Source: a virus
Length of the DNA: 64,000 bases
IMG/VR virus record: IMGVR_UViG_3300025543_000016
Span: 1 to 64,000 of that record
Strand: one strand, 5' to 3'
The notes beneath the pieces were generated by a model. That model was given only the letters and a program-made list of their open reading frames with translations, did no database searches and was not told the DNA's origin. Position 1 is the first letter of the stretch; each line of letters starts with the position of its first letter. Both the position numbers and the translations under genes were made by a program. Shown here in pieces: positions 1 through 64,000 of this stretch.

Positions 1-3000
1 TCATTAGCTAATTCAGGACTTTGTATAGGGTCTACTGTAAATATGTTTTTTTCACCAACAAACTCTTTAAATCCTTCTACATCTTGTTTAGAACCTAATA
101 TATGAATTTGTTCTGGTTCAAATACTAAGAGTTCTCTTTTACCTTGTAAAGGTGTTATATCTAAAGCATCAAAAGTTTTAGAATCTAATTGTTGTTCTAA
201 TTTTTGTCTATTACCTGTTGCATAAGAGATAGAATACCCTGAATAGTTTTCCTTTTTTATAAGTTCTTTTGAATTTATAACTGCTGATATTATTTTGCCT
301 TTTCTGAAAGGCTTAGCTTCAAATTGAAAATATATAGCATGGGGGTTATCTTCCTCTTTTACTAAAGTATGTTGATTAAAGATATTTTCTTTTACATCTA
401 AAGGTTTTTTAAAAACATCAAAATCAAAAGGTGTTGCATGATAAACAATATCTTTTACTTGACTCTCAGGAAATATAGTATCAAGATATTGAGAATATTG
501 TTGTTGAGCTTGTTGTTTTTGTTGTGGAGTATACGGATTGACTACTTCAAAATATTCTCCCTTATCTACAGCGTATCCTTCATTTACTAATTTTTGCCAA
601 ACAGAATTTGCTTTATCTCCAATATGGTCTTTACCAAAAAATTCAGACTTTAAAGTAATTCCTTCTTTTGATAACTCTTTTGCTATTTGTAAATATACTC
701 TTTTACCATATCCTTTTCCTTGAAATTCTGATTCTAATTCTATACCATAACTACCTATACTTCCTGAAATAAAACCTTGTTTAGCAATAGGTAATTTATC
801 GCCACCACGTCTTTTGGTTATTGTAAAACTACCTGCATATTCACCATTAATTCTAATTGGATGAATATCTCCTTCATAATTATCATGGTCAAATGAACCT
901 TTACCTATTGTAATTTCTTTATCATTAAATCCAAAAGCCTCATAAACCTCATTAGCTAATTCAGGATTAGATTCAAATAGTTCTGATACTCCTTCTTTAA
1001 TTTTATTAGTTTGTTGTGTGGGTTCTTTTTTATCTATTACATTTTCAATTTCATTTATTGTATCTTCAACTTCATCTGCTTTAGTCATTTTATATCCAAA
1101 CAAAGTAATTTCACCATATAAAAATTGCTGAATATTTTTATTTTCTACCCATAAAACAAGCTCTCCAACTTTAACTTTAAGACTAAATTGTTTTGTTCTT
1201 TCCATAGATACACCTTTACCCATAGATTCAACAATGTCTTTTAAATTTTCTGGTGTAACTTTAATTGGACCAAGTGCTTCTAATTGATACAGTCCTGATT
1301 GTTTTTTATTTTGTATAGTAACTATACCTTTAATACCCGCAGTTTCTGCTCCAACAACTGCTGCTGCTTTATCGCTAACATATAAAGTAGATTGTGTTCC
1401 ATCTAAAATTCTTTGCGGAAGAGCTTCTTGTTTAAATGTAGGATTTTTTAATTGAGTATTAGTATCACTCTTAACAATAAAATCAGTTAATAAACCACCT
1501 ATTTCATTAAACTTAAAAGCTCTACCATAAATAACATTATCTTCTTTATCTAATTTATTTATGTTATAACCTTCAATGTTTCTTTCTTCTTCTGGTATAA
1601 GTGATTCACGTTGTATTCTTTCAAATTCTCTATTAATTTCTTCATAAAATAAATTAATAGCTTCATCTGTAATTTTTGTATTTCCATTTTTACCTAATTC
1701 AACTGTTCTAATTACAGGTAAATTTATTAAATCACCAGTATTAGATGCTTCAATAACTCTAATTAATACAGGAGCTAATGTAGTACTAACTACATCTCCT
1801 GTTTCTGGGTCTATAAATTCAACTTTGTTTTTATTTTGCCTAGTTAAACTTTGATAATTTGCTAAATAAGCATTAATTAATGTAGCTGTAAATTCAGGTC
1901 CTTTTAATCCACCATATGTTTTACCTTCTTTATCTAAAATTATACCTCTATTTTCACTATCAAGAACATCTTCAGTTGTTGAAGGTAAAAAGCCATCTTT
2001 GGTTCCTGCAACTCTTAATACTTGAAGTCTTTCTTCTTTTGATAATGTTAAAAAAGCAGGGCTATTTAAAAGAATATTTGTTATATTAAATCCGTTATCT
2101 AATTGTTTTAATTCTTCTAATTTATTAGAATCATTTAAGTCTTGAATTTCTTTTAAATGAAAAGTACCCATTTGATGAGCGTAAACAAAATTACCTTCAG
2201 GATTTAAAAATACACTTTGTCCAATTGTTTCATCAAACATTGCATTTGATTTAGCAAGTTTTTGTAAACGACTTCTAGCACCACTACCTTTTTTATTAAA
2301 TAAATAACCAGCACCTGTATTACCTTGTGTACTTAATTTAACTTGATTAGATAATTCTATAATAGCATCTGAATCAATAGCTTCAGCTTGTTTGTTATTA
2401 TTAATAACTTGATTTAAATAATCATTATTATTTAAATTGTCTGAATTATTTAAGTTAGATATAATGCTAAATTCAATATAAGAAGGGCTTATATTTATAC
2501 CAAGGTTTTCATAAATGTTAAGTGATAATTCTTTAGCTTTATTTTCAATTTGATCAATTAAATCAACTGAATTTAAATCAAATTCAGCTTCAGTATTATC
2601 TAATAAATAAGCTAAATCAGATAAAGAATCAGCTGCTTTGTTTGCAGAAAAATCATCTTTTTTAATAGTATTATATCTAGAACTGTAACCTTGTTTCCAA
2701 ACATCAATTTGATTAGTTGCATCATCTCTATTTGAAGCATTATAAATAAGCACTTTTTTAATAACATCACTTTGAGATGCGCTATGTATAAATAAATAAT
2801 CAACTTTAAAGTTTTCAAATCCTTTATAGATTTGCATAAATAAACTTGTATTTTTTATTTCTTCTAATACATCTTCTCTTAAACCTGTTCTTAATGTTTC
2901 TCTTGTTAAACCTATATCATTAAACATTCTATTTACAACAGCATGTGTTTGTTTATTTCCTTTAGAAAACGCATCCATTGCACGTAAAAAATTAACAGGA

Positions 3001-6000
3001 TCATTAATGTTTTTAACTCCTTTTAATAAACCGTTATATGCGCTTTTAAAATCAACTGGTGTATATATAGGATTTCCTGATGGTAATTTTGTATTACCAA
3101 ATTCATCTTCAGCTAAAAGCATTGTGGTTCCAATATAAGCTCTTAAAGCAGTTGGTAAATTGCTAAAACCACCAATCATTGATTGATCTTTATCCCAATC
3201 AGAAACATTTCTTAAACCTTCAAACTCTTCAAACTCTTCATTGAAGTATTCTTTATCTTTAATTTGCTGATCAAATAAAGATATGTATTCTGTTATAGCT
3301 TCAGTTGCATTTTGTTCAAATTCAATCGCTTGAGTTATTACGTTAATATCTGCATTATCATCTTTACCACCTAAAGCGGTATATAATTTATCTAATTTAA
3401 TTAAATCTTCACCTGATTTATAGGCATTAGTTAAACTAGCAGGATTATATAAAGATCTAAAGTCTTCTATTGTTTCACTTAATATGTTAGATCTTGATTC
3501 TCCTACTGTAATATTTTTTACTTTAGTTAAATAAGAAGCTGTAATTTGACGTATAACTAAATCAGCAGTATCCGGATCTAAATATTTATTTGCAAATCCT
3601 CTTTCTAATTCTACTTTAGCATATGTAAGTACTTTGTATGCTTCTACAACAACACCTGTATTAAATTGATTGGTATAAATATTATTAACAGAACTGCTAG
3701 ATTTATATTTACCGGCATCAATGTTTTCAAACAAAGTATTTAATTCATTTTTATTATACTTGCTAAATACAGATTTAATCCATTCAATAAATCTTGTAAA
3801 TAAAGATTTAATTACAGGGGATGTTTTAGTAGCGCTTGGGTTAGTTTTAAAAGTTTCAAATTCATCAGCTAAATATTCTTCCAAATATTCTTTTTCTAAC
3901 TGAGCATTTGTCATGCTTTGATACTTTTCAGCTCTGCTTTTAAATTTTTCTAATTCAAGTTTATAGTTTTTATTTTTAGCTTTAAGTTTAGCAATTACTT
4001 CTGTTTTAGCAATAGATAAATACTTTTTAATTTCAGCATCTGATAGTAACAATCTAAATACAGAATGAAACGCTTCATGATATCTAAAACCTTTTTCGCC
4101 AACATAAATTGTTCCTCCTATTTCAACGTTACCTGCAAGTTTATTTAGCTCCATAATAAATACACCAATAGGCATACCTTGAACTTTTAATTTAGCAGCA
4201 ACTTCTTTTATGTTTTTAATTTGAACAAAGTCAGGTAAATTTGCTTGAGCCCAAGCAATAAATTTATCAATAGCTTCTACATCTTCAACCGTAAAATCAT
4301 CACTTACTAATTTTGGAGCATATGCATTTAACTTTCTTTCTATTACTGTTAATTCACTTGTAAGTTTTTTATATTGAGGATCATTCTTTTTAACAGCAGC
4401 GTTAAGAAATTCTAAAGCTGTCATTTGACCTGAATCTTTCATTTCTTGTAATTCAATCAGTCTAACTTTTACCTCTTCTTTTTTAACATCATATTGATTT
4501 TGTAACTGAACTAATTCAGATTCAACATTTGAATTAGCTTTTATTTCATTAGCTTTATATTCAATTAAAGATTTTCTATTACTTTTAAGAATTATGTTTT
4601 CTCTTTCAGTTAAATTTTCTAAACCTTCTAATGCTAATTTGTTAGCTAAATTATTAATATATTCTTTTTCTAAAGTATTAAAATTAGTTTTTAAATAAAT
4701 ATCAAACTCTTCATCTGTTAAATCATTAACGTTAGATGTAGAATCCAATACTTGATTTATTTCATCTAGTTTATCCTTAACATCTTTAGTAACTGTGCTC
4801 TTATCATTTTCATCAGGTAAATTATCTAATAATGCTTTTCCGGTTTTAAGTTTATTTACATCGTCATTACTAAATTGAAATCTAACACTTAAATCTTCAA
4901 ATAATTCTTTTTTTACATTTGTAACAGCAATTTCCATTACTTGATCTGCAGTTAAATCATCATTAATAAATGTTTTAACATTATCAATAGAAACAGAAAT
5001 ACCTAAGTTTTTAGTGTCTTTACTTGTTTTAGTCACATCACCAAATACTTTAAGTAATTCAGTAAATGTCATTTTTTCTAAAGTGTCAACTCTTAAAAAA
5101 GCATCAATGTTTAATTTTTTTTCTTTGGCTCCTGTGCTATCAATATATATAATTTCTACACCACCTTTTGCTGTTACTTTAATCTCAGCATCAATACCTG
5201 GTTTAATAGAAATATAAAATTTAGAATTAAATTCATCATTAAATGCATCATTAAAATCAGAATTTAATTTATTACCATCTTCAGATATATTTTCATCAAT
5301 TGTTTTTTTAGCTTGTTTAATAAGATCTTCCATTAAACCTTCATGATTTTCTACAGGAAGAGCTGTAGATTGCAAAGGAACAAAAATAATTTTTCCGTTT
5401 GGTATTTTAACTACAGCATGATATCTATCTTTTCTTTGGCCAACATAATCTAATAAAGTTTTACCTACTGAATTATTAGTTTCATTTAATTCATTTAAAA
5501 TATCATCTCTTAATTTTTTTTCTTCAGGAGAATTCTTTTTATAATTAGTTATGTAACTAGTAAGTTTTTTTCTTTGTTTAGTTTTAGAATCATAACGTAA
5601 TCTAGTATCAATAATAAATAATTCACCATTAATTGTGTTATATTCTAATTCAGATAAAGAATTTATACCATCTCTTGCAACATCAGTTTTAGTTTGATAT
5701 GAAAATCTATATGCTGTAAAAAAATCAGGAGCAACTTCGTTTAATGGAATTTCAATAATATTATTATCACCAAGTTTTTCTAATAAAGCTTGTCTTAATA
5801 ATTCTTGTTGAGCCATTGCATTTAAAGACTCATCTTTTTTTACAAAATATTTAGCAGCATCGCTATCGCTAAGAGTATAAGGATTTTTAATAACTTGACC
5901 ATCTTCAGTAAGTAATTCAATATTACCAGAAGGAATTTGCAAATTTATATCATCTAGTGTACCTGCATTTCTTTCAACTAATAAAGCATTAATTTTTTTT

Positions 6001-9000
6001 CTTAAATCTTGATCTTTTACAACTATACGGAAGCTGTGTGTTTCACCATTAAGTTTAATTAATTTATTTTGTTCTCTACCTGGAGCTGAATGAAATCTAT
6101 GATTAGAGACATTTTCATTTTTTTCTACAAGAATTGATAAATTAGAAAGTTGTTCTTTAGTTAAAAATTTAAATATAAGATCTACAATATATCTTTGTCT
6201 ATCGCTAGATTTACTATCTTCAGCTGTCATTGGATAAACATCACGTATATTTCTTACAGTAAGACGAGCTCTATTTTCATTTTTTAAATTATCAGCAAAG
6301 TTTTCTTTTATTAATTCATACTGAGATTTAAATTCGGATTCAGTTACTTTAGCTGAAACTTTCAATCTTTCTTTAGTTGTCTTAGCTGTTTCAAGTTTAT
6401 TTTCAGGTAATAAATATAATTTACCTCCTGGATTTACTGTTGATGGAGATCCTAATACAACAAATCTTTCTTTTTTTTCATTTATTACAATATCACCATA
6501 CTTAATAGATTTATCTCCAAACTCAAAAGGAACAGTATCAGGAATTATTTTCTTTAGGATTATGCCAATTTCTATTGCTTTTTTACTTGTTGGAAAAGCA
6601 CGTTGTTCTACTCCTGCTGCTTCATAAAAACTATCAGATAATTCATCACCATTTATATCAACTATTTTATAATAATTATTTTCTTCATTCTTTTCTTTTA
6701 TTTCAACAACATAAATATTAGAAGTTATTTTTTTTATAAGTTCTTGATTAGGTTTTAAATTTAATTTGGAATTTTTAGTTATAGGACCTTTTAAAAATTC
6801 AAATGTTAAACCTGCATTTAATACAGTATCTCTTAAAGCAGGATTACTTGAATTATTATTAATCCATTCAGCCATTCCAATTTCATTTCTAATAATATTA
6901 GCAAAGTCTTTTTGTTTAGGGTCTAAATTTTGAACCCATAACTGTTTAATATCCATTAAATAACTAGCTAATACTTGAGCTTTTTCAGTTGCTGACCATT
7001 TTTCTAATGATAAAGGTTTTTTATTTAATGATAATTGTTCTGTTGCATACTCTGTATATTTTCTTTTTAATATATTTTTAGCATAATTATTTACGTTATC
7101 ATTATTAATAACTTTATTTGCTTTATCTGCTTTATCTTTATTATCAGGTTTATTTGTAGAATCATCAACAAAATTTCCAAATCCATCATCAGCTAATTCT
7201 TCCTCTACTACTTCAGGTTCAGTTAGTTTAATATAATTATTTTTGTACATTTCAATTGTTATCATGAGCTTTGGGTTATTCATCATGGTTATTTCACCAC
7301 GCTCATCATAAAAATTAACTAATACAATTGAATCTCCATTAGCTAGAAATTCTTTAGCTTGTTCAGCATCAGGTAAAGCTCCTTCATCATCAATTAATTT
7401 TAATAATTGACTTGCTAATTGTTTATCAGAAGATCTTTTAATAGCATCTCTAATTTCAACTCTATCTTGAGCATATTTAATTTTAAAATAGTTAGCCGTT
7501 TTATCAGCAATATCATTAATTACTTCAGGATTAGTTAAAATTTCAGCAGCTTTATCATACATTTTAGTTCTATACTGAAGTGTACCATAATCTACAATTT
7601 TCTTTAATACGGAATTAATTTTATTTTTATCAACAAAAGCATTATTTACTTTTGCTAAGTAAGCAATATAAGCTTCAAAAGAAGCTTGTAGTTTAGCAAC
7701 TTTTCTTCCATCAAATTTACCAGTGCCTTCTTTTTTATTAATTGATGTTTGATTTTCTTTTGCTGTTACTACTTTATAATAGTTATTAAGCAACTCTTTT
7801 CTTTTTTGTTTTTGTGCTAAAAGTACGGAGTCTGCTTTAGAATCTTTTAATACAAATATTTCAGCATCTAAAATCTCTAATTCTTGTTTTAGTGTTTCAG
7901 GATCTAATAAAATTCTTAAATCTGAAGCTTGAAGTTTAGACATTTTAATACCTGTATTATCTGCTTTATCTTTAGATGTATAAATTAAATCATCAACAGC
8001 TAATTCATTAGTTATTGTTGCCATTCTACTTAATGAATCTTCAAAAGATTGATCATTAAATGCAGCTAAATATATAGCATGTTGATATGCTCTTTGTTTA
8101 ATTAGTTCATCTAAATAATCTCTTGAGTTTGGTTCAAATTGACTTGGGTCAAAAGGATTAGGATTTTTATTTAATCTATCTGTTAGCCTTTCTTCTATTC
8201 TATTAGATTTAGTTAAAACATTTTGAAGTCTTTCTCTTATTTTGCCATTTTTAGCATCTTTAATTTGAGTTGGAAAAGCTTCAGCTAATTCTTCATCAGT
8301 TAATTTTAATAAGTCTTTTAATTGATCTCTAAAAGGATCTATCATTCCGTTATCAATTAACGTATGTAATTGATTAAACTGAATAAAATCTTTGTTATCT
8401 TGAAAGCCTAATGTGTCTTGATCATAAGCTGATTTATTTTGTGCAGCGGCGGCTTGTCTTTTAGCAATAAAATTTAAATTAAAAGTATCAAGCACTGATT
8501 TATCTTGAATATTATTCCATGTTTCATTAGCAATATTAACAAGTTTATCTATAGATTGTTCTCTTTCTAATTTATCTTTTTTAAATTGTTCAGCATTAAA
8601 TACTATATTACCAAGTGATGGTATATGCTTAAAAGTTAAAGTACCAAGTGCATTCATAGGACCTCCCATTGCAAATCCAGACATAAAAGTTTCAAAACCT
8701 TGAGCCCCTAGCTGGCTAGTTACAGCAGATGATATTGCAGCGTTTTGTAATACTTTTAAATCTTGAGCTGGGTCTTTAATTAATTCAGTATAGTATTCTG
8801 AAACTCCATGGGAAAGAGCTTCTTGAAAAAGTTCTTGACCACCTTCAGCTAAGTTAGCTGCAAAATATCTTAAAGCACCATGACCACCTGCAGTAATTGT
8901 TCCTGCTACACTATAAGATTTTAATCTTTGACTAAGTCCTTTTGTTGAATATCTAAATGCTTTTTTCTCAAAAACATTTTGAGAAATTTTACCGTCTTTA

Positions 9001-10394
9001 CCAACAGTTTTAGCTGTTTTAATTATTTTATTACCTAAACCACCAAGACTTTTATCAAAAATTCTAGCCATTGAAGTACTCATACCACCTAAAGCAGAAC
9101 CCAAAACAATTTTATTAGATAAATAAATAACAGCTAAATTTGCAAGAGTAGTTATATGAGCTCCTTCTAAGGCGTTATTATTAATTTCTTCTAATTGGTT
9201 ATCTGTTAAAGTATCTATACCAAGTTCTTTCTTTTTTGCTGCAATTCCATTTGATATTAATGTATTATATACAGTACCAGATTCAAGTCTAGCTTCATCT
9301 AATGCTAAATTTACACTTCTTATTTCTCTATAAAACCCACCAAATAATGCTCCTGTTTTTCCTAACTTATAAATGTTGTTACCTACATCTTTAGTTGATT
9401 CAAAATTTTTAAGAGCTTGCATTGTTTCAGGAAGAAATATATTACCTATTTTTGATTCGCCTGTTTTAACAGCTGTCCAAAAATCTCTAGCTTTTTCTGT
9501 ATTTTTTAAAGTATTTACAAGATTTCTACTTGCATTAAATGTTTTACCAAGAAGAGTTCCTTCAGCAATTCTTTTTGCATATAAACCCATTTTACCAAGC
9601 TTACCTACATTATAGGCAGTTCTTGCTGCTGCTGCTGTACCTGCTGTTACTGCAGCTGCGCCTGATGCGCCACCTGTTACTGGAGTAGCTAAACCTAATA
9701 ACGCGGTTCCTCCCCACATAGCTAATTCTTCAACAGCAATTGTTCCCATTATACCAACGCTGTATCCGCTGTTTAAAGCAAAATTTGTAAATGAGCTACC
9801 AAAACCTTCTTTGCTTGAATTACCAACTCGCATTGCATCAGCCATTTTCATAGCTGATTCAGTATCAGAATCCATTGTAAAATCTAAAATACCAAATGGT
9901 GAAAATGCAGGTAACATATTATTCATAAATTGACCTGTCATTCTACTCCAATCATCTGAAAAAGATGAATTTTCATTATAGATACTTTCATTATCCCTAT
10001 AAGGATGAAACCCTAATTCAGCAAATTTTGGATGGTGATAATACCTATCAAAATTAGTTTCTCTTATACTGAAATAAGTTTTAGGTTTAATTTTTATTTG
10101 AGTAGGTGCTTTTACAGATCCTGAATTTACATCTAAAAAATCTCCCCAATCAGATGTTGCAAGTGTATTTTCAGAAACAGGTTCATTAACAGTTTCAATA
10201 TTCTTATATTTATTTATAGCATAATTAACTTTAGGTGCAAATGCATTTATTTCATCTAAATAATCTTCATCTACAGTTTGTACATAATTTTCATCAAAAC
10301 CTAAATTTAAAATGTCATTAGGTGTATAATCAGTTAATGGTACATTAACTTCCATATTACTTTGGTCTTGTGTTATATTATCTTTATCAATCAT
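1..10394 (-). CDS. Giant polyvalent virion protein, C-terminus cut by window edge
   Basis: One open frame runs from an ATG at 10394 to the left edge (at least 3464 codons) with no stop. I checked that the start, the middle and the left end are in the same frame. Seen: hydrophobic Ala/Gly-rich stretches near residues 170-260; a zincin-type HEAFH motif (HExxH) near residue 2106; a GNAT-like patch with QGKGYGK near residue 3224; and a C-terminal YHATPFDFDVF segment near residue 3310 that resembles the ART-PolyVal (ADP-ribosyltransferase-like) domain of polyvalent phage proteins. Crassvirales encode several giant proteins of this kind at the end of the tail module; they are packaged and some carry the virion RNA polymerase. 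I saw no DxDGD-type polymerase motif here, so that activity may lie further left. Inferred role: ejected protein acting on the host early in infection. The domain calls come from motifs only. Confidence 0.85.
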   Translation of the reverse strand, partial: MIDKDNITQDQSNMEVNVPLTDYTPNDILNLGFDENYVQTVDEDYLDEINAFAPKVNYAINKYKNIETVNEPVSENTLATSDWGDFLDVNSGSVKAPTQIKIKPKTYFSIRETNFDRYYHHPKFAELGFHPYRDNESIYNENSSFSDDWSRMTGQFMNNMLPAFSPFGILDFTMDSDTESAMKMADAMRVGNSSKEGFGSSFTNFALNSGYSVGIMGTIAVEELAMWGGTALLGLATPVTGGASGAAAVTAGTAAAARTAYNVGKLGKMGLYAKRIAEGTLLGKTFNASRNLVNTLKNTEKARDFWTAVKTGESKIGNIFLPETMQALKNFESTKDVGNNIYKLGKTGALFGGFYREIRSVNLALDEARLESGTVYNTLISNGIAAKKKELGIDTLTDNQLEEINNNALEGAHITTLANLAVIYLSNKIVLGSALGGMSTSMARIFDKSLGGLGNKIIKTAKTVGKDGKISQNVFEKKAFRYSTKGLSQRLKSYSVAGTITAGGHGALRYFAANLAEGGQELFQEALSHGVSEYYTELIKDPAQDLKVLQNAAISSAVTSQLGAQGFETFMSGFAMGGPMNALGTLTFKHIPSLGNIVFNAEQFKKDKLEREQSIDKLVNIANETWNNIQDKSVLDTFNLNFIAKRQAAAAQNKSAYDQDTLGFQDNKDFIQFNQLHTLIDNGMIDPFRDQLKDLLKLTDEELAEAFPTQIKDAKNGKIRERLQNVLTKSNRIEERLTDRLNKNPNPFDPSQFEPNSRDYLDELIKQRAYQHAIYLAAFNDQSFEDSLSRMATITNELAVDDLIYTSKDKADNTGIKMSKLQASDLRILLDPETLKQELEILDAEIFVLKDSKADSVLLAQKQKRKELLNNYYKVVTAKENQTSINKKEGTGKFDGRKVAKLQASFEAYIAYLAKVNNAFVDKNKINSVLKKIVDYGTLQYRTKMYDKAAEILTNPEVINDIADKTANYFKIKYAQDRVEIRDAIKRSSDKQLASQLLKLIDDEGALPDAEQAKEFLANGDSIVLVNFYDERGEITMMNNPKLMITIEMYKNNYIKLTEPEVVEEELADDGFGNFVDDSTNKPDNKDKADKANKVINNDNVNNYAKNILKRKYTEYATEQLSLNKKPLSLEKWSATEKAQVLASYLMDIKQLWVQNLDPKQKDFANIIRNEIGMAEWINNNSSNPALRDTVLNAGLTFEFLKGPITKNSKLNLKPNQELIKKITSNIYVVEIKEKNEENNYYKIVDINGDELSDSFYEAAGVEQRAFPTSKKAIEIGIILKKIIPDTVPFEFGDKSIKYGDIVINEKKERFVVLGSPSTVNPGGKLYLLPENKLETAKTTKERLKVSAKVTESEFKSQYELIKENFADNLKNENRARLTVRNIRDVYPMTAEDSKSSDRQRYIVDLIFKFLTKEQLSNLSILVEKNENVSNHRFHSAPGREQNKLIKLNGETHSFRIVVKDQDLRKKINALLVERNAGTLDDINLQIPSGNIELLTEDGQVIKNPYTLSDSDAAKYFVKKDESLNAMAQQELLRQALLEKLGDNNIIEIPLNEVAPDFFTAYRFSYQTKTDVARDGINSLSELEYNTINGELFIIDTRLRYDSKTKQRKKLTSYITNYKKNSPEEKKLRDDILNELNETNNSVGKTLLDYVGQRKDRYHAVVKIPNGKIIFVPLQSTALPVENHEGLMEDLIKQAKKTIDENISEDGNKLNSDFNDAFNDEFNSKFYISIKPGIDAEIKVTAKGGVEIIYIDSTGAKEKKLNIDAFLRVDTLEKMTFTELLKVFGDVTKTSKDTKNLGISVSIDNVKTFINDDLTADQVMEIAVTNVKKELFEDLSVRFQFSNDDVNKLKTGKALLDNLPDENDKSTVTKDVKDKLDEINQVLDSTSNVNDLTDEEFDIYLKTNFNTLEKEYINNLANKLALEGLENLTERENIILKSNRKSLIEYKANEIKANSNVESELVQLQNQYDVKKEEVKVRLIELQEMKDSGQMTALEFLNAAVKKNDPQYKKLTSELTVIERKLNAYAPKLVSDDFTVEDVEAIDKFIAWAQANLPDFVQIKNIKEVAAKLKVQGMPIGVFIMELNKLAGNVEIGGTIYVGEKGFRYHEAFHSVFRLLLSDAEIKKYLSIAKTEVIAKLKAKNKNYKLELEKFKSRAEKYQSMTNAQLEKEYLEEYLADEFETFKTNPSATKTSPVIKSLFTRFIEWIKSVFSKYNKNELNTLFENIDAGKYKSSSSVNNIYTNQFNTGVVVEAYKVLTYAKVELERGFANKYLDPDTADLVIRQITASYLTKVKNITVGESRSNILSETIEDFRSLYNPASLTNAYKSGEDLIKLDKLYTALGGKDDNADINVITQAIEFEQNATEAITEYISLFDQQIKDKEYFNEEFEEFEGLRNVSDWDKDQSMIGGFSNLPTALRAYIGTTMLLAEDEFGNTKLPSGNPIYTPVDFKSAYNGLLKGVKNINDPVNFLRAMDAFSKGNKQTHAVVNRMFNDIGLTRETLRTGLREDVLEEIKNTSLFMQIYKGFENFKVDYLFIHSASQSDVIKKVLIYNASNRDDATNQIDVWKQGYSSRYNTIKKDDFSANKAADSLSDLAYLLDNTEAEFDLNSVDLIDQIENKAKELSLNIYENLGINISPSYIEFSIISNLNNSDNLNNNDYLNQVINNNKQAEAIDSDAIIELSNQVKLSTQGNTGAGYLFNKKGSGARSRLQKLAKSNAMFDETIGQSVFLNPEGNFVYAHQMGTFHLKEIQDLNDSNKLEELKQLDNGFNITNILLNSPAFLTLSKEERLQVLRVAGTKDGFLPSTTEDVLDSENRGIILDKEGKTYGGLKGPEFTATLINAYLANYQSLTRQNKNKVEFIDPETGDVVSTTLAPVLIRVIEASNTGDLINLPVIRTVELGKNGNTKITDEAINLFYEEINREFERIQRESLIPEEERNIEGYNINKLDKEDNVIYGRAFKFNEIGGLLTDFIVKSDTNTQLKNPTFKQEALPQRILDGTQSTLYVSDKAAAVVGAETAGIKGIVTIQNKKQSGLYQLEALGPIKVTPENLKDIVESMGKGVSMERTKQFSLKVKVGELVLWVENKNIQQFLYGEITLFGYKMTKADEVEDTINEIENVIDKKEPTQQTNKIKEGVSELFESNPELANEVYEAFGFNDKEITIGKGSFDHDNYEGDIHPIRINGEYAGSFTITKRRGGDKLPIAKQGFISGSIGSYGIELESEFQGKGYGKRVYLQIAKELSKEGITLKSEFFGKDHIGDKANSVWQKLVNEGYAVDKGEYFEVVNPYTPQQKQQAQQQYSQYLDTIFPESQVKDIVYHATPFDFDVFKKPLDVKENIFNQHTLVKEEDNPHAIYFQFEAKPFRKGKIISAVINSKELIKKENYSGYSISYATGNRQKLEQQLDSKTFDALDITPLQGKRELLVFEPEQIHILGSKQDVEGFKEFVGEKNIFTVDPIQSPELAN

Positions 10395-10427
10395 TATTAA
10401 AATATAAGATATTATTATTGGTTTTTA

Positions 10428-13400
10428 TTATTTCTTTTTTGCAGCAACTACAGCTTTATAATTTTTTATCTGTTCTTCTAACTCTTTAGAACTTATAACA
10501 TATTTAGATTCTATATAATCAGCAACTCTCTGTATATCTTCAGGACCAACTAATTTACCTGCTAAATTACCATAACTTTCATCATTAGGATAATAAATTG
10601 GTTGTAAAGTTCTATTTTTTTCTTTTTTATATGTAGGTGATTTAGGATCAAATACAGATTCTTTACCTCCTAACATATACATACCTTGGTCTTTATATAT
10701 AAAAAAAGAACCACCACTTGTTACGTTAACTGAATATTGAGAGTTAAATTGAATATCAGTATCTACTTGAGAATAATTAAAGTTATTGCTAGAGTATGGA
10801 TTTAAATCTTGATTTTTATCATCTACAAGAACTGAAATTGTTGAATATTTTGTTAGTTCTGTATTTGAAATTAAATTAGAACCTGCTTCACCATTAGCAG
10901 TCATTGTATATTTTTTTAAAAATTTTGTGTCAAATGTTAAAATATAACCTCCAGCTTTTGAATCAGAATCTTTAGCTCCATATGTATCAATATATTCTAG
11001 TTTAAATAAAGCATCATTTGATGATCCCATTCCTGCATCTAAAGATAATAAAGCTTGTTCAACTAATTTTTTTGCTGTTGCTGATTCATCTTCTTCTATG
11101 TCAGATTTTTCTTTTGTTGCAGCATCTCCGGGAATATAAGATACACCACCTTGTTTAGTTTGATTTATAAAAGAAACAAGTATTCTTTCAGCTTCATCAT
11201 TTAAGTTATTAATGTTTTTAGGTACAATTACACCTGTAGAATATGAGTTACCCATATATGCAGTTGCATCATTCATTTGATTAACAGGATTTCCTGCTAA
11301 AAGATAATTAGCACCATAAGCTTTAAATGAAGGAGTATCTGATTCTTCAGATCCCATGTTATTATAAAACCTAGTAAAAGTACCGTTTAATACAGTTTTT
11401 TGATTTTCATAAGCTTCTTTAGCATATTCAGCTGCAGCTTCAGCATCAAATACAACTTCTGTTTCTGTAAACTCACCCCAACCTGTACTTTGATTTTTTT
11501 CAAACTTACCATCCCAAAAAGTACCTAAATCTTGCGTCTTACTAATTCTTGCGTTTTCAACAACTAAATTTACAAATTCAGATTCACTCATAAGTGAACC
11601 ATCTTCTTTTACAATTTTAGGAACATTGTTTTCAAGATCTTCAAGTACTTTAGGAACACCATCTAAATTTGTAAATTTTAATGCTTGATCAAAATTTGAT
11701 TTAGCTCTTTTTTTAAATTCTTCTTCTGCTAAACTAATTCTTGAAACTAAACCATCAATTTCTCTTGTTGAATGTTTAAATCTATTTAATTCATTTACAT
11801 CTAAATTAGGAGCATCTTTTTTAACATCAGCTTCCTTTGATAAAAGTTTTGATAATTTAGTATAAGCTTCAGCAACATATTTTATATTTTCAGGTTTATT
11901 TAATTCAACTCTAGCATCGCTTATTGAAAGTTTTTTATTTCCGTCTGCTGTTTGAATTTCTATTTCATTAGGTGTACCAGAAGAGCCTTCTTTTTTTTGA
12001 TGATAAGATAATAAAAGTTCTATTTGTTTACTTTTCATTTCAAGATTAACATTTTTAAACGCTTCATCTTTTAATGCTATTGCATCAATTCTTGTGTTTG
12101 GATCACCCTGTTCATCTTTTTCAAATGCTACTTTAGTTTTATCTCCTTGTGCTAAAGCATTTTTAATGTTACTATTAACACCAGCTGTTATGTTAGCTGC
12201 TTTTATTGTTGCATTTCTGTTTTTTTGGTTTTCTGATGCTGTAAATTCATTTTGAATAAATTGTCTTTGTAAATCAAAATTATTTTTATCAATGTCTCTT
12301 TGATAACCATTAATCTCAATATCTCTACTTGCATCTTGCATTGAGTATTGCCTAGCTGCAGCTTTAAGATCATCACCCATATTCCAATTCATAAGCAATC
12401 CGTAAGCTTTATTTAAAAGAGCTTGATTGTTTCCGCTTAAAGGAGCTCTTGCTGAACTCATTAAATCATTTGTATTTTTTAATTTAGCTTCTTCTGTTTG
12501 CTGCTCTAAAAGAACTTGTTGCCATGTATCTTTTTCGGCAGGCGTTAAGTTTTCTTCACCCATTATTGAAACATATTCTTGATGTCTTTTTAAAACAGCA
12601 GATGATTCTTTAACTTTACCTTGTTGTATTAATTCTACAGCTTGAGCTTTAGAAAATATATCACTTATTGTTTCATTGGCCCAAGCAACGCGACCTTCAT
12701 TTACTGTAGAAAACTTACCTGCTTTATAACCTTCTTCTGCATAATCTCTAGCTTTAACATAGCTGTTAGTAGCATATGCTTTTTGAACTCTAGGATCACC
12801 AGACAGTCCTTTTACAACCATTTCATAAGCAGCATTTTGAATTAAAGCTCCATTTTTTTGTTTAATAATAAAACGGTTATCTTTAGTAAAAGTAAAATCA
12901 CTTGCTTCTAAACCTGAATCTTTTAAATACTTTAAAGCCATATCATAAAGATTAACGCTTGGTACATATTCAGGAATAGGCATTGTCATAGCTTCATTAG
13001 GATCAGCATTTATAAAATCCTGCATTTGATATTGCAAAGCTTTAATATGTGTTTCACTATACTGATCAACAATTTCTTTATTGGGAGAATCTAATAAACT
13101 TTGAGCTCTTTGTAATTCAGATTTATAACGCGATGTTCTATATACATCTTGTTGAATAAGTTTATTTTCAATAAAAGGTTTAAATACACCTTGAGCAGCA
13201 TCAATATTTTGATGTAAAGATAAATCTAAACCTGATATTTGTTGAATTTTTGGTGCTAATCTATTTGCAAAGTCATCTCTTTGCTGTTTAGTGTCTTCTC
13301 TTGATAAGTCGGCATATACAACACTTCCGTACAAATCACTCATTGCTTTATAATTTGTATTATAACGGTCTTCTCTTGTTGACATAACCTTATTTGCAAA

Positions 13401-13469
13401 TTCAAAATTTGGTGTGTAAGGTTTATAGTCTGGACGATATGATTGTATTCCTGGTATATATGTTGCCAT
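10428..13469 (-). CDS. Large crAss-like virion cargo protein (1013 aa)
   Basis: A 1013-aa soluble, charged protein lying 34 bp upstream of the giant gene. The N-terminus (MATYIPGIQSYRPDYKPYTP) is rich in Tyr and Pro, and the first ~450 residues read as long helical segments; residues ~420-620 are strongly charged. No signal peptide, catalytic motif or transmembrane segment was seen. Position in the late module, between the lysin-type proteins and the giant polyvalent protein, and overall length match the packaged cargo proteins of crAss-like phages, which leave the capsid with the DNA. The family assignment is from context and general resemblance; no enzymatic role is claimed. Its leader contains TTTTAGTAAATTTA about 10-20 nt before the ATG, a weak relative of the late promoter-like motif. 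Confidence 0.8.
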   Translation of the reverse strand: MATYIPGIQSYRPDYKPYTPNFEFANKVMSTREDRYNTNYKAMSDLYGSVVYADLSREDTKQQRDDFANRLAPKIQQISGLDLSLHQNIDAAQGVFKPFIENKLIQQDVYRTSRYKSELQRAQSLLDSPNKEIVDQYSETHIKALQYQMQDFINADPNEAMTMPIPEYVPSVNLYDMALKYLKDSGLEASDFTFTKDNRFIIKQKNGALIQNAAYEMVVKGLSGDPRVQKAYATNSYVKARDYAEEGYKAGKFSTVNEGRVAWANETISDIFSKAQAVELIQQGKVKESSAVLKRHQEYVSIMGEENLTPAEKDTWQQVLLEQQTEEAKLKNTNDLMSSARAPLSGNNQALLNKAYGLLMNWNMGDDLKAAARQYSMQDASRDIEINGYQRDIDKNNFDLQRQFIQNEFTASENQKNRNATIKAANITAGVNSNIKNALAQGDKTKVAFEKDEQGDPNTRIDAIALKDEAFKNVNLEMKSKQIELLLSYHQKKEGSSGTPNEIEIQTADGNKKLSISDARVELNKPENIKYVAEAYTKLSKLLSKEADVKKDAPNLDVNELNRFKHSTREIDGLVSRISLAEEEFKKRAKSNFDQALKFTNLDGVPKVLEDLENNVPKIVKEDGSLMSESEFVNLVVENARISKTQDLGTFWDGKFEKNQSTGWGEFTETEVVFDAEAAAEYAKEAYENQKTVLNGTFTRFYNNMGSEESDTPSFKAYGANYLLAGNPVNQMNDATAYMGNSYSTGVIVPKNINNLNDEAERILVSFINQTKQGGVSYIPGDAATKEKSDIEEDESATAKKLVEQALLSLDAGMGSSNDALFKLEYIDTYGAKDSDSKAGGYILTFDTKFLKKYTMTANGEAGSNLISNTELTKYSTISVLVDDKNQDLNPYSSNNFNYSQVDTDIQFNSQYSVNVTSGGSFFIYKDQGMYMLGGKESVFDPKSPTYKKEKNRTLQPIYYPNDESYGNLAGKLVGPEDIQRVADYIESKYVISSKELEEQIKNYKAVVAAKKK

Positions 13470-13528
13470 AATGTAAATTTACTAAAATTTATTAAGTTTT
13501 AAAAACTCTATTTATACACTTTTTAAAT

Positions 13529-15745
13529 TTAGAAACCTGCTTTTCCTGTATAAAAAGGAATAGCATATTTTTTAATTTCTTTTCCTTTTTTAGCTTTAGA
13601 TGCTCTTTGGGCCATTACAATTTGAGGATCTATACCGTACATATTACCATAAGCGTTTCCTGGTACTGTATCTTCTTCACCTGTTTCTAAATATTTAGCT
13701 CCTTTAACAGCATCTACTTTATCTCCAAACTGCTGATAAATAGTTTGCATGTTTTTTAATCTTTCATCTTTAATTGAAGATGATCTAAGTTTGTTAGGTG
13801 TTATAGGTTTAACATTAGCTAAATCAATTGTACCTCCTGTTGTTGGATCAATATCAAATTTATATAATGAATTTAAATTATAAGCGTTAACAGCATTATC
13901 TAAAGCGTTTGCATACCAATCAGCATATTGTTCTCTATCAAAGTTTTTATCATTTTCATAATTTTGCAATGTAGCTTGAGTGTCATCATATTGTTTAACT
14001 TTTCTTCTATCAGATTCAAAGTTATCTCTTTGTCTAAACTGAGCATTCATTGCTAAACCTTGATTTACAGTGTTTATATTTCTACTATTAACCTGAGCAA
14101 AAGTGTTTGCGTTTTGTTTAAAAGCATTACCTTGAGCTTGTGCTAATCTAGCATTTAAAGATTGTGGTCCAGCAAACGCACCCATTGCTTGAGCTGCAAT
14201 ATTATATTGTTCATTAGTATCGGCTAATGCTCTAGTAGGTTCTTCTAATACATAATCAGTTTTAGTTCTTTCAAGTTCAGGTTGCCATGGAAAATAAGGA
14301 GTTCTATCTCTCATTGCCATAGCAGCGCCTCTTGTTAAATCTTGCTGGTAAAAATTAAAATTAGGATCTTTAGGTTGATTAAATTCAGGATCAGCTAAAG
14401 AATTTAATTTATCTTTTTGTTTTTCATTTTCTTGCTTTTTAATTTCAGGTTCTGTATAAGAAAAAGGTCTTCTACTAGAAGTATATGTTCCCATGAGTGA
14501 ATCAAAGTCTGTACCTGTTCCTTTTTTAAAACCGTAATCATCAAGCAATTCTTTTTTTAATTCTTCTAGTTGCTTATCAGAAATTTTTTCACCTTTAGAA
14601 TTTACTTTTTCTTTAATTTTATTTACTTCTTCAGGTATATAATTAGAGTTTATCCAATTTTGAAATTTTTCTACTTCAGGATTTCTTTGATTTTTATTGT
14701 AATTAGGTAAAGATTCTATAAGATTATCTATATCAGGATATATATTTTGCCATGCATTTTTAAATCCTTCTAAATTATCTTTTGCATTGCCATATAAACC
14801 AGAGCCTTGAAATGTTTGTTTGTTACCGTAAGTTGTAGCACCAATACCAGAATCATTAATATTAATACCAAAAGATTTATAAGCTTTTCCTGTATTTGGA
14901 TCATAAGCTATATTTTTGTCAGGTTTTTTTTCAATACCTACTTGAGCTTTAGATAGTTCCATACCATAAGAAGCTTCAGGCATTTGACCTGCTTGTTGCA
15001 TCATGTTTTGCAACATCATCATTTGTTCTAATTTTTGAGGTGATGTTGAAGCTATTGCTTCCATAGATGCTTTTTGTTTATTAGCTTCTTCAACTTGTTG
15101 CGTAAATTTAATTGGATCTATACCTTTAGAAATTAAATAAGGATGTGAAGTTGCTGGAATACCGTCTGAAAATTGTTTTTTTAATTCTTGAGCAAATGCT
15201 AATTTAGATAAACCTTTTTGATTTTTTTCTAGCATTAATTCAGCGCTTTTTAACTTTATAGGATCTACATCATCTTCATTCATTGCACCTATAAACTCAT
15301 TAAGTTTATATTTTTTAGATATAGCAGCTGGCGTCATACTTTTTTTAGATTCAATACCAAACTCAGCTAATTCATTTTTTTTAAATTTCATAGCTTTAGT
15401 ATCAGAAAATACAAATGATTGTTCAGGTAAATACATAGGTACTCCACCACTTGTATGCCTTGGCCCTTTTATATTATAAAGTCCAAATTCACCATTATCA
15501 CTTAACTTAGTTAAAACAGTTTCACCACCTTCAGCTTCTATGTTAGCTATTTCTCTTGGTACAGATGACAATGAATATCTCATATCAGCAGCATCTGTAT
15601 TATTTGATTTATAAGCTTGAGGATATGTAGTTAAAGCATAATTATTTTGATCACCTGTAGAGCCACCTTGTTGCATTTCTTTTACAACTTTACCGTTTTG
15701 AATTTTAAATCCTTTAGGTAATTTATTTATTTTAATTTTTGCCAT
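13529..15745 (-). CDS. crAss-like cargo/tail protein with GGV-type N-terminal domain (738 aa)
   Basis: The first ~130 residues contain the pattern IEAEGGETV, then GPRHTSGGVPMYLPE, then SFVFSDTKAMK. This arrangement is familiar from large Bacteroidota-phage tail and cargo proteins and may be a structural or sorting domain. A Met/Gln-rich helical stretch follows (residues ~225-260), then the short SKAQVGIE motif (~270) that is also present in the two upstream genes, then a long Gln/Asn-rich region (residues ~470-620). No catalytic motif was seen. It lies 2 bp from the upstream gene, so it is probably translated from the same message. Inferred to be packaged with its neighbours; exact role unknown. 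Confidence 0.8.
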   Translation of the reverse strand: MAKIKINKLPKGFKIQNGKVVKEMQQGGSTGDQNNYALTTYPQAYKSNNTDAADMRYSLSSVPREIANIEAEGGETVLTKLSDNGEFGLYNIKGPRHTSGGVPMYLPEQSFVFSDTKAMKFKKNELAEFGIESKKSMTPAAISKKYKLNEFIGAMNEDDVDPIKLKSAELMLEKNQKGLSKLAFAQELKKQFSDGIPATSHPYLISKGIDPIKFTQQVEEANKQKASMEAIASTSPQKLEQMMMLQNMMQQAGQMPEASYGMELSKAQVGIEKKPDKNIAYDPNTGKAYKSFGININDSGIGATTYGNKQTFQGSGLYGNAKDNLEGFKNAWQNIYPDIDNLIESLPNYNKNQRNPEVEKFQNWINSNYIPEEVNKIKEKVNSKGEKISDKQLEELKKELLDDYGFKKGTGTDFDSLMGTYTSSRRPFSYTEPEIKKQENEKQKDKLNSLADPEFNQPKDPNFNFYQQDLTRGAAMAMRDRTPYFPWQPELERTKTDYVLEEPTRALADTNEQYNIAAQAMGAFAGPQSLNARLAQAQGNAFKQNANTFAQVNSRNINTVNQGLAMNAQFRQRDNFESDRRKVKQYDDTQATLQNYENDKNFDREQYADWYANALDNAVNAYNLNSLYKFDIDPTTGGTIDLANVKPITPNKLRSSSIKDERLKNMQTIYQQFGDKVDAVKGAKYLETGEEDTVPGNAYGNMYGIDPQIVMAQRASKAKKGKEIKKYAIPFYTGKAGF

Positions 15746-15747
15746 AG

Positions 15748-17184
15748 TTATAATATTTCTATATCCGCTCCAGCTGCTATTAATGAAGCAAGTGTATCAT
15801 TGTCTACTTCTATTTCACCACCTTTTTGCATTTCATCTTGATGTAAAAAACCTAATTTAGAAAATCTATTATGATCAGCTTCTATATTAGCTTCATAACC
15901 TTTTCCTGATACGGGATCAAACATCATGTGTGGTTTAAATTCACCACCCGCTTTATACATTTCTTTACCGTACATTGCTTGAGCAAGAAAATTAACTAAA
16001 TTATCTGGTTCAGCAAAACCTGAATTTTTATCAAATGTACCTCTTTTATTTACAGGGTTTTCAATAGCACCATAAACTTTATCTGCCATTGTAGAATTTC
16101 TTAATTTGTTAGTATAATCATTATACTCTTTTTCTTTAAATAATTCATTTACAAAATTAGCACCCATTACAGCTCCTTCCGATACTTTACCAAAAGCTTG
16201 CATAGTAGGATTATATTTTATAAAATCTTCAGCTTGATCAAATGCATTACTTAAATTTCTTTTTCTTGTAATTTGAGGTTGAAATCTAGATTGCATGTTT
16301 TGATCAGCAAACATATTTTGTTGTCTTTGCTGTTCTTGATCTAAAGGTGTTGCACCTAAATCAGGTTGTTTTTGTTGTAATTGAGAATCTTTAACGGCTT
16401 GTGTATCAGCAGCATAATTTGTTTGATTTTGATTTTTTAAATAATTACCCATATTAGGTAAAGAATATTGACTTACAAAATCTGAAATATTAGAATAATC
16501 AGGTATACCTATTTGAGCTTTAGGTAAATCACCTCCATATTTAAAATCATTTTCTTTAAAAGATAACTCGTAGCTTCTATTATTTAATTGTTTTTGTTTG
16601 TATCTTTTATTTTTAGCATCCCAATCTCTAAAGGATCCGTCCATTAAACCATCTTTATTTCTATCTTCTTTAGAACCCATTTCTCCAACAAAATCACTTA
16701 GCATCATTGCTGCACCAATTAGATTACCTCTAGCAGGTACTGGTGGCATATATAAAGGCCTTGCTGTTTGATTTGGTATTTGATCCAAAAAACCTCTTGA
16801 TGTAGTATTACCACCATATTGCATCATATTAGCTTCTTCTTGAGCCATATAAGCAGATTCTTCAGGACTCATGTTTTCTTGATAATTTTGCTCTTGAGGT
16901 TTCTGCATTTGAGCTTCTTGTTGTTGATTTAATGCTATTTCAATTTTTTGAAATAAATCAACAACGGCGTCTGGGCTATATCCTAAATAAGATAAAGCAG
17001 AACTTATTGTTTCTTTTTGAACGCCTTGCTGGCTAAGTCCAACAATTACTTCTTCTAATGAAACACCGCTTTCCATAAGCTTACCCATTTCTTCAAGGAT
17101 TGGTTCAATAGAAGGATCTATACCTCTACTTGAAGATGATGCTTGTTCATTTACACTTATATTGTTTATGTTTTCTTGCTCCAT
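15748..17184 (-). CDS. crAss-like cargo protein, Gln-rich (478 aa)
   Basis: A 478-aa protein with a helical, UBA-like N-terminus (residues ~20-95; EEVIVGLSQQGVQKETI), Gln-rich linkers, a GGDLPKAQIGI motif near residue 225 and a C-terminal segment with KAGGEFKPHMMFDP and MQKGGEIEVDN. The GG-[ED]-[LIF] and PKAQ elements recur in the neighbouring giant proteins. No enzyme motif is visible. The gene sits between a cell-wall-hydrolase polyprotein and another cargo candidate, and a TTTGTATATTA sequence lies only 10 nt before its ATG. Function unknown; a virion-internal protein is the best inference. Confidence 0.75.
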   Translation of the reverse strand: MEQENINNISVNEQASSSSRGIDPSIEPILEEMGKLMESGVSLEEVIVGLSQQGVQKETISSALSYLGYSPDAVVDLFQKIEIALNQQQEAQMQKPQEQNYQENMSPEESAYMAQEEANMMQYGGNTTSRGFLDQIPNQTARPLYMPPVPARGNLIGAAMMLSDFVGEMGSKEDRNKDGLMDGSFRDWDAKNKRYKQKQLNNRSYELSFKENDFKYGGDLPKAQIGIPDYSNISDFVSQYSLPNMGNYLKNQNQTNYAADTQAVKDSQLQQKQPDLGATPLDQEQQRQQNMFADQNMQSRFQPQITRKRNLSNAFDQAEDFIKYNPTMQAFGKVSEGAVMGANFVNELFKEKEYNDYTNKLRNSTMADKVYGAIENPVNKRGTFDKNSGFAEPDNLVNFLAQAMYGKEMYKAGGEFKPHMMFDPVSGKGYEANIEADHNRFSKLGFLHQDEMQKGGEIEVDNDTLASLIAAGADIEIL

Positions 17185-17194
17185 GATATATTAT

Positions 17195-17206
17195 TAATAT
17201 ACAAAT
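17195..17206 (-). promoter_or_regulatory. Late promoter-like motif
   Basis: On the minus strand this reads TTTGTATATTA, the same core found before other late operons. Here it is only 10 nt from the ATG of the next gene, unusually close, so it may be fortuitous or mark a near-leaderless start. Confidence 0.3.
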
Positions 17207-17236
17207 AAATTAACAGATTTACTAATTTTTTAAAGT

Positions 17237-20200
17237 TTAAGCTTGGTTTATAATGTTACTCATAATATAATTAGGAGGTGTTGTTCCTGAAATTTTTGCT
17301 TGTTTATAATAAATTCTATTTAATTTATCATATACTTTTTTTGCATTAAGTTCCATATCACTACCATCATAAACACCATCAATATAATTATTATAAATAA
17401 ATAAATTATTTTCTAATTCACCTCCATTTTTAAAATTTTGTTCTTGATTTGTAAAAGATTTTTTTCTTTTATCTTTTAAAACTTTTAAAATTCTTTCATA
17501 TTGTTCTTTAGTAATATCCGGCTTAGAAAAAACTTTTTTATCATTAGGATTTTTTTTCATATACTCATCTCTAACCATTTGATGAGTTATAATACTTTCT
17601 AAATCTAAATTATGTTTTAAAGCAATACCATCATAATATTCTATAAAAGAATCTATTTGTTTGTTTGTTAAAGGTTTTCTATTTGTATTACCTTGAAACT
17701 CTACACCAACACTAAAATCATTTACATTATCATTTTCTCCCCAAGCACTTTTACCTGCATGAAAAGTAACTTGTTCTGGAGAAGCATAAACTGTTCTTTT
17801 ACCATCCTCTTCAATAACTACATGAGCTGAAGCATTGTTAGGTTGCATAAATTGATTTCTAACTTGTTTTTCATTTAAAGCCTCGTTTTCATAAGCAGTA
17901 TGGTGTAATACAATATTTTTTATTTTATTTTTTAGAGCATGTCCTTTTTTATAACTTTCATCTTTTTCTGTACGTACATTAGGCATTCCTTCTACGTACT
18001 CTTCTTCAAAATTATAAACTGGTTCATTGTAACCTTGAATGTATAATCCATTGCCTCCACCACCAGCATTTTCTTTATCATAAGATTTTAATCTCTCTTT
18101 TGTTAATTTTTTATCTTTATAAGAAAGACCTCTAGAATATGTTCCATTATCTAAACTGTAAACAGTTAAATATTCTGTATTTCCTTTTATTTTATTAAAT
18201 TCATTTTTTATGTGTTTAAAGCTTCCAGATAAAAGATGTGTTTGTCCTGTTTCAGGGTTTTGTACTAATAATCTACCTCCTTGAACATTTCCATAAAAAT
18301 CTTCATTATTACCTCTTATTAAAAAGTTTAAAGAACCGTTTACAATTTCTCCATTATCTTTTTTAATTGTAGCTACCGGTTGATTGTATCCTTTATTTTT
18401 TACAGACGGTTTATATTTACTTTTACCGTTAATTTCTGGAAAATCAACTACATTGTTTCTTACTGTATTACTAAATTTCCATCCTTTTTTATTTCTAAAA
18501 TCAACAGCTTGACCAGCATGAATATTCCCTTCAGGGTCTAAAGCTATAACTGTTGTTTTATCTGGAAATTGTTTTTCCACAAAAGGATTAAAAGTTGTTA
18601 TTTCTAAACCGTCTGTTTCTATTTCATTAAAATCTCCTCTATTTCTAATACCAAATTTAATAGTATTAGTAGGAAGTCTTTGTTGTTTATATACTCTTCC
18701 ATCTGTTTTAGGAGCGTCTAAAACAGCTGTTACAGTTCCTCTATTAGGATTGTTATAATATTCTTTTATATTTTTAGGAATAAGATTTTCTTTGACTTCT
18801 ACTTTTACATCATCAGTATTACCTGTTTTAATAGACCATTTTCTTTTAATACCATTAGATATTACATCTAAAATATCTCCAGCATTGTCATTATCAGAAA
18901 AAACATTAGTAATATCATCCCATAAACTATCTTCCGGTTTTTGTTTTTTAATTCTTTCAGCTTCTTTTTGATTTTCTATTTTTAAATCAGCATCTTTATA
19001 AATCTTTTTTAAATCAATATTTTCTATTGGTTTTAAATTAGAACTTAATTGTATATTGTTAATAGCATTATTAGCATTTTCTGGAATAATTTTTTGTTCT
19101 AAATTTTTCTTTAAATCAATATTTTTATTATTATCAAAATAACCATCATACCAATTACTTTGTTTTTCTTCTATTGGTTTTACATTTTCAACAGGATTAT
19201 ATCTAATATCAAAAGAATTTTTATAGTTATAACTTCCTTTTTTAATATCTTCAAAAACTTGCTTTTCATAATCAGAATATCCTTTTAAAGCGTATTTATT
19301 ATTTAAATGATTATAAATATTTGTTTTTGCTTTATCATTATCGCTAATATCTGCCCAATTATCATTACCCTTTTTAGAATAATAAAATTTATCTCCTTGA
19401 ATTAAATAATTAAAATTAGGACTATAATCATTTACAACAATATTTTTATGATGTTCTGTAGGTATTTCTTTTAATTTTAAAGGCTTATCATATTTAAAAG
19501 GAATTTTTAATTTTTCTCCAGCATAAATTAAATCAGGATTTTTAATGTTATTAGTTTTTACTAATTGATCTACACTAATACCTGTTCTTTGACTTATTTT
19601 ACTTAAACTATCTCCTTTTTGTATTAAATAATTTTCATCTTTTTTTAATTCACCTCCTTGTTGATAATATTCTCTAGCTTTTTTTAAATATTCTTCTGGG
19701 GTTTTATTAGTTTGATTTGCATTTTTACCATATAAATTAGGAAAAACTTTTTCTAAAGGTTTACCATCTCTTACATGTTCTCCTAAATAATTTCTTGTTC
19801 CTTGTCTTCCTAAAAAATTAGAAAGAACAGCAATATCTTCTTTTGAATATTCAAAATTTTTAAATTGAGGAGAATAATCTTTATACAAATCATTTGCATC
19901 TTTTTGTAAAGAAGTAGTTTTACTAGATTTTAATCCATTATAAAATCTATCTTTAAAAAATTGTTTTTGTGCAATAGTATCTTTAGCAAATTCTTTTCTG
20001 GTTCCTTTATAATCATTTTTTATTTCACTGAATCTTTGTCCAAATAATCCTGTAGCTGTAGATTCTGGGTTCCACATTAATTTACCATTTAAGCTTTCTA
20101 CATTTCTAATTGCGTTAGATACTCCATCAAAGTCTACAGATTTATATGGGTTGTTTCCAATAGTACCAAAAGAATAATGTTGCTCTTGTTCTTTTGTCAT

Positions 20201-22732
20201 AGGAAAAATATATTCTACAGTAGTTTCATTTTGTGCTTTAGGAATATTTCCTCCAAATTGTTTTTGATTTTGTGATTGAGCTGCCGCACCTGCACCCAAT
20301 ATTGTTGGAACAACTGCTTTATAAATATTAGGATTAGTCATATCAAACATTCCGTTATTACCCCATTTAGATTTTAAATAATTACCTGGTTTTTGATGAT
20401 TTATCAAAACATCTCCAATACCATTATCATTTATGTTTTTAAGTTTAACATAATCAATATTATTATCTTCTATATATTTAGCAACATCTACAGTTTTCAC
20501 TCCTTGTCCAATATCTTTTTTAAGATCTTTTTTCATCTTCATTAATATTGGATTTTTCATATTATCTAACTGTACTTCTAACTCCTTTTCAAGATTATTT
20601 AGTTTACTCAAAGCCCTTTTAGAAAACTCACTATTATCGCCCCTAAGCTTATTTCTTGATACTTTTTTCCTAAAGTAATCTACTTGGTTTTGTAAGTTTT
20701 CTAGAGTTATCTCGTCTGCATTATCTACAAACCCTAAAGACTCCCATGCCTCTCCTTGTCCAGTAGTTTCAGCAGAGTTTTTAGATATTTTACCAATAAG
20801 TTCATGAATACCTTCTACTTCATCAGTTTGACTAAGAGCTGGGCTATTATCAATACTGTTTACAGTAAATGGTTTTTTAGTTTTGGCATATTTATAGTAG
20901 TCATCTGCATAATTTTCAGCTAACTCTTTATTTGCTGTAAATACAGCTCTAAAATCTGTATTAGGGTCTATTAAATATCTATTCTGCGAATGTGCTCCTC
21001 GGTATGTATCATAGTAACCATTAGGAAAAGCTTTTTTAAAATTAACACTCTGTTGCTGTATAAAAAACTCAGGTGGTCCTTTATAGTCAGATCCATCAGG
21101 ATTTTTCATCCAAGTACCATTTGCTTTAGCTTGTTGTTCAATAGCATTATACTCTTGCAGTAAAGATTTATTTTCTGGTATTTCTTTATTCCACTTACCC
21201 CAATTTAGTTCTGATTTAAATTTAGGTACTTTAGGTATATTAATTAAATTAGGATTAAGTTTGTTTTTGCCTTTTAAATTTTTGGTTAACTTTTTTGCAC
21301 TATCTCCTAGCATACCAATTGGAGCTACACCAGCAGCACCCTCTAAAACTTGCATCCCATCTCTATTGTAAGCACCTTGAGCAACATTTTTAGCATCGTT
21401 AACATACTGAACAGGATTAATTATATCTACAGCATAATCTAAAGCATTTCTAGGTCCTCTTGAAAAATTATCAGGTAAGTTTTTATTTCTTGCCATATAA
21501 CCCATAGCAGTCATAGGGTTTAATGCTACTTCTAAAGTTTTATCTAACCGACCTTGTTTAGGGTCTGAGGCTCTTATAGAACCTTTTGGCTTAGATTGCA
21601 TATTCATTAATTGAATATAATCTAATACAGCTTTTTCATCTTCTTTAGAAACTGTTTCTTCAGGGCATGGTGGTTGTCCAGGCCCTCCACAATTAGTACT
21701 AACAGTACCTCCTAATTCTTTTTTATTTGTTTTTTCAAAATTTCTAAGTGTGCTAATTAGTACAGGAATATCTTGTTTATCAACATTACCTCTAGCAAAT
21801 TCTCTTAGTAAAGGTTCTACTATTCTGTGTGTATCAAATTCTAATTGTCCTGGTGTATCATAGTTTTCTTGTTGCCCTTCTTTGGACATAAAAGGTTTTT
21901 CTTTATAAGATTTTAAAAAGTCAGTGACAGTACTACTACCTTCAAAATTTTCTTTATAGGCATGTGCCATTTCAGGCAATACACTTCCTAAAGACCTTAT
22001 ATTTATATTATTGGTAAGAGGATTGTAATAACCTGTTGGACCATCTGCGTTTACATAAACTTTAGGATTACCACTCATACCACTAAGTTGTAGCAGTCTT
22101 CTGAAAGAAATTTCTTTTATGCTATCAAGTTTATTTTTTTCATAAGGTTTTCCCTCAGAAGATATCTTATGATCATTGTGATAGCCAGCTAATTTTTTTG
22201 AGTACTCTTTTAAGTGTGATAATGTTTTTTTATCTAACTTATTTATATTTTCATATCCCTCAAGATTTTTAATATAATCCCAAACAGCTTTCTCATCTTC
22301 TTTAGATACAGTTTGTCCACCAACTTGTGCTTTAGGTAATGCGCTACCACCACACTTATGGCATGTAGATACATCATTACCACCATCTGCTGCTTTCCAA
22401 GACCAACCACAGCTATTACACTTCATTGTTTTAGTTAAAAGACCTCCTCCATATTTAGCCATTGGCACTTCAAACACTTGATCACCGGGAAACTGATAAT
22501 TATTACCTGGTGTCATTATTTGACTATTACCTAAATTATCTGTCCCCATAACAGGAAAATCTACATCTTCCATTGTAATATTTCCAGATGGTATAATATT
22601 ATATGGATTGTTTACATCAGGGCTATTTCTTTTATATCCATCAATACTAAACATACCAGATACATGTGTAATATATTCATTTGGCCCACCCGGTAAACCT
22701 AAACTTTGTTTATAACTAAATTTTTTTTTCAT
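17237..22732 (-). CDS. Multidomain tail lysin / polyvalent protein (1831 aa)
   Basis: A modular protein. In order: N-terminal NYQFPGDQVFEVPMAKYGG segment typical of crAss-like tail proteins (~80-98); a zinc ribbon CNSCGW...CHKCGG (~104-128); a possible ExxH-type zincin fragment LPEMAHAYKE (~260); an ADP-ribosyltransferase-like region from YRGAHSQN (~577) to GNNGMFDMTNPNIYK (~800); a lysozyme/transglycosylase-like region with RNVES and TATGLFGQ (~870); a LysM domain (~1030-1080; YLIQKGDSLSKISQRTGI); a long unassigned region; and an N-acetylmuramoyl-L-alanine amidase (Amidase_2) with VLHHTAYEN (~1606), HAGKSAWG and VGVEFQG. GG-[ED]-[LN] and PKAQ motifs sit between modules. Probably digests peptidoglycan at entry and may also deliver an effector. 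The stop overlaps nothing; the start overlaps the upstream stop by 1 bp. Confidence 0.85.
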   Translation of the reverse strand: MKKKFSYKQSLGLPGGPNEYITHVSGMFSIDGYKRNSPDVNNPYNIIPSGNITMEDVDFPVMGTDNLGNSQIMTPGNNYQFPGDQVFEVPMAKYGGGLLTKTMKCNSCGWSWKAADGGNDVSTCHKCGGSALPKAQVGGQTVSKEDEKAVWDYIKNLEGYENINKLDKKTLSHLKEYSKKLAGYHNDHKISSEGKPYEKNKLDSIKEISFRRLLQLSGMSGNPKVYVNADGPTGYYNPLTNNINIRSLGSVLPEMAHAYKENFEGSSTVTDFLKSYKEKPFMSKEGQQENYDTPGQLEFDTHRIVEPLLREFARGNVDKQDIPVLISTLRNFEKTNKKELGGTVSTNCGGPGQPPCPEETVSKEDEKAVLDYIQLMNMQSKPKGSIRASDPKQGRLDKTLEVALNPMTAMGYMARNKNLPDNFSRGPRNALDYAVDIINPVQYVNDAKNVAQGAYNRDGMQVLEGAAGVAPIGMLGDSAKKLTKNLKGKNKLNPNLINIPKVPKFKSELNWGKWNKEIPENKSLLQEYNAIEQQAKANGTWMKNPDGSDYKGPPEFFIQQQSVNFKKAFPNGYYDTYRGAHSQNRYLIDPNTDFRAVFTANKELAENYADDYYKYAKTKKPFTVNSIDNSPALSQTDEVEGIHELIGKISKNSAETTGQGEAWESLGFVDNADEITLENLQNQVDYFRKKVSRNKLRGDNSEFSKRALSKLNNLEKELEVQLDNMKNPILMKMKKDLKKDIGQGVKTVDVAKYIEDNNIDYVKLKNINDNGIGDVLINHQKPGNYLKSKWGNNGMFDMTNPNIYKAVVPTILGAGAAAQSQNQKQFGGNIPKAQNETTVEYIFPMTKEQEQHYSFGTIGNNPYKSVDFDGVSNAIRNVESLNGKLMWNPESTATGLFGQRFSEIKNDYKGTRKEFAKDTIAQKQFFKDRFYNGLKSSKTTSLQKDANDLYKDYSPQFKNFEYSKEDIAVLSNFLGRQGTRNYLGEHVRDGKPLEKVFPNLYGKNANQTNKTPEEYLKKAREYYQQGGELKKDENYLIQKGDSLSKISQRTGISVDQLVKTNNIKNPDLIYAGEKLKIPFKYDKPLKLKEIPTEHHKNIVVNDYSPNFNYLIQGDKFYYSKKGNDNWADISDNDKAKTNIYNHLNNKYALKGYSDYEKQVFEDIKKGSYNYKNSFDIRYNPVENVKPIEEKQSNWYDGYFDNNKNIDLKKNLEQKIIPENANNAINNIQLSSNLKPIENIDLKKIYKDADLKIENQKEAERIKKQKPEDSLWDDITNVFSDNDNAGDILDVISNGIKRKWSIKTGNTDDVKVEVKENLIPKNIKEYYNNPNRGTVTAVLDAPKTDGRVYKQQRLPTNTIKFGIRNRGDFNEIETDGLEITTFNPFVEKQFPDKTTVIALDPEGNIHAGQAVDFRNKKGWKFSNTVRNNVVDFPEINGKSKYKPSVKNKGYNQPVATIKKDNGEIVNGSLNFLIRGNNEDFYGNVQGGRLLVQNPETGQTHLLSGSFKHIKNEFNKIKGNTEYLTVYSLDNGTYSRGLSYKDKKLTKERLKSYDKENAGGGGNGLYIQGYNEPVYNFEEEYVEGMPNVRTEKDESYKKGHALKNKIKNIVLHHTAYENEALNEKQVRNQFMQPNNASAHVVIEEDGKRTVYASPEQVTFHAGKSAWGENDNVNDFSVGVEFQGNTNRKPLTNKQIDSFIEYYDGIALKHNLDLESIITHQMVRDEYMKKNPNDKKVFSKPDITKEQYERILKVLKDKRKKSFTNQEQNFKNGGELENNLFIYNNYIDGVYDGSDMELNAKKVYDKLNRIYYKQAKISGTTPPNYIMSNIINQA

Positions 22733-25700
22733 TATCTAAAGGACATGTTTAATTTTGTATTTGCTAATTTAAGTAGCATTTTTCTATTTCCAGAGACATT
22801 TCTTCTTAAAATAACTTTGTTGTAATAATGTCTAAACTTTTTATGTTGTAAAGATTCTTTTTTATAGTTTAAATTAAAAGCATTTAAATCTCTAATGTAT
22901 CCATTAAGTTGTGTAATAAAAATACTTTGTTCAAAATTAGTAAATTCACCTCTATCTCTAGTTGTATCCCAAAATTGATTAAATCTATATTTTTGTTCTT
23001 CTTTAGAATATAATATTCTAATGTCATTAGTTCCAATTATAGGATATTGCAACATACCATAAGGATCTTCTTTAGGATTAAGTTCTAATTTTAATAAACC
23101 TGATACTTGTTCTGAATTATATATAATAGATTCATCAAAGTTAAAATCTAAATCATGCCATCTATCATCAGCACAGCCATTATAAAGATCACCTTTATAA
23201 ACATAAGATTCTAATTGATATTCAATACTTCTTAAAGTTGTAACATTTTGACCTGTATTTTCAATTAACTCAACTTCCCAAGGATAATCAATACCATAAA
23301 AATTAGCAAATGAATCACATCTAACATTATGTCTCCATATACGACTTTCTTCATTATTTGCTGGTGTAGATAATAAACCAAAATATGAACACAATAATGG
23401 ATTTGGATTTACATAAGATAAATCACCAACTAAATATAAATCATCACATTCACCTGACTCTGTAGTTACAGAACCAGAAAATTGAGCCGGTGGACAATTA
23501 CATTCTATCTTTCTACAAATAGGAGGAAAATTAGAATCATAAGAACCTGTTTCTAAAGTATAATTACCATTAACATCTGAATATATTAATTCATATCCAT
23601 TAGGGCATGATAAACAAGCTTGTGCAGATACAGCATCTGCTACAGCAGTAATTGTATTTGGTTGATTTGCAGCTATACCAAATTCATAAGCTGAATTATT
23701 ACAGCTTATATTTGATAATACTCCTTGGTCATATGGAACAGGGTTTGTTGCTCCTGCAAATAAAGCAATTATATATTGATAGCTTATTGCACTACCACCT
23801 AACAAAGATGATTGATAAGGACAACCTACATTTGTTGAAGGAGCTGTTGAAGTATCTGTTACAAATAATATATATTGTCTAAAGTTATTGTTACTTGTTC
23901 TATCACCTAACTGAGAAATTGTTTTATTATTTAATATTGTTTGAGCATGAATTAAAGCTGGTTCAATACTTGTTCCACCACCTAACCATGTAGATGTAAA
24001 CCAAATATCTACTTCCGATGGTGTAATTGTATTACTCATACTAAAACCTAAAGGATTCATTGATAGTTGGGATGAACCCCACATTGTAAAACCAACTTGA
24101 ATTTTACCTGCTGCCATTCCAGAAGCAATAGATGTGTTATTTAAAACACCTTGAACAAGAGCTCTTTCTGCTGCACCAATAGCACCAGCAGCACCTCCAG
24201 TACTACCTGAAACATCAACAGCAAAAATAATATCTATAAGACAGTTTGAATTATTATCAGTGCTTATTTCATCAATTAAAACAGATGCTTTAGTTGTTTC
24301 TTGATATACTTTTTCACATTGATTTGTAAGAGAATTAAAGTTATAACCATCAGGGCAATAAAATGTATCAGATATAGTTGTTTGAGTTGTAAGAAAATGA
24401 TTAATACTAGGTAATACTAACTCAGGAAACCAATCATGAAATGATATCCAAGCTTTAGATTTAGGATCGTACGATACAGTCCAAGATGCGTTATTAAAAT
24501 AAAGAGGATTTCCAATTTTTAAAGGTATAGGTCTAGAATTTGGTTTTGATCTTATTACAAATTCATCATTTTCAAAAGATATATTATTTAAAAATTCTTC
24601 TTTTACAGAATAATCTTTTTTCATAAAATAAACTACATCATCATTTGCATCATATATAGTTTGACATCCAATACCTATTACAGGGTTATCAGCTAATTTA
24701 CTAAATTCTAAATCACGATATTGTCTTATAAGAGTTGATGGTAAATATTTGTTAAACCAAGCTTTCATACCGGAATTAGCAATATTTTCTAATTGACCTG
24801 TGTAATGAAATATTTTACCTTGAGCTTGAGATATATAAAACACACCCATTGGTGTACTTACAACAGAACGGGCGTTTTCAGATGAACCGTATTCATTTGA
24901 AAGATCTGAATTTACAATATTTTGAAATGGTTGACTAAATAAACCACCATCCCCAATAGTAAGCTTAGTGCCTAAATCTGTTTGTAGTTGATCAATTCCT
25001 TGAAACATTTGAGGAGATTGATATGGAAAAAATATAATTGCTCCGTTTTTATTTATAGGTTTGATTACATTAACTCTATTTTTAAAATCTTTATAATTGT
25101 TAGGTAAAAATACTCTCCAAAAATCTTTCTTAGCTTCTCTTTGTGCTTGTAAAGAATAAATTAATCTTTTAGGATAATACTGGTAACAGTTTTCTGCAAT
25201 TAAAGGATCATAATCTCTTTCTTGGACATTACCAAAAGAACTAACTTGAGTTATCATTTTATCAATGCTTAATGACAAATCATATTTATAAAAATTACCT
25301 TCTTTAATTATGTCTGCATGAAATAAATCATCAACGTTAGTGTACTGATAATTATCATAATGTCTACCTTTTGTTTCATCATCCCAATCTCTTTGTGCTA
25401 AATTATATTCAGATTCAACAAAGAAATCTTGTACGCCATTAACGTGAGTATACATATAGGCATATCTCATTGCAAAAGCAGGATTAGGGTCACTGCTGTT
25501 AAACACGGCTCCCATACCTGATGCGCAACTATTAGAACCTCTATCTAAATAAAATAAATCATTTGGTAAAGCGTTTTTAGTATTTGCAAAACCCAAAGTT
25601 ACAATTTCATCTGCTAATTGTGTTGTATCATATTTACGTGTATCCATCCAAAATCTTGGATAAGGTATATTTATTCTTTGTAAATAATCATAAGAATATT

Positions 25701-28700
25701 GATTAGGTTGACCATTTAAAAAGTCAGCAAAAATTGGCATTATTGTTTTTTCAGTGTATCTATTAATATAAACATCACCAGCAAATATAGGTTTAGATTT
25801 AAATTTTTCTTGTGGTATTTTAATATCAACTAACTCTAAACAACCTCTCATTTGAATTTGTTTAACGCCATCTAATTGACCGTATTGATTTTTAAAATTA
25901 TATTTTAATGCCCCATATATTGCAGAAATAGATCTTGATTGTTCTTGTTCCGGATTTTTTATATAAGTATTTCCATAATCATTAACCGTATCACCACCAA
26001 TTGTATATCTTGATTTATCAACAACTAAAGGATTTTCTAATTCATTTTCAGTAGCAACTAAAACAGTCATTGGTCTAAATAAATTATTTATTTTATAACC
26101 CTCAAATTCTTGAAATGAACTTCCTATGTAATTAGAATTTAAATTTTTAGTTCTAAATGTTAAATTACTATTTCTAAGTGTAAAATTATTATAAAAACCA
26201 TGTGAATTGTGTTTAAAAGCAAAATCTTCTTCACTAACAAGATTATAAAATAAATCTATTATTTCTTGAGCGCCTGTTGCAATATTTGTTTTTGCAATAA
26301 CTAGTCCTAAAAAAGTACTTATAACTTTAGGTAATGCTCCAGAAGGATGTGTAACGTTATAAGTTTCATAATACTTGCCGCTATTAATACCGGGTACTCC
26401 ACTTGCAAGTAAGTTTGCTTCATTATTTATTCTAAGATTAAGTTGATTAGCTAATTTACCACCTGAGTATAATGAAGCAAAAGAAGCTAAATCATCTAAT
26501 AAAAGTTCAAAAATACCATATGTAATCAAAGAGGCTTCTATTGCAGCTGCAGCTGCAGTTACAGAAGATGCTAATTTCAGACCTGGAATTGAAAAAGATG
26601 TACCTCCAACAGCTATGTTTGGATCTGTATGTTGAGATAATCCTTCAAGACCATAAGATTGATTACCTTTAACTCTACTAATAGCATATCCAACACCAAA
26701 TAATCCAGCAATTAAAGCACCTCCGTTTCTTAATAATTTATTTTGAGGATGATTTTCTGATTTAATAAAATGACCTATAGCACTACCGTCAAGATCTCCG
26801 TAAACTCTTGTTTCATAAGCATTTAAAAAAGGTCTTCTAAACATTAACTCTGGAGAATGAAATGTAAAATAATCTTTTTTATACCCCGTTAATGGTTTAA
26901 ATGAAACTTTAGATTGAGTAAATGTATCACAACCATCTGTTCTATGATCACTGTTTTGTTTACCGTCATGAAAATAAACGTCAGGTCTTAAATCATTATA
27001 AGGATAGTTAGGATATAAACCTTTACTATTACCTAAAGTTTGGCCACCTTCAGGTATATTATATTCACGCATATTTTTAAATATACCTTTTGCAAGAATA
27101 GATTTATGACCTTCTCTTGAACCTCTTAATATTTCATAACCAACAATGTTAGTTATAATGTTTCCATTATTATCTAAAGGTGGAGATATATTTTCAAATT
27201 CAACACCTAATACTCTTATTGTTGTTCCATTTGTAGAAGATATTTGTAATTGAGATCCTATTTCTTCAGTAGGCATTTTATGATGTCTAATATTTTTACC
27301 GCATAAATTGTCCCATATATCAGGTCTAGTTGCTGGATATTTTTCAGTAGACTCCCAATAAGCCATATCACCCTTAGCTATTATAATACCGTTATCTTCT
27401 GTTGGTATAGATAAATTACTATTTGTAACAGTTGCTGTATTATAAATTTCAAAATTCATTTCATCATTAGCTAAAGAATTTAATCCGCCACTAATAGCAA
27501 TTTCATTTATTACTTGACCAAATTGATTTAATCCATTGGTTTTAGGTGCTCTACCTGGAATATGATATGAACTAGATCTTTCACCTGTATTATAAATCCA
27601 TCTAATAAAAAAAGCATACTGCTCATCTCTCATAAATCCTGTTTTATTACCTCCTTTATAATAATAAGAAGCAGGATACTCGGCAACAACCCATTTAGCT
27701 TTAATTTGATTTGCTAATGGTTGATAATTAAAATCAAATTGTTCTACAGGACCTTGTCTTATTAACCAATCATTTACAACATACATTGTATCTGATTTTT
27801 CATAAGCAGGTGATCTTAAAGGAATTATTTCTAATGGTATACTAATTAATGATTGATCTATATAATCAATTTCAATATCCATTTGTTCTGTGCTATATAA
27901 TCCTATTTTTTTAGCTACAGTATTTTGTTGATTATTAGAAAGAATTACAAGTTCATAATAATCAAATTGCTTATCTAAATTTGATATTGTAATACGTAAA
28001 GAACCTGAAGTTCCTGAATGATCAAATAAAGATTGAACATTTGATACACCAATGTAATCTGTAACTTTTTGATTATTTACAGTATAAGCAACAAAAACTT
28101 GATATGATCCGTTTCTTAATTGACCACCACTTTCACCTTTATTTAATTTAATACACGGCGTATCAACCAATGGGGCCAATCTTATTTTTTCACAATCTAA
28201 TTCATTTGTATTTTCATAAATAAGACAATCAGCTCCAGGTTTTGAAGTTATTATTTGTTTCCATGGTATATCATTTAAATTAAGAGTTCTTGATGGATTA
28301 TTACCATCATCCCAATATGTTTGCCAAGAGCAATCAAAATTTTCTTTTGCTGCTCCAACAATTAAATGTTTTTTATTAAAGTTTAAACAAGGATCATTAA
28401 CAAGAGTTGTATACTCACATTTACTATCATCAAATAATCCTATCTCAGAGTTTATATTATCTGTAGAATATAAGACCCATTGATCAGAATAAGTATGTAT
28501 AGCACCTATAATTGTATAAGGCACTTTAGCACATTCTAAATTTGAAGGTTCATTTCCTATAAGACCAGTATCACCATCTACAGAATTATTTGCAGCATTA
28601 CGAGCATGAGACCAAGCTTCTTTTGGTTGATAAGAAGATGACATATCTTTCATCATACCTTTAATAAAAATTCTAGAGTCTATACTTGATGTATTTTGCA

Positions 28701-28725
28701 CAGATGGTTCATTTTGTTTTGCCAT
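22732..28725 (-). CDS. Tail muzzle/stabilisation-type protein with inserted von Willebrand A domain (1997 aa)
   Basis: A 1997-aa structural protein. The N-terminus (MKDMSSSYQPKEAWSHARNA, then GAIHTYSDQWVLY) resembles the tail stabilisation/muzzle proteins of crAss-like phages, and size and position after two ring-type proteins fit. Near residues 1497-1708 it carries a von Willebrand A-like domain: DVSGST (MIDAS DxSxS, ~1504), a Thr in GGGTSIEP (~1583) and an Asp in FVTDTS (~1620). The flanks are Cys-rich (CPDGYNFNSLTNQCEK before, CLSCPNGYEL after), like EGF-type linkers. VWA domains bind protein or glycan ligands through a metal ion, so this may be an adhesion module on the tail tip. The start lies 4 bp after the upstream stop. 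Structural identity is inferred from context. Confidence 0.85.
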   Translation of the reverse strand: MAKQNEPSVQNTSSIDSRIFIKGMMKDMSSSYQPKEAWSHARNAANNSVDGDTGLIGNEPSNLECAKVPYTIIGAIHTYSDQWVLYSTDNINSEIGLFDDSKCEYTTLVNDPCLNFNKKHLIVGAAKENFDCSWQTYWDDGNNPSRTLNLNDIPWKQIITSKPGADCLIYENTNELDCEKIRLAPLVDTPCIKLNKGESGGQLRNGSYQVFVAYTVNNQKVTDYIGVSNVQSLFDHSGTSGSLRITISNLDKQFDYYELVILSNNQQNTVAKKIGLYSTEQMDIEIDYIDQSLISIPLEIIPLRSPAYEKSDTMYVVNDWLIRQGPVEQFDFNYQPLANQIKAKWVVAEYPASYYYKGGNKTGFMRDEQYAFFIRWIYNTGERSSSYHIPGRAPKTNGLNQFGQVINEIAISGGLNSLANDEMNFEIYNTATVTNSNLSIPTEDNGIIIAKGDMAYWESTEKYPATRPDIWDNLCGKNIRHHKMPTEEIGSQLQISSTNGTTIRVLGVEFENISPPLDNNGNIITNIVGYEILRGSREGHKSILAKGIFKNMREYNIPEGGQTLGNSKGLYPNYPYNDLRPDVYFHDGKQNSDHRTDGCDTFTQSKVSFKPLTGYKKDYFTFHSPELMFRRPFLNAYETRVYGDLDGSAIGHFIKSENHPQNKLLRNGGALIAGLFGVGYAISRVKGNQSYGLEGLSQHTDPNIAVGGTSFSIPGLKLASSVTAAAAAIEASLITYGIFELLLDDLASFASLYSGGKLANQLNLRINNEANLLASGVPGINSGKYYETYNVTHPSGALPKVISTFLGLVIAKTNIATGAQEIIDLFYNLVSEEDFAFKHNSHGFYNNFTLRNSNLTFRTKNLNSNYIGSSFQEFEGYKINNLFRPMTVLVATENELENPLVVDKSRYTIGGDTVNDYGNTYIKNPEQEQSRSISAIYGALKYNFKNQYGQLDGVKQIQMRGCLELVDIKIPQEKFKSKPIFAGDVYINRYTEKTIMPIFADFLNGQPNQYSYDYLQRINIPYPRFWMDTRKYDTTQLADEIVTLGFANTKNALPNDLFYLDRGSNSCASGMGAVFNSSDPNPAFAMRYAYMYTHVNGVQDFFVESEYNLAQRDWDDETKGRHYDNYQYTNVDDLFHADIIKEGNFYKYDLSLSIDKMITQVSSFGNVQERDYDPLIAENCYQYYPKRLIYSLQAQREAKKDFWRVFLPNNYKDFKNRVNVIKPINKNGAIIFFPYQSPQMFQGIDQLQTDLGTKLTIGDGGLFSQPFQNIVNSDLSNEYGSSENARSVVSTPMGVFYISQAQGKIFHYTGQLENIANSGMKAWFNKYLPSTLIRQYRDLEFSKLADNPVIGIGCQTIYDANDDVVYFMKKDYSVKEEFLNNISFENDEFVIRSKPNSRPIPLKIGNPLYFNNASWTVSYDPKSKAWISFHDWFPELVLPSINHFLTTQTTISDTFYCPDGYNFNSLTNQCEKVYQETTKASVLIDEISTDNNSNCLIDIIFAVDVSGSTGGAAGAIGAAERALVQGVLNNTSIASGMAAGKIQVGFTMWGSSQLSMNPLGFSMSNTITPSEVDIWFTSTWLGGGTSIEPALIHAQTILNNKTISQLGDRTSNNNFRQYILFVTDTSTAPSTNVGCPYQSSLLGGSAISYQYIIALFAGATNPVPYDQGVLSNISCNNSAYEFGIAANQPNTITAVADAVSAQACLSCPNGYELIYSDVNGNYTLETGSYDSNFPPICRKIECNCPPAQFSGSVTTESGECDDLYLVGDLSYVNPNPLLCSYFGLLSTPANNEESRIWRHNVRCDSFANFYGIDYPWEVELIENTGQNVTTLRSIEYQLESYVYKGDLYNGCADDRWHDLDFNFDESIIYNSEQVSGLLKLELNPKEDPYGMLQYPIIGTNDIRILYSKEEQKYRFNQFWDTTRDRGEFTNFEQSIFITQLNGYIRDLNAFNLNYKKESLQHKKFRHYYNKVILRRNVSGNRKMLLKLANTKLNMSFR

Positions 28726-28729
28726 GATA

Positions 28730-29608
28730 TTATCTTATTGTAGGTGTGCTTTTAAACATGTTATAATAATTGTGGTATTGAGCTTTTCTATTTACTTCCC
28801 ACATTTTTTTTAATTCAGCAAAGTCAGGTGTATTAATAAAACTTAATGCATTATTTCTAGAAGCTCTAAGTCTTTGTTCTATTAGTCCCATTTGGTTACT
28901 TACATTCTCACCAGCAAACATCATATTTTCAAGTATTCTTTGCTTTAAAGCATACTCATAATATTCATTACAATAAGGATGATCTAATACAAGAAGATTA
29001 CCTTCATTATCTTCCATTGCTCCTTGAAAATTTAAATATACTTTTCCTGAAGTAAAATTAGTTTTTATAAAACCGTCTTTAATTTCAGCAAGATTTTGAG
29101 ATCTTGTATTTATATTTGGACAATCACATGTTGCATCATTAATAGTTGTTATCGTTAAAGGTTCAAATGTACTATAAGATCTGTATTGACTAGTTCCAAC
29201 TTTTTGAACAAGTTTATATTCCGAATCACCGCAAGCTGTTAAAACACAAACATCATTACATTTAGAATCTTCACATGGTCCGGTCATACCCGGATCAGGA
29301 ACATAATTAACATCTACAGTTTCAACATGTGTACCGGAAGGCATTTTTGTTTCAATAGTATATTCGTTACAAATAAAAGCATAATTTAAATAAGCAAAAT
29401 CATGGGGTAGTCTAGCTTTATTATGCTCAATATCTAAAACAACTTGTTTAGTTCTATTAATTTTTAAACCTAAATCATAATTTACTCTTGTTGCAACTTT
29501 AATAAGTTGTCCAGGTTCTATCATACCCTCAAGAGCATAGCTAGAAAAATCAATCGTTACATCATTTAATAATTGATTAAAAGTTCTATATTTATGTGAT
29601 ACGCTCAT
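28730..29608 (-). CDS. Tail ring protein candidate (292 aa)
   Basis: A 292-aa protein whose N-terminus (YRTFNQLLNDVTIDFSSY) and helical C-terminal part (residues ~220-290, LRASRNNALSFINTPDFAE) follow the pattern of crAss-like ring and tail-hub proteins. A Cys-rich insert lies in the middle (CEDSKCNDVCVLTACG, ~120-140, and CDCPN ~180). The start codon overlaps the stop of the upstream ring candidate (1 bp), and the muzzle gene follows 4 bp later, so the three are translationally linked. Inferred to form part of the short tail barrel. Confidence 0.75.
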   Translation of the reverse strand: MSVSHKYRTFNQLLNDVTIDFSSYALEGMIEPGQLIKVATRVNYDLGLKINRTKQVVLDIEHNKARLPHDFAYLNYAFICNEYTIETKMPSGTHVETVDVNYVPDPGMTGPCEDSKCNDVCVLTACGDSEYKLVQKVGTSQYRSYSTFEPLTITTINDATCDCPNINTRSQNLAEIKDGFIKTNFTSGKVYLNFQGAMEDNEGNLLVLDHPYCNEYYEYALKQRILENMMFAGENVSNQMGLIEQRLRASRNNALSFINTPDFAELKKMWEVNRKAQYHNYYNMFKSTPTIR

Positions 29609-30276
29609 TATCTATGTAAATTAATTTTGTTATCTGAATCTTCAGCCGGTATACTTAAAGTGTTAGTCATAACAAGCATAACTTGTTGTTCTATTTCAGC
29701 AAATAATGCTTCAGGTATATTTATTTTTTGTAAGTATCTTGGTATACATTCATCTTTTTCAGAAGTCCATTTTGAAATATCACCATTAAATACACCTTCT
29801 AATTTAATTGCATCCCATTCTATATTAGGAAAATAAAGATAACCATTAAGATACCAAAAATATTTTGTTTTGTTATATCTAAAAGATGTAGTATTACTCA
29901 TAGAAGTATAAGTGCCAGGATGCGTAGGTTGTAATTCTGTAGATCCATCTATAGAACTTACTGTCCTGATTAATGGACCCCAATAACCTTCAATCATGTG
30001 AGGTAGTTTATCTTTAGTTCTTTTTATTATACAACCGCTTTTTATTCCAGTACAAGTAGCTTCTACTTTATCTACTTCTATTAATTCAATAAACGGTAAA
30101 GTTTGCCAAACTGAATTAAATTTCATTAATTTGTTAGCGTTGTCTTGCCTTCTCATTAATAATTGAGAAAACTTTTGTATCAAACTATATACATATCTGT
30201 CTGTTACAAAAGCATCTTGTACTTCAGCTTTTACTTGACCTCTTATTCTTGATATAACTTCTCCTATTGTTGTCAT
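29608..30276 (-). CDS. Tail ring/connector protein candidate (222 aa)
   Basis: A 222-aa protein beginning TTIGEVISRIRGQVKAE, an N-terminal helix typical of head-tail connector/ring proteins in Crassvirales, followed by a beta-rich middle (SFRYNKTKYFWYLNGYLYFP ~125-145) and a helical tail. It overlaps the next gene by 1 bp (TAATG) and sits 5 bp after the 188-aa protein upstream. Context (ring-ring-muzzle) gives the role; no catalytic residue is visible. Confidence 0.7.
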   Translation of the reverse strand: MTTIGEVISRIRGQVKAEVQDAFVTDRYVYSLIQKFSQLLMRRQDNANKLMKFNSVWQTLPFIELIEVDKVEATCTGIKSGCIIKRTKDKLPHMIEGYWGPLIRTVSSIDGSTELQPTHPGTYTSMSNTTSFRYNKTKYFWYLNGYLYFPNIEWDAIKLEGVFNGDISKWTSEKDECIPRYLQKINIPEALFAEIEQQVMLVMTNTLSIPAEDSDNKINLHR

Positions 30277-30281
30277 GATGT

Positions 30282-30848
30282 TTATATTTTAAATTCATCA
30301 TAGTTCTTTAACGCTTCTTTAGTATTAAGAGGATCAGAGTCATACAGTTGTGAAACTTTTATTTTAGTCTGCATCTTTAAATATTTAGTCCAATTTTTTA
30401 AATATTCTTTAGACACTGTTCTTTTAAATTCTCTTCCTGCTGTGAAAGACCAAAGCTCTCTGTTTTTAAATCTATACTTTGTTGACCAATTAGTATAAAA
30501 TATTTTACATATGTTGCCGTCTGTTTCCCAGTTTTTATTTCTTAATACTTTACCGTATTCATTAGATTTTGAATAATCAACATTTATAGATTTTGCTGGT
30601 GGGCATGTGCCTATAAATAAATAACCTAAAGAATCAGGTAGTTCTACACCTTCTCTATGTTTTATGACACCTTCCCATAATGCTTTATTGTATAGCTTAA
30701 TTATTTCTTTTAATTTGCTATTATTAATATTTGCATATAATGGTTTTTTGTCTTTAAATTCCTTAAATGTTTTTTTGTTCAGAAAGCTTAATATTTTTTT
30801 CCTATATCTAGGCGCATTTAAATCAGGCTTTTTAAAATTATTATTCAT
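30282..30848 (-). CDS. Conserved crAss-like tail-region protein (188 aa)
   Basis: A basic 188-aa protein with features I recognise from a conserved crAss-like family of unknown function: an Arg/Lys-rich N-terminus (APRYRKKI), GVELPDSLGYLFIGTCP near residues 88-105, NWETDGNICKIFYTN (~125-140) and ELWSFTAGREFKR (~150-160). It may be a tail-assembly or DNA-contacting protein; no proven function. A promoter-like TTTTGTAAATTA lies about 13 nt before the ATG, immediately after the terminator of the upstream gene, so it probably starts a new transcription unit that runs into the ring and muzzle genes. Confidence 0.75.
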   Translation of the reverse strand: MNNNFKKPDLNAPRYRKKILSFLNKKTFKEFKDKKPLYANINNSKLKEIIKLYNKALWEGVIKHREGVELPDSLGYLFIGTCPPAKSINVDYSKSNEYGKVLRNKNWETDGNICKIFYTNWSTKYRFKNRELWSFTAGREFKRTVSKEYLKNWTKYLKMQTKIKVSQLYDSDPLNTKEALKNYDEFKI

Positions 30849-30861
30849 ACTATTATATTAT

Positions 30862-30873
30862 TAATTTACAAAA
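30862..30873 (-). promoter_or_regulatory. Late promoter-like motif
   Basis: Minus-strand TTTTGTAAATTA, one mismatch from the TTTTGTATATTA core. It begins in the T-run of the preceding terminator, so termination of one unit and initiation of the next appear fused. Confidence 0.4.
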
Positions 30874-30919
30874 AAAAGAGCACTTATGAAAGTTTATACG
30901 TTGAACTTTTATAGTGCTT
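30871..30919 (-). terminator. Intrinsic terminator after the metallophosphoesterase gene
   Basis: On the minus strand AGCACT (with AAAGTT inside) pairs with AACTTT and AAGTGCT, followed by CTTTTTTTT. The 5' arm includes the last codons and stop of the phosphoesterase gene. Confidence 0.75.
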
Positions 30920-32132
30920 GATAAGTTAACTCACATATGTTACCTTTAATGGGATCTTGCAGCTCTAATTTACCTGATCTTTTGTTACCAACATATTTAT
31001 TACTGTAATGATAATAATCCGTTTTACCTAAACTAGGAAGTGTTTTTTCTACAAATCCAGCTGTTTCATTAGACGTCATATATTCTACTTTTCTATCTGT
31101 GTGAATATGACCTTTATACAATGTTCTATTAGTTGTATTACCCCATTGTTTAGGATATTCAGATGCATAAATCAAAGGATTATTTTTAGAAGATTTATCT
31201 CCGTGTTCAAATGCATTAAAATTATTATGCCATACATGCACTTTTCTTTCTTCATATTTTACATCCCATATAATTTCATCTGATTCAATTGATTTAGATA
31301 AAGCATGCGCTAAATGAAATGATGATAATCTATCATGGTTACCCGGAACATAAACAACAACTAAATTTTTACAAAAATTTTTAATGTATCCAATGGCCCA
31401 ATGCATTGCATCAAATGCTTGTTTGTAAGCTTCTGTTGCACTCATGCAATTATCTAAAGGTGTGCCGCTTGTTGTAGTTCCTGTAAATGTGTCCATATTA
31501 ATTAAGTCACCACCGACAACAAAATACATTGTTTCTATATAATAAATTTTATCAGCTCTACCTAACAAATCTATTATGGTATCTTCAAAGTCTTTATCAA
31601 TTGTTTCATTACCTTGTTTGCCAAAATGTATGTCCTGTAAAGAAATTATACCACAAACTTTTTGTAATTTTTTTAAATTGCTAATATTTGTTTTTGGTAA
31701 TTTATATGTTTTAGGTTTCCAGCTTTCTAATAATTTTTTTAAATTGTCTGTATCTGTATTTTTTAATTTAGTTACTAATGCTGAAACTCTCCAATGATCT
31801 CCCATTTGTTTGTTCCAGTATTGAGACAATTTCCATTCTTTTGTATCAATTTTAAGTAAAGATATAATTTCTTCTGAATTTTTTGGTTCATTTGTAAATG
31901 TACCAGAAACAGTTTTTTCTCCTTTATCTAAGTTTACTGATTCTGCTATTTGTGAATGTTCAGCAGCTTTGGTAAAAAACTTATCTTTTTTCTTATTGTT
32001 TTTTCTATCAGCAAGAACTTGTTTTTTTAATTTTATATAATACTCTTGAGATATACCTAATCTTTTAGCAGAATAAGAGGGATCTTTTTTCCATCTTAAA
32101 CTTTCAATTATTTGTTTTGTTAAATTATTCAT
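30909..32132 (-). CDS. Calcineurin-like metallophosphoesterase with N-terminal HTH-like segment (407 aa)
   Basis: The metallophosphoesterase signature is complete and in order: DIHFGK (~167), GGDLINMD (~210), PGNHDR (~264) and GHIHTDR (~342). These residues coordinate the di-metal centre in this superfamily. The first ~45 residues (KDPSYSAKRLGISQEYY) look like a helix-turn-helix followed by a very basic linker (NNKKKDK), which suggests nucleic acid binding. The gene is flanked by terminators on both sides and so may be its own transcription unit within the tail region. It could be a nuclease of the SbcD/Mre11 type or a phosphatase; the substrate cannot be read from sequence. Confidence 0.85.
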   Translation of the reverse strand: MNNLTKQIIESLRWKKDPSYSAKRLGISQEYYIKLKKQVLADRKNNKKKDKFFTKAAEHSQIAESVNLDKGEKTVSGTFTNEPKNSEEIISLLKIDTKEWKLSQYWNKQMGDHWRVSALVTKLKNTDTDNLKKLLESWKPKTYKLPKTNISNLKKLQKVCGIISLQDIHFGKQGNETIDKDFEDTIIDLLGRADKIYYIETMYFVVGGDLINMDTFTGTTTSGTPLDNCMSATEAYKQAFDAMHWAIGYIKNFCKNLVVVYVPGNHDRLSSFHLAHALSKSIESDEIIWDVKYEERKVHVWHNNFNAFEHGDKSSKNNPLIYASEYPKQWGNTTNRTLYKGHIHTDRKVEYMTSNETAGFVEKTLPSLGKTDYYHYSNKYVGNKRSGKLELQDPIKGNICELTYQAL

Positions 32133-32185
32133 AATAAGTTAATTACAAAAGTTTATAAATACATCAAATATAACAAAAAATATTT

Positions 32186-32218
32186 AATAAAAAAGAAGGC
32201 CTCTGTAGAGACCTTCTT
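32186..32218 (-). terminator. Strong intrinsic terminator
   Basis: Minus strand AAGAAGG-TCTCTACAGAGG-CCTTCTT followed by a T-run. The stem reaches about 11-12 bp if the inner CTCT/AGAG pairs. It lies downstream of the 186-aa Cys-rich protein gene and upstream of the phosphoesterase gene. Confidence 0.85.
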
Positions 32219-32263
32219 CCAACGTCAGTAGTAGAAAACCAACAAACCACTACTTTTTTGTTG

Positions 32264-32824
32264 TTATATTAATGTTTTAATAAGAATCTCTAAGGTATCG
32301 CATGTTCCGTTACCTGTTGTTGATTGTAATTTTATTTTATATTCAGTATCTGGATTTAATTCTGTAATAGTAAAATCAGAAACTGTTGGTATTAATAAAG
32401 ATGTATTTGCTTGAATCCATCCAGATGGTGAAATTACCGTATCATAAAAAACATTTACGCCAATACTAATTGATGAAATACCATTCCATGTAATTGATGT
32501 TGTAGTATTAGTAATTGTTTCAGCATATAAATTATAAGGAGCATGATGCACATTATCTGCAGTACAAGCACCTAAACCCTTTGTAATTATTAATGCAAAT
32601 TTTTGAATTATTTGGTCAAGTCTTTCTCCTGATTCTACTTTTAAAATACCTCCAGGTGATTCAATTTGAAATGATGTACCACAATAACTAACACATTCAG
32701 CACATTGGACATCGTCACATCTTTCATTACCAACACCACATTGAGTATAACTACACGGTGTAGTTAATGTTGTGTCTTTACATCCACAAGGGTTATTTGA
32801 ACTATTACAATTATTACAAGCCAT
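32264..32824 (-). CDS. Cys-rich, fibronectin III-like structural protein (186 aa)
   Basis: The N-terminal ~50 residues carry a dense Cys pattern (CNNCNSSNNPCGC, then CSYTQCG, CDDVQCAECVSYC). The C-terminal half looks like a fibronectin type III/Ig-like beta sandwich (SITWNGISS, LNPDTEYKIKL). It follows the 548-aa protein with similar C-terminal repeats by 21 bp and precedes a strong terminator. Probably an adhesion or fibre-associated virion protein; no enzymatic motif. Confidence 0.7.
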   Translation of the reverse strand: MACNNCNSSNNPCGCKDTTLTTPCSYTQCGVGNERCDDVQCAECVSYCGTSFQIESPGGILKVESGERLDQIIQKFALIITKGLGACTADNVHHAPYNLYAETITNTTTSITWNGISSISIGVNVFYDTVISPSGWIQANTSLLIPTVSDFTITELNPDTEYKIKLQSTTGNGTCDTLEILIKTLI

Positions 32825-32845
32825 TTTAATTTATTTATTATTTTA

Positions 32846-34492
32846 TTAATTTGCAGGACAAGGACCACCCGTTAAACTAAAAGTTTCAGTACTACTAATA
32901 ATTGATCGACCACATATTGTTGTACTACAAATTGGAGATGAACATGTCTCTGTTCTATTTTGCTGAATTCCATTACAATCAATATAACTGTATGTAATAC
33001 TAGTATCATAAGGAGCAGATTGCCATTCAAGACATTGAAAATTAGTTGTTGTAAATAAAACATCTGAACAAACAGATTCTTTACCGTTTATTTGTGTTGT
33101 TACTCTAATAGCATAATCAGTTAGATCTATAAGACCAGTAAATATTTCCGATATATTTGTTCCAGGTGCTGTAACATTTCTTGTTGCAGTTACAGCATTT
33201 GTAGCAACATTTATTAATTTAATTATATAAGATGCTGTATTACCAAGATTATTATTAAAAGTTACAGTTACACCATCAGGTTCAATATTAGTAGCTGCAA
33301 TATTGCTTGGACATGGTACGGTTAAATTTATAGTTTTATTAATTGTTTCTTTACATTCATTTACACCGTCAGTTAAACAAAAAGCAATACTAACATTTAA
33401 ATTATCAAAAACATTTAAATTAGTTAAAGGTACATTAACAGAAGTTGCTGTACCAGCTACAGCATTAAAATTAAATACACTTGAAGAAGTTAATCCATTT
33501 ACATCTGTTACTATAGCATTTGTACTACCTCCGCAATCTGTATATCCCGAAGAAGTAATCGCTGTATTAAAATTTAATGCAACATTAGTTGGTATTTCCA
33601 AATTATCTTTAACAACAGATGCTGTATAGTTATACACTATTGAATCACAAGCTCCAGGACAACAATTTAATTTAATATCTTGAATAGCTTGATACATATC
33701 GCATACAACAAGCCATAAATTTTTATTTGATTCAGCTAATGTATTAGTATTTGTAACCCAACCAGGTATGGAAGAATAAGTTGAATTGCCATTTAACATA
33801 TTATCACTTCCTAAAATACACTGTGCGTTTATAGCTGTTGTTATAAGTGAAGGTGATCCTACAGCAGATTCTAAATTACAATGTACTCTTTCAATCTCTA
33901 ATAATAATGTAGAAGCATTAATTAATGTACCTCCAGGTATTAAACAAGAAGATAAAACTTGAGCTTCATTAACGTTATTAGCAGAACATGGTAATACGCA
34001 ATTTTCTAATACAATAAGTCTAGCTTCATGATCATCTAGTGTAGTTTGAATTAAAGTAATTGTGCTTAATATGTTGCATATTTTATTACCTAGTAATATA
34101 GAAAATTCTTCAATAGGTAATACAGTTACTAAATTACCAAGATTATCATTATATTTAAGACATTCAGCTAATGTTATATTAATAGGATCCGCTGCTGCTG
34201 TTTGTGTTATGTTACATACGTAATCAATTATAAGTTGTAATATTTCTTCTAATGTGCTAGGTTCAGTTTGACCATCTGGTAATACACAAAATAAATCCAA
34301 ACCTGTAAGATTTGGTTCAGTTGCAGTACTATTTATTATTAAACAAAGCTCTTCTGCAAGTTTAGCAATAACATCGCTTATTGTGTCACCGTTACATAGA
34401 TTTATACAAGGAATATCAGGACCTTGCCAAACAACACAATTTGAAGATATATTTGAGCATGGATTTATGCTTCCTGTATTTGTTGGTATCAT
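32846..34492 (-). CDS. Fibre/adhesin-like protein with FnIII-type repeats (548 aa)
   Basis: N-terminal ~270 residues are helical, with Cys-pair motifs (CINLCNGDTI, CNILSTI). The rest is Thr/Asn/Ser-rich beta sandwich sequence with fibronectin-type signatures such as VTVTFNNN and LIDLTDYAIRVTT, and the protein ends with Cys-rich strands. Such FnIII-type repeats are common in phage fibres and capsid decoration proteins. It has its own promoter-like motif 44 nt upstream and the 186-aa protein follows directly. Likely a surface-exposed structural protein. Confidence 0.7.
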   Translation of the reverse strand: MIPTNTGSINPCSNISSNCVVWQGPDIPCINLCNGDTISDVIAKLAEELCLIINSTATEPNLTGLDLFCVLPDGQTEPSTLEEILQLIIDYVCNITQTAAADPINITLAECLKYNDNLGNLVTVLPIEEFSILLGNKICNILSTITLIQTTLDDHEARLIVLENCVLPCSANNVNEAQVLSSCLIPGGTLINASTLLLEIERVHCNLESAVGSPSLITTAINAQCILGSDNMLNGNSTYSSIPGWVTNTNTLAESNKNLWLVVCDMYQAIQDIKLNCCPGACDSIVYNYTASVVKDNLEIPTNVALNFNTAITSSGYTDCGGSTNAIVTDVNGLTSSSVFNFNAVAGTATSVNVPLTNLNVFDNLNVSIAFCLTDGVNECKETINKTINLTVPCPSNIAATNIEPDGVTVTFNNNLGNTASYIIKLINVATNAVTATRNVTAPGTNISEIFTGLIDLTDYAIRVTTQINGKESVCSDVLFTTTNFQCLEWQSAPYDTSITYSYIDCNGIQQNRTETCSSPICSTTICGRSIISSTETFSLTGGPCPAN

Positions 34493-34523
34493 AAATATTT
34501 TATTTTACAACTAATTGATTCTA

Positions 34524-34548
34524 TTAGTATATACTATAATATACAAAA
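34524..34548 (-). promoter_or_regulatory. Late promoter-like motif with adjoining palindrome
   Basis: Minus-strand TTTTGTATATTA (34537-34548) directly followed by the perfect 12-bp palindrome TAGTATATACTA, 32-44 nt before the ATG of the 548-aa fibre gene. An upstream TTTGAT lies about 13 nt before the core. Confidence 0.5.
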
Positions 34549-34595
34549 GTTTTTATAATCAAACAAGTAGTTTAATTAAATTATTACTATTAAGC

Positions 34596-34916
34596 TCATA
34601 CAGACCATGGCGGAGAAGATGTTTCTTTTGAAGGATTTGTAATAGACTCTATTTGTGATATAACACTTTTTTTAATATCCTCGACATCAATATTAGATTC
34701 AAGCCATTTAATAACCTCTTCTTCTGATATTTCAGAGTATGGCGTAAATGATTCATAATTAGGTTCATTAAGTTTTTGAGAACCATAAACTTGACCTGTT
34801 ATTCCATTTTCATCTTTTCCAATATATCTCCAATGAACTTCTGTAATTACATCTGCAAGTCCTTTCAAAATAAATTGTTTTTCTACCGCTGGTATTGTCC
34901 ATTTATATGTTATCAT
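34596..34916 (-). CDS. Small fibre-adjacent protein (106 aa)
   Basis: A 106-aa acidic protein beginning TYKWTIPAVEKQF, with VHWRYIGKDENGITG (~27-42), SEEEVIKWLESN (~64-75) and a short Pro/Trp end (SPPWSV). This layout is like the small proteins that often sit next to tail fibre genes in marine and environmental phages; their function is unknown, with fibre assembly a possibility. It lies 19 bp downstream of the fibre gene, with a promoter-less junction, so it shares that message. Confidence 0.6.
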   Translation of the reverse strand: MITYKWTIPAVEKQFILKGLADVITEVHWRYIGKDENGITGQVYGSQKLNEPNYESFTPYSEISEEEVIKWLESNIDVEDIKKSVISQIESITNPSKETSSPPWSV

Positions 34917-34935
34917 TATTTTTATTTTTAATTAT

Positions 34936-37900
34936 TTAAAAAACAGCATTTGTAACTAACGTTCCATTATCTGCAACTGTAATTCTGTGTCGTGTTCCAT
35001 TTGGAGATTTAATTATAATACCACTTGCAATATCTTCAATCTCTACATCTTTTTTAACATTTACTCCACCGCTATTAGAAAATATAATTTTTTTACCACC
35101 TCCTGGAACATCACTAAAAACTAAATCGTTAGTAGCGTTTAGTCTAACAGTAACCTCAGGAGTTTGACTACTCCCTAAAGAGCCAAAAAAAACACTATCT
35201 CTCGCAAATATGCCCCCTTGAACATCTAAAGTCGCGCCTGGATTAGTTGTTCCTATACCCACTCTTCCGTTTTTATTTAATGACATTATATTACCTACAC
35301 CACCAGACGAATTACCCATAAAAAAGTCAAGTCTGTCCGAGTCATTTCTAATAATGGAATGTGTTACATATCCTTCAAGTATAACGCCTTTAACACCTGC
35401 AATATATGCGCCAAAAGATAAAGTTGAAAAACATTTTAAATGATTTACTTGAGAAATGCCATCTAAATCTATATAATATACTACAGACGCTCCCGTTTTG
35501 TAATATCTATTAGCTGATATGTTTACTGGAAACGTTAAATCGCTTGTGTTTTCCCATCTGCTATTTGCTTCGTTGTACATTAATATTTGACTATTGACAG
35601 GATTGTCAATATTTACATCGTGTAGTTCCCCTAACTCATATCCATTATCCACTTTAACAAATATCTTACCATTATTTTGGTGAGCATATTCTACAAACCC
35701 CACAATAATAAGATGGTTTGGTGAAATTGGTTTAACGTTTGTTAGAACCCCTGGAGTCACTGCTGACAAATAAAGTACGTCACCATCGCTCCATGTTTCT
35801 CCTTGCAATGAACCAGTTGTATTTACTTTATTAATAGTTCCTTGAGTTGTTATAAAGCCTTCTTGATTGTTATTTATATCCTCAGTGACTAAACCTATTG
35901 TAGTTGCTGAATTAGCATCAGAATTAGCTTGAGCTAAATCTACTTGTAATCTTTGACCTTGAGCACCTACAACTTTAACTGCTCTATATTGAGATTCTAA
36001 TAAATTAGAGTTTGTTCCGTTTACAACTCTTATGACTTGCTCTTGTCCTATTTGTAATGTTACATTACCTCCTTTTAACCCTAAGTCTAAAGTACCGTCA
36101 GTATCATTCCATCTAACAACACCTACACCTTCTAATCCTAAAGGTAATTGATCTAAAACACCATTTCCTGTTGATTTTATTTTTAATCCATCATGTAAAA
36201 TTAAAGGCTTTTTAATACCCAAGTGATGTTCATCTAAAGTAGGTTGTGTTTGTATAGGATCTATTACAGGTTCTACAGCATACATTATATTACCATAGTT
36301 ATCATTTAAATAAAGATTTCTACCTTGATTGTAAAAACCTCTATTATTAAAAGCATCGTAATAATTATTTAAACCCCCATTTGTAGTGTATAAATGAACC
36401 TTACCTGGCGTAATTGTAGGAAATGATGTAGCTACATTTTTATGAGATGTAATTATTATTCTATTTGCTCTTTCATCAAGAGCAACGTATCTACCAAATC
36501 TATGAAAGTATTCAGGATCTTCATTTCCAAATTGAATTTTAATATCAAATTCATTAGTAGTTTCGTTATAGTCAAATAAATACACTTGACCAGTAGACTC
36601 TCCTCTTGTTTTATTATTCCCTTCGTATAATCCAGTTGGGTCTGAAATGGAAGTTCCATCAAAAAGTCTTATGTAAGCATCTAAACCATCTCCTTCTTCC
36701 CAAGTCCAAGAACCTATTCCTAATGTTTTTCCATCATTTGAAATTCCCATACCTGAAGCAAACCAATCATTAAAGCTTCTATCAGGTGCTGTTATAGTTT
36801 GTTTGTATTTAAAATTAGTACCGTCATGTTGATAATAAAATGCAGCACCAAGTTGAGTTTTTTTCATGTTTAAATAAAACTCTTCAGGCGTTGGTTGAGA
36901 TAAATTTGCAGGAATAGTTCCTTCTCCGTAACCAGACATCCCAATAATAATTTTAGTACCATCTCCACTTATTGAAACTGAAGCACCAAATCTAGGTTGC
37001 ATAGATGCAAAATTAGACAAAATACCATTTGGTAAAGCATATTGCTGATCTTCTAGTGGAAAATTAGTTGTACTATTTTTAAAATAATCTGATTCAGCTT
37101 GACCCAGACCTCCAAGCCAATACTGTTTAGTAGTATGATAAACAATGTTATCCATAATATCAGGTGGACATAAAAACGTTTGTTCTCTACTCCAACCTCC
37201 TAGGTTTTTTACAAAGTAATGAGCTGTGCCTGCCTCAGCATAATCTCTTACAAAATAAGAAATATTATTAGTTGAGTAATCACGATAATACTCTCCAACT
37301 ACAAGTTTTGTTCCTGAGTCATCTAAGTCTACTCCAATACCAAATCTACTTTCAGTTTGAGGTCCTTCTACATTTCCGTACCCTGGTGACAGTAAAACAT
37401 CTCTATAATCCCAAGAATTAGTTGTATTATTCCAATCATAAGTAAATACGGCGCCTGCTTGCGTAATAATATCAGTAGTGTTTGGTACCGTATAATTTGC
37501 ATAATCGGCTCCTACAACCATTATTGTACCATCTCTATTTAAAGCACAACTTATACCATAATAAGATTCATTACTAACACTAGGTTCTGGATATGTCCTA
37601 CACACAAAAATCCAAGTAGATCCATTCCAAGCATACGTTGTTACGCTTCCTCTATCTGCAGTATCTTCAGGATCTGTATTTCCAAATATATTACCTACAA
37701 TTAATTTAGAACCGTCAGAACTAATAGCTGCTGATGAGCCAAATCCCATTCCATTTGAATCAAACCCTAATTCATTTGAAGGTCCTCCAACTATAGAACT
37801 TATATGCTGCGGAATATTATTTTTTTGAATTTCAGCATCAATTTTAATTTCTAAAAAATTTATAAATTCATCTGACTGTTCTTTTGTATAACTTGATATC

Positions 37901-38079
37901 CACTTCGAACCTTGCCAAATTTCTATTACTTTTAATGTTTCATTATACATTATTTGACCTTCTATAGGTTCAGAAGGTCTATTTTCAGTTGTTAAAGGTT
38001 GTATTATCGCATTAGATAATACATTTTGCAGCATATTAATATTTAAAGTTTTTATGTCAGAAAGATAAGTAAGCGCCAT
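34936..38079 (-). CDS. Tail fibre / receptor-binding protein with beta-propeller-like repeats (1047 aa)
   Basis: Residues ~95-560 contain repeated blades such as AISSDGSKLIVGNI, ALNRDGTIMVVGAD, DDSGTKLVVGEYY, SISGDGTKIIIGMS and GISNDGKTLGIGSW, alternating with TYAWNGSTW-type strands. This is an FG-GAP/integrin-like beta-propeller pattern. The C-terminal part includes LNKNGRVGIGTTNPGATLDV (~943), typical of phage tail fibre stalks. Likely the main receptor-binding fibre. The N-terminus (DIKTLNINMLQNVLSNAIIQ) would be the virion attachment part. It is 21 bp from the upstream 172-aa gene. Confidence 0.8.
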   Translation of the reverse strand: MALTYLSDIKTLNINMLQNVLSNAIIQPLTTENRPSEPIEGQIMYNETLKVIEIWQGSKWISSYTKEQSDEFINFLEIKIDAEIQKNNIPQHISSIVGGPSNELGFDSNGMGFGSSAAISSDGSKLIVGNIFGNTDPEDTADRGSVTTYAWNGSTWIFVCRTYPEPSVSNESYYGISCALNRDGTIMVVGADYANYTVPNTTDIITQAGAVFTYDWNNTTNSWDYRDVLLSPGYGNVEGPQTESRFGIGVDLDDSGTKLVVGEYYRDYSTNNISYFVRDYAEAGTAHYFVKNLGGWSREQTFLCPPDIMDNIVYHTTKQYWLGGLGQAESDYFKNSTTNFPLEDQQYALPNGILSNFASMQPRFGASVSISGDGTKIIIGMSGYGEGTIPANLSQPTPEEFYLNMKKTQLGAAFYYQHDGTNFKYKQTITAPDRSFNDWFASGMGISNDGKTLGIGSWTWEEGDGLDAYIRLFDGTSISDPTGLYEGNNKTRGESTGQVYLFDYNETTNEFDIKIQFGNEDPEYFHRFGRYVALDERANRIIITSHKNVATSFPTITPGKVHLYTTNGGLNNYYDAFNNRGFYNQGRNLYLNDNYGNIMYAVEPVIDPIQTQPTLDEHHLGIKKPLILHDGLKIKSTGNGVLDQLPLGLEGVGVVRWNDTDGTLDLGLKGGNVTLQIGQEQVIRVVNGTNSNLLESQYRAVKVVGAQGQRLQVDLAQANSDANSATTIGLVTEDINNNQEGFITTQGTINKVNTTGSLQGETWSDGDVLYLSAVTPGVLTNVKPISPNHLIIVGFVEYAHQNNGKIFVKVDNGYELGELHDVNIDNPVNSQILMYNEANSRWENTSDLTFPVNISANRYYKTGASVVYYIDLDGISQVNHLKCFSTLSFGAYIAGVKGVILEGYVTHSIIRNDSDRLDFFMGNSSGGVGNIMSLNKNGRVGIGTTNPGATLDVQGGIFARDSVFFGSLGSSQTPEVTVRLNATNDLVFSDVPGGGKKIIFSNSGGVNVKKDVEIEDIASGIIIKSPNGTRHRITVADNGTLVTNAVF

Positions 38080-38100
38080 AATTTTTATTTATAAAATTTT

Positions 38101-38619
38101 TTAATTTAAATAAGCTGTACCAGTAATTGGTATAACAAAGATTATATTTAATGTATTAATATTAAGATAATTTATTTCTGCTATAATATCATTACCTTCA
38201 GCATCTTCTATTCTGACAGAAGGATTTTTACCAAGGTTATGATTTATTGTCCAAATACTTAAAGGTACTTCTTGCGTATGAACATAATTTAAATCACTTC
38301 CACTTAAAGGTTTAGCAGCTTCAAGAATTTCAATTCTATTTATTAATTCTTGTATGTCAGCAGATGTCCAAGAAACAATTCCCGCATCAGAAGCTGTTTG
38401 ACAAACTTGAATATTTGCAATAGACGAGTTAACATCAGATATAGCTACAAGATTTAAATTTAAAGCATCCCAATCACACAATTCTTTTTTTATTGTAGCT
38501 GATTCTACATCTAGAATACAACACGGTTCCATACCAAAACGCATTGCTGTAAAGTTTTTATAAATAGCTGTAGCAAATTTTGTTTTAGTTTCTATAATTT
38601 TACGTGTGATTGCACTCAT
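38101..38619 (-). CDS. Fibre-upstream structural protein (172 aa)
   Basis: A 172-aa protein with a helical N-terminus (ITRKIIETKTKFATAIYKNF) and a beta-rich C-terminus containing VHTQEVPLSIWTINHNLGK and INTLNIIFVI. The 'W-I-I-x-H-N-L-G' element is widely seen in phage fibre and baseplate proteins. It lies between a Cys-rich microprotein and the fibre gene, so a fibre adaptor or neck role is plausible but unproven. Confidence 0.65.
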   Translation of the reverse strand: MSAITRKIIETKTKFATAIYKNFTAMRFGMEPCCILDVESATIKKELCDWDALNLNLVAISDVNSSIANIQVCQTASDAGIVSWTSADIQELINRIEILEAAKPLSGSDLNYVHTQEVPLSIWTINHNLGKNPSVRIEDAEGNDIIAEINYLNINTLNIIFVIPITGTAYLN

Positions 38620-38621
38620 TT

Positions 38622-38750
38622 TTATTTTGTTTTAGTTACAACTTTTGCTTCATATTCTTTAAGACAAGTTTTATGAACTATTGTTCCATCAGAAGCTTTT
38701 ATTTTTTGACATCCACAAGTAAATCCTTTATTACAGTGTTTACAATTCAT
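38622..38750 (-). CDS. Small zinc-finger-like protein (42 aa)
   Basis: A 42-codon frame with ATG at 38750 and TAA at 38622. The product begins MNCKHCNKGFTCGCQK and has a later HKTC, so four or more Cys/His residues could bind one zinc ion. It fills the gap between the 183-aa and 172-aa genes precisely (2 bp from the next start). Similar CxxC...CxC microproteins occur in Bacteroidota phages. Function unknown. Confidence 0.6.
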   Translation of the reverse strand: MNCKHCNKGFTCGCQKIKASDGTIVHKTCLKEYEAKVVTKTK

Positions 38751-38771
38751 AATATATTGGTTTTTAATTAG

Positions 38772-39323
38772 TTAACATCCTATAGTTTTACAAGATATTT
38801 TTTGTAATCTTTTTTTAGCGTGGTTATATAATTCCATTCCTTCACCTGGGCTATTACAATATTCTGTTTTTGCAATAGCAGCATCTATAATTGTTCTGAT
38901 ATATTTTATCTCATCAATTAAATCCTTTCTTTCGCTGTGAGGTTCACAACTAGTAACATCTATATGACATAAAGTTTCATAATAAAGTTTAAGTAAATTT
39001 GTTGTTCTTAAATGATTATATTCAACAAAAACTTTATTTGTTGGAGCAACGCTATATTTAATAATGTAAATACCATCTGTTAAAGCAGTTCTCATAGTTC
39101 CACAATTTTGAGTTTGCGTACCTAATAAACAACCATTTAAATTTAAATTAAAATTAGAATTTAATTTAATTAATACAGGTGTATTATATCCAGGAGAAGT
39201 AATAAGCAATTCTTCACAATCTATGTCAAGATTAGATGCATATTGACTAGTATCTTTTATACTTAAAATTTCAGAGTTTGCAACTGTAGGAACTTCAAGG
39301 CTTAATATATGTTTATTTGCCAT
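38772..39323 (-). CDS. Structural protein candidate, head-tail region (183 aa)
   Basis: A 183-aa protein with a beta-rich first half (ILSLEVPTVANSEILSIKDT, LLITSPGYNTPVLIKL) and a helical, Cys-containing second half (LYYETLCHIDVTSCEP, NHAKKRLQKISC). The gene starts a transcription unit: a terminator lies upstream and a TTTTGTATATTG motif 37 nt before its ATG. No enzyme motif. The position between head and fibre genes suggests a connector or collar component. Confidence 0.6.
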   Translation of the reverse strand: MANKHILSLEVPTVANSEILSIKDTSQYASNLDIDCEELLITSPGYNTPVLIKLNSNFNLNLNGCLLGTQTQNCGTMRTALTDGIYIIKYSVAPTNKVFVEYNHLRTTNLLKLYYETLCHIDVTSCEPHSERKDLIDEIKYIRTIIDAAIAKTEYCNSPGEGMELYNHAKKRLQKISCKTIGC

Positions 39324-39360
39324 TTTAATTTAATTATAAATATTTGCATTCTTATATATA

Positions 39361-39372
39361 CAATATACAAAA
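39361..39372 (-). promoter_or_regulatory. Late promoter-like motif
   Basis: Minus-strand TTTTGTATATTG, 37 nt before the ATG of the 183-aa gene and just after a terminator T-run. Confidence 0.5.
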
Positions 39373-39390
39373 AAAACTAATCATATTAAA

Positions 39391-39424
39391 ATAAAAAAAA
39401 GTGAGAGATTACTCCCTCACTTTT
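39391..39424 (-). terminator. Intrinsic terminator
   Basis: Minus strand AAAAGTGAG pairs with CTCACTTTT (9 bp) and is followed by TTTTTAT. It ends the transcription unit of the 395-aa virion protein. Confidence 0.85.
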
Positions 39425-39446
39425 AGTGTTTATAATTCTATTAATA

Positions 39447-40634
39447 CTATTGATCAATAGCATCTTCAATTGCAATTGGATTTCCAGAAGAATTAGCTGC
39501 TGTAACAAGTTTAGCTAATAATGCTTCAACTTCAGTTTGAGTTGCTGTATCACTACATTTAACAAAAATTTCATAAACATATTGATCATTATCAAACACG
39601 CTAGTTGCATTATTTAATCTTGGAACACTATGTTGTACATAATAAGTTTTGTATAAAGCTGTGCGGTCTACTGCAGCAATAACTAAATCAGAACCTTCAA
39701 TTTCACGCATACGCGTAGAATCAATATTTCCTTGATGATAAGGATCTTGTCCATAAGCTCCACTTAACAATAATTGTCTAAGTACAGTTTCACCAGAAGT
39801 TTGTTGCATTGTACCAGGAGTAGAAGTTGATAAACCACAATCATTACATGGGTTTCCTGTTTCATCCATTACCGATGCAATTAATTGTACAGGCTCTTTA
39901 CCATAGTAATCACGTGTATCAAAAGAACAATCTCCAAATTTAGTATCAACATAAGCACCAACAAAAGTTACTTTAGCTGAAACAACGTCAGTAACTGGAT
40001 CAAGAGATGGCGTATAAGTTCCATCAAGAACTTCAGCAATTGTATAAGTAGTAGCAACACCATCAACTGTTACAACAACACCACCTTCCGTGATAAAAGG
40101 AGCAACAATAGGATCAGCTAAAACCATTTTAGCTGCTTCAGCTATAACCAATGCTGGATCTAAAAAATCTTGACCTTCAACACAACAAATATTAGCTGAG
40201 TCACCAATAGCATATGCATTACGATTTAAAAAACGTAAAGCAGGAGCACCTTTAACATCTAATCTTATTAAAAGAGAAGTATTACAAGGAGCGCATTGAG
40301 GACCAACTTCAATAGAAGCTGTAGCTGCAGTAGCAGATATACAATTAGATTCCCATACTCTAGTTAAGTATTTAGGATTAATCCCTTTAGATTTTATGGA
40401 TTCTGCGTAACCACCGTGGTTTTTGTTTCCACCAATAGTATCATTTGTACGCAAAGAACCTTGAACAAGGTAAGCTAAACCAGGTACAGGAAAAGTTCCA
40501 GTTACAGCAGTCCAGTTTTTACCATCAACTAATGCTAATTGACCTGCAGTCAAAGCACTTGTTTTAGTTCCGTTAGCAGCAGAAGCGTCTGTTGCTAAAA
40601 AGCTTTTATAAAAAGCATGATTAAAATAAGCCAT
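39447..40634 (-). CDS. Abundant virion protein candidate, capsid/tail surface (395 aa)
   Basis: A 395-aa Ala/Thr/Val-rich protein with paired Cys motifs (CAPCNTSL ~113, ICCVEG ~148, CNDCGLS ~268). It stands alone between its own promoter-like motif (53 nt upstream) and a strong terminator, and its coding sequence is richer in G+C and GCT/GCA codons than its neighbours, as is the major capsid gene. These are marks of a highly expressed structural protein, e.g. an auxiliary capsid or tail barrel protein of crAss-like phages. No catalytic motif. The precise structural role is uncertain. Confidence 0.75.
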   Translation of the reverse strand: MAYFNHAFYKSFLATDASAANGTKTSALTAGQLALVDGKNWTAVTGTFPVPGLAYLVQGSLRTNDTIGGNKNHGGYAESIKSKGINPKYLTRVWESNCISATAATASIEVGPQCAPCNTSLLIRLDVKGAPALRFLNRNAYAIGDSANICCVEGQDFLDPALVIAEAAKMVLADPIVAPFITEGGVVVTVDGVATTYTIAEVLDGTYTPSLDPVTDVVSAKVTFVGAYVDTKFGDCSFDTRDYYGKEPVQLIASVMDETGNPCNDCGLSTSTPGTMQQTSGETVLRQLLLSGAYGQDPYHQGNIDSTRMREIEGSDLVIAAVDRTALYKTYYVQHSVPRLNNATSVFDNDQYVYEIFVKCSDTATQTEVEALLAKLVTAANSSGNPIAIEDAIDQ

Positions 40635-40687
40635 TTTTAAAAAAATTTAAATTTATAAATAAAGTTTTTGTGCTATATGCACATACA

Positions 40688-40699
40688 TAATATACAAAA
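40688..40699 (-). promoter_or_regulatory. Late promoter-like motif
   Basis: Minus-strand TTTTGTATATTA in the 81-bp gap before the abundant 395-aa protein gene, 53 nt from its ATG. Confidence 0.55.
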
Positions 40700-40715
40700 T
40701 ATTTTTAATAATTCA

Positions 40716-41237
40716 TTATGCTAAGAATATTAATTTATATTTAGCGCTATTAATTGCTAATTTAGTGTTATCAAGCTCATTAACAATTTCACTATGAGGC
40801 ATAACTTTTTGTAAGTTTGCAATTTTTAAATTAATATCCCTAATATATTCAATAGCAGATTCTACATCTGGTAAATTAATCGGAGCTTGTGTTGTATATT
40901 CTAATATAACTTCGCAAGCACCTTGATATCCTTCAGCAATAATATCCGCTAAACCAGGTAAAGAATCATATATTTCATTTAAAGCTGTGTGTTGAGCATA
41001 TGAACCTTCACCTTTAACTCTTAAATGTAATCTATGAAAACTTGTAGCAGCATTCATTAACTCTTGCACTAAAGTTCCTGTCATTTTATCAACCTTTTGC
41101 ATTTCAGGAGTTCTTTCCATAACACCTGTTTTATAAGTCATAGATTCCATTTTTTCATCTTCTAATTCAGATTCTTCTGAATAAGTTTTTCTAGATAATC
41201 TTTTAGGTTGTTCCATTTTTTTTAATGTTCTTTCCAT
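40716..41237 (-). CDS. Small head-completion protein candidate (173 aa)
   Basis: A 173-aa, mostly helical protein with a charged N-terminus (RLSRKTYSEESELEDEKMES). Helices cover residues ~45-170 (VDKMTGTLVQELMNAAT; VESAIEYIRDINLKIANLQK). It starts 2 bp after the upstream stop. No known domain was recognised. Position after the connector-type protein suggests head completion or tail attachment. Confidence 0.6.
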   Translation of the reverse strand: MERTLKKMEQPKRLSRKTYSEESELEDEKMESMTYKTGVMERTPEMQKVDKMTGTLVQELMNAATSFHRLHLRVKGEGSYAQHTALNEIYDSLPGLADIIAEGYQGACEVILEYTTQAPINLPDVESAIEYIRDINLKIANLQKVMPHSEIVNELDNTKLAINSAKYKLIFLA

Positions 41238-41239
41238 TA

Positions 41240-41941
41240 TTAATTGTTTCTTTCAGCTGTTTGTTGATTAGTTTGATATTGATTAAAATTTTCTATATCT
41301 CCCGCAATTAATGATGCTGCTTCATCTAATAATACTTCAACAACATCATTTTTAAATTCGCAATTAATATCTTTTAATGTATTTTTTCCATTGTAAGGAT
41401 TTTGACAACCTGCTATTTCTATAAGTATAGGTTGTCTGTAATATGTTAATATTACATCTTTAATATCAAAATCTGTTTTATAAACTCTAACTTTGTTTCC
41501 TATCCAAGTACAAAAAGTTTCACCCCATTCATAATCAGGACGTTTTAAAGGGTCTCTAAAAATTAAATCTACATTAGCTTCTTCTGATAAATAAACAGTC
41601 ATAAGCCTTGGTTCTGAACAACATTCACTTGTAGCATAAGCTTTTATTCTTTTATATTCCATATAATTATCTGGAATACCTGAACTTTCAAAATAAGTAT
41701 CTGTAATAGAACCCGTAAGATTTATTTCTTTTAATAAAGGTTGTAAATCATCAATTCTTCTTTTAGACATTTCATCCCCTTCACGATACATGTTATTACC
41801 ATGAAGTTGTCTTCTTACCCATTCAGTTTGAGCTTTATTAAATGCTTCAACAATTTGCCAGCACTCTATGTTATCATAGTCATTGCTGGCCAATTTGTTT
41901 AATCTTTGTTTTAATTTAATTTGTAGAGTTTGATTATTCAT
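41240..41941 (-). CDS. Head-tail connector/ring protein candidate (233 aa)
   Basis: A 233-aa protein beginning NNQTLQIKLKQRLNKLASND, with WQIVEAFNKAQTEWVRRQL (~28-46) and VILTYYRQP (~162), ending in a helical segment (EVLLDEAASLIAGDIE). This pattern is shared by conserved crAss-like structural proteins that form rings below the portal. It lies 10 bp after the 338-aa structural gene and 2 bp before the next one. Role inferred from context and pattern. Confidence 0.7.
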   Translation of the reverse strand: MNNQTLQIKLKQRLNKLASNDYDNIECWQIVEAFNKAQTEWVRRQLHGNNMYREGDEMSKRRIDDLQPLLKEINLTGSITDTYFESSGIPDNYMEYKRIKAYATSECCSEPRLMTVYLSEEANVDLIFRDPLKRPDYEWGETFCTWIGNKVRVYKTDFDIKDVILTYYRQPILIEIAGCQNPYNGKNTLKDINCEFKNDVVEVLLDEAASLIAGDIENFNQYQTNQQTAERNN

Positions 41942-41951
41942 GTTTTATGTG

Positions 41952-42968
41952 TTAAGCGTTCCAATAAGGTTCAACTTTAGCCAATAAACTTAATAATGTA
42001 TCTTCATTAGATGGGTCTTTTAAATAATCCATAACTTCACCCGGTCTTTTACCTAATTTTTCTGAACTAAATATTGTTTCAATCCAACCAGAAGCTTTTG
42101 TTACTAAAAATCTATAATATAAAGCATCTTTTACTAAAGCTCTAACTTTTAAATCTTCCATGGAAGAGTTGGCCGCTTCAATAAATCCTTGAGCTGCTCT
42201 TTTTTTATTAGACTCATTACCATCACCATTAATAAATGCATCCATGTTTTCATAAATAACATCATTAGGTGTAGATTTAGTATATTGAACGCTATCAATA
42301 TCAACAGCCTTAGCTACATACATTAACTTAGTAATATTTTTATCATAAAGTTTTTGTAACTCTACTAAAGCTTTATTTCTAAGTTTAGTATATTGAGTTC
42401 TTTCACTAATAGTTTCTTCCAATTGATCTAAATAAAACTTAGGTGCATTAACTGCTTTTTTAGCATCTTTTAAAGATTTAGCAACAATTGAAAAACCACC
42501 AGCATTAATAGCATAAATTTTTACTAAATCATAAGCATCTTTAATTGGATCTAAAAATACAGGATCATTACCACATCTTAAACTAATTCTTGACCAAAAT
42601 TTATCATTATCAGGTTTAAGTAAAGTTACTTTATTCCAGAAATCTTTATCTTCAACATCAAGCACATTAGATGCTAATTCAGCTTCTAATTGAGCAACAG
42701 TTTTTCTAATTTCTTTAATCTTAGCTTCTTTTTCTGCAGGAGGTAACATTTTTACATCTGGTGCAAATTCATTTAATCCAGTAACATATCTTTTAACCCC
42801 ATTGAGTTCTAAGCAAGCTAAGTTTTCTTCATGCCATACTCCGTCATGAAGTGCCATTCCATAATTTTCTAATCCCATGTTTTGCTTATTAGAATTAAAA
42901 AATGGACGTATGGCAATAGTTTTACTTTTGTTTTGCTGATACTTTTCTACAATTGTGTAATCATTCAT
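41952..42968 (-). CDS. Conserved crAss-like structural protein (338 aa)
   Basis: A 338-aa protein downstream of the capsid genes. N-terminal ~65 residues are beta-rich with GMALHDGVWHEENLACLELN. Residues ~75-100 form a coiled coil (EKEAKIKEIRKTVAQLEAEL), and the rest is helical (LDQLEETISERTQYTKLRNK). The C-terminal KLGKRPGEVMDYLKDPSNE suggests a defined end domain. Likely a head-associated structural protein; no enzymatic motif. A TTTTGTACATTTG promoter-like motif lies 44 nt upstream. Confidence 0.7.
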   Translation of the reverse strand: MNDYTIVEKYQQNKSKTIAIRPFFNSNKQNMGLENYGMALHDGVWHEENLACLELNGVKRYVTGLNEFAPDVKMLPPAEKEAKIKEIRKTVAQLEAELASNVLDVEDKDFWNKVTLLKPDNDKFWSRISLRCGNDPVFLDPIKDAYDLVKIYAINAGGFSIVAKSLKDAKKAVNAPKFYLDQLEETISERTQYTKLRNKALVELQKLYDKNITKLMYVAKAVDIDSVQYTKSTPNDVIYENMDAFINGDGNESNKKRAAQGFIEAANSSMEDLKVRALVKDALYYRFLVTKASGWIETIFSSEKLGKRPGEVMDYLKDPSNEDTLLSLLAKVEPYWNA

Positions 42969-43012
42969 TTTTATTTTGGTTTTTGTTAATTAATAATTTG
43001 TTTAGGTTTAAT

Positions 43013-43034
43013 CAAATGTACAAAATATTGTACG
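43013..43034 (-). promoter_or_regulatory. Late promoter-like motif beside inverted repeat
   Basis: Minus-strand TTTTGTACATTTG (43013-43025), 44 nt before the ATG of the 338-aa gene. It overlaps an inverted repeat GTACAA-AATA-TTGTAC on the upstream side, which could be an operator. Confidence 0.4.
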
Positions 43035-43115
43035 GTTATTATTAATATTTCTAATGCTGATTTAAATCAGCAAAAGTTATTTGATTTAAATAACAAACTT
43101 TAATAATATATATTA

Positions 43116-43292
43116 TTAAGGTGTTTCTAACGCAGTAACTCTAACAGCTAATTGTTCAACTGTTGTTTGCAATGCGTTAATGTAAGTAACTAGCTCATTA
43201 ATATGAGCAAATTTTGGTATTCCGTATTCTGCTTTAGTAGCGTTTGCTAATACAGAATCTTCATTAACTTGTTTAAATTTTTTAAGTGCCAT
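43116..43292 (-). CDS. Small coiled-coil capsid protein (58 aa)
   Basis: I start this gene at the ATG at 43292 (MALKKFKQV). A longer in-frame start at 43346 would begin inside the terminator that follows the major capsid gene and adds a hydrophobic stretch unlike the rest. The 58-aa product ends in a heptad-like helix (YINALQTTVEQLAVRVTALE), suggesting a trimeric coiled coil. Small coiled-coil head proteins directly after the capsid gene are typical of crAss-like phages and may decorate the capsid or form short head fibres. Confidence 0.65.
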   Translation of the reverse strand: MALKKFKQVNEDSVLANATKAEYGIPKFAHINELVTYINALQTTVEQLAVRVTALETP

Positions 43293-43322
43293 GTTCTTAT
43301 TTTTTTGTAATGTTAAAATTAA

Positions 43323-43356
43323 AAAAAAGGGGAGATATTTAATCATCCCCTTTTTT
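43323..43356 (-). terminator. Intrinsic terminator after the major capsid gene
   Basis: AAAAAAGGGGA pairs with TCCCCTTTTTT (11 bp) around a ~12-nt loop, with A and T runs on both sides. It lies 13 bp past the stop of the major capsid gene on the minus strand. Confidence 0.85.
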
Positions 43357-43368
43357 AATTATTTAATA

Positions 43369-44988
43369 CTAGAATGATCCGCCGGTAATTGGGTTTCTCA
43401 TAACTATTTTAAGAACTTTAGTTGGATCTTTAACCCAGATAGCAGGCATTGTTTGTGACATCATTACTCTGTATCCATTAAAGTTACCAGATGAAGCGAA
43501 CCCTTGAGTACGTCCCATATAATCCATGGTACCATTTTGATAGAACCATTTTAATTGGTTATCCCAAGACAATTTCAATAAGTGAATGTTATCATTACCA
43601 CCGTCAGTGATATCAAAGATAATAAAGCTGTAAGAACTTAATGGACGTCCGTCAATTAATGGATTCTCAACATCATTAGTATGTAAGTTATCAAAAGCAG
43701 GATTCAATACAAACTTAACATTAGCTAAGAAAGGAATAGTAAAGCTTGTGTAAGCAAAACCATAATCTAAATCCATACCTTTACCTTTAACAGCACCAAT
43801 GTCAGAAGCATTCTGAACTAAACCAGAACCATATACTTCATCAGCAATAGCTTTATTAATTAATTGCATACCACCAATACCAGTTTGTACAACTAATTGA
43901 CGTTGTGGATCCGGTCCTTTGAATTCAACTTTACCTTGGTAGAAGTTATATAATTCAGATTTAAACATATCTAAAGTAAATGAAGACTTGTTATATACCC
44001 TTTTAAAAGAGTTATCTAACTGTGACCATAAACCTACTGATAATCTAATATCATCTGGACCATCTTGTTTTACTCTACCACCTTTACCCCACATAAGGTA
44101 AGTTTCAATATCATTTGCAATTTTAGATAAGTGAGCTGCTTCAAGATTAGTAACAAAAGTTCTTGATAATTTACCACTTTCAAATGCATCACGCGCTCCA
44201 GATTTACCCATTCCAGCAACTAATTCTTCAATAGAAGATACAGAAGGATTAGCAGCGTTTTGATCAAAGTTTCTCCAGATTTCAGTTACAGGAACTGTAC
44301 CATCTGCATTTAAACCACCTTTGATCATTAAATCAGCACGACTAGATATTGAATAATGTACATGTGCTTCAGCTCCTCCTACAAAGTTGTAAAATTCACG
44401 GAAACCAGAACCAGTTTCAATATCAGAAAATCTTTCTCCGTATTCTCCACGGGCAGAACCTTTTCTAAAGAATTTAGTTCCTGATGTTAAATAAGCGCTA
44501 TCTAATGTAGAAGCACTATTGTTATTTACTAACTGCACAGTATAGATAAAACCATCACCAGCAGGGATAATATCATCAGCTGTAATGTAAAGTTCTAAAC
44601 CATTGTACTTGTCATAAGTAATAATATCACCATGTCCAAAAGCTCTTTTAGAAAGCTTAATTTTGAATGTAGTTCCATCAATACCTTTTTCACTGTTTGC
44701 AGGCTCAATGTCTGCTACTACGAAAGGTAAATCTTGCGCAATTGGTGTTTGCCATTTGTACTCACCACGAGCGTTGTCTACCATAATTGTGTTCTTTCCA
44801 CCAAAAGAAGCCATTTGATAAAGGGGCATTTCAACTTTTTGAGTCATTGCCCACAAATCAACAGGTCCCATATCCATAGGCTCAGCAGAACCAAGCATTT
44901 GGGTAAGGTGATAAGAATCAACGTGAGAACTTGCTTTATAAGAAGTATCTCTAAGGAAAATTCCATTATTTAATACAGGAGTTGCCAT
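43369..44988 (-). CDS. Major capsid protein (539 aa)
   Basis: A 539-aa protein directly downstream of portal and scaffold-like genes. Sequence features fit the crAss-like HK97-fold capsid protein: N-terminal LNNGIFLRDTSYKASSHVD, TYLMWGKGG (~298), QLVVQTGIGGMQLINKAI (~372) and a C-terminal FYQNGTMDYMGRTQGFASSG (~485-505). The codon usage is noticeably more regular and G+C-richer than most of the window, as expected for the most abundant protein. A strong terminator follows. Identification rests on gene order and family resemblance and I regard it as reliable. Confidence 0.9.
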   Translation of the reverse strand: MATPVLNNGIFLRDTSYKASSHVDSYHLTQMLGSAEPMDMGPVDLWAMTQKVEMPLYQMASFGGKNTIMVDNARGEYKWQTPIAQDLPFVVADIEPANSEKGIDGTTFKIKLSKRAFGHGDIITYDKYNGLELYITADDIIPAGDGFIYTVQLVNNNSASTLDSAYLTSGTKFFRKGSARGEYGERFSDIETGSGFREFYNFVGGAEAHVHYSISSRADLMIKGGLNADGTVPVTEIWRNFDQNAANPSVSSIEELVAGMGKSGARDAFESGKLSRTFVTNLEAAHLSKIANDIETYLMWGKGGRVKQDGPDDIRLSVGLWSQLDNSFKRVYNKSSFTLDMFKSELYNFYQGKVEFKGPDPQRQLVVQTGIGGMQLINKAIADEVYGSGLVQNASDIGAVKGKGMDLDYGFAYTSFTIPFLANVKFVLNPAFDNLHTNDVENPLIDGRPLSSYSFIIFDITDGGNDNIHLLKLSWDNQLKWFYQNGTMDYMGRTQGFASSGNFNGYRVMMSQTMPAIWVKDPTKVLKIVMRNPITGGSF

Positions 44989-45028
44989 AATTGTTAATTG
45001 TTTTTGTTTGTGTTAATATAATTGTTTA

Positions 45029-46324
45029 CTAAAATCTTTTAAAAATATTATTATTTCTTTGAATTTTTCTGTTTGATTTAGAACGTTGGTTATCACTTTC
45101 TCTTTCTTCTACCCCAAGTGATGATCCTCCAGCATTAGCTTGTTCAGTCTTAAGTTTTCTTACAGTGCTTTCAACACTTTTTTGAGCACCTTTATCCATA
45201 ATTTTAGATTTATATCCATCTGGATCAGAAAGCAACCATAATGCTTCTGAAATCAAATTATAATTTGGTTCTACAAATTGATACTTTTCTAATAAATGAC
45301 CTAACAAGTTTGTATTTCTTCCACTTACAGAAGGGTAATCGGCTTTAACTAAACCATTATAAAGCATTGATTGTGTTTTTTTATCAAGCTTTACATCTCC
45401 TAAAGAACCTTCTTTAAGTGTGTTATATACATTCTCCATATATTGATGAGATGCTTGTTCTTGTTGTTGCTTTCTCATTTGTTGTTCCTCCAACTTTTTA
45501 GCAATAACTTTTTCTTGCATCTTGTCTAACTTAGGTTTAAATTTAGCAGCTTGTTGTTCAAGCTTTCCTAAGTCTTTCCAGATTTCAATTTCTTCTGCAA
45601 TCTCTTCAGCATTTCCGTAACCTGTAGCTTGTAAATAGTCTTTGATAATTGTTTCTTGGTGTGATTCATTAGTGATATCTAATGATTTTTTTTCTTCACT
45701 TTGTGCAAGTGTTGAAAACAAACCTTTTAAATCTTGACCACCATCTGCTACATAACGCGCTGCAATTTGGAGTTCTTCCGGTAAACTTTCAAAGAACTGT
45801 TTTGGGGTTTCTCTTCTAACTTGATTTGCTCTTTCTTCTAAATTAGCTTCTATTAGTTCCTCCCAATCTTTAGCTGTATATTCCGCTAAATCTTTATCAT
45901 CATCAAAAGGAACAATTTTATCATCTTTAATAAGTTTTGTAAATACATCATTTATTCCAGTAATAGCTTTTCTTCCTCTTGTTTCTTTATTTTTTGCTTC
46001 ATCATTATCTTGATCATCTTCTTCATCATTAGATAATAATTCATCAATTAATTCTTTTCCTGTTTCTTTATTATTTTTTGTTTCAATAACTGGTTTTGCA
46101 ATTTCATCATCTTGATTTTCATCTTCATTAGTATCTTCATTATCACTATCTTCATTAGGATCAGTAAATGAAAAATCAGCTTTTTCTTTTACTGGACTAA
46201 ATATTGATTTTGCTTTTGATTGTTCTTCTGGTAGAGTTACACTTCCAACACCTACGCCAGGATTAAACATTTCATCTAAATCAATTTCAACTTGACTAAC
46301 ATTTGTTTGGTTTTTTGTTTCCAT
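45029..46324 (-). CDS. Scaffold-like protein (431 aa)
   Basis: A 431-aa, highly charged protein between portal and major capsid genes, the usual site for a head scaffold. Residues ~45-120 are very acidic (EDSDNEDTNEDENQDDE; NDEEDDQDNDE). Residues ~245-300 form a Glu/Lys/Gln-rich coiled coil (KMQEKVIAKKLEEQQMRKQQ), and the C-terminus is basic (SNRKIQRNNNIFKRF), fit for capsid protein contact. No protease motif was seen. A weaker TTTTATATTA motif lies about 40 nt upstream. Confidence 0.75.
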   Translation of the reverse strand: METKNQTNVSQVEIDLDEMFNPGVGVGSVTLPEEQSKAKSIFSPVKEKADFSFTDPNEDSDNEDTNEDENQDDEIAKPVIETKNNKETGKELIDELLSNDEEDDQDNDEAKNKETRGRKAITGINDVFTKLIKDDKIVPFDDDKDLAEYTAKDWEELIEANLEERANQVRRETPKQFFESLPEELQIAARYVADGGQDLKGLFSTLAQSEEKKSLDITNESHQETIIKDYLQATGYGNAEEIAEEIEIWKDLGKLEQQAAKFKPKLDKMQEKVIAKKLEEQQMRKQQQEQASHQYMENVYNTLKEGSLGDVKLDKKTQSMLYNGLVKADYPSVSGRNTNLLGHLLEKYQFVEPNYNLISEALWLLSDPDGYKSKIMDKGAQKSVESTVRKLKTEQANAGGSSLGVEERESDNQRSKSNRKIQRNNNIFKRF

Positions 46325-46463
46325 TATATTATTGGTTTATATAATTATTAATACTTACATATATAATATAAAACTATTTATTTAAATAAACTTATAAAAT
46401 GCAAGTAATTTTTATCTTTTGTTGCAGTATATAGCTATCATTAGTTTTATATGTTTTTATTAA
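46325..46463. other. Non-coding gap between portal and scaffold genes
   Basis: A 139-bp AT-rich gap. It contains the minus-strand sequence TTTTATATTATATAT (46359-46373), related to the late promoter motif but lacking the G. No convincing terminator hairpin or small gene was found. Confidence 0.5.
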
Positions 46464-49220
46464 TTATTTTTTATCATTTTTGCTATTTTTAAAATCATAT
46501 TTGTTTTTATTTTCTCTTGCTATTTGAAGTTGTTTGTCAGCAATTTCTCTCTTAGCGTTAAGCTCTTCTCTTTTAATTTGCAGTTTAGAATTTTCAGCGC
46601 TATTTTTTATAGATGCTTGTTCTCTTTTAAAATTAAAGTCTTCACGTCTTTCATTACTACTTCTAATATCTTTCATTGCATCTTGATAATCACTTACTTT
46701 ATTTTCATTAATGTCAACTGTAGCTCCATAACCAGCAGCTCTAATTTCAGCAACTGTAATATCTTTCTGACGTTCTTTTTCATTTTCATCTAACTCACTT
46801 TGCAATTTCATTTGATATTCTTCAGTTCTTGCTTGTAATTCTTTTTCTTGCATTTCTCTTTGCTGCTGCATTTCTTGTTCTCTTAATTCACTTTGTTTAG
46901 TTTCAGCATCTTTAAGTATGTCAGTTACTTCAGCAACAGAATGAGATTTAATAATATTACCTAAATCGTAAATACTAGCACCTGAAGTATTATTTTGCAT
47001 TGCTAATTGCTTTAGTTGTTCTAAAGTTTGTCTATGATTTGTTTTAGTTGTAGCAAAAACATTAAAGTCTCTTAATAGTAAATCGGTACCATTCATTGTA
47101 AAATTTACTTTTTCTGCTTCACTGCTTGTATATGATAATCTTATGCTTGGATTTTTGCTGTGATAGTATTGAGATAAATCAGTACGCATTTGATGAACTC
47201 TTGGCATTAAATGATCGCAATGTTGAGTAAAGTAAACTTCAGTTTGAGCGTAGGATTGATTTAAAGCTTGGGTTACACCAGTAGCAGTTTCTTGAGCAAT
47301 TGGAGCACCTAATCTTTCAGGATTAATACCTATTGATTCAAATGCTTGTTGCTTAAAATAATTAGCTAATTGTATTCTAGACATTAATCTACCAGTTTGC
47401 TCCATATTAAGAGTTTGATAATGATTAAAGTTTGTAGCATTTTCAGTGTTTGTTATAGATGTATCTAAAGGTAACATTTGAAAATCTTTCATTGCAACAA
47501 ATGCTTTACTATAATTACCCTTACCCCAATCTTCTCCCATTGAATGTCTAGGTAAAGCATTCTGATCAAACATTATAATTGTACCTAATTCATCAACAAG
47601 TATATCTGCAATTTGATTGTTTACCATGTTATAACCAATCTGAAATGATTTCATTAAATCAATTAATGATGTAGATCTAGTATTACGATCAGAAAATACT
47701 CTGCCTTCAACGGGTAATTTACAACCATATAAAGTTGAATCACCTTTAAACTGAAAAGGTATTCTTCCTGGATGTGCCTTATTTATACCTAAATATATAG
47801 GGCTTATATTATCTGAGGCTTCGGTGCGCCATGTCATTGGTAAGTTAGGACCTAACTTAACACCACCCCATGTTTCATTAATCCATATCCAATCTATATG
47901 TTCACCATATAAAAGATTTTCTTTATTTTTATTTTTAAACAATGATGTATCATAAATTGGTTTTTCAGTAATAATATATGTTTCATCTATAATTTCTTGA
48001 AATACTTCACCATCTTCTGTTATTTTTACTAAATGTCCTACTTTACGTTGAGTTTTCCAATATATAGTTGATACCCTCATTAAAGAACTTTCTCCCCACG
48101 TTGGTAAATCTTCTCCTTCATTAAGAATTTTATTTAAAATATCATCACCTAAAGTTTTACCATGTTGTGTATTACTCATAAACTGTCTGTAAGACAAACT
48201 TGGTGAATCAGTATTCCAACTATGTGATTTGGTAGCATCATAGTATGCTCCATCATTTTGATAACCATTTAATTGATATTGAGCTCCTGATTTAGGATGT
48301 ATTTCTTGAAGTGAACGTAATTGTTTTTCATCCATTAAATAACCATACTTATCTATAACATCAGCAACCGTCATTAAATCAAGTTTACCTACATAATTTG
48401 ATTCTGATATATATCTTGTATCCGGAGATTTATGATAAAATGTAAGTACGGGATTCCACAATTCAACATCATAATCATCTTCCATCATTCTAAAATGCCA
48501 AAATTCTCTATCTGTAATAAGCATATCACGAAAACCTCTTTCTTCTAACTCAGCCATTTTAAATCTTTCTTCATCAACTGTAGTTTGATGTGTGGCCCAT
48601 TCTTCAACTAAAGATCTATAATCTTTAGAGAAAAATTCTTCAATTTCAGGAAGAGTTTTTAAATTTTCAGGAGCAAGTCTTTTTTGAATTTCAGGATCTT
48701 CCATGTCAGCACCCATTTCTAACATGTTAAGAATCATTTTATTAGCCGCATCAGCTAATAAATTTTCTTCTATTTGTGTTCTTTTTTGCTCAAGCATTTC
48801 ATTATAAGATAAATCATCTACAGCTCTAAATTGAACTTTAGAATATCTTTTAGAAAATTCTCCTGATAATACATTTATTACACTTGGAATAATAGGATAG
48901 AATTTAAGCTCTAAAGCTGATTCATCTTCTTTAGTTAATACATCAACTAAATCTTTATATTCATTATCTTCTTCAACTATATAATCTGTTTTATCTATAA
49001 TACCTTTTGCAAGTTTATAGTTTTTTAACATTTTTCTTGAATTTTGTTTTAAGAAATTCATACCTTGAACTTCTAACCAATCCAAATTCCAAGCAGCCCA
49101 ATTAGCATCTTTTTTTTTAGCGGAAATAAACTGTATGGGTTGGGTTAAACTGTTGCTAGCACTATAACTACTTTCGGCTTTAGCACCATTTTTTAATTGC
49201 ATTGCATTAAATACTTTCAT
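46464..49220 (-). CDS. Portal protein (918 aa)
   Basis: A 918-aa protein directly downstream of the terminase (start 3 bp after its stop). N-terminal ~120 residues contain GIIDKTDYIVEEDNEYKDLV and LEL-KFYPIIPSVINVLSGEF; the core includes IAQETATGVTQALNQSYAQT (~650), a helix rich in small residues typical of portal proteins. Residues ~780-918 form a long charged coiled coil (QQQREMQEKELQARTEEYQM and onward), an extension seen in crAss-like portals. It forms the DNA channel at one capsid vertex and docks the terminase. Confidence comes from order, length and pattern. Confidence 0.9.
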   Translation of the reverse strand: MKVFNAMQLKNGAKAESSYSASNSLTQPIQFISAKKKDANWAAWNLDWLEVQGMNFLKQNSRKMLKNYKLAKGIIDKTDYIVEEDNEYKDLVDVLTKEDESALELKFYPIIPSVINVLSGEFSKRYSKVQFRAVDDLSYNEMLEQKRTQIEENLLADAANKMILNMLEMGADMEDPEIQKRLAPENLKTLPEIEEFFSKDYRSLVEEWATHQTTVDEERFKMAELEERGFRDMLITDREFWHFRMMEDDYDVELWNPVLTFYHKSPDTRYISESNYVGKLDLMTVADVIDKYGYLMDEKQLRSLQEIHPKSGAQYQLNGYQNDGAYYDATKSHSWNTDSPSLSYRQFMSNTQHGKTLGDDILNKILNEGEDLPTWGESSLMRVSTIYWKTQRKVGHLVKITEDGEVFQEIIDETYIITEKPIYDTSLFKNKNKENLLYGEHIDWIWINETWGGVKLGPNLPMTWRTEASDNISPIYLGINKAHPGRIPFQFKGDSTLYGCKLPVEGRVFSDRNTRSTSLIDLMKSFQIGYNMVNNQIADILVDELGTIIMFDQNALPRHSMGEDWGKGNYSKAFVAMKDFQMLPLDTSITNTENATNFNHYQTLNMEQTGRLMSRIQLANYFKQQAFESIGINPERLGAPIAQETATGVTQALNQSYAQTEVYFTQHCDHLMPRVHQMRTDLSQYYHSKNPSIRLSYTSSEAEKVNFTMNGTDLLLRDFNVFATTKTNHRQTLEQLKQLAMQNNTSGASIYDLGNIIKSHSVAEVTDILKDAETKQSELREQEMQQQREMQEKELQARTEEYQMKLQSELDENEKERQKDITVAEIRAAGYGATVDINENKVSDYQDAMKDIRSSNERREDFNFKREQASIKNSAENSKLQIKREELNAKREIADKQLQIARENKNKYDFKNSKNDKK

Positions 49221-49222
49221 AC

Positions 49223-51409
49223 TTATCTAAAATTTTTATATGCTGATCTTTTGATCTTCAGACCACCAATTGCAGTTTTTCTTTTTCCTATATTACTAAA
49301 CGGACTATACTTTAATTTATACAAATTTTTTGACTTATCCAAGTTATTATCGTCAGATTCAGTTCTTTTTAAATAACCTCTGTTTGATTGTTGTATTCTA
49401 ACAAAAGCAATTAATGCAGAAAAAGCAACAAGTCTATCTACGTTTAACCCAGGATAATAAGCTAACATTTCCGTAAGTAACATTTTATCAGGTATTCTTT
49501 CAATACCTAAAGTTGTACTTAAAATATTACCATCAACATCTGTTTCTTCATCTATTTCTTCTCTTAAAAATTCAATTGCATAAGAAATAAGATGTTGTTT
49601 AAATAAAGTTCCTGTATTTTTCCAACCATATTCTTGATATACAGTTTTGTTTGAGCCAAGATCTTTTAGAAAAAGAATTTGTTGTTTTGGTACAAGATAT
49701 TTTTGCTTTCTTTTAGCAATCATGTGTTGTATAAATAATGAAATATTATTTTCAACAAGAGTCCACGCATTAAACCATTCAATAATTAATTCTAATTGTT
49801 CATGTGTTTTATTAATATCATCATATCTACCGCACCAAGCAGCTACAATTTTATCACCTTCAATAAAGCGTTCTAAGCCATTAGAAGTTTCTCTAGTAAC
49901 CTCAACACTATTCTTATAGACAAAGATTGAACAGAGAGAGTCTGAGGTAGTTGTTTTACCTTCTGATACGGGATCCACAGATGCATAATAAGCTCCAAAT
50001 CCAGGATTAGCTACGGGTCTTTCCCATACAACAAGACATCCTGTTTTGTCTTGCATTTTTTTATCTACTGGAAATTTATTAATTGGTAATTTATTAGAGC
50101 GTTTTACATTAATACTTTCATTAGTTCTTTCAAGTTCTATATGCTCAAAAGCATATTCTTTATCTTCAATTTTTTTAAGTTGTTTGGATATAATACCTTG
50201 AGGAAATAAAGATTCATTTCTATAAGCAAATGCTTCTGCTATGTTAGTAGGTTTTTGTGATATACGTAATTGATATTGTTCAGCATTAAGTTCTGATTTC
50301 CATCTTTTTCTTTCTAAAGCAATTGCTTCTAACGCATCTTCAATTAATGAGTTGCCATATTTATCTATATGTGGAGGCATTGACCATTGTTCAGGTATAA
50401 ATAAACCTGAAATACCAATAGTTCCATCTTTATCTAAAAGGTTGGTTTTTACAGGGTAAATATCATTGTTAATTGGATTCATTACCATATCTTTCAATGG
50501 TTCACATTGATTTAAATCCCCCACAGATCCTGCTGCAATAAACATACCTGTTGTAATCATACCCGAAGACATTGCTGGACGCAAGTATTCATATGTCTGC
50601 ATCATCTTAGGTGCAATACCAGCTTCTTCATGAAAGAAATAAGTTGTTGGTCCTCCTACACCGGCTGTTGCATTTTTTTCAAAAGATGCACCCTGTATTT
50701 TAGATTTTAATCCTCTTGATGTTTTTCTATTACCTATTTTAACTTCAATTTGTTGTTGCCATAGTAAAACTTTTTCTGGATTACTTGGTCTATACCAGGC
50801 AGTATGTTCATTAAGAAATGTTTTATATTCATCTAAGAACTTCCAAGATCCTTTATCATTAATGTAATCTTTTAATGAAGCTCCTATTTTACATGTACTA
50901 CCTTCTTCAAACCAATAAGTATTAATAAGCTTACCCATGTGAAAATATGAAGAAGCTATTTGACGTTTTTTTAATATAGCTGAATGTTTGTAATGTAACT
51001 CTGCTAATAACTCATATAAAGCCATATGATACTGAGCATCACGTACTTTAGCAAAACCATACTTTTTTTCTTCTTTATCATAAATAGGTAAAAAGTTTAA
51101 CCACATATAATAATCACGGGTTAAATACCAAGTAAGGGGTCCATCTTTGTAAATGACCCCTTCTCTGCATTTATCTTTTTCTTCATTCCAATATATAATA
51201 AAATCTTTAGATCTAAATGGAGCTAAACAATAAACACCTTCATTATTAAATCTTCTTGCTTGTAGATTAAATAACTTTGACATTTCTGTAAATTGATATT
51301 CTCCAGGCTCTTTAAAAATTGATTTTATAAACGTAATAAAATCTTCTTGTGTTTCAAACTCTGTTGATACCCATTCACCATTATCATACGTTGGAATAAT
51401 TTTAAACAT
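49223..51409 (-). CDS. terL: Terminase large subunit (728 aa)
   Basis: A packaging ATPase/nuclease. Seen: an atypical Walker A region KKRQIASSYFHMGK (~148), a Walker B with catalytic Glu in TYFFHEEAG (~260), and the C-terminal nuclease with VDPVSEG (~478), LKDLGSNK (~610) and NVDRLVAFSA (~680), giving acidic residues of an RNase H-type fold. Length and the N-terminal ~150-residue extension fit crAss-like terminases. The start ATG overlaps the stop of the GroES-like gene by 1 bp, so the two are translationally coupled; the portal gene follows 2 bp later. Confidence 0.95.
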   Translation of the reverse strand: MFKIIPTYDNGEWVSTEFETQEDFITFIKSIFKEPGEYQFTEMSKLFNLQARRFNNEGVYCLAPFRSKDFIIYWNEEKDKCREGVIYKDGPLTWYLTRDYYMWLNFLPIYDKEEKKYGFAKVRDAQYHMALYELLAELHYKHSAILKKRQIASSYFHMGKLINTYWFEEGSTCKIGASLKDYINDKGSWKFLDEYKTFLNEHTAWYRPSNPEKVLLWQQQIEVKIGNRKTSRGLKSKIQGASFEKNATAGVGGPTTYFFHEEAGIAPKMMQTYEYLRPAMSSGMITTGMFIAAGSVGDLNQCEPLKDMVMNPINNDIYPVKTNLLDKDGTIGISGLFIPEQWSMPPHIDKYGNSLIEDALEAIALERKRWKSELNAEQYQLRISQKPTNIAEAFAYRNESLFPQGIISKQLKKIEDKEYAFEHIELERTNESINVKRSNKLPINKFPVDKKMQDKTGCLVVWERPVANPGFGAYYASVDPVSEGKTTTSDSLCSIFVYKNSVEVTRETSNGLERFIEGDKIVAAWCGRYDDINKTHEQLELIIEWFNAWTLVENNISLFIQHMIAKRKQKYLVPKQQILFLKDLGSNKTVYQEYGWKNTGTLFKQHLISYAIEFLREEIDEETDVDGNILSTTLGIERIPDKMLLTEMLAYYPGLNVDRLVAFSALIAFVRIQQSNRGYLKRTESDDNNLDKSKNLYKLKYSPFSNIGKRKTAIGGLKIKRSAYKNFR

Positions 51410-51699
51410 TAAGCTTCTTCTATTACGGCAAAAACATCACCTATATTAATTAATAAGTGTTTTTCACCGTTATGTTTCATTTGAGTTGGTACACAAAAAT
51501 CAGCATATTGTATAGTATCTCCTACTTTAATTTCTCCCGCTTCCATTACATCTTTACCTACAGCTATAACAATTCCTTTATATTCTTTTTCTAAAGCCAT
51601 ATCAGGAATTATAATGTTTGTACCCGGCACAAATTTACTTTGCTCTGCTGTTTTTATTAAAACTTTCTTTCCTATTGGTTTTACTATTAATTTTTTCAT
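51409..51699 (-). CDS. GroES-like co-chaperonin (96 aa)
   Basis: A 96-aa protein matching the Cpn10 pattern: KPIGKKVLIKTAEQ at the start, a flexible mobile-loop region ending NIIIPD (~30), GIVIAVGKDV (~43), KVGDTIQYADF (~62) and a final NIGDVFAVIE. In T4 the co-chaperonin gp31 replaces GroES during capsid protein folding; the location here, coupled to terminase at the head of the packaging/capsid genes, suggests the same job. The mobile loop lacks an obvious IVL-type GroEL-binding triplet, so partner binding is not assured. Confidence 0.8.
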   Translation of the reverse strand: MKKLIVKPIGKKVLIKTAEQSKFVPGTNIIIPDMALEKEYKGIVIAVGKDVMEAGEIKVGDTIQYADFCVPTQMKHNGEKHLLINIGDVFAVIEEA

Positions 51700-51778
51700 C
51701 TTTATTATTTTTTAATTTATCATTAAATACAAAATCATCCCAGTAACAAAATACCCAGTTATCTTTTTTTTCTAACAT
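51635..51778 (-). CDS. Possible small protein overlapping the GroES-like gene (47 aa)
   Basis: A 47-codon frame starting at 51778, 2 bp after the stop of the upstream gene, with product MLEKKDNWVFCYWDDFVFND then a Lys/Asn-rich tail. Its last third overlaps the start of the co-chaperonin gene in another frame. The aromatic start looks protein-like and the spacing fits the operon, but the overlap and short length keep this tentative. Confidence 0.35.
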   Translation of the reverse strand: MLEKKDNWVFCYWDDFVFNDKLKNNKDEKINSKTNRKESFNKNSRAK

Positions 51779-51779
51779 T

Positions 51780-52298
51780 TTAAATTTGATCATAAGCTAA
51801 TCCAGCGCCACCTCTTACTGAACTTTGTTGTTCTTGTTGCATATCATTAAAAGCTCCTTTATAAGAGTTACGTATTTGTTCAAATTTAGCTGCTGCATTT
51901 ACCATAGAATTAATGTTACCATCTCTACCATGCTCAATAGCTGTAGTTTCCATATATCTAGCTAATCTATCAAGCATAGATTTAATTCCTTTGTATGCTC
52001 TATAAGTTGGCGTTTCATAAAGCTTAATACACATTTCCATTGAGTATCTAATTTTAGCATCTTCTGGAGATTCTTCTAATCCTATTTGCTCTATAATTAA
52101 ATCTTCTTTTTCATGTTCAGGTACATTAAAAAATGGGTTTAAATCTGGATTAGGGCAACTCATATAAAATAAGTATTGATATATTGACATATAAGTATCA
52201 GGATAATCTTGCATTAAATCTTTTAAAAATGTTAAAGTATAGCAATGTTCTGTTGGTATTACTTTACCGTTTTGTATGTCAAATAACTTTACTATCAT
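51780..52298 (-). CDS. Conserved crAss-like protein upstream of terminase (172 aa)
   Basis: A 172-aa protein with CYTLTFLKDLMQDYPDTYMS (~19-38), LYETPTYRAYKGIK (~113-126), EHGRDGNINSM (~142-152) and the C-terminal SVRGGAGLAYDQI. The same order of blocks is shared by a conserved family in crAss-like and other Bacteroidota phages. It overlaps the nuclease gene by 4 bp. The small terminase subunit would be expected around here and this helical protein is one candidate, but no DNA-binding motif is evident. Confidence 0.65.
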   Translation of the reverse strand: MIVKLFDIQNGKVIPTEHCYTLTFLKDLMQDYPDTYMSIYQYLFYMSCPNPDLNPFFNVPEHEKEDLIIEQIGLEESPEDAKIRYSMEMCIKLYETPTYRAYKGIKSMLDRLARYMETTAIEHGRDGNINSMVNAAAKFEQIRNSYKGAFNDMQQEQQSSVRGGAGLAYDQI

Positions 52299-53110
52299 TT
52301 TTTATGATCTTTAAACCACATTATAAGATTATTAACTTCATCTTTTAAATACGGTACATTATACATTTTAATTTTTTCTATCATAGGTTCTCCGTTTTCT
52401 ATTTTAGAAATAGGATAACCATGAGCATCTTCACCTACAGTTTGAAATTTAACATGTTGAACTACAAGCTTTCCTATTTTTAGTTTAGGGTTGTGCTTTT
52501 TAATAATATACGCATAAATACTGAGTTGTAAGTTATAATGATTTAAATTACAATCATCTAAATTATTTACAGGTTTAAACATTTTAGAAGTAATACCTTC
52601 CCAATTAGTAAATCCTTTTTCTTTAATTTCTTTGTTTGTTTTGTAATCTGTAATGTTTATTTCACCATTAACAACTTCAACTAAGTCAGCTTGACCGCAA
52701 ATACCTAAAGACTTTAAGTATACAAAATGTTCTGGATATACACCATCTTTTAGTTTTTGATCAGGTGCTGTTTTAACACCATCCTCACTTACTAAAGGTT
52801 TTATGATAGGTAATTCAACACCTTCACGACCAATTGTTTGAAGATCAAGTAAATCTGATTCACGTTGATTGTGATACCAGTTACCTAAACCGATAGCTCT
52901 TTGAGTTTCAGATTCCCATGCAGCTAATATTTCTTTTTCAGTCATACCAAACCATTTAGAATTTTTATTCTTAGCTGATTTTTTAGCTTGACCTTTTGCA
53001 TCAAATTTAGGTTTAAACATTCCTATAAAGGATGTTACACTTGTCCAATCTATTTGATCTTGGTCATTACTTTCGTAAACGTGACCTTCTTCTTTAAATA
53101 TTACACTCAT
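52295..53110 (-). CDS. PD-(D/E)XK family nuclease (271 aa)
   Basis: The catalytic core is visible as GQADLVEV (Asp ~144) followed by INITDYKTNKE (~152-162), the D...(D/E)xK arrangement of RecB/Cas4-like nucleases; a further Tyr-containing helix (NLQLSIYAYIIKK) matches the QxxxY motif of that group. I start at 53110 (MSVIFKEEG) because this ATG directly follows a 28-codon frame that ends at 53113; an in-frame ATG at 53137 adds only MVVRNNNIN. Likely acts in DNA processing, recombination or packaging. Confidence 0.85.
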   Translation of the reverse strand: MSVIFKEEGHVYESNDQDQIDWTSVTSFIGMFKPKFDAKGQAKKSAKNKNSKWFGMTEKEILAAWESETQRAIGLGNWYHNQRESDLLDLQTIGREGVELPIIKPLVSEDGVKTAPDQKLKDGVYPEHFVYLKSLGICGQADLVEVVNGEINITDYKTNKEIKEKGFTNWEGITSKMFKPVNNLDDCNLNHYNLQLSIYAYIIKKHNPKLKIGKLVVQHVKFQTVGEDAHGYPISKIENGEPMIEKIKMYNVPYLKDEVNNLIMWFKDHKK

Positions 53111-53112
53111 AT

Positions 53113-53199
53113 TTATGTTATTGTTGCGTACCACCAATAACCTTCTTGGTTAGTAATAATACTGGTTATTTTATCTTTGTATATGTAATTAATTTGCAT
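53113..53199 (-). CDS. Possible microprotein (28 aa)
   Basis: ATG at 53199 overlaps the stop of the Cys-rich gene by one base, and the TAA at 53113 ends 2 nt before the nuclease ATG. The product is MQINYIYKDKITSIITNQEG then YWWYATIT. Exact fit in the operon is the main support; the short length argues for caution. Confidence 0.35.
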   Translation of the reverse strand: MQINYIYKDKITSIITNQEGYWWYATIT

Positions 53200-53498
53200 T
53201 ATTTTAATTTTTCTTCTTGTTCTTCTGTTAATAAAGCTAACCATTTTTCTTTTGGACAAGCTGATGATGGAGATCTAACTTTAAACTTAAGACTGCATCC
53301 GCAATCACTACAACAAGGTTGTGTTCCAGGTGCAAAACAATTATCACCTTTATTATCAATAAATTCACAACTATTACAAATATCCATTCTTGTAGTTGCC
53401 ATAATTTCTATATGCTCTTTTTTAAAAATAGTATTAAAAGTTCCTTCATAGATCTTATCTATATTTTTAATTGCATCAAGTATGTTTTTAATTTTCAT
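53199..53498 (-). CDS. Cys-rich zinc-binding protein (99 aa)
   Basis: Contains RMDICNSCEF (~37-46), CFAPGTQPCCSDCGCSLKFK (~54-73) and SACPKEKW (~80), giving at least two potential zinc sites. This protein is a familiar conserved member of crAss-like gene sets near the terminase; function unknown. I place the start at 53498 (MKIKNILDAI), which overlaps the IHF-like gene by 11 bp. An in-frame ATG at 53540 would lengthen the overlap to 53 bp. Confidence 0.7.
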   Translation of the reverse strand: MKIKNILDAIKNIDKIYEGTFNTIFKKEHIEIMATTRMDICNSCEFIDNKGDNCFAPGTQPCCSDCGCSLKFKVRSPSSACPKEKWLALLTEEQEEKLK

Positions 53499-53853
53499 TC
53501 TTTTTGGCTTTAAAGTTTTTTCTTTCTTCATGCAGCTCATTCATTTTTGTTTTTGCTTTTTCAAGCAATTCTAACTTTTCTATAACACCCAAATGTTTTT
53601 TATATCCATTAAAAGTATTTTTTTCAAGGTTACCTAAACAGCTTTTATTTTTTTTAATTGCGTTATCTAGCTTTTGTTTTCTTAATGTAAAAATACCCAA
53701 ACCAAAAACAGATATGTTTGGGTATTCTACATTCGATAAACTGCTTCTTAGCTTGCTATAATAAAAAGCGACAAAATCATCTACAACATCTTGATGAACT
53801 CCTACTTTATTAGCGATACCTGTTTTAAATTCTTTATAATGCTTTGGTCTCAA
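53488..53853 (-). CDS. IHF/HU-like DNA-binding protein (121 aa)
   Basis: N-terminal helices with VGVHQDVVDDFVAFYYSKLR (~18-37) followed by beta strands ISVFGLGIFTLRKQKL (~47-62) match the HU/IHF fold seen in crAss-like phages next to the terminase. The C-terminal ~45 residues are a Lys/Glu-rich helix (EKLELLEKAKTKMNELHEER), longer than bacterial IHF. Probably bends phage DNA for packaging, replication or transcription. It overlaps the upstream gene by 20 bp and the downstream gene by 11 bp. Confidence 0.8.
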   Translation of the reverse strand: MRPKHYKEFKTGIANKVGVHQDVVDDFVAFYYSKLRSSLSNVEYPNISVFGLGIFTLRKQKLDNAIKKNKSCLGNLEKNTFNGYKKHLGVIEKLELLEKAKTKMNELHEERKNFKAKKNEN

Positions 53854-54205
53854 TACCTAATATTTTATAGTCTAACAATACAGTACCTTCTGTTTGAACA
53901 TTTATTCCTGTATAGAGAGAGATTTTCTTTTTATTATTTCCAATCTTTATGATTAGATTTTTTTTGCTTGCTTTTGCAATTGAGTTACGAGCTGACTGAG
54001 GGCTTTTAAAAATACCCTTATCCGTTAAGTTATTGCAAAATACTGTAAGCTCAATTTCTTTTTGTTTAGCTAATTCAGCTAAGCACTTTAAATCAGCATT
54101 GCTAATTTGTAACTTATTAAAAAAACAATATGTAATTATTTGATATTCAATTATTTCATCAAGACTTACTTTTATTTTTTTATCTACTTTATTTACTAAT
54201 GTCAT
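53834..54205 (-). CDS. Winged-helix-like protein (123 aa)
   Basis: A 123-aa, Lys-rich protein. Residues ~20-75 read as three helices (IIEYQIITYCFFNKL, NADLKCLAELAKQKEIEL, SPQSARNSIAKASKKN) followed by two strands (LIIKIG, KISLYTG), the order of a winged helix. I recognise it as a conserved crAss-like protein of unknown function located between endolysin and IHF genes. A transcription or DNA-binding role is inferred only. It overlaps the next gene by 20 bp. Confidence 0.65.
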   Translation of the reverse strand: MTLVNKVDKKIKVSLDEIIEYQIITYCFFNKLQISNADLKCLAELAKQKEIELTVFCNNLTDKGIFKSPQSARNSIAKASKKNLIIKIGNNKKKISLYTGINVQTEGTVLLDYKILGIETKAL

Positions 54206-54209
54206 ATTT

Positions 54210-55127
54210 TTATAATTTTAATAACATTTCAATTAATTTAGGATTAGGATAACAATCAAACTTATCTCTTCTAACATTAGTGTGTGTAAGTAATCCTTTA
54301 ACTTTACCTTGATAAGCTTCTTGTTGAAATTCAAATGCTTTAGTTGGCCCGTATTTTTTAATCCATTGTACTAAACCTACTCTTAAATCAATAGCATCTC
54401 TTTCACCAATGTGTCTTAAACATTTTTCTAATTCTTCAATTTGTTTGTTAGAATAATTATGCCAAGTAGTATATCCTTTAAAAGGTTCTTTTAATTTGCA
54501 TATTTGAGATATAGCTGCTTTCTGGCCAACGTATGTTTTTAATTCTTTACTCAAGTATCCAAAATTACAAAGCTCAATACCTACGGATTTTCTATTCATA
54601 ATACCCGATCCGGTTTTACCTAAGTGCCAACCCTGACCTCCATCAGGAAAAGCTTGTAAAGTAACACCATCATAAGTATCATCACCGTTAGTTATTTTTT
54701 GACCACCTAAAACAAACTCAGTTGCAATTTGACCGCGATTATCTCTACCCCAACTATCAATACACTTATAAGGATTTTCCCATCCAGCAGTGTGGTGAAT
54801 AAAAACATATTCATTTTTAATAGGACCTTTAATGTATTCATGTTTAGGTAAATAATGTCTATGAATTATTTGATTATAATTAGTGGTGTAAAATTGACCC
54901 ATAACATCAGTGTCTTCATCAATAGCATTTTTTTCTGAGTTTATTGTAAAAAGCAAAGACCATAAATTATTATTAACTATACCATCAGGATTAGAGTTAA
55001 CATTTAACTGATATTTAATAACTGCTTTTTTTGTTTTTGGTCCAAATACACCATCAGGATTAATACCTAAAAGTATTTGGAGTTTTTTAACGTCAGCTCC
55101 TTTAGAACCTTCTTTTAAAAACTCCAT
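54210..55127 (-). CDS. Endolysin: peptidoglycan-binding domain plus N-acetylmuramoyl-L-alanine amidase (305 aa)
   Basis: Residues ~1-65 form a PG_binding_1 domain (LKEGSKGADVKKLQILLGIN, DGVFGPKTKKAVIKYQ). Residues ~105-300 form an Amidase_2 domain with the zinc ligands visible as HHTAGW (~109), THTNVRRDKFDCYP (~281-290), and GWHLGKTGSG and VGIELCNFG between. Cleaves the bond between MurNAc and the stem peptide for host lysis. No signal peptide, so a holin or another release route is needed; none was recognised. The start overlaps the stop of the coiled-coil gene by 1 bp. Confidence 0.9.
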   Translation of the reverse strand: MEFLKEGSKGADVKKLQILLGINPDGVFGPKTKKAVIKYQLNVNSNPDGIVNNNLWSLLFTINSEKNAIDEDTDVMGQFYTTNYNQIIHRHYLPKHEYIKGPIKNEYVFIHHTAGWENPYKCIDSWGRDNRGQIATEFVLGGQKITNGDDTYDGVTLQAFPDGGQGWHLGKTGSGIMNRKSVGIELCNFGYLSKELKTYVGQKAAISQICKLKEPFKGYTTWHNYSNKQIEELEKCLRHIGERDAIDLRVGLVQWIKKYGPTKAFEFQQEAYQGKVKGLLTHTNVRRDKFDCYPNPKLIEMLLKL

Positions 55128-55408
55128 TACTTTATTTTTAATTTGTTATTTAATTTTTCTTTTGTAAAATCTTTAGCTGCTTCTGATTTTTCATCTGAAT
55201 TTTCTTCAGTATACATTTGAGCTAAAATCATTTGAGCTTGAATTTTTTCTACTCTGGCTTTTTCTATATCTCTAAGCAGTTCTTCATATTCTTTCTGAAC
55301 TTTAAGATGCTCAATGTTTGTTTTGTAAAAAGCTGTAATTTCTTCTCTACGTTTTTCTAATTCTTCTTTAGTAAGACTTGCATTTTCATTTGTTTCATTC
55401 TGTACCAT
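55127..55408 (-). CDS. Coiled-coil protein upstream of endolysin (93 aa)
   Basis: A 93-aa, highly charged protein that is almost entirely helical (KEELEKRREEITAFYKTN; QKEYEELLRDIEKARVEK). No membrane segment was seen, so it is not an obvious holin or spanin. Translationally coupled to the endolysin through TAATG. Function unknown. Confidence 0.65.
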   Translation of the reverse strand: MVQNETNENASLTKEELEKRREEITAFYKTNIEHLKVQKEYEELLRDIEKARVEKIQAQMILAQMYTEENSDEKSEAAKDFTKEKLNNKLKIK

Positions 55409-55481
55409 AACATGTTGATTTATATGTGAAGTACAAATATAAGAAATAAAGTTTAAATTTGATAAGTTTAAAATATTATTC

Positions 55482-55796
55482 TTAAAGCTTTGCAGTTAAC
55501 ATTTTATGTAATACAGCACATTTTTCATATTCTTCATTTTTTTCATAATATTTAATTATTCCATTAAGTATATTTTCAGTTAACTCTTCATCAATATTAT
55601 GTGCAATTATTGTAATTGGATTAGATGTTTTTATGTTATTATTAATTAAATCTTTAAATGTTATTTTTTTAGTTATAATATCATATGAATTGTCAAAAGC
55701 TTTTTTTATAAATTCTTTACTTTCTAAAAAACTCTTTATTACTTCAGTACTTAATTCATCGTCATCTAAATCTTCAAAATCATCATAATTATTCAT
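55482..55796 (-). CDS. First leftward gene, acidic protein of unknown function (104 aa)
   Basis: A 104-aa acidic helical protein (NNYDDFEDLDDDELSTEVI at the N-terminus; IIKYYEKNEEYEKCAVLHKM at the C-terminus). It opens the leftward late module next to the divergent control region, so it could be a regulator, but no DNA-binding motif is visible. A TTAGTATATTAATA sequence lies 35 nt before the ATG. Confidence 0.6.
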   Translation of the reverse strand: MNNYDDFEDLDDDELSTEVIKSFLESKEFIKKAFDNSYDIITKKITFKDLINNNIKTSNPITIIAHNIDEELTENILNGIIKYYEKNEEYEKCAVLHKMLTAKL

Positions 55797-56039
55797 AGTA
55801 GTTATTTTATTTGTTATAGGAATACATCCTTATTAATATACTAATTTAAAACATCAAATATAATTATTTTTTTGATCTGTAACAACAAGCCCCCCTTCTT
55901 ATACAAAAAATAATGACCCCCCTGGTACTTATAATTATTTATGTATTGCATAGGCTAGGGGACATAGGATATTGCTCCCCTCCTAAATATTGAGCGGTAT
56001 GTACCCCGTATAAGTCTAACATTTAAATTTTTAATTACC
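55797..56039. promoter_or_regulatory. Divergent control region between late and early modules
   Basis: A 243-bp gap between outward-facing genes. It holds six-C tracts at 55890-55895 and 55917-55922, four-C tracts at 55977 and 56004, and an AGGGG/CCCCT inverted repeat (55957-55961 with 55977-55981). The tract starts are spaced 27, 60 and 27 bp, and three are followed by TTATA or GTATA. Such tracts are rare elsewhere in this AT-rich window. Likely holds the early promoter(s), regulator sites or an origin; which of these cannot be told by eye. Confidence 0.6.
55831..55844 (-). promoter_or_regulatory. Late promoter-like motif for first leftward gene
   Basis: Minus-strand TTAGTATATTAATA, a variant of TTTTGTATATTA, 35 nt before the ATG at 55796. 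Confidence 0.4.
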
Positions 56040-56384
56040 ATGAAAAATCAAGTTTATTTCAGCAAGATGAGAGTAAATGCTAACACGAAAAACGTAACCA
56101 TTTACGTCACATCTGAACCAAGGCAACGCAAAGACCTAAAAGTCTTAGGTTTTGCCATGGCACTACGCGTCCAAGACAATGTCTTGAATGGTCAGCTTAA
56201 TCTAGTAGACCCTGAAACGGGAACTAGCATGAAGTCTAACCATCCCTTGGTACAGAAGATGCAATCATCTCTTAAACCAGGAGACGCTATGCCAGGATTA
56301 ACAATAAATCCTGACAACCCAGTGACAAGCCTTGAAACAGGCGAGCCACTACGTAACCTGTATTGGGTAGAAGCAGCAGTATAG
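56040..56384 (+). CDS. First rightward gene, unknown function (114 aa)
   Basis: A 114-aa protein, beta-rich with MRVNANTKNVTIYVTSEP, LKVLGFAMALRVQDNVLNG and a C-terminal ETGEPLRNLYWVEAAV. Its G+C content and codon choice (CGC, GTC, CCC) are clearly higher than in the AT-rich small genes that follow, which may reflect strong expression or a different origin. An OB-fold nucleic acid-binding role is possible given the strand pattern but is not shown. It begins right after the C-tract control region. Confidence 0.75.
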   Translation: MKNQVYFSKMRVNANTKNVTIYVTSEPRQRKDLKVLGFAMALRVQDNVLNGQLNLVDPETGTSMKSNHPLVQKMQSSLKPGDAMPGLTINPDNPVTSLETGEPLRNLYWVEAAV

Positions 56385-56796
56385 CTGCTTTGACCCGCAA
56401 AGGTTTAAATTAATAATGAAAGATCGCCTGTTACGCACAGCTACCAGCTACCAATAACCACAATACCAGTTAGAAAACAATACAGAATATAGTGAATGTT
56501 ATATGTTATTTTTATTTATTTGTGTGTTGAGTTGTTAATAGGTCATCATATAAGCCATAATCATTGGTTGTATGCTTATCATAATAGCAGTCACACAGTA
56601 TAATATAAATATAGCTATAATAATTACGTGCACTCAACAAGCACTCAAATTATAATTGCATTGTGTATTATGTTCTTCTCTCTATGTATCTATATAAAGA
56701 GTAGTATAATATTACCCGCAATATCAAAACAGGCACATAGACAAATACCTGTATAAATTATGTATTATTTTATTAATCACCTAAAGCTGAAGAGCA
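56385..56796 (+). other. 412-bp non-coding stretch with inverted repeats
   Basis: No credible gene. Seen: TGTTGAGT (56525-56532) pairs with ACTCAACA (56632-56639); inside it ATAAGC (56550-56555) pairs with GCTTAT (56574-56579); and ACAGG (56729-56733) pairs with CCTGT (56748-56752). Fits a long structured leader for the following gene or a separate RNA. The first bases carry GACCCG, which also occurs in two other gaps of this module. Confidence 0.5.
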
Positions 56797-57084
56797 TTGT
56801 ACTACAACATTATGATAAATACAATTAAAGTATATCCGCATACATACATGGATAGAGCAGAAGGAGATCATTTCAAAGCTTTTCATATAGCTGATCTTAT
56901 TCATCAGGGAATTATGAACTTCTTGACTAATAAGTTAGGTTCTATAACCTTTAATGATATTAGTACTAATGAAAGTTATGAAATTGAATTAGTTAACGTT
57001 GATGATAGAACATTAGATGAAATTAAACTAATGTATCCAAATATATCAATGAGAACTCTTTGCACTTATAAAGACTGGTGCTAA
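56797..57084 (+). CDS. Early small protein, unknown (95 aa)
   Basis: A 95-aa protein (start possibly at the second Met, IMINTIKVYPHTYMDRAEGD). It has a mixed helix/strand pattern, FKAFHIADLIHQGIMNFLTN in the middle and ends CTYKDWC. No known domain was recognised. The stop overlaps the next ATG (TAATG), so translation of the 42-aa protein is coupled. Confidence 0.65.
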   Translation: MYYNIMINTIKVYPHTYMDRAEGDHFKAFHIADLIHQGIMNFLTNKLGSITFNDISTNESYEIELVNVDDRTLDEIKLMYPNISMRTLCTYKDWC

Positions 57085-57212
57085 TGTTCTTTGAAGATGC
57101 AGAATTTGCTTGGGAGCTCTATAAGATATCTCCTGAGCTAACTTGTACTTGTGATGAAGTACATGTATGTCAACAGTGCTATAAAGAATGGCAAGAAGAC
57201 TTAGAAGAGTAG
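57084..57212 (+). CDS. Small Cys-motif protein (42 aa)
   Basis: A 42-codon gene in TAATG overlap with the gene before it. The product has CTCDEVHVCQQC (residues 21-32), which gives Cys/His ligands for one zinc ion, in an acidic helical context (MFFEDAEFAWELYK). A host-directed or regulatory microprotein is plausible; function unknown. Confidence 0.6.
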   Translation: MFFEDAEFAWELYKISPELTCTCDEVHVCQQCYKEWQEDLEE

Positions 57213-57384
57213 CCTGTCAGCTTATCTTCGTACACGTTAGGTCCAAGTATGGCCGTTGGGTTTGACAACCCTGAACCGTGTATTTGACTTGTCTGTGGTA
57301 TATGTAACAGTCACCGTCAACCGGGTAAACGGTCGTTAAGAGGTAACCATGCTCTTTATTTTTTCACCTTAAAACAAAAACATC
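57213..57384 (+). other. Structured 172-bp gap
   Basis: Higher in G+C than its surroundings. TACACG (57231-57236) pairs with CGTGTA (57277-57282) around the hairpin GGGTT-TGAC-AACCC (57258-57271), and ACCGT (57313-57317) pairs with ACGGT (57329-57333). It precedes the 58-aa membrane protein gene, so it is a leader RNA or a small RNA. Confidence 0.5.
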
Positions 57385-57561
57385 ATGCTAACAAGAATCT
57401 TAGTAGTGCTATTAACAATATTTGTAGCATTTAACTGCTTTAGAGCAGGACATTATGCATCACAAGGAGGAGATACTGGAAGTGCAGTGTTACTCTTCAT
57501 TATTGGTGTTGCATCTTTATATATACCATTAATCCTAAAAGAAAAACCTAATAATACCTAA
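57385..57561 (+). CDS. Small membrane protein (58 aa)
   Basis: A 58-codon gene (MLTRILVVLLTIFVAFNC at the N-terminus). Two hydrophobic segments, ~4-18 and ~34-51 (AVLLFIIGVASLYIPLI), are joined by a Gly-rich loop (AGHYASQGGDTGS); the end is charged (KEKPNNT). Likely two transmembrane helices in the host inner membrane. The position in the early module suggests host takeover or superinfection exclusion, but that is a guess. Confidence 0.6.
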   Translation: MLTRILVVLLTIFVAFNCFRAGHYASQGGDTGSAVLLFIIGVASLYIPLILKEKPNNT

Positions 57562-57566
57562 ACATC

Positions 57567-57638
57567 ATGAGAATATATGTAAAAAATCCAGGCAGATTTG
57601 CCAAGTACAAGGATCAAGTTGTACTAACACACTTATAA
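57567..57638 (+). CDS. Possible microprotein (23 aa)
   Basis: Starts 5 bp after the previous stop, with the same AACATC-ATG leader style as the preceding gene. The product is MRIYVKNPGRFAKYKDQVVL plus THL. Basic and very short; may be a leader peptide. Low confidence. Confidence 0.3.
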   Translation: MRIYVKNPGRFAKYKDQVVLTHL

Positions 57639-58375
57639 TAATTATTACATGAATATATATTTATATAGCTACAAAGATCATAATTACTGTAGTTGCAAAT
57701 AGATATTTATTGTTATCTCTCTCTATAGTATTATATGTCTTATTACTTATAAGAGAAGTATTATATCAACCGTGATGTTGTAAAAATATTAAACACTTTA
57801 AATCAGCTGTCTATATAGATAAGAGTTCAAAGCCTCTATAAATGATGATGAGAGTGTATTTAGTTAGTTTAGCATTTAAGTCTTATTTATAAGCTTTGAA
57901 GTCCAGCTGACAAATGACAATTAACACATTTACCACTTTGAACAGGTAAATGCTAATATCAGTCATTTGTTAACATGTACAAACACTAAACCTAAGAAAC
58001 TAACGATTATGTGATACCTATTTAACATAATGACGAAAAGTAGGGAGCTTTTAATATTATTCTGTATTAATTGCTATATCTTCAAATGTGAGAAACTTGA
58101 AGATGAATCTCATTAAACATTGAGTAAACATTATAGAATTGCAGTTTAGTAGCTGTAAATGTTTTTACTAACTCAATGTTTATTAAATATTACAAGTGTG
58201 TAGGATGCTAAAAGGCTAGACCACTCTGACAGTTAAACTCTGTTGGCACACTTGTTTTATTTTTATTACATTAAAGACAACCAGGAGTCTATAAAATAAC
58301 CTTTTGATAAGACTGGACGAAATATTACATTAACTATAATTAATATCAAGGTTTAACAATATAAATAACAATATT
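57639..58375 (+). ncRNA. 737-nt non-coding array of nested hairpins
   Basis: No frame longer than ~17 codons was seen. At least six inverted-repeat units are present. (1) 57803-57910: TCAGCTG/CAGCTGA, TTCAAAGC/GCTTTGAA and TATAAAT/ATTTATA stacked. (2) 57910-57970: ACAAATGAC/GTCATTTGT around ATTTACC/GGTAAAT. (3) 58006-58031: ATTATGT/ACATAAT. (4) 58078-58104: ATCTTCAA/TTGAAGAT. (5) 58114-58182: TAAACATTGAGT/ACTCAATGTTTA (12 bp) around AAACATT/AATGTTT. (6) 58192-58255: ACAAGTGTG/CACACTTGT followed by a T-rich tract. The density and nesting argue for a transcribed structured RNA. I do not recognise it as a known family; large phage RNAs such as GOLLD or ROOL are possible comparisons. Confidence 0.6.
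58192..58265 (+). terminator. Possible terminator of the hairpin array
   Basis: ACAAGTGTG pairs with CACACTTGT (9 bp) with an inner ACAG/CTGT helix, followed by TTTATTTTTATT. The loop is large, so it may be a structural domain of the RNA instead. Confidence 0.4.
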
Positions 58376-58609
58376 ATGTCACATAATACAACTAAAATAA
58401 TAACAGCAATTGCAATACAACTACTATCACAACATAGTGTTAAAGTGATTGAGGGGTATAAATTATCAGTTATAACTAGTTATACATCTGAATTAGAAGA
58501 TATATCTAAAAAATATAACTTAAAAATGGTTGAGTCATTTAATCAACAATTTACTGTTCAAGGTATATTTGAAGTAACAAATAGTACTCATCATACTATA
58601 ACATTATAA
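58376..58609 (+). CDS. Early small protein, unknown (77 aa)
   Basis: A 77-aa protein with an N-terminal helix (KIITAIAIQLLSQHSVKVI) and a middle helix (SELEDISKKYNLKMVESF), then strands (FTVQGIFEVTN). It fits a small alpha/beta fold. No motif was recognised. It follows the hairpin array; the sequence just before it (58280-58316) contains CCA-GGA-GTC that can pair with GACTGG. Confidence 0.6.
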   Translation: MSHNTTKIITAIAIQLLSQHSVKVIEGYKLSVITSYTSELEDISKKYNLKMVESFNQQFTVQGIFEVTNSTHHTITL

Positions 58610-58625
58610 TAGAATAACAACATTA

Positions 58626-58658
58626 AACCTGACTAGAGATAACATCAAAGGTCAGGTT
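58626..58658 (+). promoter_or_regulatory. Leader hairpin
   Basis: AACCTGAC (58626-58633) pairs with GTCAGGTT (58651-58658), an 8-bp perfect stem around 17 nt, located 23 nt before the next ATG. May control translation or mark an RNA processing site. Confidence 0.5.
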
Positions 58659-58681
58659 ATTAAAAACAAATAAATAATACT

Positions 58682-58921
58682 ATGAACATCACATTAATTT
58701 ACCTCGTAACAACAGATAATGGAGAATTACCTGAATTTGCAACAACTGAAAGATTATTAGCAGTAGTTGATAATGAAAAAGATTTACATACAATAGTAGA
58801 TAAATATCATACTGCTGAAAGAAATTATAAAGCTGATGGAGATATTCCTCAATATCTACAAGATTTATATGATACAGAAATTAGAACTGAAGAAATTACA
58901 CTTAATCAAGAAATAGAATAA
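58682..58921 (+). CDS. Early small acidic protein, unknown (79 aa)
   Basis: A 79-aa acidic protein: a strand-rich start (NITLIYLVTTDNGELPEF), then helices (ERLLAVVDNEKDLHTIVDKY), ending in a Glu-rich tail (IRTEEITLNQEIE). No known motif. Small acidic early proteins in phages often inhibit host enzymes, but nothing here proves that. Confidence 0.6.
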   Translation: MNITLIYLVTTDNGELPEFATTERLLAVVDNEKDLHTIVDKYHTAERNYKADGDIPQYLQDLYDTEIRTEEITLNQEIE

Positions 58922-59106
58922 GTGTATTTAAAAATAACGGCAGGTGGATGTATTATTCCTTAAATGAAAAGACTGCACAGACCCGTAAAGTCGGGTGGAT
59001 ATATTGTGATTATTCCACAATGACTTAGAGCTGAAATTCAAAGTAAGTAGCCCTTTAAGGTAGGTAGGTAAACCTTTTTAAATTAAATCCAATAAATAAT
59101 AATATT
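58922..59106 (+). other. Structured 185-bp gap
   Basis: Hairpins: ACCCG (58981-58985) with CGGGT (58992-58996); ATTGTG (59003-59008) with CACAAT (59016-59021); and AAGGT (59057-59061) with ACCTT (59072-59076) followed by TTTA. GCAG/CTGC may close the first part. Local G+C is raised. Possibly a small RNA or a structured leader for the next gene. Confidence 0.5.
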
Positions 59107-59487
59107 ATGAATATTCAATTTGAAAAAAAATGGGATAATATGTCTCAAGAAGAATTAGTAAAAAAGATTAAAGCTGTAAAAAGCCAACTCTTTGCTCTTC
59201 AGTATCAGTTACACGCATATAATGATGGGTATTTATACCTAACATGTTTGCGTAGCTATGGTTCTTTGTCCTGGGAAACTCATATTAATGAGTATACAGT
59301 TCAAGAACTTTGTGACCAGTATGACGGTTATGATGGAATAGTAGATGTTTATACTACTAATCCTAACACTACTGTTACTACTGAGGGATCTGTAGAAATA
59401 ATGACTCTTGATGAAATTAAAAATGTTTCTCAAGATAACATTTCCATGTCAGCAGCTGTAAGTAACTGGATTACGAAGAGTATGTGA
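59107..59487 (+). CDS. Early protein, unknown (126 aa)
   Basis: A 126-aa protein with an N-terminal coiled-coil-like helix (SQEELVKKIKAVKSQLFALQ), a Tyr-rich middle (YQLHAYNDGYLYLTCLRSYG) and a Thr/Val-rich C-terminal half. No domain was recognised. Codon use is slightly more balanced than in the later AT-rich genes. It lies between two structured non-coding stretches. Confidence 0.65.
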   Translation: MNIQFEKKWDNMSQEELVKKIKAVKSQLFALQYQLHAYNDGYLYLTCLRSYGSLSWETHINEYTVQELCDQYDGYDGIVDVYTTNPNTTVTTEGSVEIMTLDEIKNVSQDNISMSAAVSNWITKSM

Positions 59488-60027
59488 TTAAGATGGGGGC
59501 TTATTATTAGCCTGGCAACAGAAAAATTTCACCTAAGCATGTGTCTAAACTGCTTTATAAACTCTCATCCAATTGCAGGTGTTATAGCAATAACAAGAAG
59601 AATTTATAAACAAACATTTATATTATTAATATTTAAATCACCCAGAAAGAAGAAGGGTTAGTGTAAATAAATAAAAATATAGCACGCTTTCTGGTAGTGA
59701 TTTTACTGACAGAGTGGGAAGCCCACATCTTAAAATAAAACATTATAATTAAACATTGAACCAAGTGAATAAGGGACCAATCCTGCCAGCAAATTTGGTG
59801 TGAGTTGATAGCTGGTATTCACATAAAGATACTAATCCTGAATTGACAGGTTCTAATAGTAAGGAAACTTATGCTATTATTGAGAGAGTAATCTTAGTTG
59901 TGTTGTTCCTGTTGAAAGGAATGCGGGGATAAATAGAGATAGAAGTTGCTAACCGTAACTCTACAACACAGATGTCTCAACATCATCTTTAGGTTCAATG
60001 TTTTTTAATATAAAAAAATATAATACA
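59488..60027 (+). ncRNA. ~510-540-nt structured non-coding region
   Basis: Multiple helices: AAATCAC-CCAGAAAG (59635-59649) with CTTTCTGG (59687-59694) and GTGATTT (59697-59703), 15 bp with a 2-nt bulge; GTGGG-AAG-CCCAC (59714-59726); GTGAAT/ATTCAC (59765-59770 and 59817-59822) enclosing GCCAGC/GCTGGT; TAATAG-TAAG-GAAA-CTTA-TG-CTATTA (59854-59879), a hairpin capped by a GNRA-type GAAA tetraloop; TGTGTTGT/ACAACACA (59899-59906 and 59963-59970); and GATG/CATC (59971-59984). A tetraloop-capped hairpin among long-range pairs suggests a folded RNA, not random DNA. Its family is not recognised. Confidence 0.55.
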
Positions 60028-60231
60028 ATGAAAAAAACAAAAATAATGTTAGCAATAATAATAACATTTCTTACCACTTGGTTTGTAGTAACTTTAATTA
60101 CTTATATGTTAAGTAGTGATATAAGTTTAAGAAAAGCTGCAACAGAACATTTTACTTTAATAATTATGGTAGTTTTTGGGTGGATTCCTTCAGTTGTAAT
60201 TGGAATAGATCTTGACAAAAAATTATATTAA
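60028..60231 (+). CDS. Small membrane protein (67 aa)
   Basis: I prefer the ATG at 60028 (MKKTKIMLAIIITF) over an in-frame ATG at 59998, because the Lys-Lys start before a hydrophobic segment is typical of membrane proteins and the intervening codons are poor. Two transmembrane helices: ~6-26 and ~44-61 (LIIMVVFGWIPSVVIGI). An early membrane protein of unknown role. Confidence 0.6.
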   Translation: MKKTKIMLAIIITFLTTWFVVTLITYMLSSDISLRKAATEHFTLIIMVVFGWIPSVVIGIDLDKKLY

Positions 60232-60253
60232 CAAACATTTAAATCAATTTAAT

Positions 60254-60535
60254 ATGCAATTTACATTTATAATACATGATTGGCCATTTCGTAAATATAA
60301 CAACCAAGTTGTTATAATTATATCAAATGAAGGAAAAAAGTCTTTAATATTGGATCAACAAGGTGATTACAATACTATAGAAACTACAAAACTTAAAGAA
60401 GTTACTCGTGAGTATGTAGAAAAAATGGTCATTAAAAATCAATTATTCCGTGAAATATGTTCAGATGAAGGTTTAATTGAAGTAAAATACCAAGATTCAA
60501 TTGGTTATTTATCATATATAAGTAGTTATATGTAA
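60254..60535 (+). CDS. Early protein, unknown (93 aa)
   Basis: Start taken at 60254 (MQFTFIIHDWPFRKYNNQ). An upstream in-frame ATG at 60212 lies inside the previous gene and its added residues look like read-through leader. Strand-rich start (VVIIISNEGKKSLILD), helical middle (VTREYVEKMVIKNQLFRE). No domain recognised. A strong terminator follows. Confidence 0.6.
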   Translation: MQFTFIIHDWPFRKYNNQVVIIISNEGKKSLILDQQGDYNTIETTKLKEVTREYVEKMVIKNQLFREICSDEGLIEVKYQDSIGYLSYISSYM

Positions 60536-60541
60536 AATTTT

Positions 60542-60577
60542 AATAGATGAAGTTGTAATGACTTCATCTATTTTTTA
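60542..60577 (+). terminator. Strong intrinsic terminator
   Basis: AATAGATGAAGT pairs with ACTTCATCTATT, a perfect 12-bp stem with a 7-nt loop, followed by TTTTA. Ends the unit containing the 93-aa gene. Confidence 0.9.
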
Positions 60578-60600
60578 TTAATATTATAAACTTAAACATT

Positions 60601-60759
60601 ATGCAACAACAAGAAGAAGAATGTCAGTATTTCTATATTAAAAACGGTGTTGAATTTGTAACACCATCATTAGAACATGCAATAGAAAAATGTACAACAA
60701 ATATTATTAAAGTAAAATACGGTAATAATACAACAGCAGAAATAAAATTAAAAAATTAA
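60601..60759 (+). CDS. Small protein, unknown (52 aa)
   Basis: A 52-codon gene starting MQQQEEECQYFYIKNGVEF, with a helix and a final beta-like stretch (NIIKVKYGNN). It follows a terminator and leads an operon in which the next gene starts 3 bp after its stop. Function unknown. Confidence 0.55.
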   Translation: MQQQEEECQYFYIKNGVEFVTPSLEHAIEKCTTNIIKVKYGNNTTAEIKLKN

Positions 60760-60762
60760 ATT

Positions 60763-60918
60763 ATGATCAACAAAACAAAATTATTTAGCAAGTTTAAAGA
60801 TTTTTTTAACAAGTTTACTTTCATGGGAGGCAAATTCATAGGAATTGGTATAGTTTGGGATAATTGTGACATAGCTCTTTGTTTACCTTTAATTGTAATA
60901 TCATTTAAATATAAATAA
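60763..60918 (+). CDS. Small hydrophobic-tail protein (51 aa)
   Basis: A 51-codon gene: a Lys/Phe-rich N-terminus (KLFSKFKDFFNKFTF), a Gly-rich stretch and a hydrophobic C-terminal half (IALCLPLIVISF). It could be a membrane-associated or amphipathic peptide. The stop overlaps the next ATG (TAATG). Confidence 0.5.
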   Translation: MINKTKLFSKFKDFFNKFTFMGGKFIGIGIVWDNCDIALCLPLIVISFKYK

Positions 60919-61508
60919 TGAAAAACGCTTTAGATAGTCTTTTATTAAATCAAAATGCTTATAAATATAACAATGATGTTATTAACAAAGATATTTTAAA
61001 ACTAAATCTTAGTAAATTACATAAAGGACATAGAACTGTAATTAATTTATATTTAGATAAAGAAGATGAAAACGTATTAAATATAACTAATGTATGGTGG
61101 GGAACTGAAGTATTTCAAAAACTGTATTTTAATAAAGAAAAAACAAAAATAAGAGTATCATTAACTTATCCTATTGTACCAAAATATGTTATAAAGTTTT
61201 TTGGATTAATGAAAAACAAATACAATAACATTAATAAAATTGAATTTGATAAAAACAATAATTATTTTTTAAAAGGTTATTTAACAACTAATAATAATTT
61301 TGTAATTCCTTATATTAATTTTGAGCAAAGTTTAAATGAACGTATTTTATTTAATCCATCAGAAACATTAATGTTAGTTATGGATTTTAATAAACGTTAT
61401 AAAAAATTAAAATATTTAATTAAAACAAATATGAATAATGAAGAATTTATAAATGATTTTTTTACTGTTAAAAATAAAACACTTTACATATCACATCAAT
61501 TATTTTAA
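60918..61508 (+). CDS. Early protein, unknown (196 aa)
   Basis: A 196-aa, very Asn/Lys-rich protein. Segments: KLHKGHRTVINLYLDKEDEN (~34-53), a strand region, then RVSLTYPIVPKYVIKFFGLM (~81-100) and a helical C-terminus. No domain recognised. Translationally coupled to the preceding microprotein. Confidence 0.65.
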   Translation: MKNALDSLLLNQNAYKYNNDVINKDILKLNLSKLHKGHRTVINLYLDKEDENVLNITNVWWGTEVFQKLYFNKEKTKIRVSLTYPIVPKYVIKFFGLMKNKYNNINKIEFDKNNNYFLKGYLTTNNNFVIPYINFEQSLNERILFNPSETLMLVMDFNKRYKKLKYLIKTNMNNEEFINDFFTVKNKTLYISHQLF

Positions 61509-61518
61509 ATAAAAAACA

Positions 61519-61992
61519 ATGATAACATCAGAAAAAACTATTCATGAAATACTTTTAAAAGCATTTGACAATACTAAAATTAAAAAAGATTTGTTTGTTA
61601 AAGGTTTAGTTTCATCTCTTAAAAGCGGTTATAAATTAGAATATTTGTTATATTTACTTTTTACAGATGAACCAGATATTTTTTATCCTAATGATTATTT
61701 TAAAACAAAACCGGATAAATACCAATTAGGAAAATTATTTAATTATGATGATTTAATTGATTTAGGTCTTTTGTCAGATGATTATATGACTTACGGTCAA
61801 ATTATAAAAGATGATGGTTATAGTTCAGATTATGATCCTTTTTATGGTAGAGTTAAAGTTAATATGTTTTATTATGATGATGAAAAAAACTTATTAAAAA
61901 AGGAATGTTCTTTGTCTACTCATGATTTAATAAAAATAAACAAAGAAGATATATTACATTTTAAAAACTTAAAAAATGGCAAAAATCAGTAA
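61519..61992 (+). CDS. Early acidic protein, unknown (157 aa)
   Basis: A 157-aa protein, helical at the N-terminus (EKTIHEILLKAFDNTKIKKD), with an acidic/Tyr-rich middle (DDGYSSDYDPFYGRV) and a final helix (LIKINKEDILHFKN). No motif recognised. The end overlaps the next gene by 17 bp. Confidence 0.65.
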   Translation: MITSEKTIHEILLKAFDNTKIKKDLFVKGLVSSLKSGYKLEYLLYLLFTDEPDIFYPNDYFKTKPDKYQLGKLFNYDDLIDLGLLSDDYMTYGQIIKDDGYSSDYDPFYGRVKVNMFYYDDEKNLLKKECSLSTHDLIKINKEDILHFKNLKNGKNQ

Positions 61993-62170
61993 AGAGCTTT
62001 TAAGAAAAGAAATTAATTGTTGGAAAAGTCCAATGAAATTGTTTAAAAAACAATATAAAAGTTTTGGTTCTTATATGGACAAGAAATATAACTTTTTCAA
62101 CAATGATTTAAAAACTGTTTCTAATAGAGAAGCTATTAAAATTATTATTAAAACCAAATTAAAAAACTAA
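61976..62170 (+). CDS. Small basic protein (64 aa)
   Basis: A 64-aa, Lys-rich helical protein (MAKISKELLRKEINCW, MKLFKKQYKSFGSYMDKKYN). Basic charge fits nucleic acid binding, but no fold can be named. It overlaps the upstream gene by 17 bp. Confidence 0.55.
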   Translation: MAKISKELLRKEINCWKSPMKLFKKQYKSFGSYMDKKYNFFNNDLKTVSNREAIKIIIKTKLKN

Positions 62171-62203
62171 AAAAATGAAATAAAAACAAAAAACTTAGCT
62201 ATA

Positions 62204-62297
62204 TTAATACTAATTAATTACCGTACTATCATCTTAATACTCAATTAATTCAATATTTATACGTATTATATTATTATTTTTACATATACATGTAAAA
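62204..62297 (+). promoter_or_regulatory. Direct repeats and inverted repeat before 62302 gene
   Basis: TTAATACT-AATTAATT at 62204 and TTAATACT-C-AATTAATT at 62234, 30 bp apart, then the palindrome ATACGTAT, and an inverted repeat TTTTACAT-ATAC-ATGTAAAA at 62278-62297, which ends 4 nt before the ATG. Looks like an operator or promoter with a hairpin that could shade the start codon. Confidence 0.5.
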
Positions 62298-62301
62298 CAA
62301 A

Positions 62302-62580
62302 ATGATATATCAATTACCAAACGGACGTATAATAGAATTATCTATAGAACAATTTCTTGATTTAAATGATGCAGAAATTAAAGATCTTAATGGTCTTAGT
62401 ACATTATATAGTCATGAATGTAATAATCCTTTTTATAATTTATTTAGTGCAGTTCAAACAATAGACCCAACTATAATACCTGAAGATCTTTTAGAAGATG
62501 AAGAATTTATTGAAGATATGTTTATTAATGAAATGTATGATGATTATCTTGATGATTATTTTCATAGAAATGAAACTTAA
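62302..62580 (+). CDS. Acidic protein, unknown (92 aa)
   Basis: A 92-aa protein with a net strong negative charge (PEDLLEDEEFIEDMFINEMY, then DDYLDDYFHRNE). The N-terminal part has a strand (YQLPNGRIIELS) then helices. Could be a DNA mimic or a partner of the likely SSB downstream, but this is speculative. It follows an operator-like set of repeats. Confidence 0.65.
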   Translation: MIYQLPNGRIIELSIEQFLDLNDAEIKDLNGLSTLYSHECNNPFYNLFSAVQTIDPTIIPEDLLEDEEFIEDMFINEMYDDYLDDYFHRNET

Positions 62581-62611
62581 TTATATTTAAAAATTTTAAA
62601 CCAACAAAAAA

Positions 62612-63223
62612 ATGAATAACAAAGTTCAAATTATCGCTGATGAGTTAGGGAATGTAATCCGTGTGTCTAATAACCCTGATTATGGTTACGTAAGACTTTC
62701 TCAAAATACCTTTCAAATAAATAATGGTTTCATGCAAAAAAAAAGCGTTACTGCTCTATTGCATGGTAAGCTAGAAGATTTAAAAGAAATGGGAATACAA
62801 AACAAAACAGAAATTACAGGAAAAATTGTTGTTAAAGAGCAACTTACACCATTTAGAGAAATTAATCCGGAACAAGATTACAAAATTGCTGGAGCAACTG
62901 GCATTGTATGTTCTGTAAATGATAAACCTATTTATAGGAAAACTGTATTTACTTCTGATGTAACAGCAGAAGATGTATTGTTAGATCACACTAATGGTGA
63001 CGATATCCGTGAAGCAAACGGCAACAGTTTTATGGGAAATAAAACAAAACAAGTTGCAAAAAATGTTACAGCTACACTTGAAGAAGCTTTTGATATAGAA
63101 GATTCAAGTGAAATAACTAATTCAATTAGCACAAATGATTCAGATGATTTTATTGAAGAATCAACTGCTGAACTAAATGAAGAAATTGAAATTGAAATTG
63201 AAGATTCAACATTTGAATTGTAG
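62612..63223 (+). CDS. Probable single-stranded DNA-binding protein (203 aa)
   Basis: Residues ~1-135 are beta-rich (KVQIIADELGNVIRVSNN, VRLSQNTFQINNGF, EITGKIVVKEQLTPFR, IAGATGIVCSVN), suggesting an OB fold. The C-terminal ~50 residues are acidic and end with hydrophobic residues (EEIEIEIEDSTFEL), the layout of SSB tails that recruit partners. Codon use is better balanced than the neighbours, which fits high expression. A likely early replication protein; assigned by layout, not by a diagnostic motif. Confidence 0.65.
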   Translation: MNNKVQIIADELGNVIRVSNNPDYGYVRLSQNTFQINNGFMQKKSVTALLHGKLEDLKEMGIQNKTEITGKIVVKEQLTPFREINPEQDYKIAGATGIVCSVNDKPIYRKTVFTSDVTAEDVLLDHTNGDDIREANGNSFMGNKTKQVAKNVTATLEEAFDIEDSSEITNSISTNDSDDFIEESTAELNEEIEIEIEDSTFEL

Positions 63224-63354
63224 TATTAGTTAAAAGGTAGTGAAGCTGTATAATATAATCTTAGTCCTTCTGGTTGTCAAAAAAGCATTAAGAGATTCAG
63301 ATGTGTTGATTATATTACAGAATGCTTGAAAGACCCGAAACCTTTTAATTCATA
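63224..63354 (+). ncRNA. Structured RNA with interleaved helices
   Basis: TTAAAAGGT (63231-63239) pairs with ACCTTTTAA (63341-63349), enclosing TAATATAATC (63252-63261) with GATTATATTA (63309-63318) and AAGCATT (63284-63290) with AATGCTT (63322-63328). The last two helices interleave, so they form a pseudoknot or two competing folds. GACCCG lies just before the closing arm. It lies between the SSB-like gene and a strong terminator, either as a 3' untranslated element or a separate RNA. Confidence 0.6.
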
Positions 63355-63387
63355 AAGAGTCAGTAGAAATATTGACTCTTTTTTTTA
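63355..63387 (+). terminator. Strong intrinsic terminator
   Basis: AAAGAGTCA pairs with TGACTCTTT (9 bp) around ~10 nt, followed by a T-run (TTTTTTTT). Ends the SSB-like gene and its structured tail. Confidence 0.9.
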
Positions 63388-63409
63388 TTAATTTATATAC
63401 TTTTAAAAC

Positions 63410-63922
63410 ATGTTAACACAAAACCAAAAACAAATTTTAGAATTACAAGATAATATAAATAAATTAGCTCTTAGAGAAGAACGTTATATGTATTTAGGTT
63501 TATTATCTGAATATCAACTGCAACCTGAAGCAATAATACAAAAACTTGAATATAGTAAGTTAAACCCTAAACAACATTTTTTATTTAAAAGAGTATTACA
63601 TGGTTTAAACATGTATACAAATGAAGAACAACAATCATTGCATTGGGACAAAAAAAGAAGAATTAAAAAAGTTTGGAAACGCGGGCAAGAAGAAGTTAAT
63701 GCATGGAAACAAGTTCTTTGCAATAAATCAGCTCAAAAAATTTTTAGTTTGTTTACAAACACAAGAGCTGGTAAATTACTTAATTCATTATCAATTGATG
63801 AAATTGATCATTCTTATACAAATACAATGAGTTTGAAAGAACTAGGTATTAAATATGAAGACTTAATATTGTTTTATATGAGTAAAGGATTATTACCACG
63901 TAATTTTTTATCTGTAAAATGA
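63410..63922 (+). CDS. Early protein, unknown (170 aa)
   Basis: A 170-aa, basic, helical protein: TQNQKQILELQDNINKLAL, LHWDKKRRIKKVWKRGQEEV (~77-96) and LKELGIKYEDLILFYMSKG near the end. The basic central helix suggests DNA or RNA contact. It overlaps the next gene by 4 bp (ATGA). No family recognised. Confidence 0.65.
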   Translation: MLTQNQKQILELQDNINKLALREERYMYLGLLSEYQLQPEAIIQKLEYSKLNPKQHFLFKRVLHGLNMYTNEEQQSLHWDKKRRIKKVWKRGQEEVNAWKQVLCNKSAQKIFSLFTNTRAGKLLNSLSIDEIDHSYTNTMSLKELGIKYEDLILFYMSKGLLPRNFLSVK

Positions 63923-64000
63923 TAGATAGAAAGAAAAAACTATGTAACAATTGCAATACTGAACAATTTATCTGGAAAAACGATAAAAATGGTAAGTATT
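63919..64000 (+). CDS. Start of a Cys-motif protein, cut by window edge
   Basis: Begins MIDRKKKLCNNCNTEQFIWK and runs off the window after 27 codons. The KKLCNNCN-x-EQFIW start resembles the N-terminal zinc knuckle of recombination proteins of the NinG type, but too little is present to decide. Translationally coupled to the previous gene (ATGA). Confidence 0.5.
   Translation, partial: MIDRKKKLCNNCNTEQFIWKNDKNGKY

Follow-up and report, generated by a model that had tools for sequence, protein, structure and literature searches.

Background and Genomic Setting

GOLLD and ROOL are large folded noncoding RNAs of phages (PMC12286853). Prophages with multiple hammerhead ribozymes carry several of them on one transcript, which is predicted to be cut into units (PMC3088659). 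Retrozymes and viroid-like circular RNAs have self-cleaving ends that are fit for ligation (PMC4918200, PMC7761336). The locus described here resembles each of these systems. The purpose of many self-cleaving ribozymes in phages is unsettled, and this locus poses a concrete question: which product matters, the RNA that would be set free or the cleaved mRNA? If the former, large phage RNAs can gain exact ends without host nucleases. If the latter, the two ribozymes serve as a signal for processing where the early operon begins. We found no description of two ribozyme classes bracketing a gene-free RNA in the open literature searched, which may not include works behind a subscription, for instance those that first reported RAGATH and twister.

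The window, that is, the whole stretch of 64,000 nucleotides that was analysed, comes from a 65,784-base IMG/VR virus record. Its portal, terminase and major capsid matched PHROG head and packaging families, and relatives of the terminase and portal are present in the other phages compared. From gene content and arm layout, we infer that the phage is crAss-like. The structural genes form a leftward arm up to about 55.8 kb, and small genes form a rightward arm from about 56.0 kb, which is probably the early arm. In the region of the first right-arm gene (114 aa; 56050–56450), both strands fold above chance in 150-nt windows (z to −6). A noncoding element at 57195–57384 ends in a hairpin and a T-run; its conservation ranges from 86% (phage G021) to 94% (phage L321), and a 29-base part of it is found exactly in 16 IMG/VR contigs.

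We compared the window with L321, a 92 kb record whose terminase is 85% identical. Positions 6087–6522 of L321 share 94.3% DNA identity with 57199–57634 of the window, and the similarity ends abruptly inside a gene. The breakpoint lies at 57634–57636, and weak similarity is seen again from 60652. Between them, an accessory segment of about 3.0 kb (57636–60650, + strand), with several small genes besides the ribozyme locus, replaces about 0.33 kb of L321. The interrupted gene is intact in L321 (94 codons), and in the window only its 5' remnant is left (57567–57638, + strand; 23 codons followed by a stop); the remainder was not found within the window. L321 has no ribozyme locus, nor does the more distant G021. 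Thus, the locus is accessory, having been either gained by the lineage of the window or lost by the other, and the truncated gene favours a putative gain.

The first gene after the locus (58376–58609, + strand) encodes 77 aa; it has no assigned family and no homologues in IMG/VR. A DNA similarity search of INPHARED gave no match; the collections may omit records very near to the window, so that failing to find near copies carries little weight. The terminator scan found none, and the sigma-70 promoter scan was uninformative.

Ribozyme Sequences at Either End of the Locus

The first-pass annotation recognised no RNA family in 57639–58375 and proposed an Rfam search and a covariation test. The Rfam search corrected this view, because it gave a RAGATH-1 hammerhead (57.0 bits) and a type-P1 twister (46.6 bits).

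The RAGATH-1 hammerhead (RF03152; 58274–58352, + strand) is the only Rfam family in the window to reach its gathering threshold (cmscan, gathering 56.3 bits). Besides this score, it resembles RAGATH-1 in having stems I and III, a pseudoknotted stem II, a catalytic core and an NUH site (AUC). Stem I (AACCUU/AAGGUU, 58298–58303/58348–58353) and stem II (CCAG/CUGG, 58281–58284/58313–58316) are both complete. Hammerheads cleave 3' of NUH, and self-cleavage is predicted between C58347 and A58348. The core of the window reads U3(58304) U G A U A8(58309) A against the usual C3 U G A N G8 A, with the other core bases kept. Among 18 RAGATH-1 sequences, the core pair 3–8 was C-G in 15 and U-A in three (the window, L235 and L237), and no mixed pair occurred. 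Stem II also varied across the set (CCAG/CUGG, CUAG/CUAG, CCCGG/CCGGG and CCGGG/CCCGG). Hammerheads with U3-A8 are found in nature, and activity in vitro was reported for hammerheads with this pair (PMC3088659). The locus also differs from the usual RAGATH-1 in having a long noncoding stretch, not a gene, ahead of the ribozyme. A first RAGATH search pattern was dropped since its matches were mostly chance, and a sequence-only model (R1, from alignment A1) was set aside since the alignment was poor outside the core. No pistol ribozyme matched in the window or its relatives, and the control gave no match either.

The type-P1 twister (RF03160; 57795–57855, + strand) was detected by cmscan with permissive settings (E = 2.8 × 10−8 in 5.1 kb). 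It matches the full length of the model (1–68), and its score lies below the gathering threshold of 67.2 bits, as do those of numerous other phage twisters in this analysis. A nested covariance model cannot score the T1 pseudoknot. P1, P2, P4, T1 and the conserved UAA, AAGCC, UAAA and GA.G are all present in the window, with P2 at 57802–57805/57843–57846. We take T1 to join YCM, a loop triplet within GUYCMAAGCC, to the NGR triplet of GANGR. In the window its pairs are U57827-A57851, C57828-G57850 and A57829-U57849, all of them Watson-Crick, and two of the three are compensatory with respect to the consensus. In the IMG/VR twisters, U at the first Y faces A and C faces G, apart from two U-G; at M, C faces G and A faces U; mispairs are absent. 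The combination of T1 (U-A, C-G, A-U) and P2 (AUCA/UGAU) in the window is unique among the twisters collected.

We tested covariation of P4 and T1 over 20 distinct twisters. Of all cells, 99.3% were paired, and 38 were double-changed against 12.5 after shuffling (0/500 as good), a signal that collapsed when the pairing was slid. T1 alone was 100% paired, with two of its three pairs double-changed; the search pattern had fixed or narrowed some of the positions without forcing pairings. Covariation was positive for both ribozymes (20 twisters and 18 RAGATH-1 sequences). The U-A step near the 5' edge is the cut site of twister (PMC6154101), and self-cleavage in the window is predicted between U57799 and A57800. 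Both cut sites are predicted to single-base precision. As concerns the mechanism and ALTERNATIVES, it is very probable that both ribozymes are active. Separately, arrays of five and eight type-P1 twister matches were seen in L239 (G055) and L255 (G069), some about 600 nt apart with small ORFs between them.

Fold and Coding Content

The description of 57639–58375 as a stretch with no gene was borne out. It holds no ORF of at least 60 aa, and a hidden gene is ruled out since the largest ORF within it is at most 28 aa on either strand.

In this interval the + strand has a folding energy of −163 kcal/mol; its z was −6.0 against 20 shuffles and −4.5 against 60, and the − strand has z = −1.5. Nearby coding and other noncoding stretches gave z from +1.5 to −2.0. 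Single 150-nt windows reach z of only about −3; thus, the fold signal is cumulative. The proposed array of hairpins in this 737-nt stretch stands for 57795–58263, not for the two ends. The first 156 nt (57639–57794) are at chance level (z = −0.83, 79/400 shuffles as good). The nested fold of the last 79 nt (58274–58352) is no better than chance because this part is a pseudoknotted ribozyme.

The arms listed previously were all found, among them 58114–58125/58171–58182 (12/12 complementary), 57823–57845/57881–57903, 57910–57918/57962–57970, 57927–57934/57945–57952 and 58185–58200/58247–58262. The hairpins at 57823–57903, 57909–57972 and 58112–58184 each folded better than 500/500 shuffles; such single hairpins were picked after the fold was known, and their z-scores overstate significance. 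The one at 57909–57972 (+ strand) has two stacked helices (−18.5 kcal/mol, z = −5.1, 0/500). The long hairpin at 58112–58184 (+ strand) has inner helices within the 12-bp helix (−21.7 kcal/mol, z = −4.7, 0/500). A branched hairpin, after which the DNA is T-rich, lies at 58185–58263 (+ strand; z = −3.0, 4/500), and its side arm with a 7-nt loop has a faint likeness to a tRNA T arm. However, this loop (about 58228–58244) is too weak to name, and neither ARAGORN (tRNA, tmRNA) nor Rfam (tRNA) gave a call.

When the ribozymes are excluded, a structured noncoding core of 418 nt is left (57856–58273, + strand; z = −5.1, 0/150 and z = −4.2, 0/100). Its − strand is also above chance (z = −3.0). No alignable homologue of the RNA body was found among the phages compared, and the bodies of the window and of L235, L237 and L347 had only short AT-rich words in common.

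Related Phages

RAGATH-1 hammerheads lie near the head of the rightward arm in L347, L235 and L237, whose terminases are 24–32% identical to that of the window. The noncoding stretch ahead of the hammerhead is 288 nt in L347 (z = −8.7 and −9.5), 615 nt in L235 (z = −2.1) and 734 nt in L237 (z = −1.6). The L235 hammerhead is at a contig end, and its stem I is therefore only putative. The scan of L347 covered RAGATH-1, twister-P1 and pistol.

The pair of ribozymes recurs in G113 (97.8 kb), which has a twister-P1 (57.5 bits) followed by a RAGATH-1 directly after an arm-head gene, a position matching that in the window. Thus, the order and place of the ribozymes are common to two divergent phages, and the same pair stands at a matching place although the terminases are only 27% identical. 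The predicted excised piece of G113 is 234 nt, and an ATG lies 21 nt past the hammerhead cut. An ATG about 20–30 nt past this cut is common to the window, L237, L347 and G113. Elsewhere, RAGATH-1 and twister-P1 lie mostly beside small genes, and several other RAGATH-1 begin just about 10–50 nt 3' of a gene. Among 49 capsid relatives, neither ribozyme was found.

Several other RNA elements were noticed. An intergenic hairpin, AACCTGAC-TAGAGATAACATCAAAG-GTCAGGTT, occurs at 58626–58658 of the window, at about 11184–11216 of L347 and at about 2300–2335 (− strand) of L237. Its inner part, CTRGAGATARYATCAAAGG, occurs in many IMG/VR phages (L391, L393, L395, L398, L400, L406, L409) with differing complementary stems. 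The hairpin has the appearance of a covarying RNA element of phages that is new to the literature. A few CTRGAGATARYATCAAAGG matches appear to be coding (GDNIKG, flap-endonuclease-like). The 20-mer AACTCTCATCCAATTGCAGG is identical in noncoding DNA of the window (59557–59577), L235 (9936–9955) and L302 (1803–1822), and is followed in the latter two by a T-arm-like TTCAARTCC hairpin; its locus is possibly a second structured RNA. At about 10002–10063 of L235, shortly 5' of the hammerhead, a tRNA-like fold has a 7-bp acceptor, a canonical T arm and a short anticodon arm, and received no call from ARAGORN or Rfam. Another capsid relative, L308, has a freshwater-1 RNA at 8033–8094 (78.4 bits) near two tRNA matches.

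Proposed Mechanism and Alternative Explanations

We suggest that the locus is a cassette with two ribozymes, set close to the start of the rightward (probably early) arm, and that its likeliest role is to yield an excised large RNA comparable to GOLLD and ROOL. Each ribozyme would cleave in cis the rightward transcript that contains it, the twister between 57799 and 57800 and the hammerhead between 58347 and 58348. As these cuts fall at the 5' edge of the twister and the 3' edge of the hammerhead, both ribozymes would stay on the product. The predicted excised RNA (57800–58347, + strand; 548 nt, 29% GC) would have a compact ORF-free core, a 5'-OH and a 2',3'-cyclic phosphate. It would be freed from both the truncated upstream gene and the downstream mRNA, which would keep a 28-nt leader (58348–58375, + strand) before the ATG at 58376. 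This leader is near-identical in L237. The sequence 57800–58347 folds with z = −5.2 and −4.9 in separate runs. The first-pass annotation had proposed either a single large folded RNA or a set of small processed ones; the ribozymes at both edges of the fold point to the former, with self-made ends.

A segment at 57881–57908 (+ strand) is complementary to the twister core. Their duplex has −30.5 kcal/mol against a shuffled mean of −15.8 (2/2000 as good), and 4/1608 nearby windows equal it, some of which overlap the segment itself. The minimum-energy fold of the released RNA employs this segment, and its pairing with the twister core would dismantle the ribozyme. Once the segment is transcribed, the twister core may pair with it, and such refolding would make twister cleavage one-way and co-transcriptional: the cut would come before the ribozyme is dismantled. 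The released RNA could then be ligated to a circle. It is from sequence that we infer cleavage, release, refolding and the released RNA as the functional product.

The excised RNA is favoured by the well-folded 418-nt core free of ORFs, by the structured RNA of L347 and by GOLLD in a neighbour phage. However, the G113 piece holds little besides its ribozymes; the large RNA is therefore no constant part of the cassette. The twister score below gathering, the weak folding in L235 and L237, the signal on the − strand of the core and the frequent placing of ribozymes between genes in other phages also speak against it. In an alternative reading, the ribozymes would do no more than divide the early transcript into mRNAs that decay independently and fix where the following mRNA begins, with the core as a dispensable, well-folded spacer guarding the exposed ends. 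Hammerheads around prophage genes have been proposed as processors of long transcripts (PMC3088659), and twister-P1 and RAGATH-1 flank small ORFs in L239, L259, L097, L236 and L256. The short inner part in G113, the unalignable body between phages and the recurrent spacing from cut to ATG fit as well. However, a pure spacer would not require 418 nt and a z near −5, the window lacks a gene between its ribozymes, and the L347 RNA ahead of the hammerhead folds even more strongly. We therefore consider transcript splitting a less probable purpose, and weigh the excised RNA above it.

It is quite improbable that a host RtcB-type ligase closes the excised RNA into a circle that spreads like a retrozyme or viroid. 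The predicted ends are of the type joined by such ligases, and the locus is an accessory insertion. The junction AATATC/AAATCA restores neither hammerhead stem I, which needs AAGGTT, nor the twister U-A step; thus, a circle would escape re-cutting. However, the direct repeats of one ribozyme that define retrozymes are lacking, the insertion boundaries (57636, about 60650) differ from the ribozyme cuts, and no copy was found elsewhere. Still less credible is that ribozymes and hairpins are inactive relics brought by recombination. The truncated gene and the sub-threshold twister would fit such decay, but T1, P2 and the hammerhead core have changed in a compensatory manner and stem I is complete, which indicates selection on pairing. 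Returning to the excised RNA, we tentatively raise the idea of a novel class of phage noncoding RNA that excises itself, in which two unrelated ribozymes would free a large structured RNA, possibly circular, near the early-arm head of crAss-like phages.

Comparison with Known Systems

GOLLD and ROOL had been named as the nearest concept. As an assignment this fails: neither GOLLD (RF02032) nor ROOL matched in 55800–60900 at E ≤ 5, and the same library and mode detected GOLLD in L311 (G031). As a comparison it gains from that phage, a relative in which GOLLD lies in the same arm (about 2692–3650; match 3149–3554, 83.8 bits, gathering 150, E = 3 × 10−20), about 2.4 kb downstream from the counterpart (homologue) of the 56040 gene. 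The window differs from GOLLD and ROOL (PMC12286853) by the lack of any sequence or covariance match, by its predicted ribozyme-made ends and by having no tRNA.

A retrozyme needs the same hammerhead twice, as direct repeats; this identity was rejected, since the window has one hammerhead and one twister. Compared with retrozymes and viroid-like RNAs (PMC4918200, PMC7761336), it has two different ribozymes in a single DNA-phage copy with no sign of replication. The prophage hammerheads (PMC3088659) are of one class and surround protein genes, whereas in the window two classes surround a gene-free RNA.
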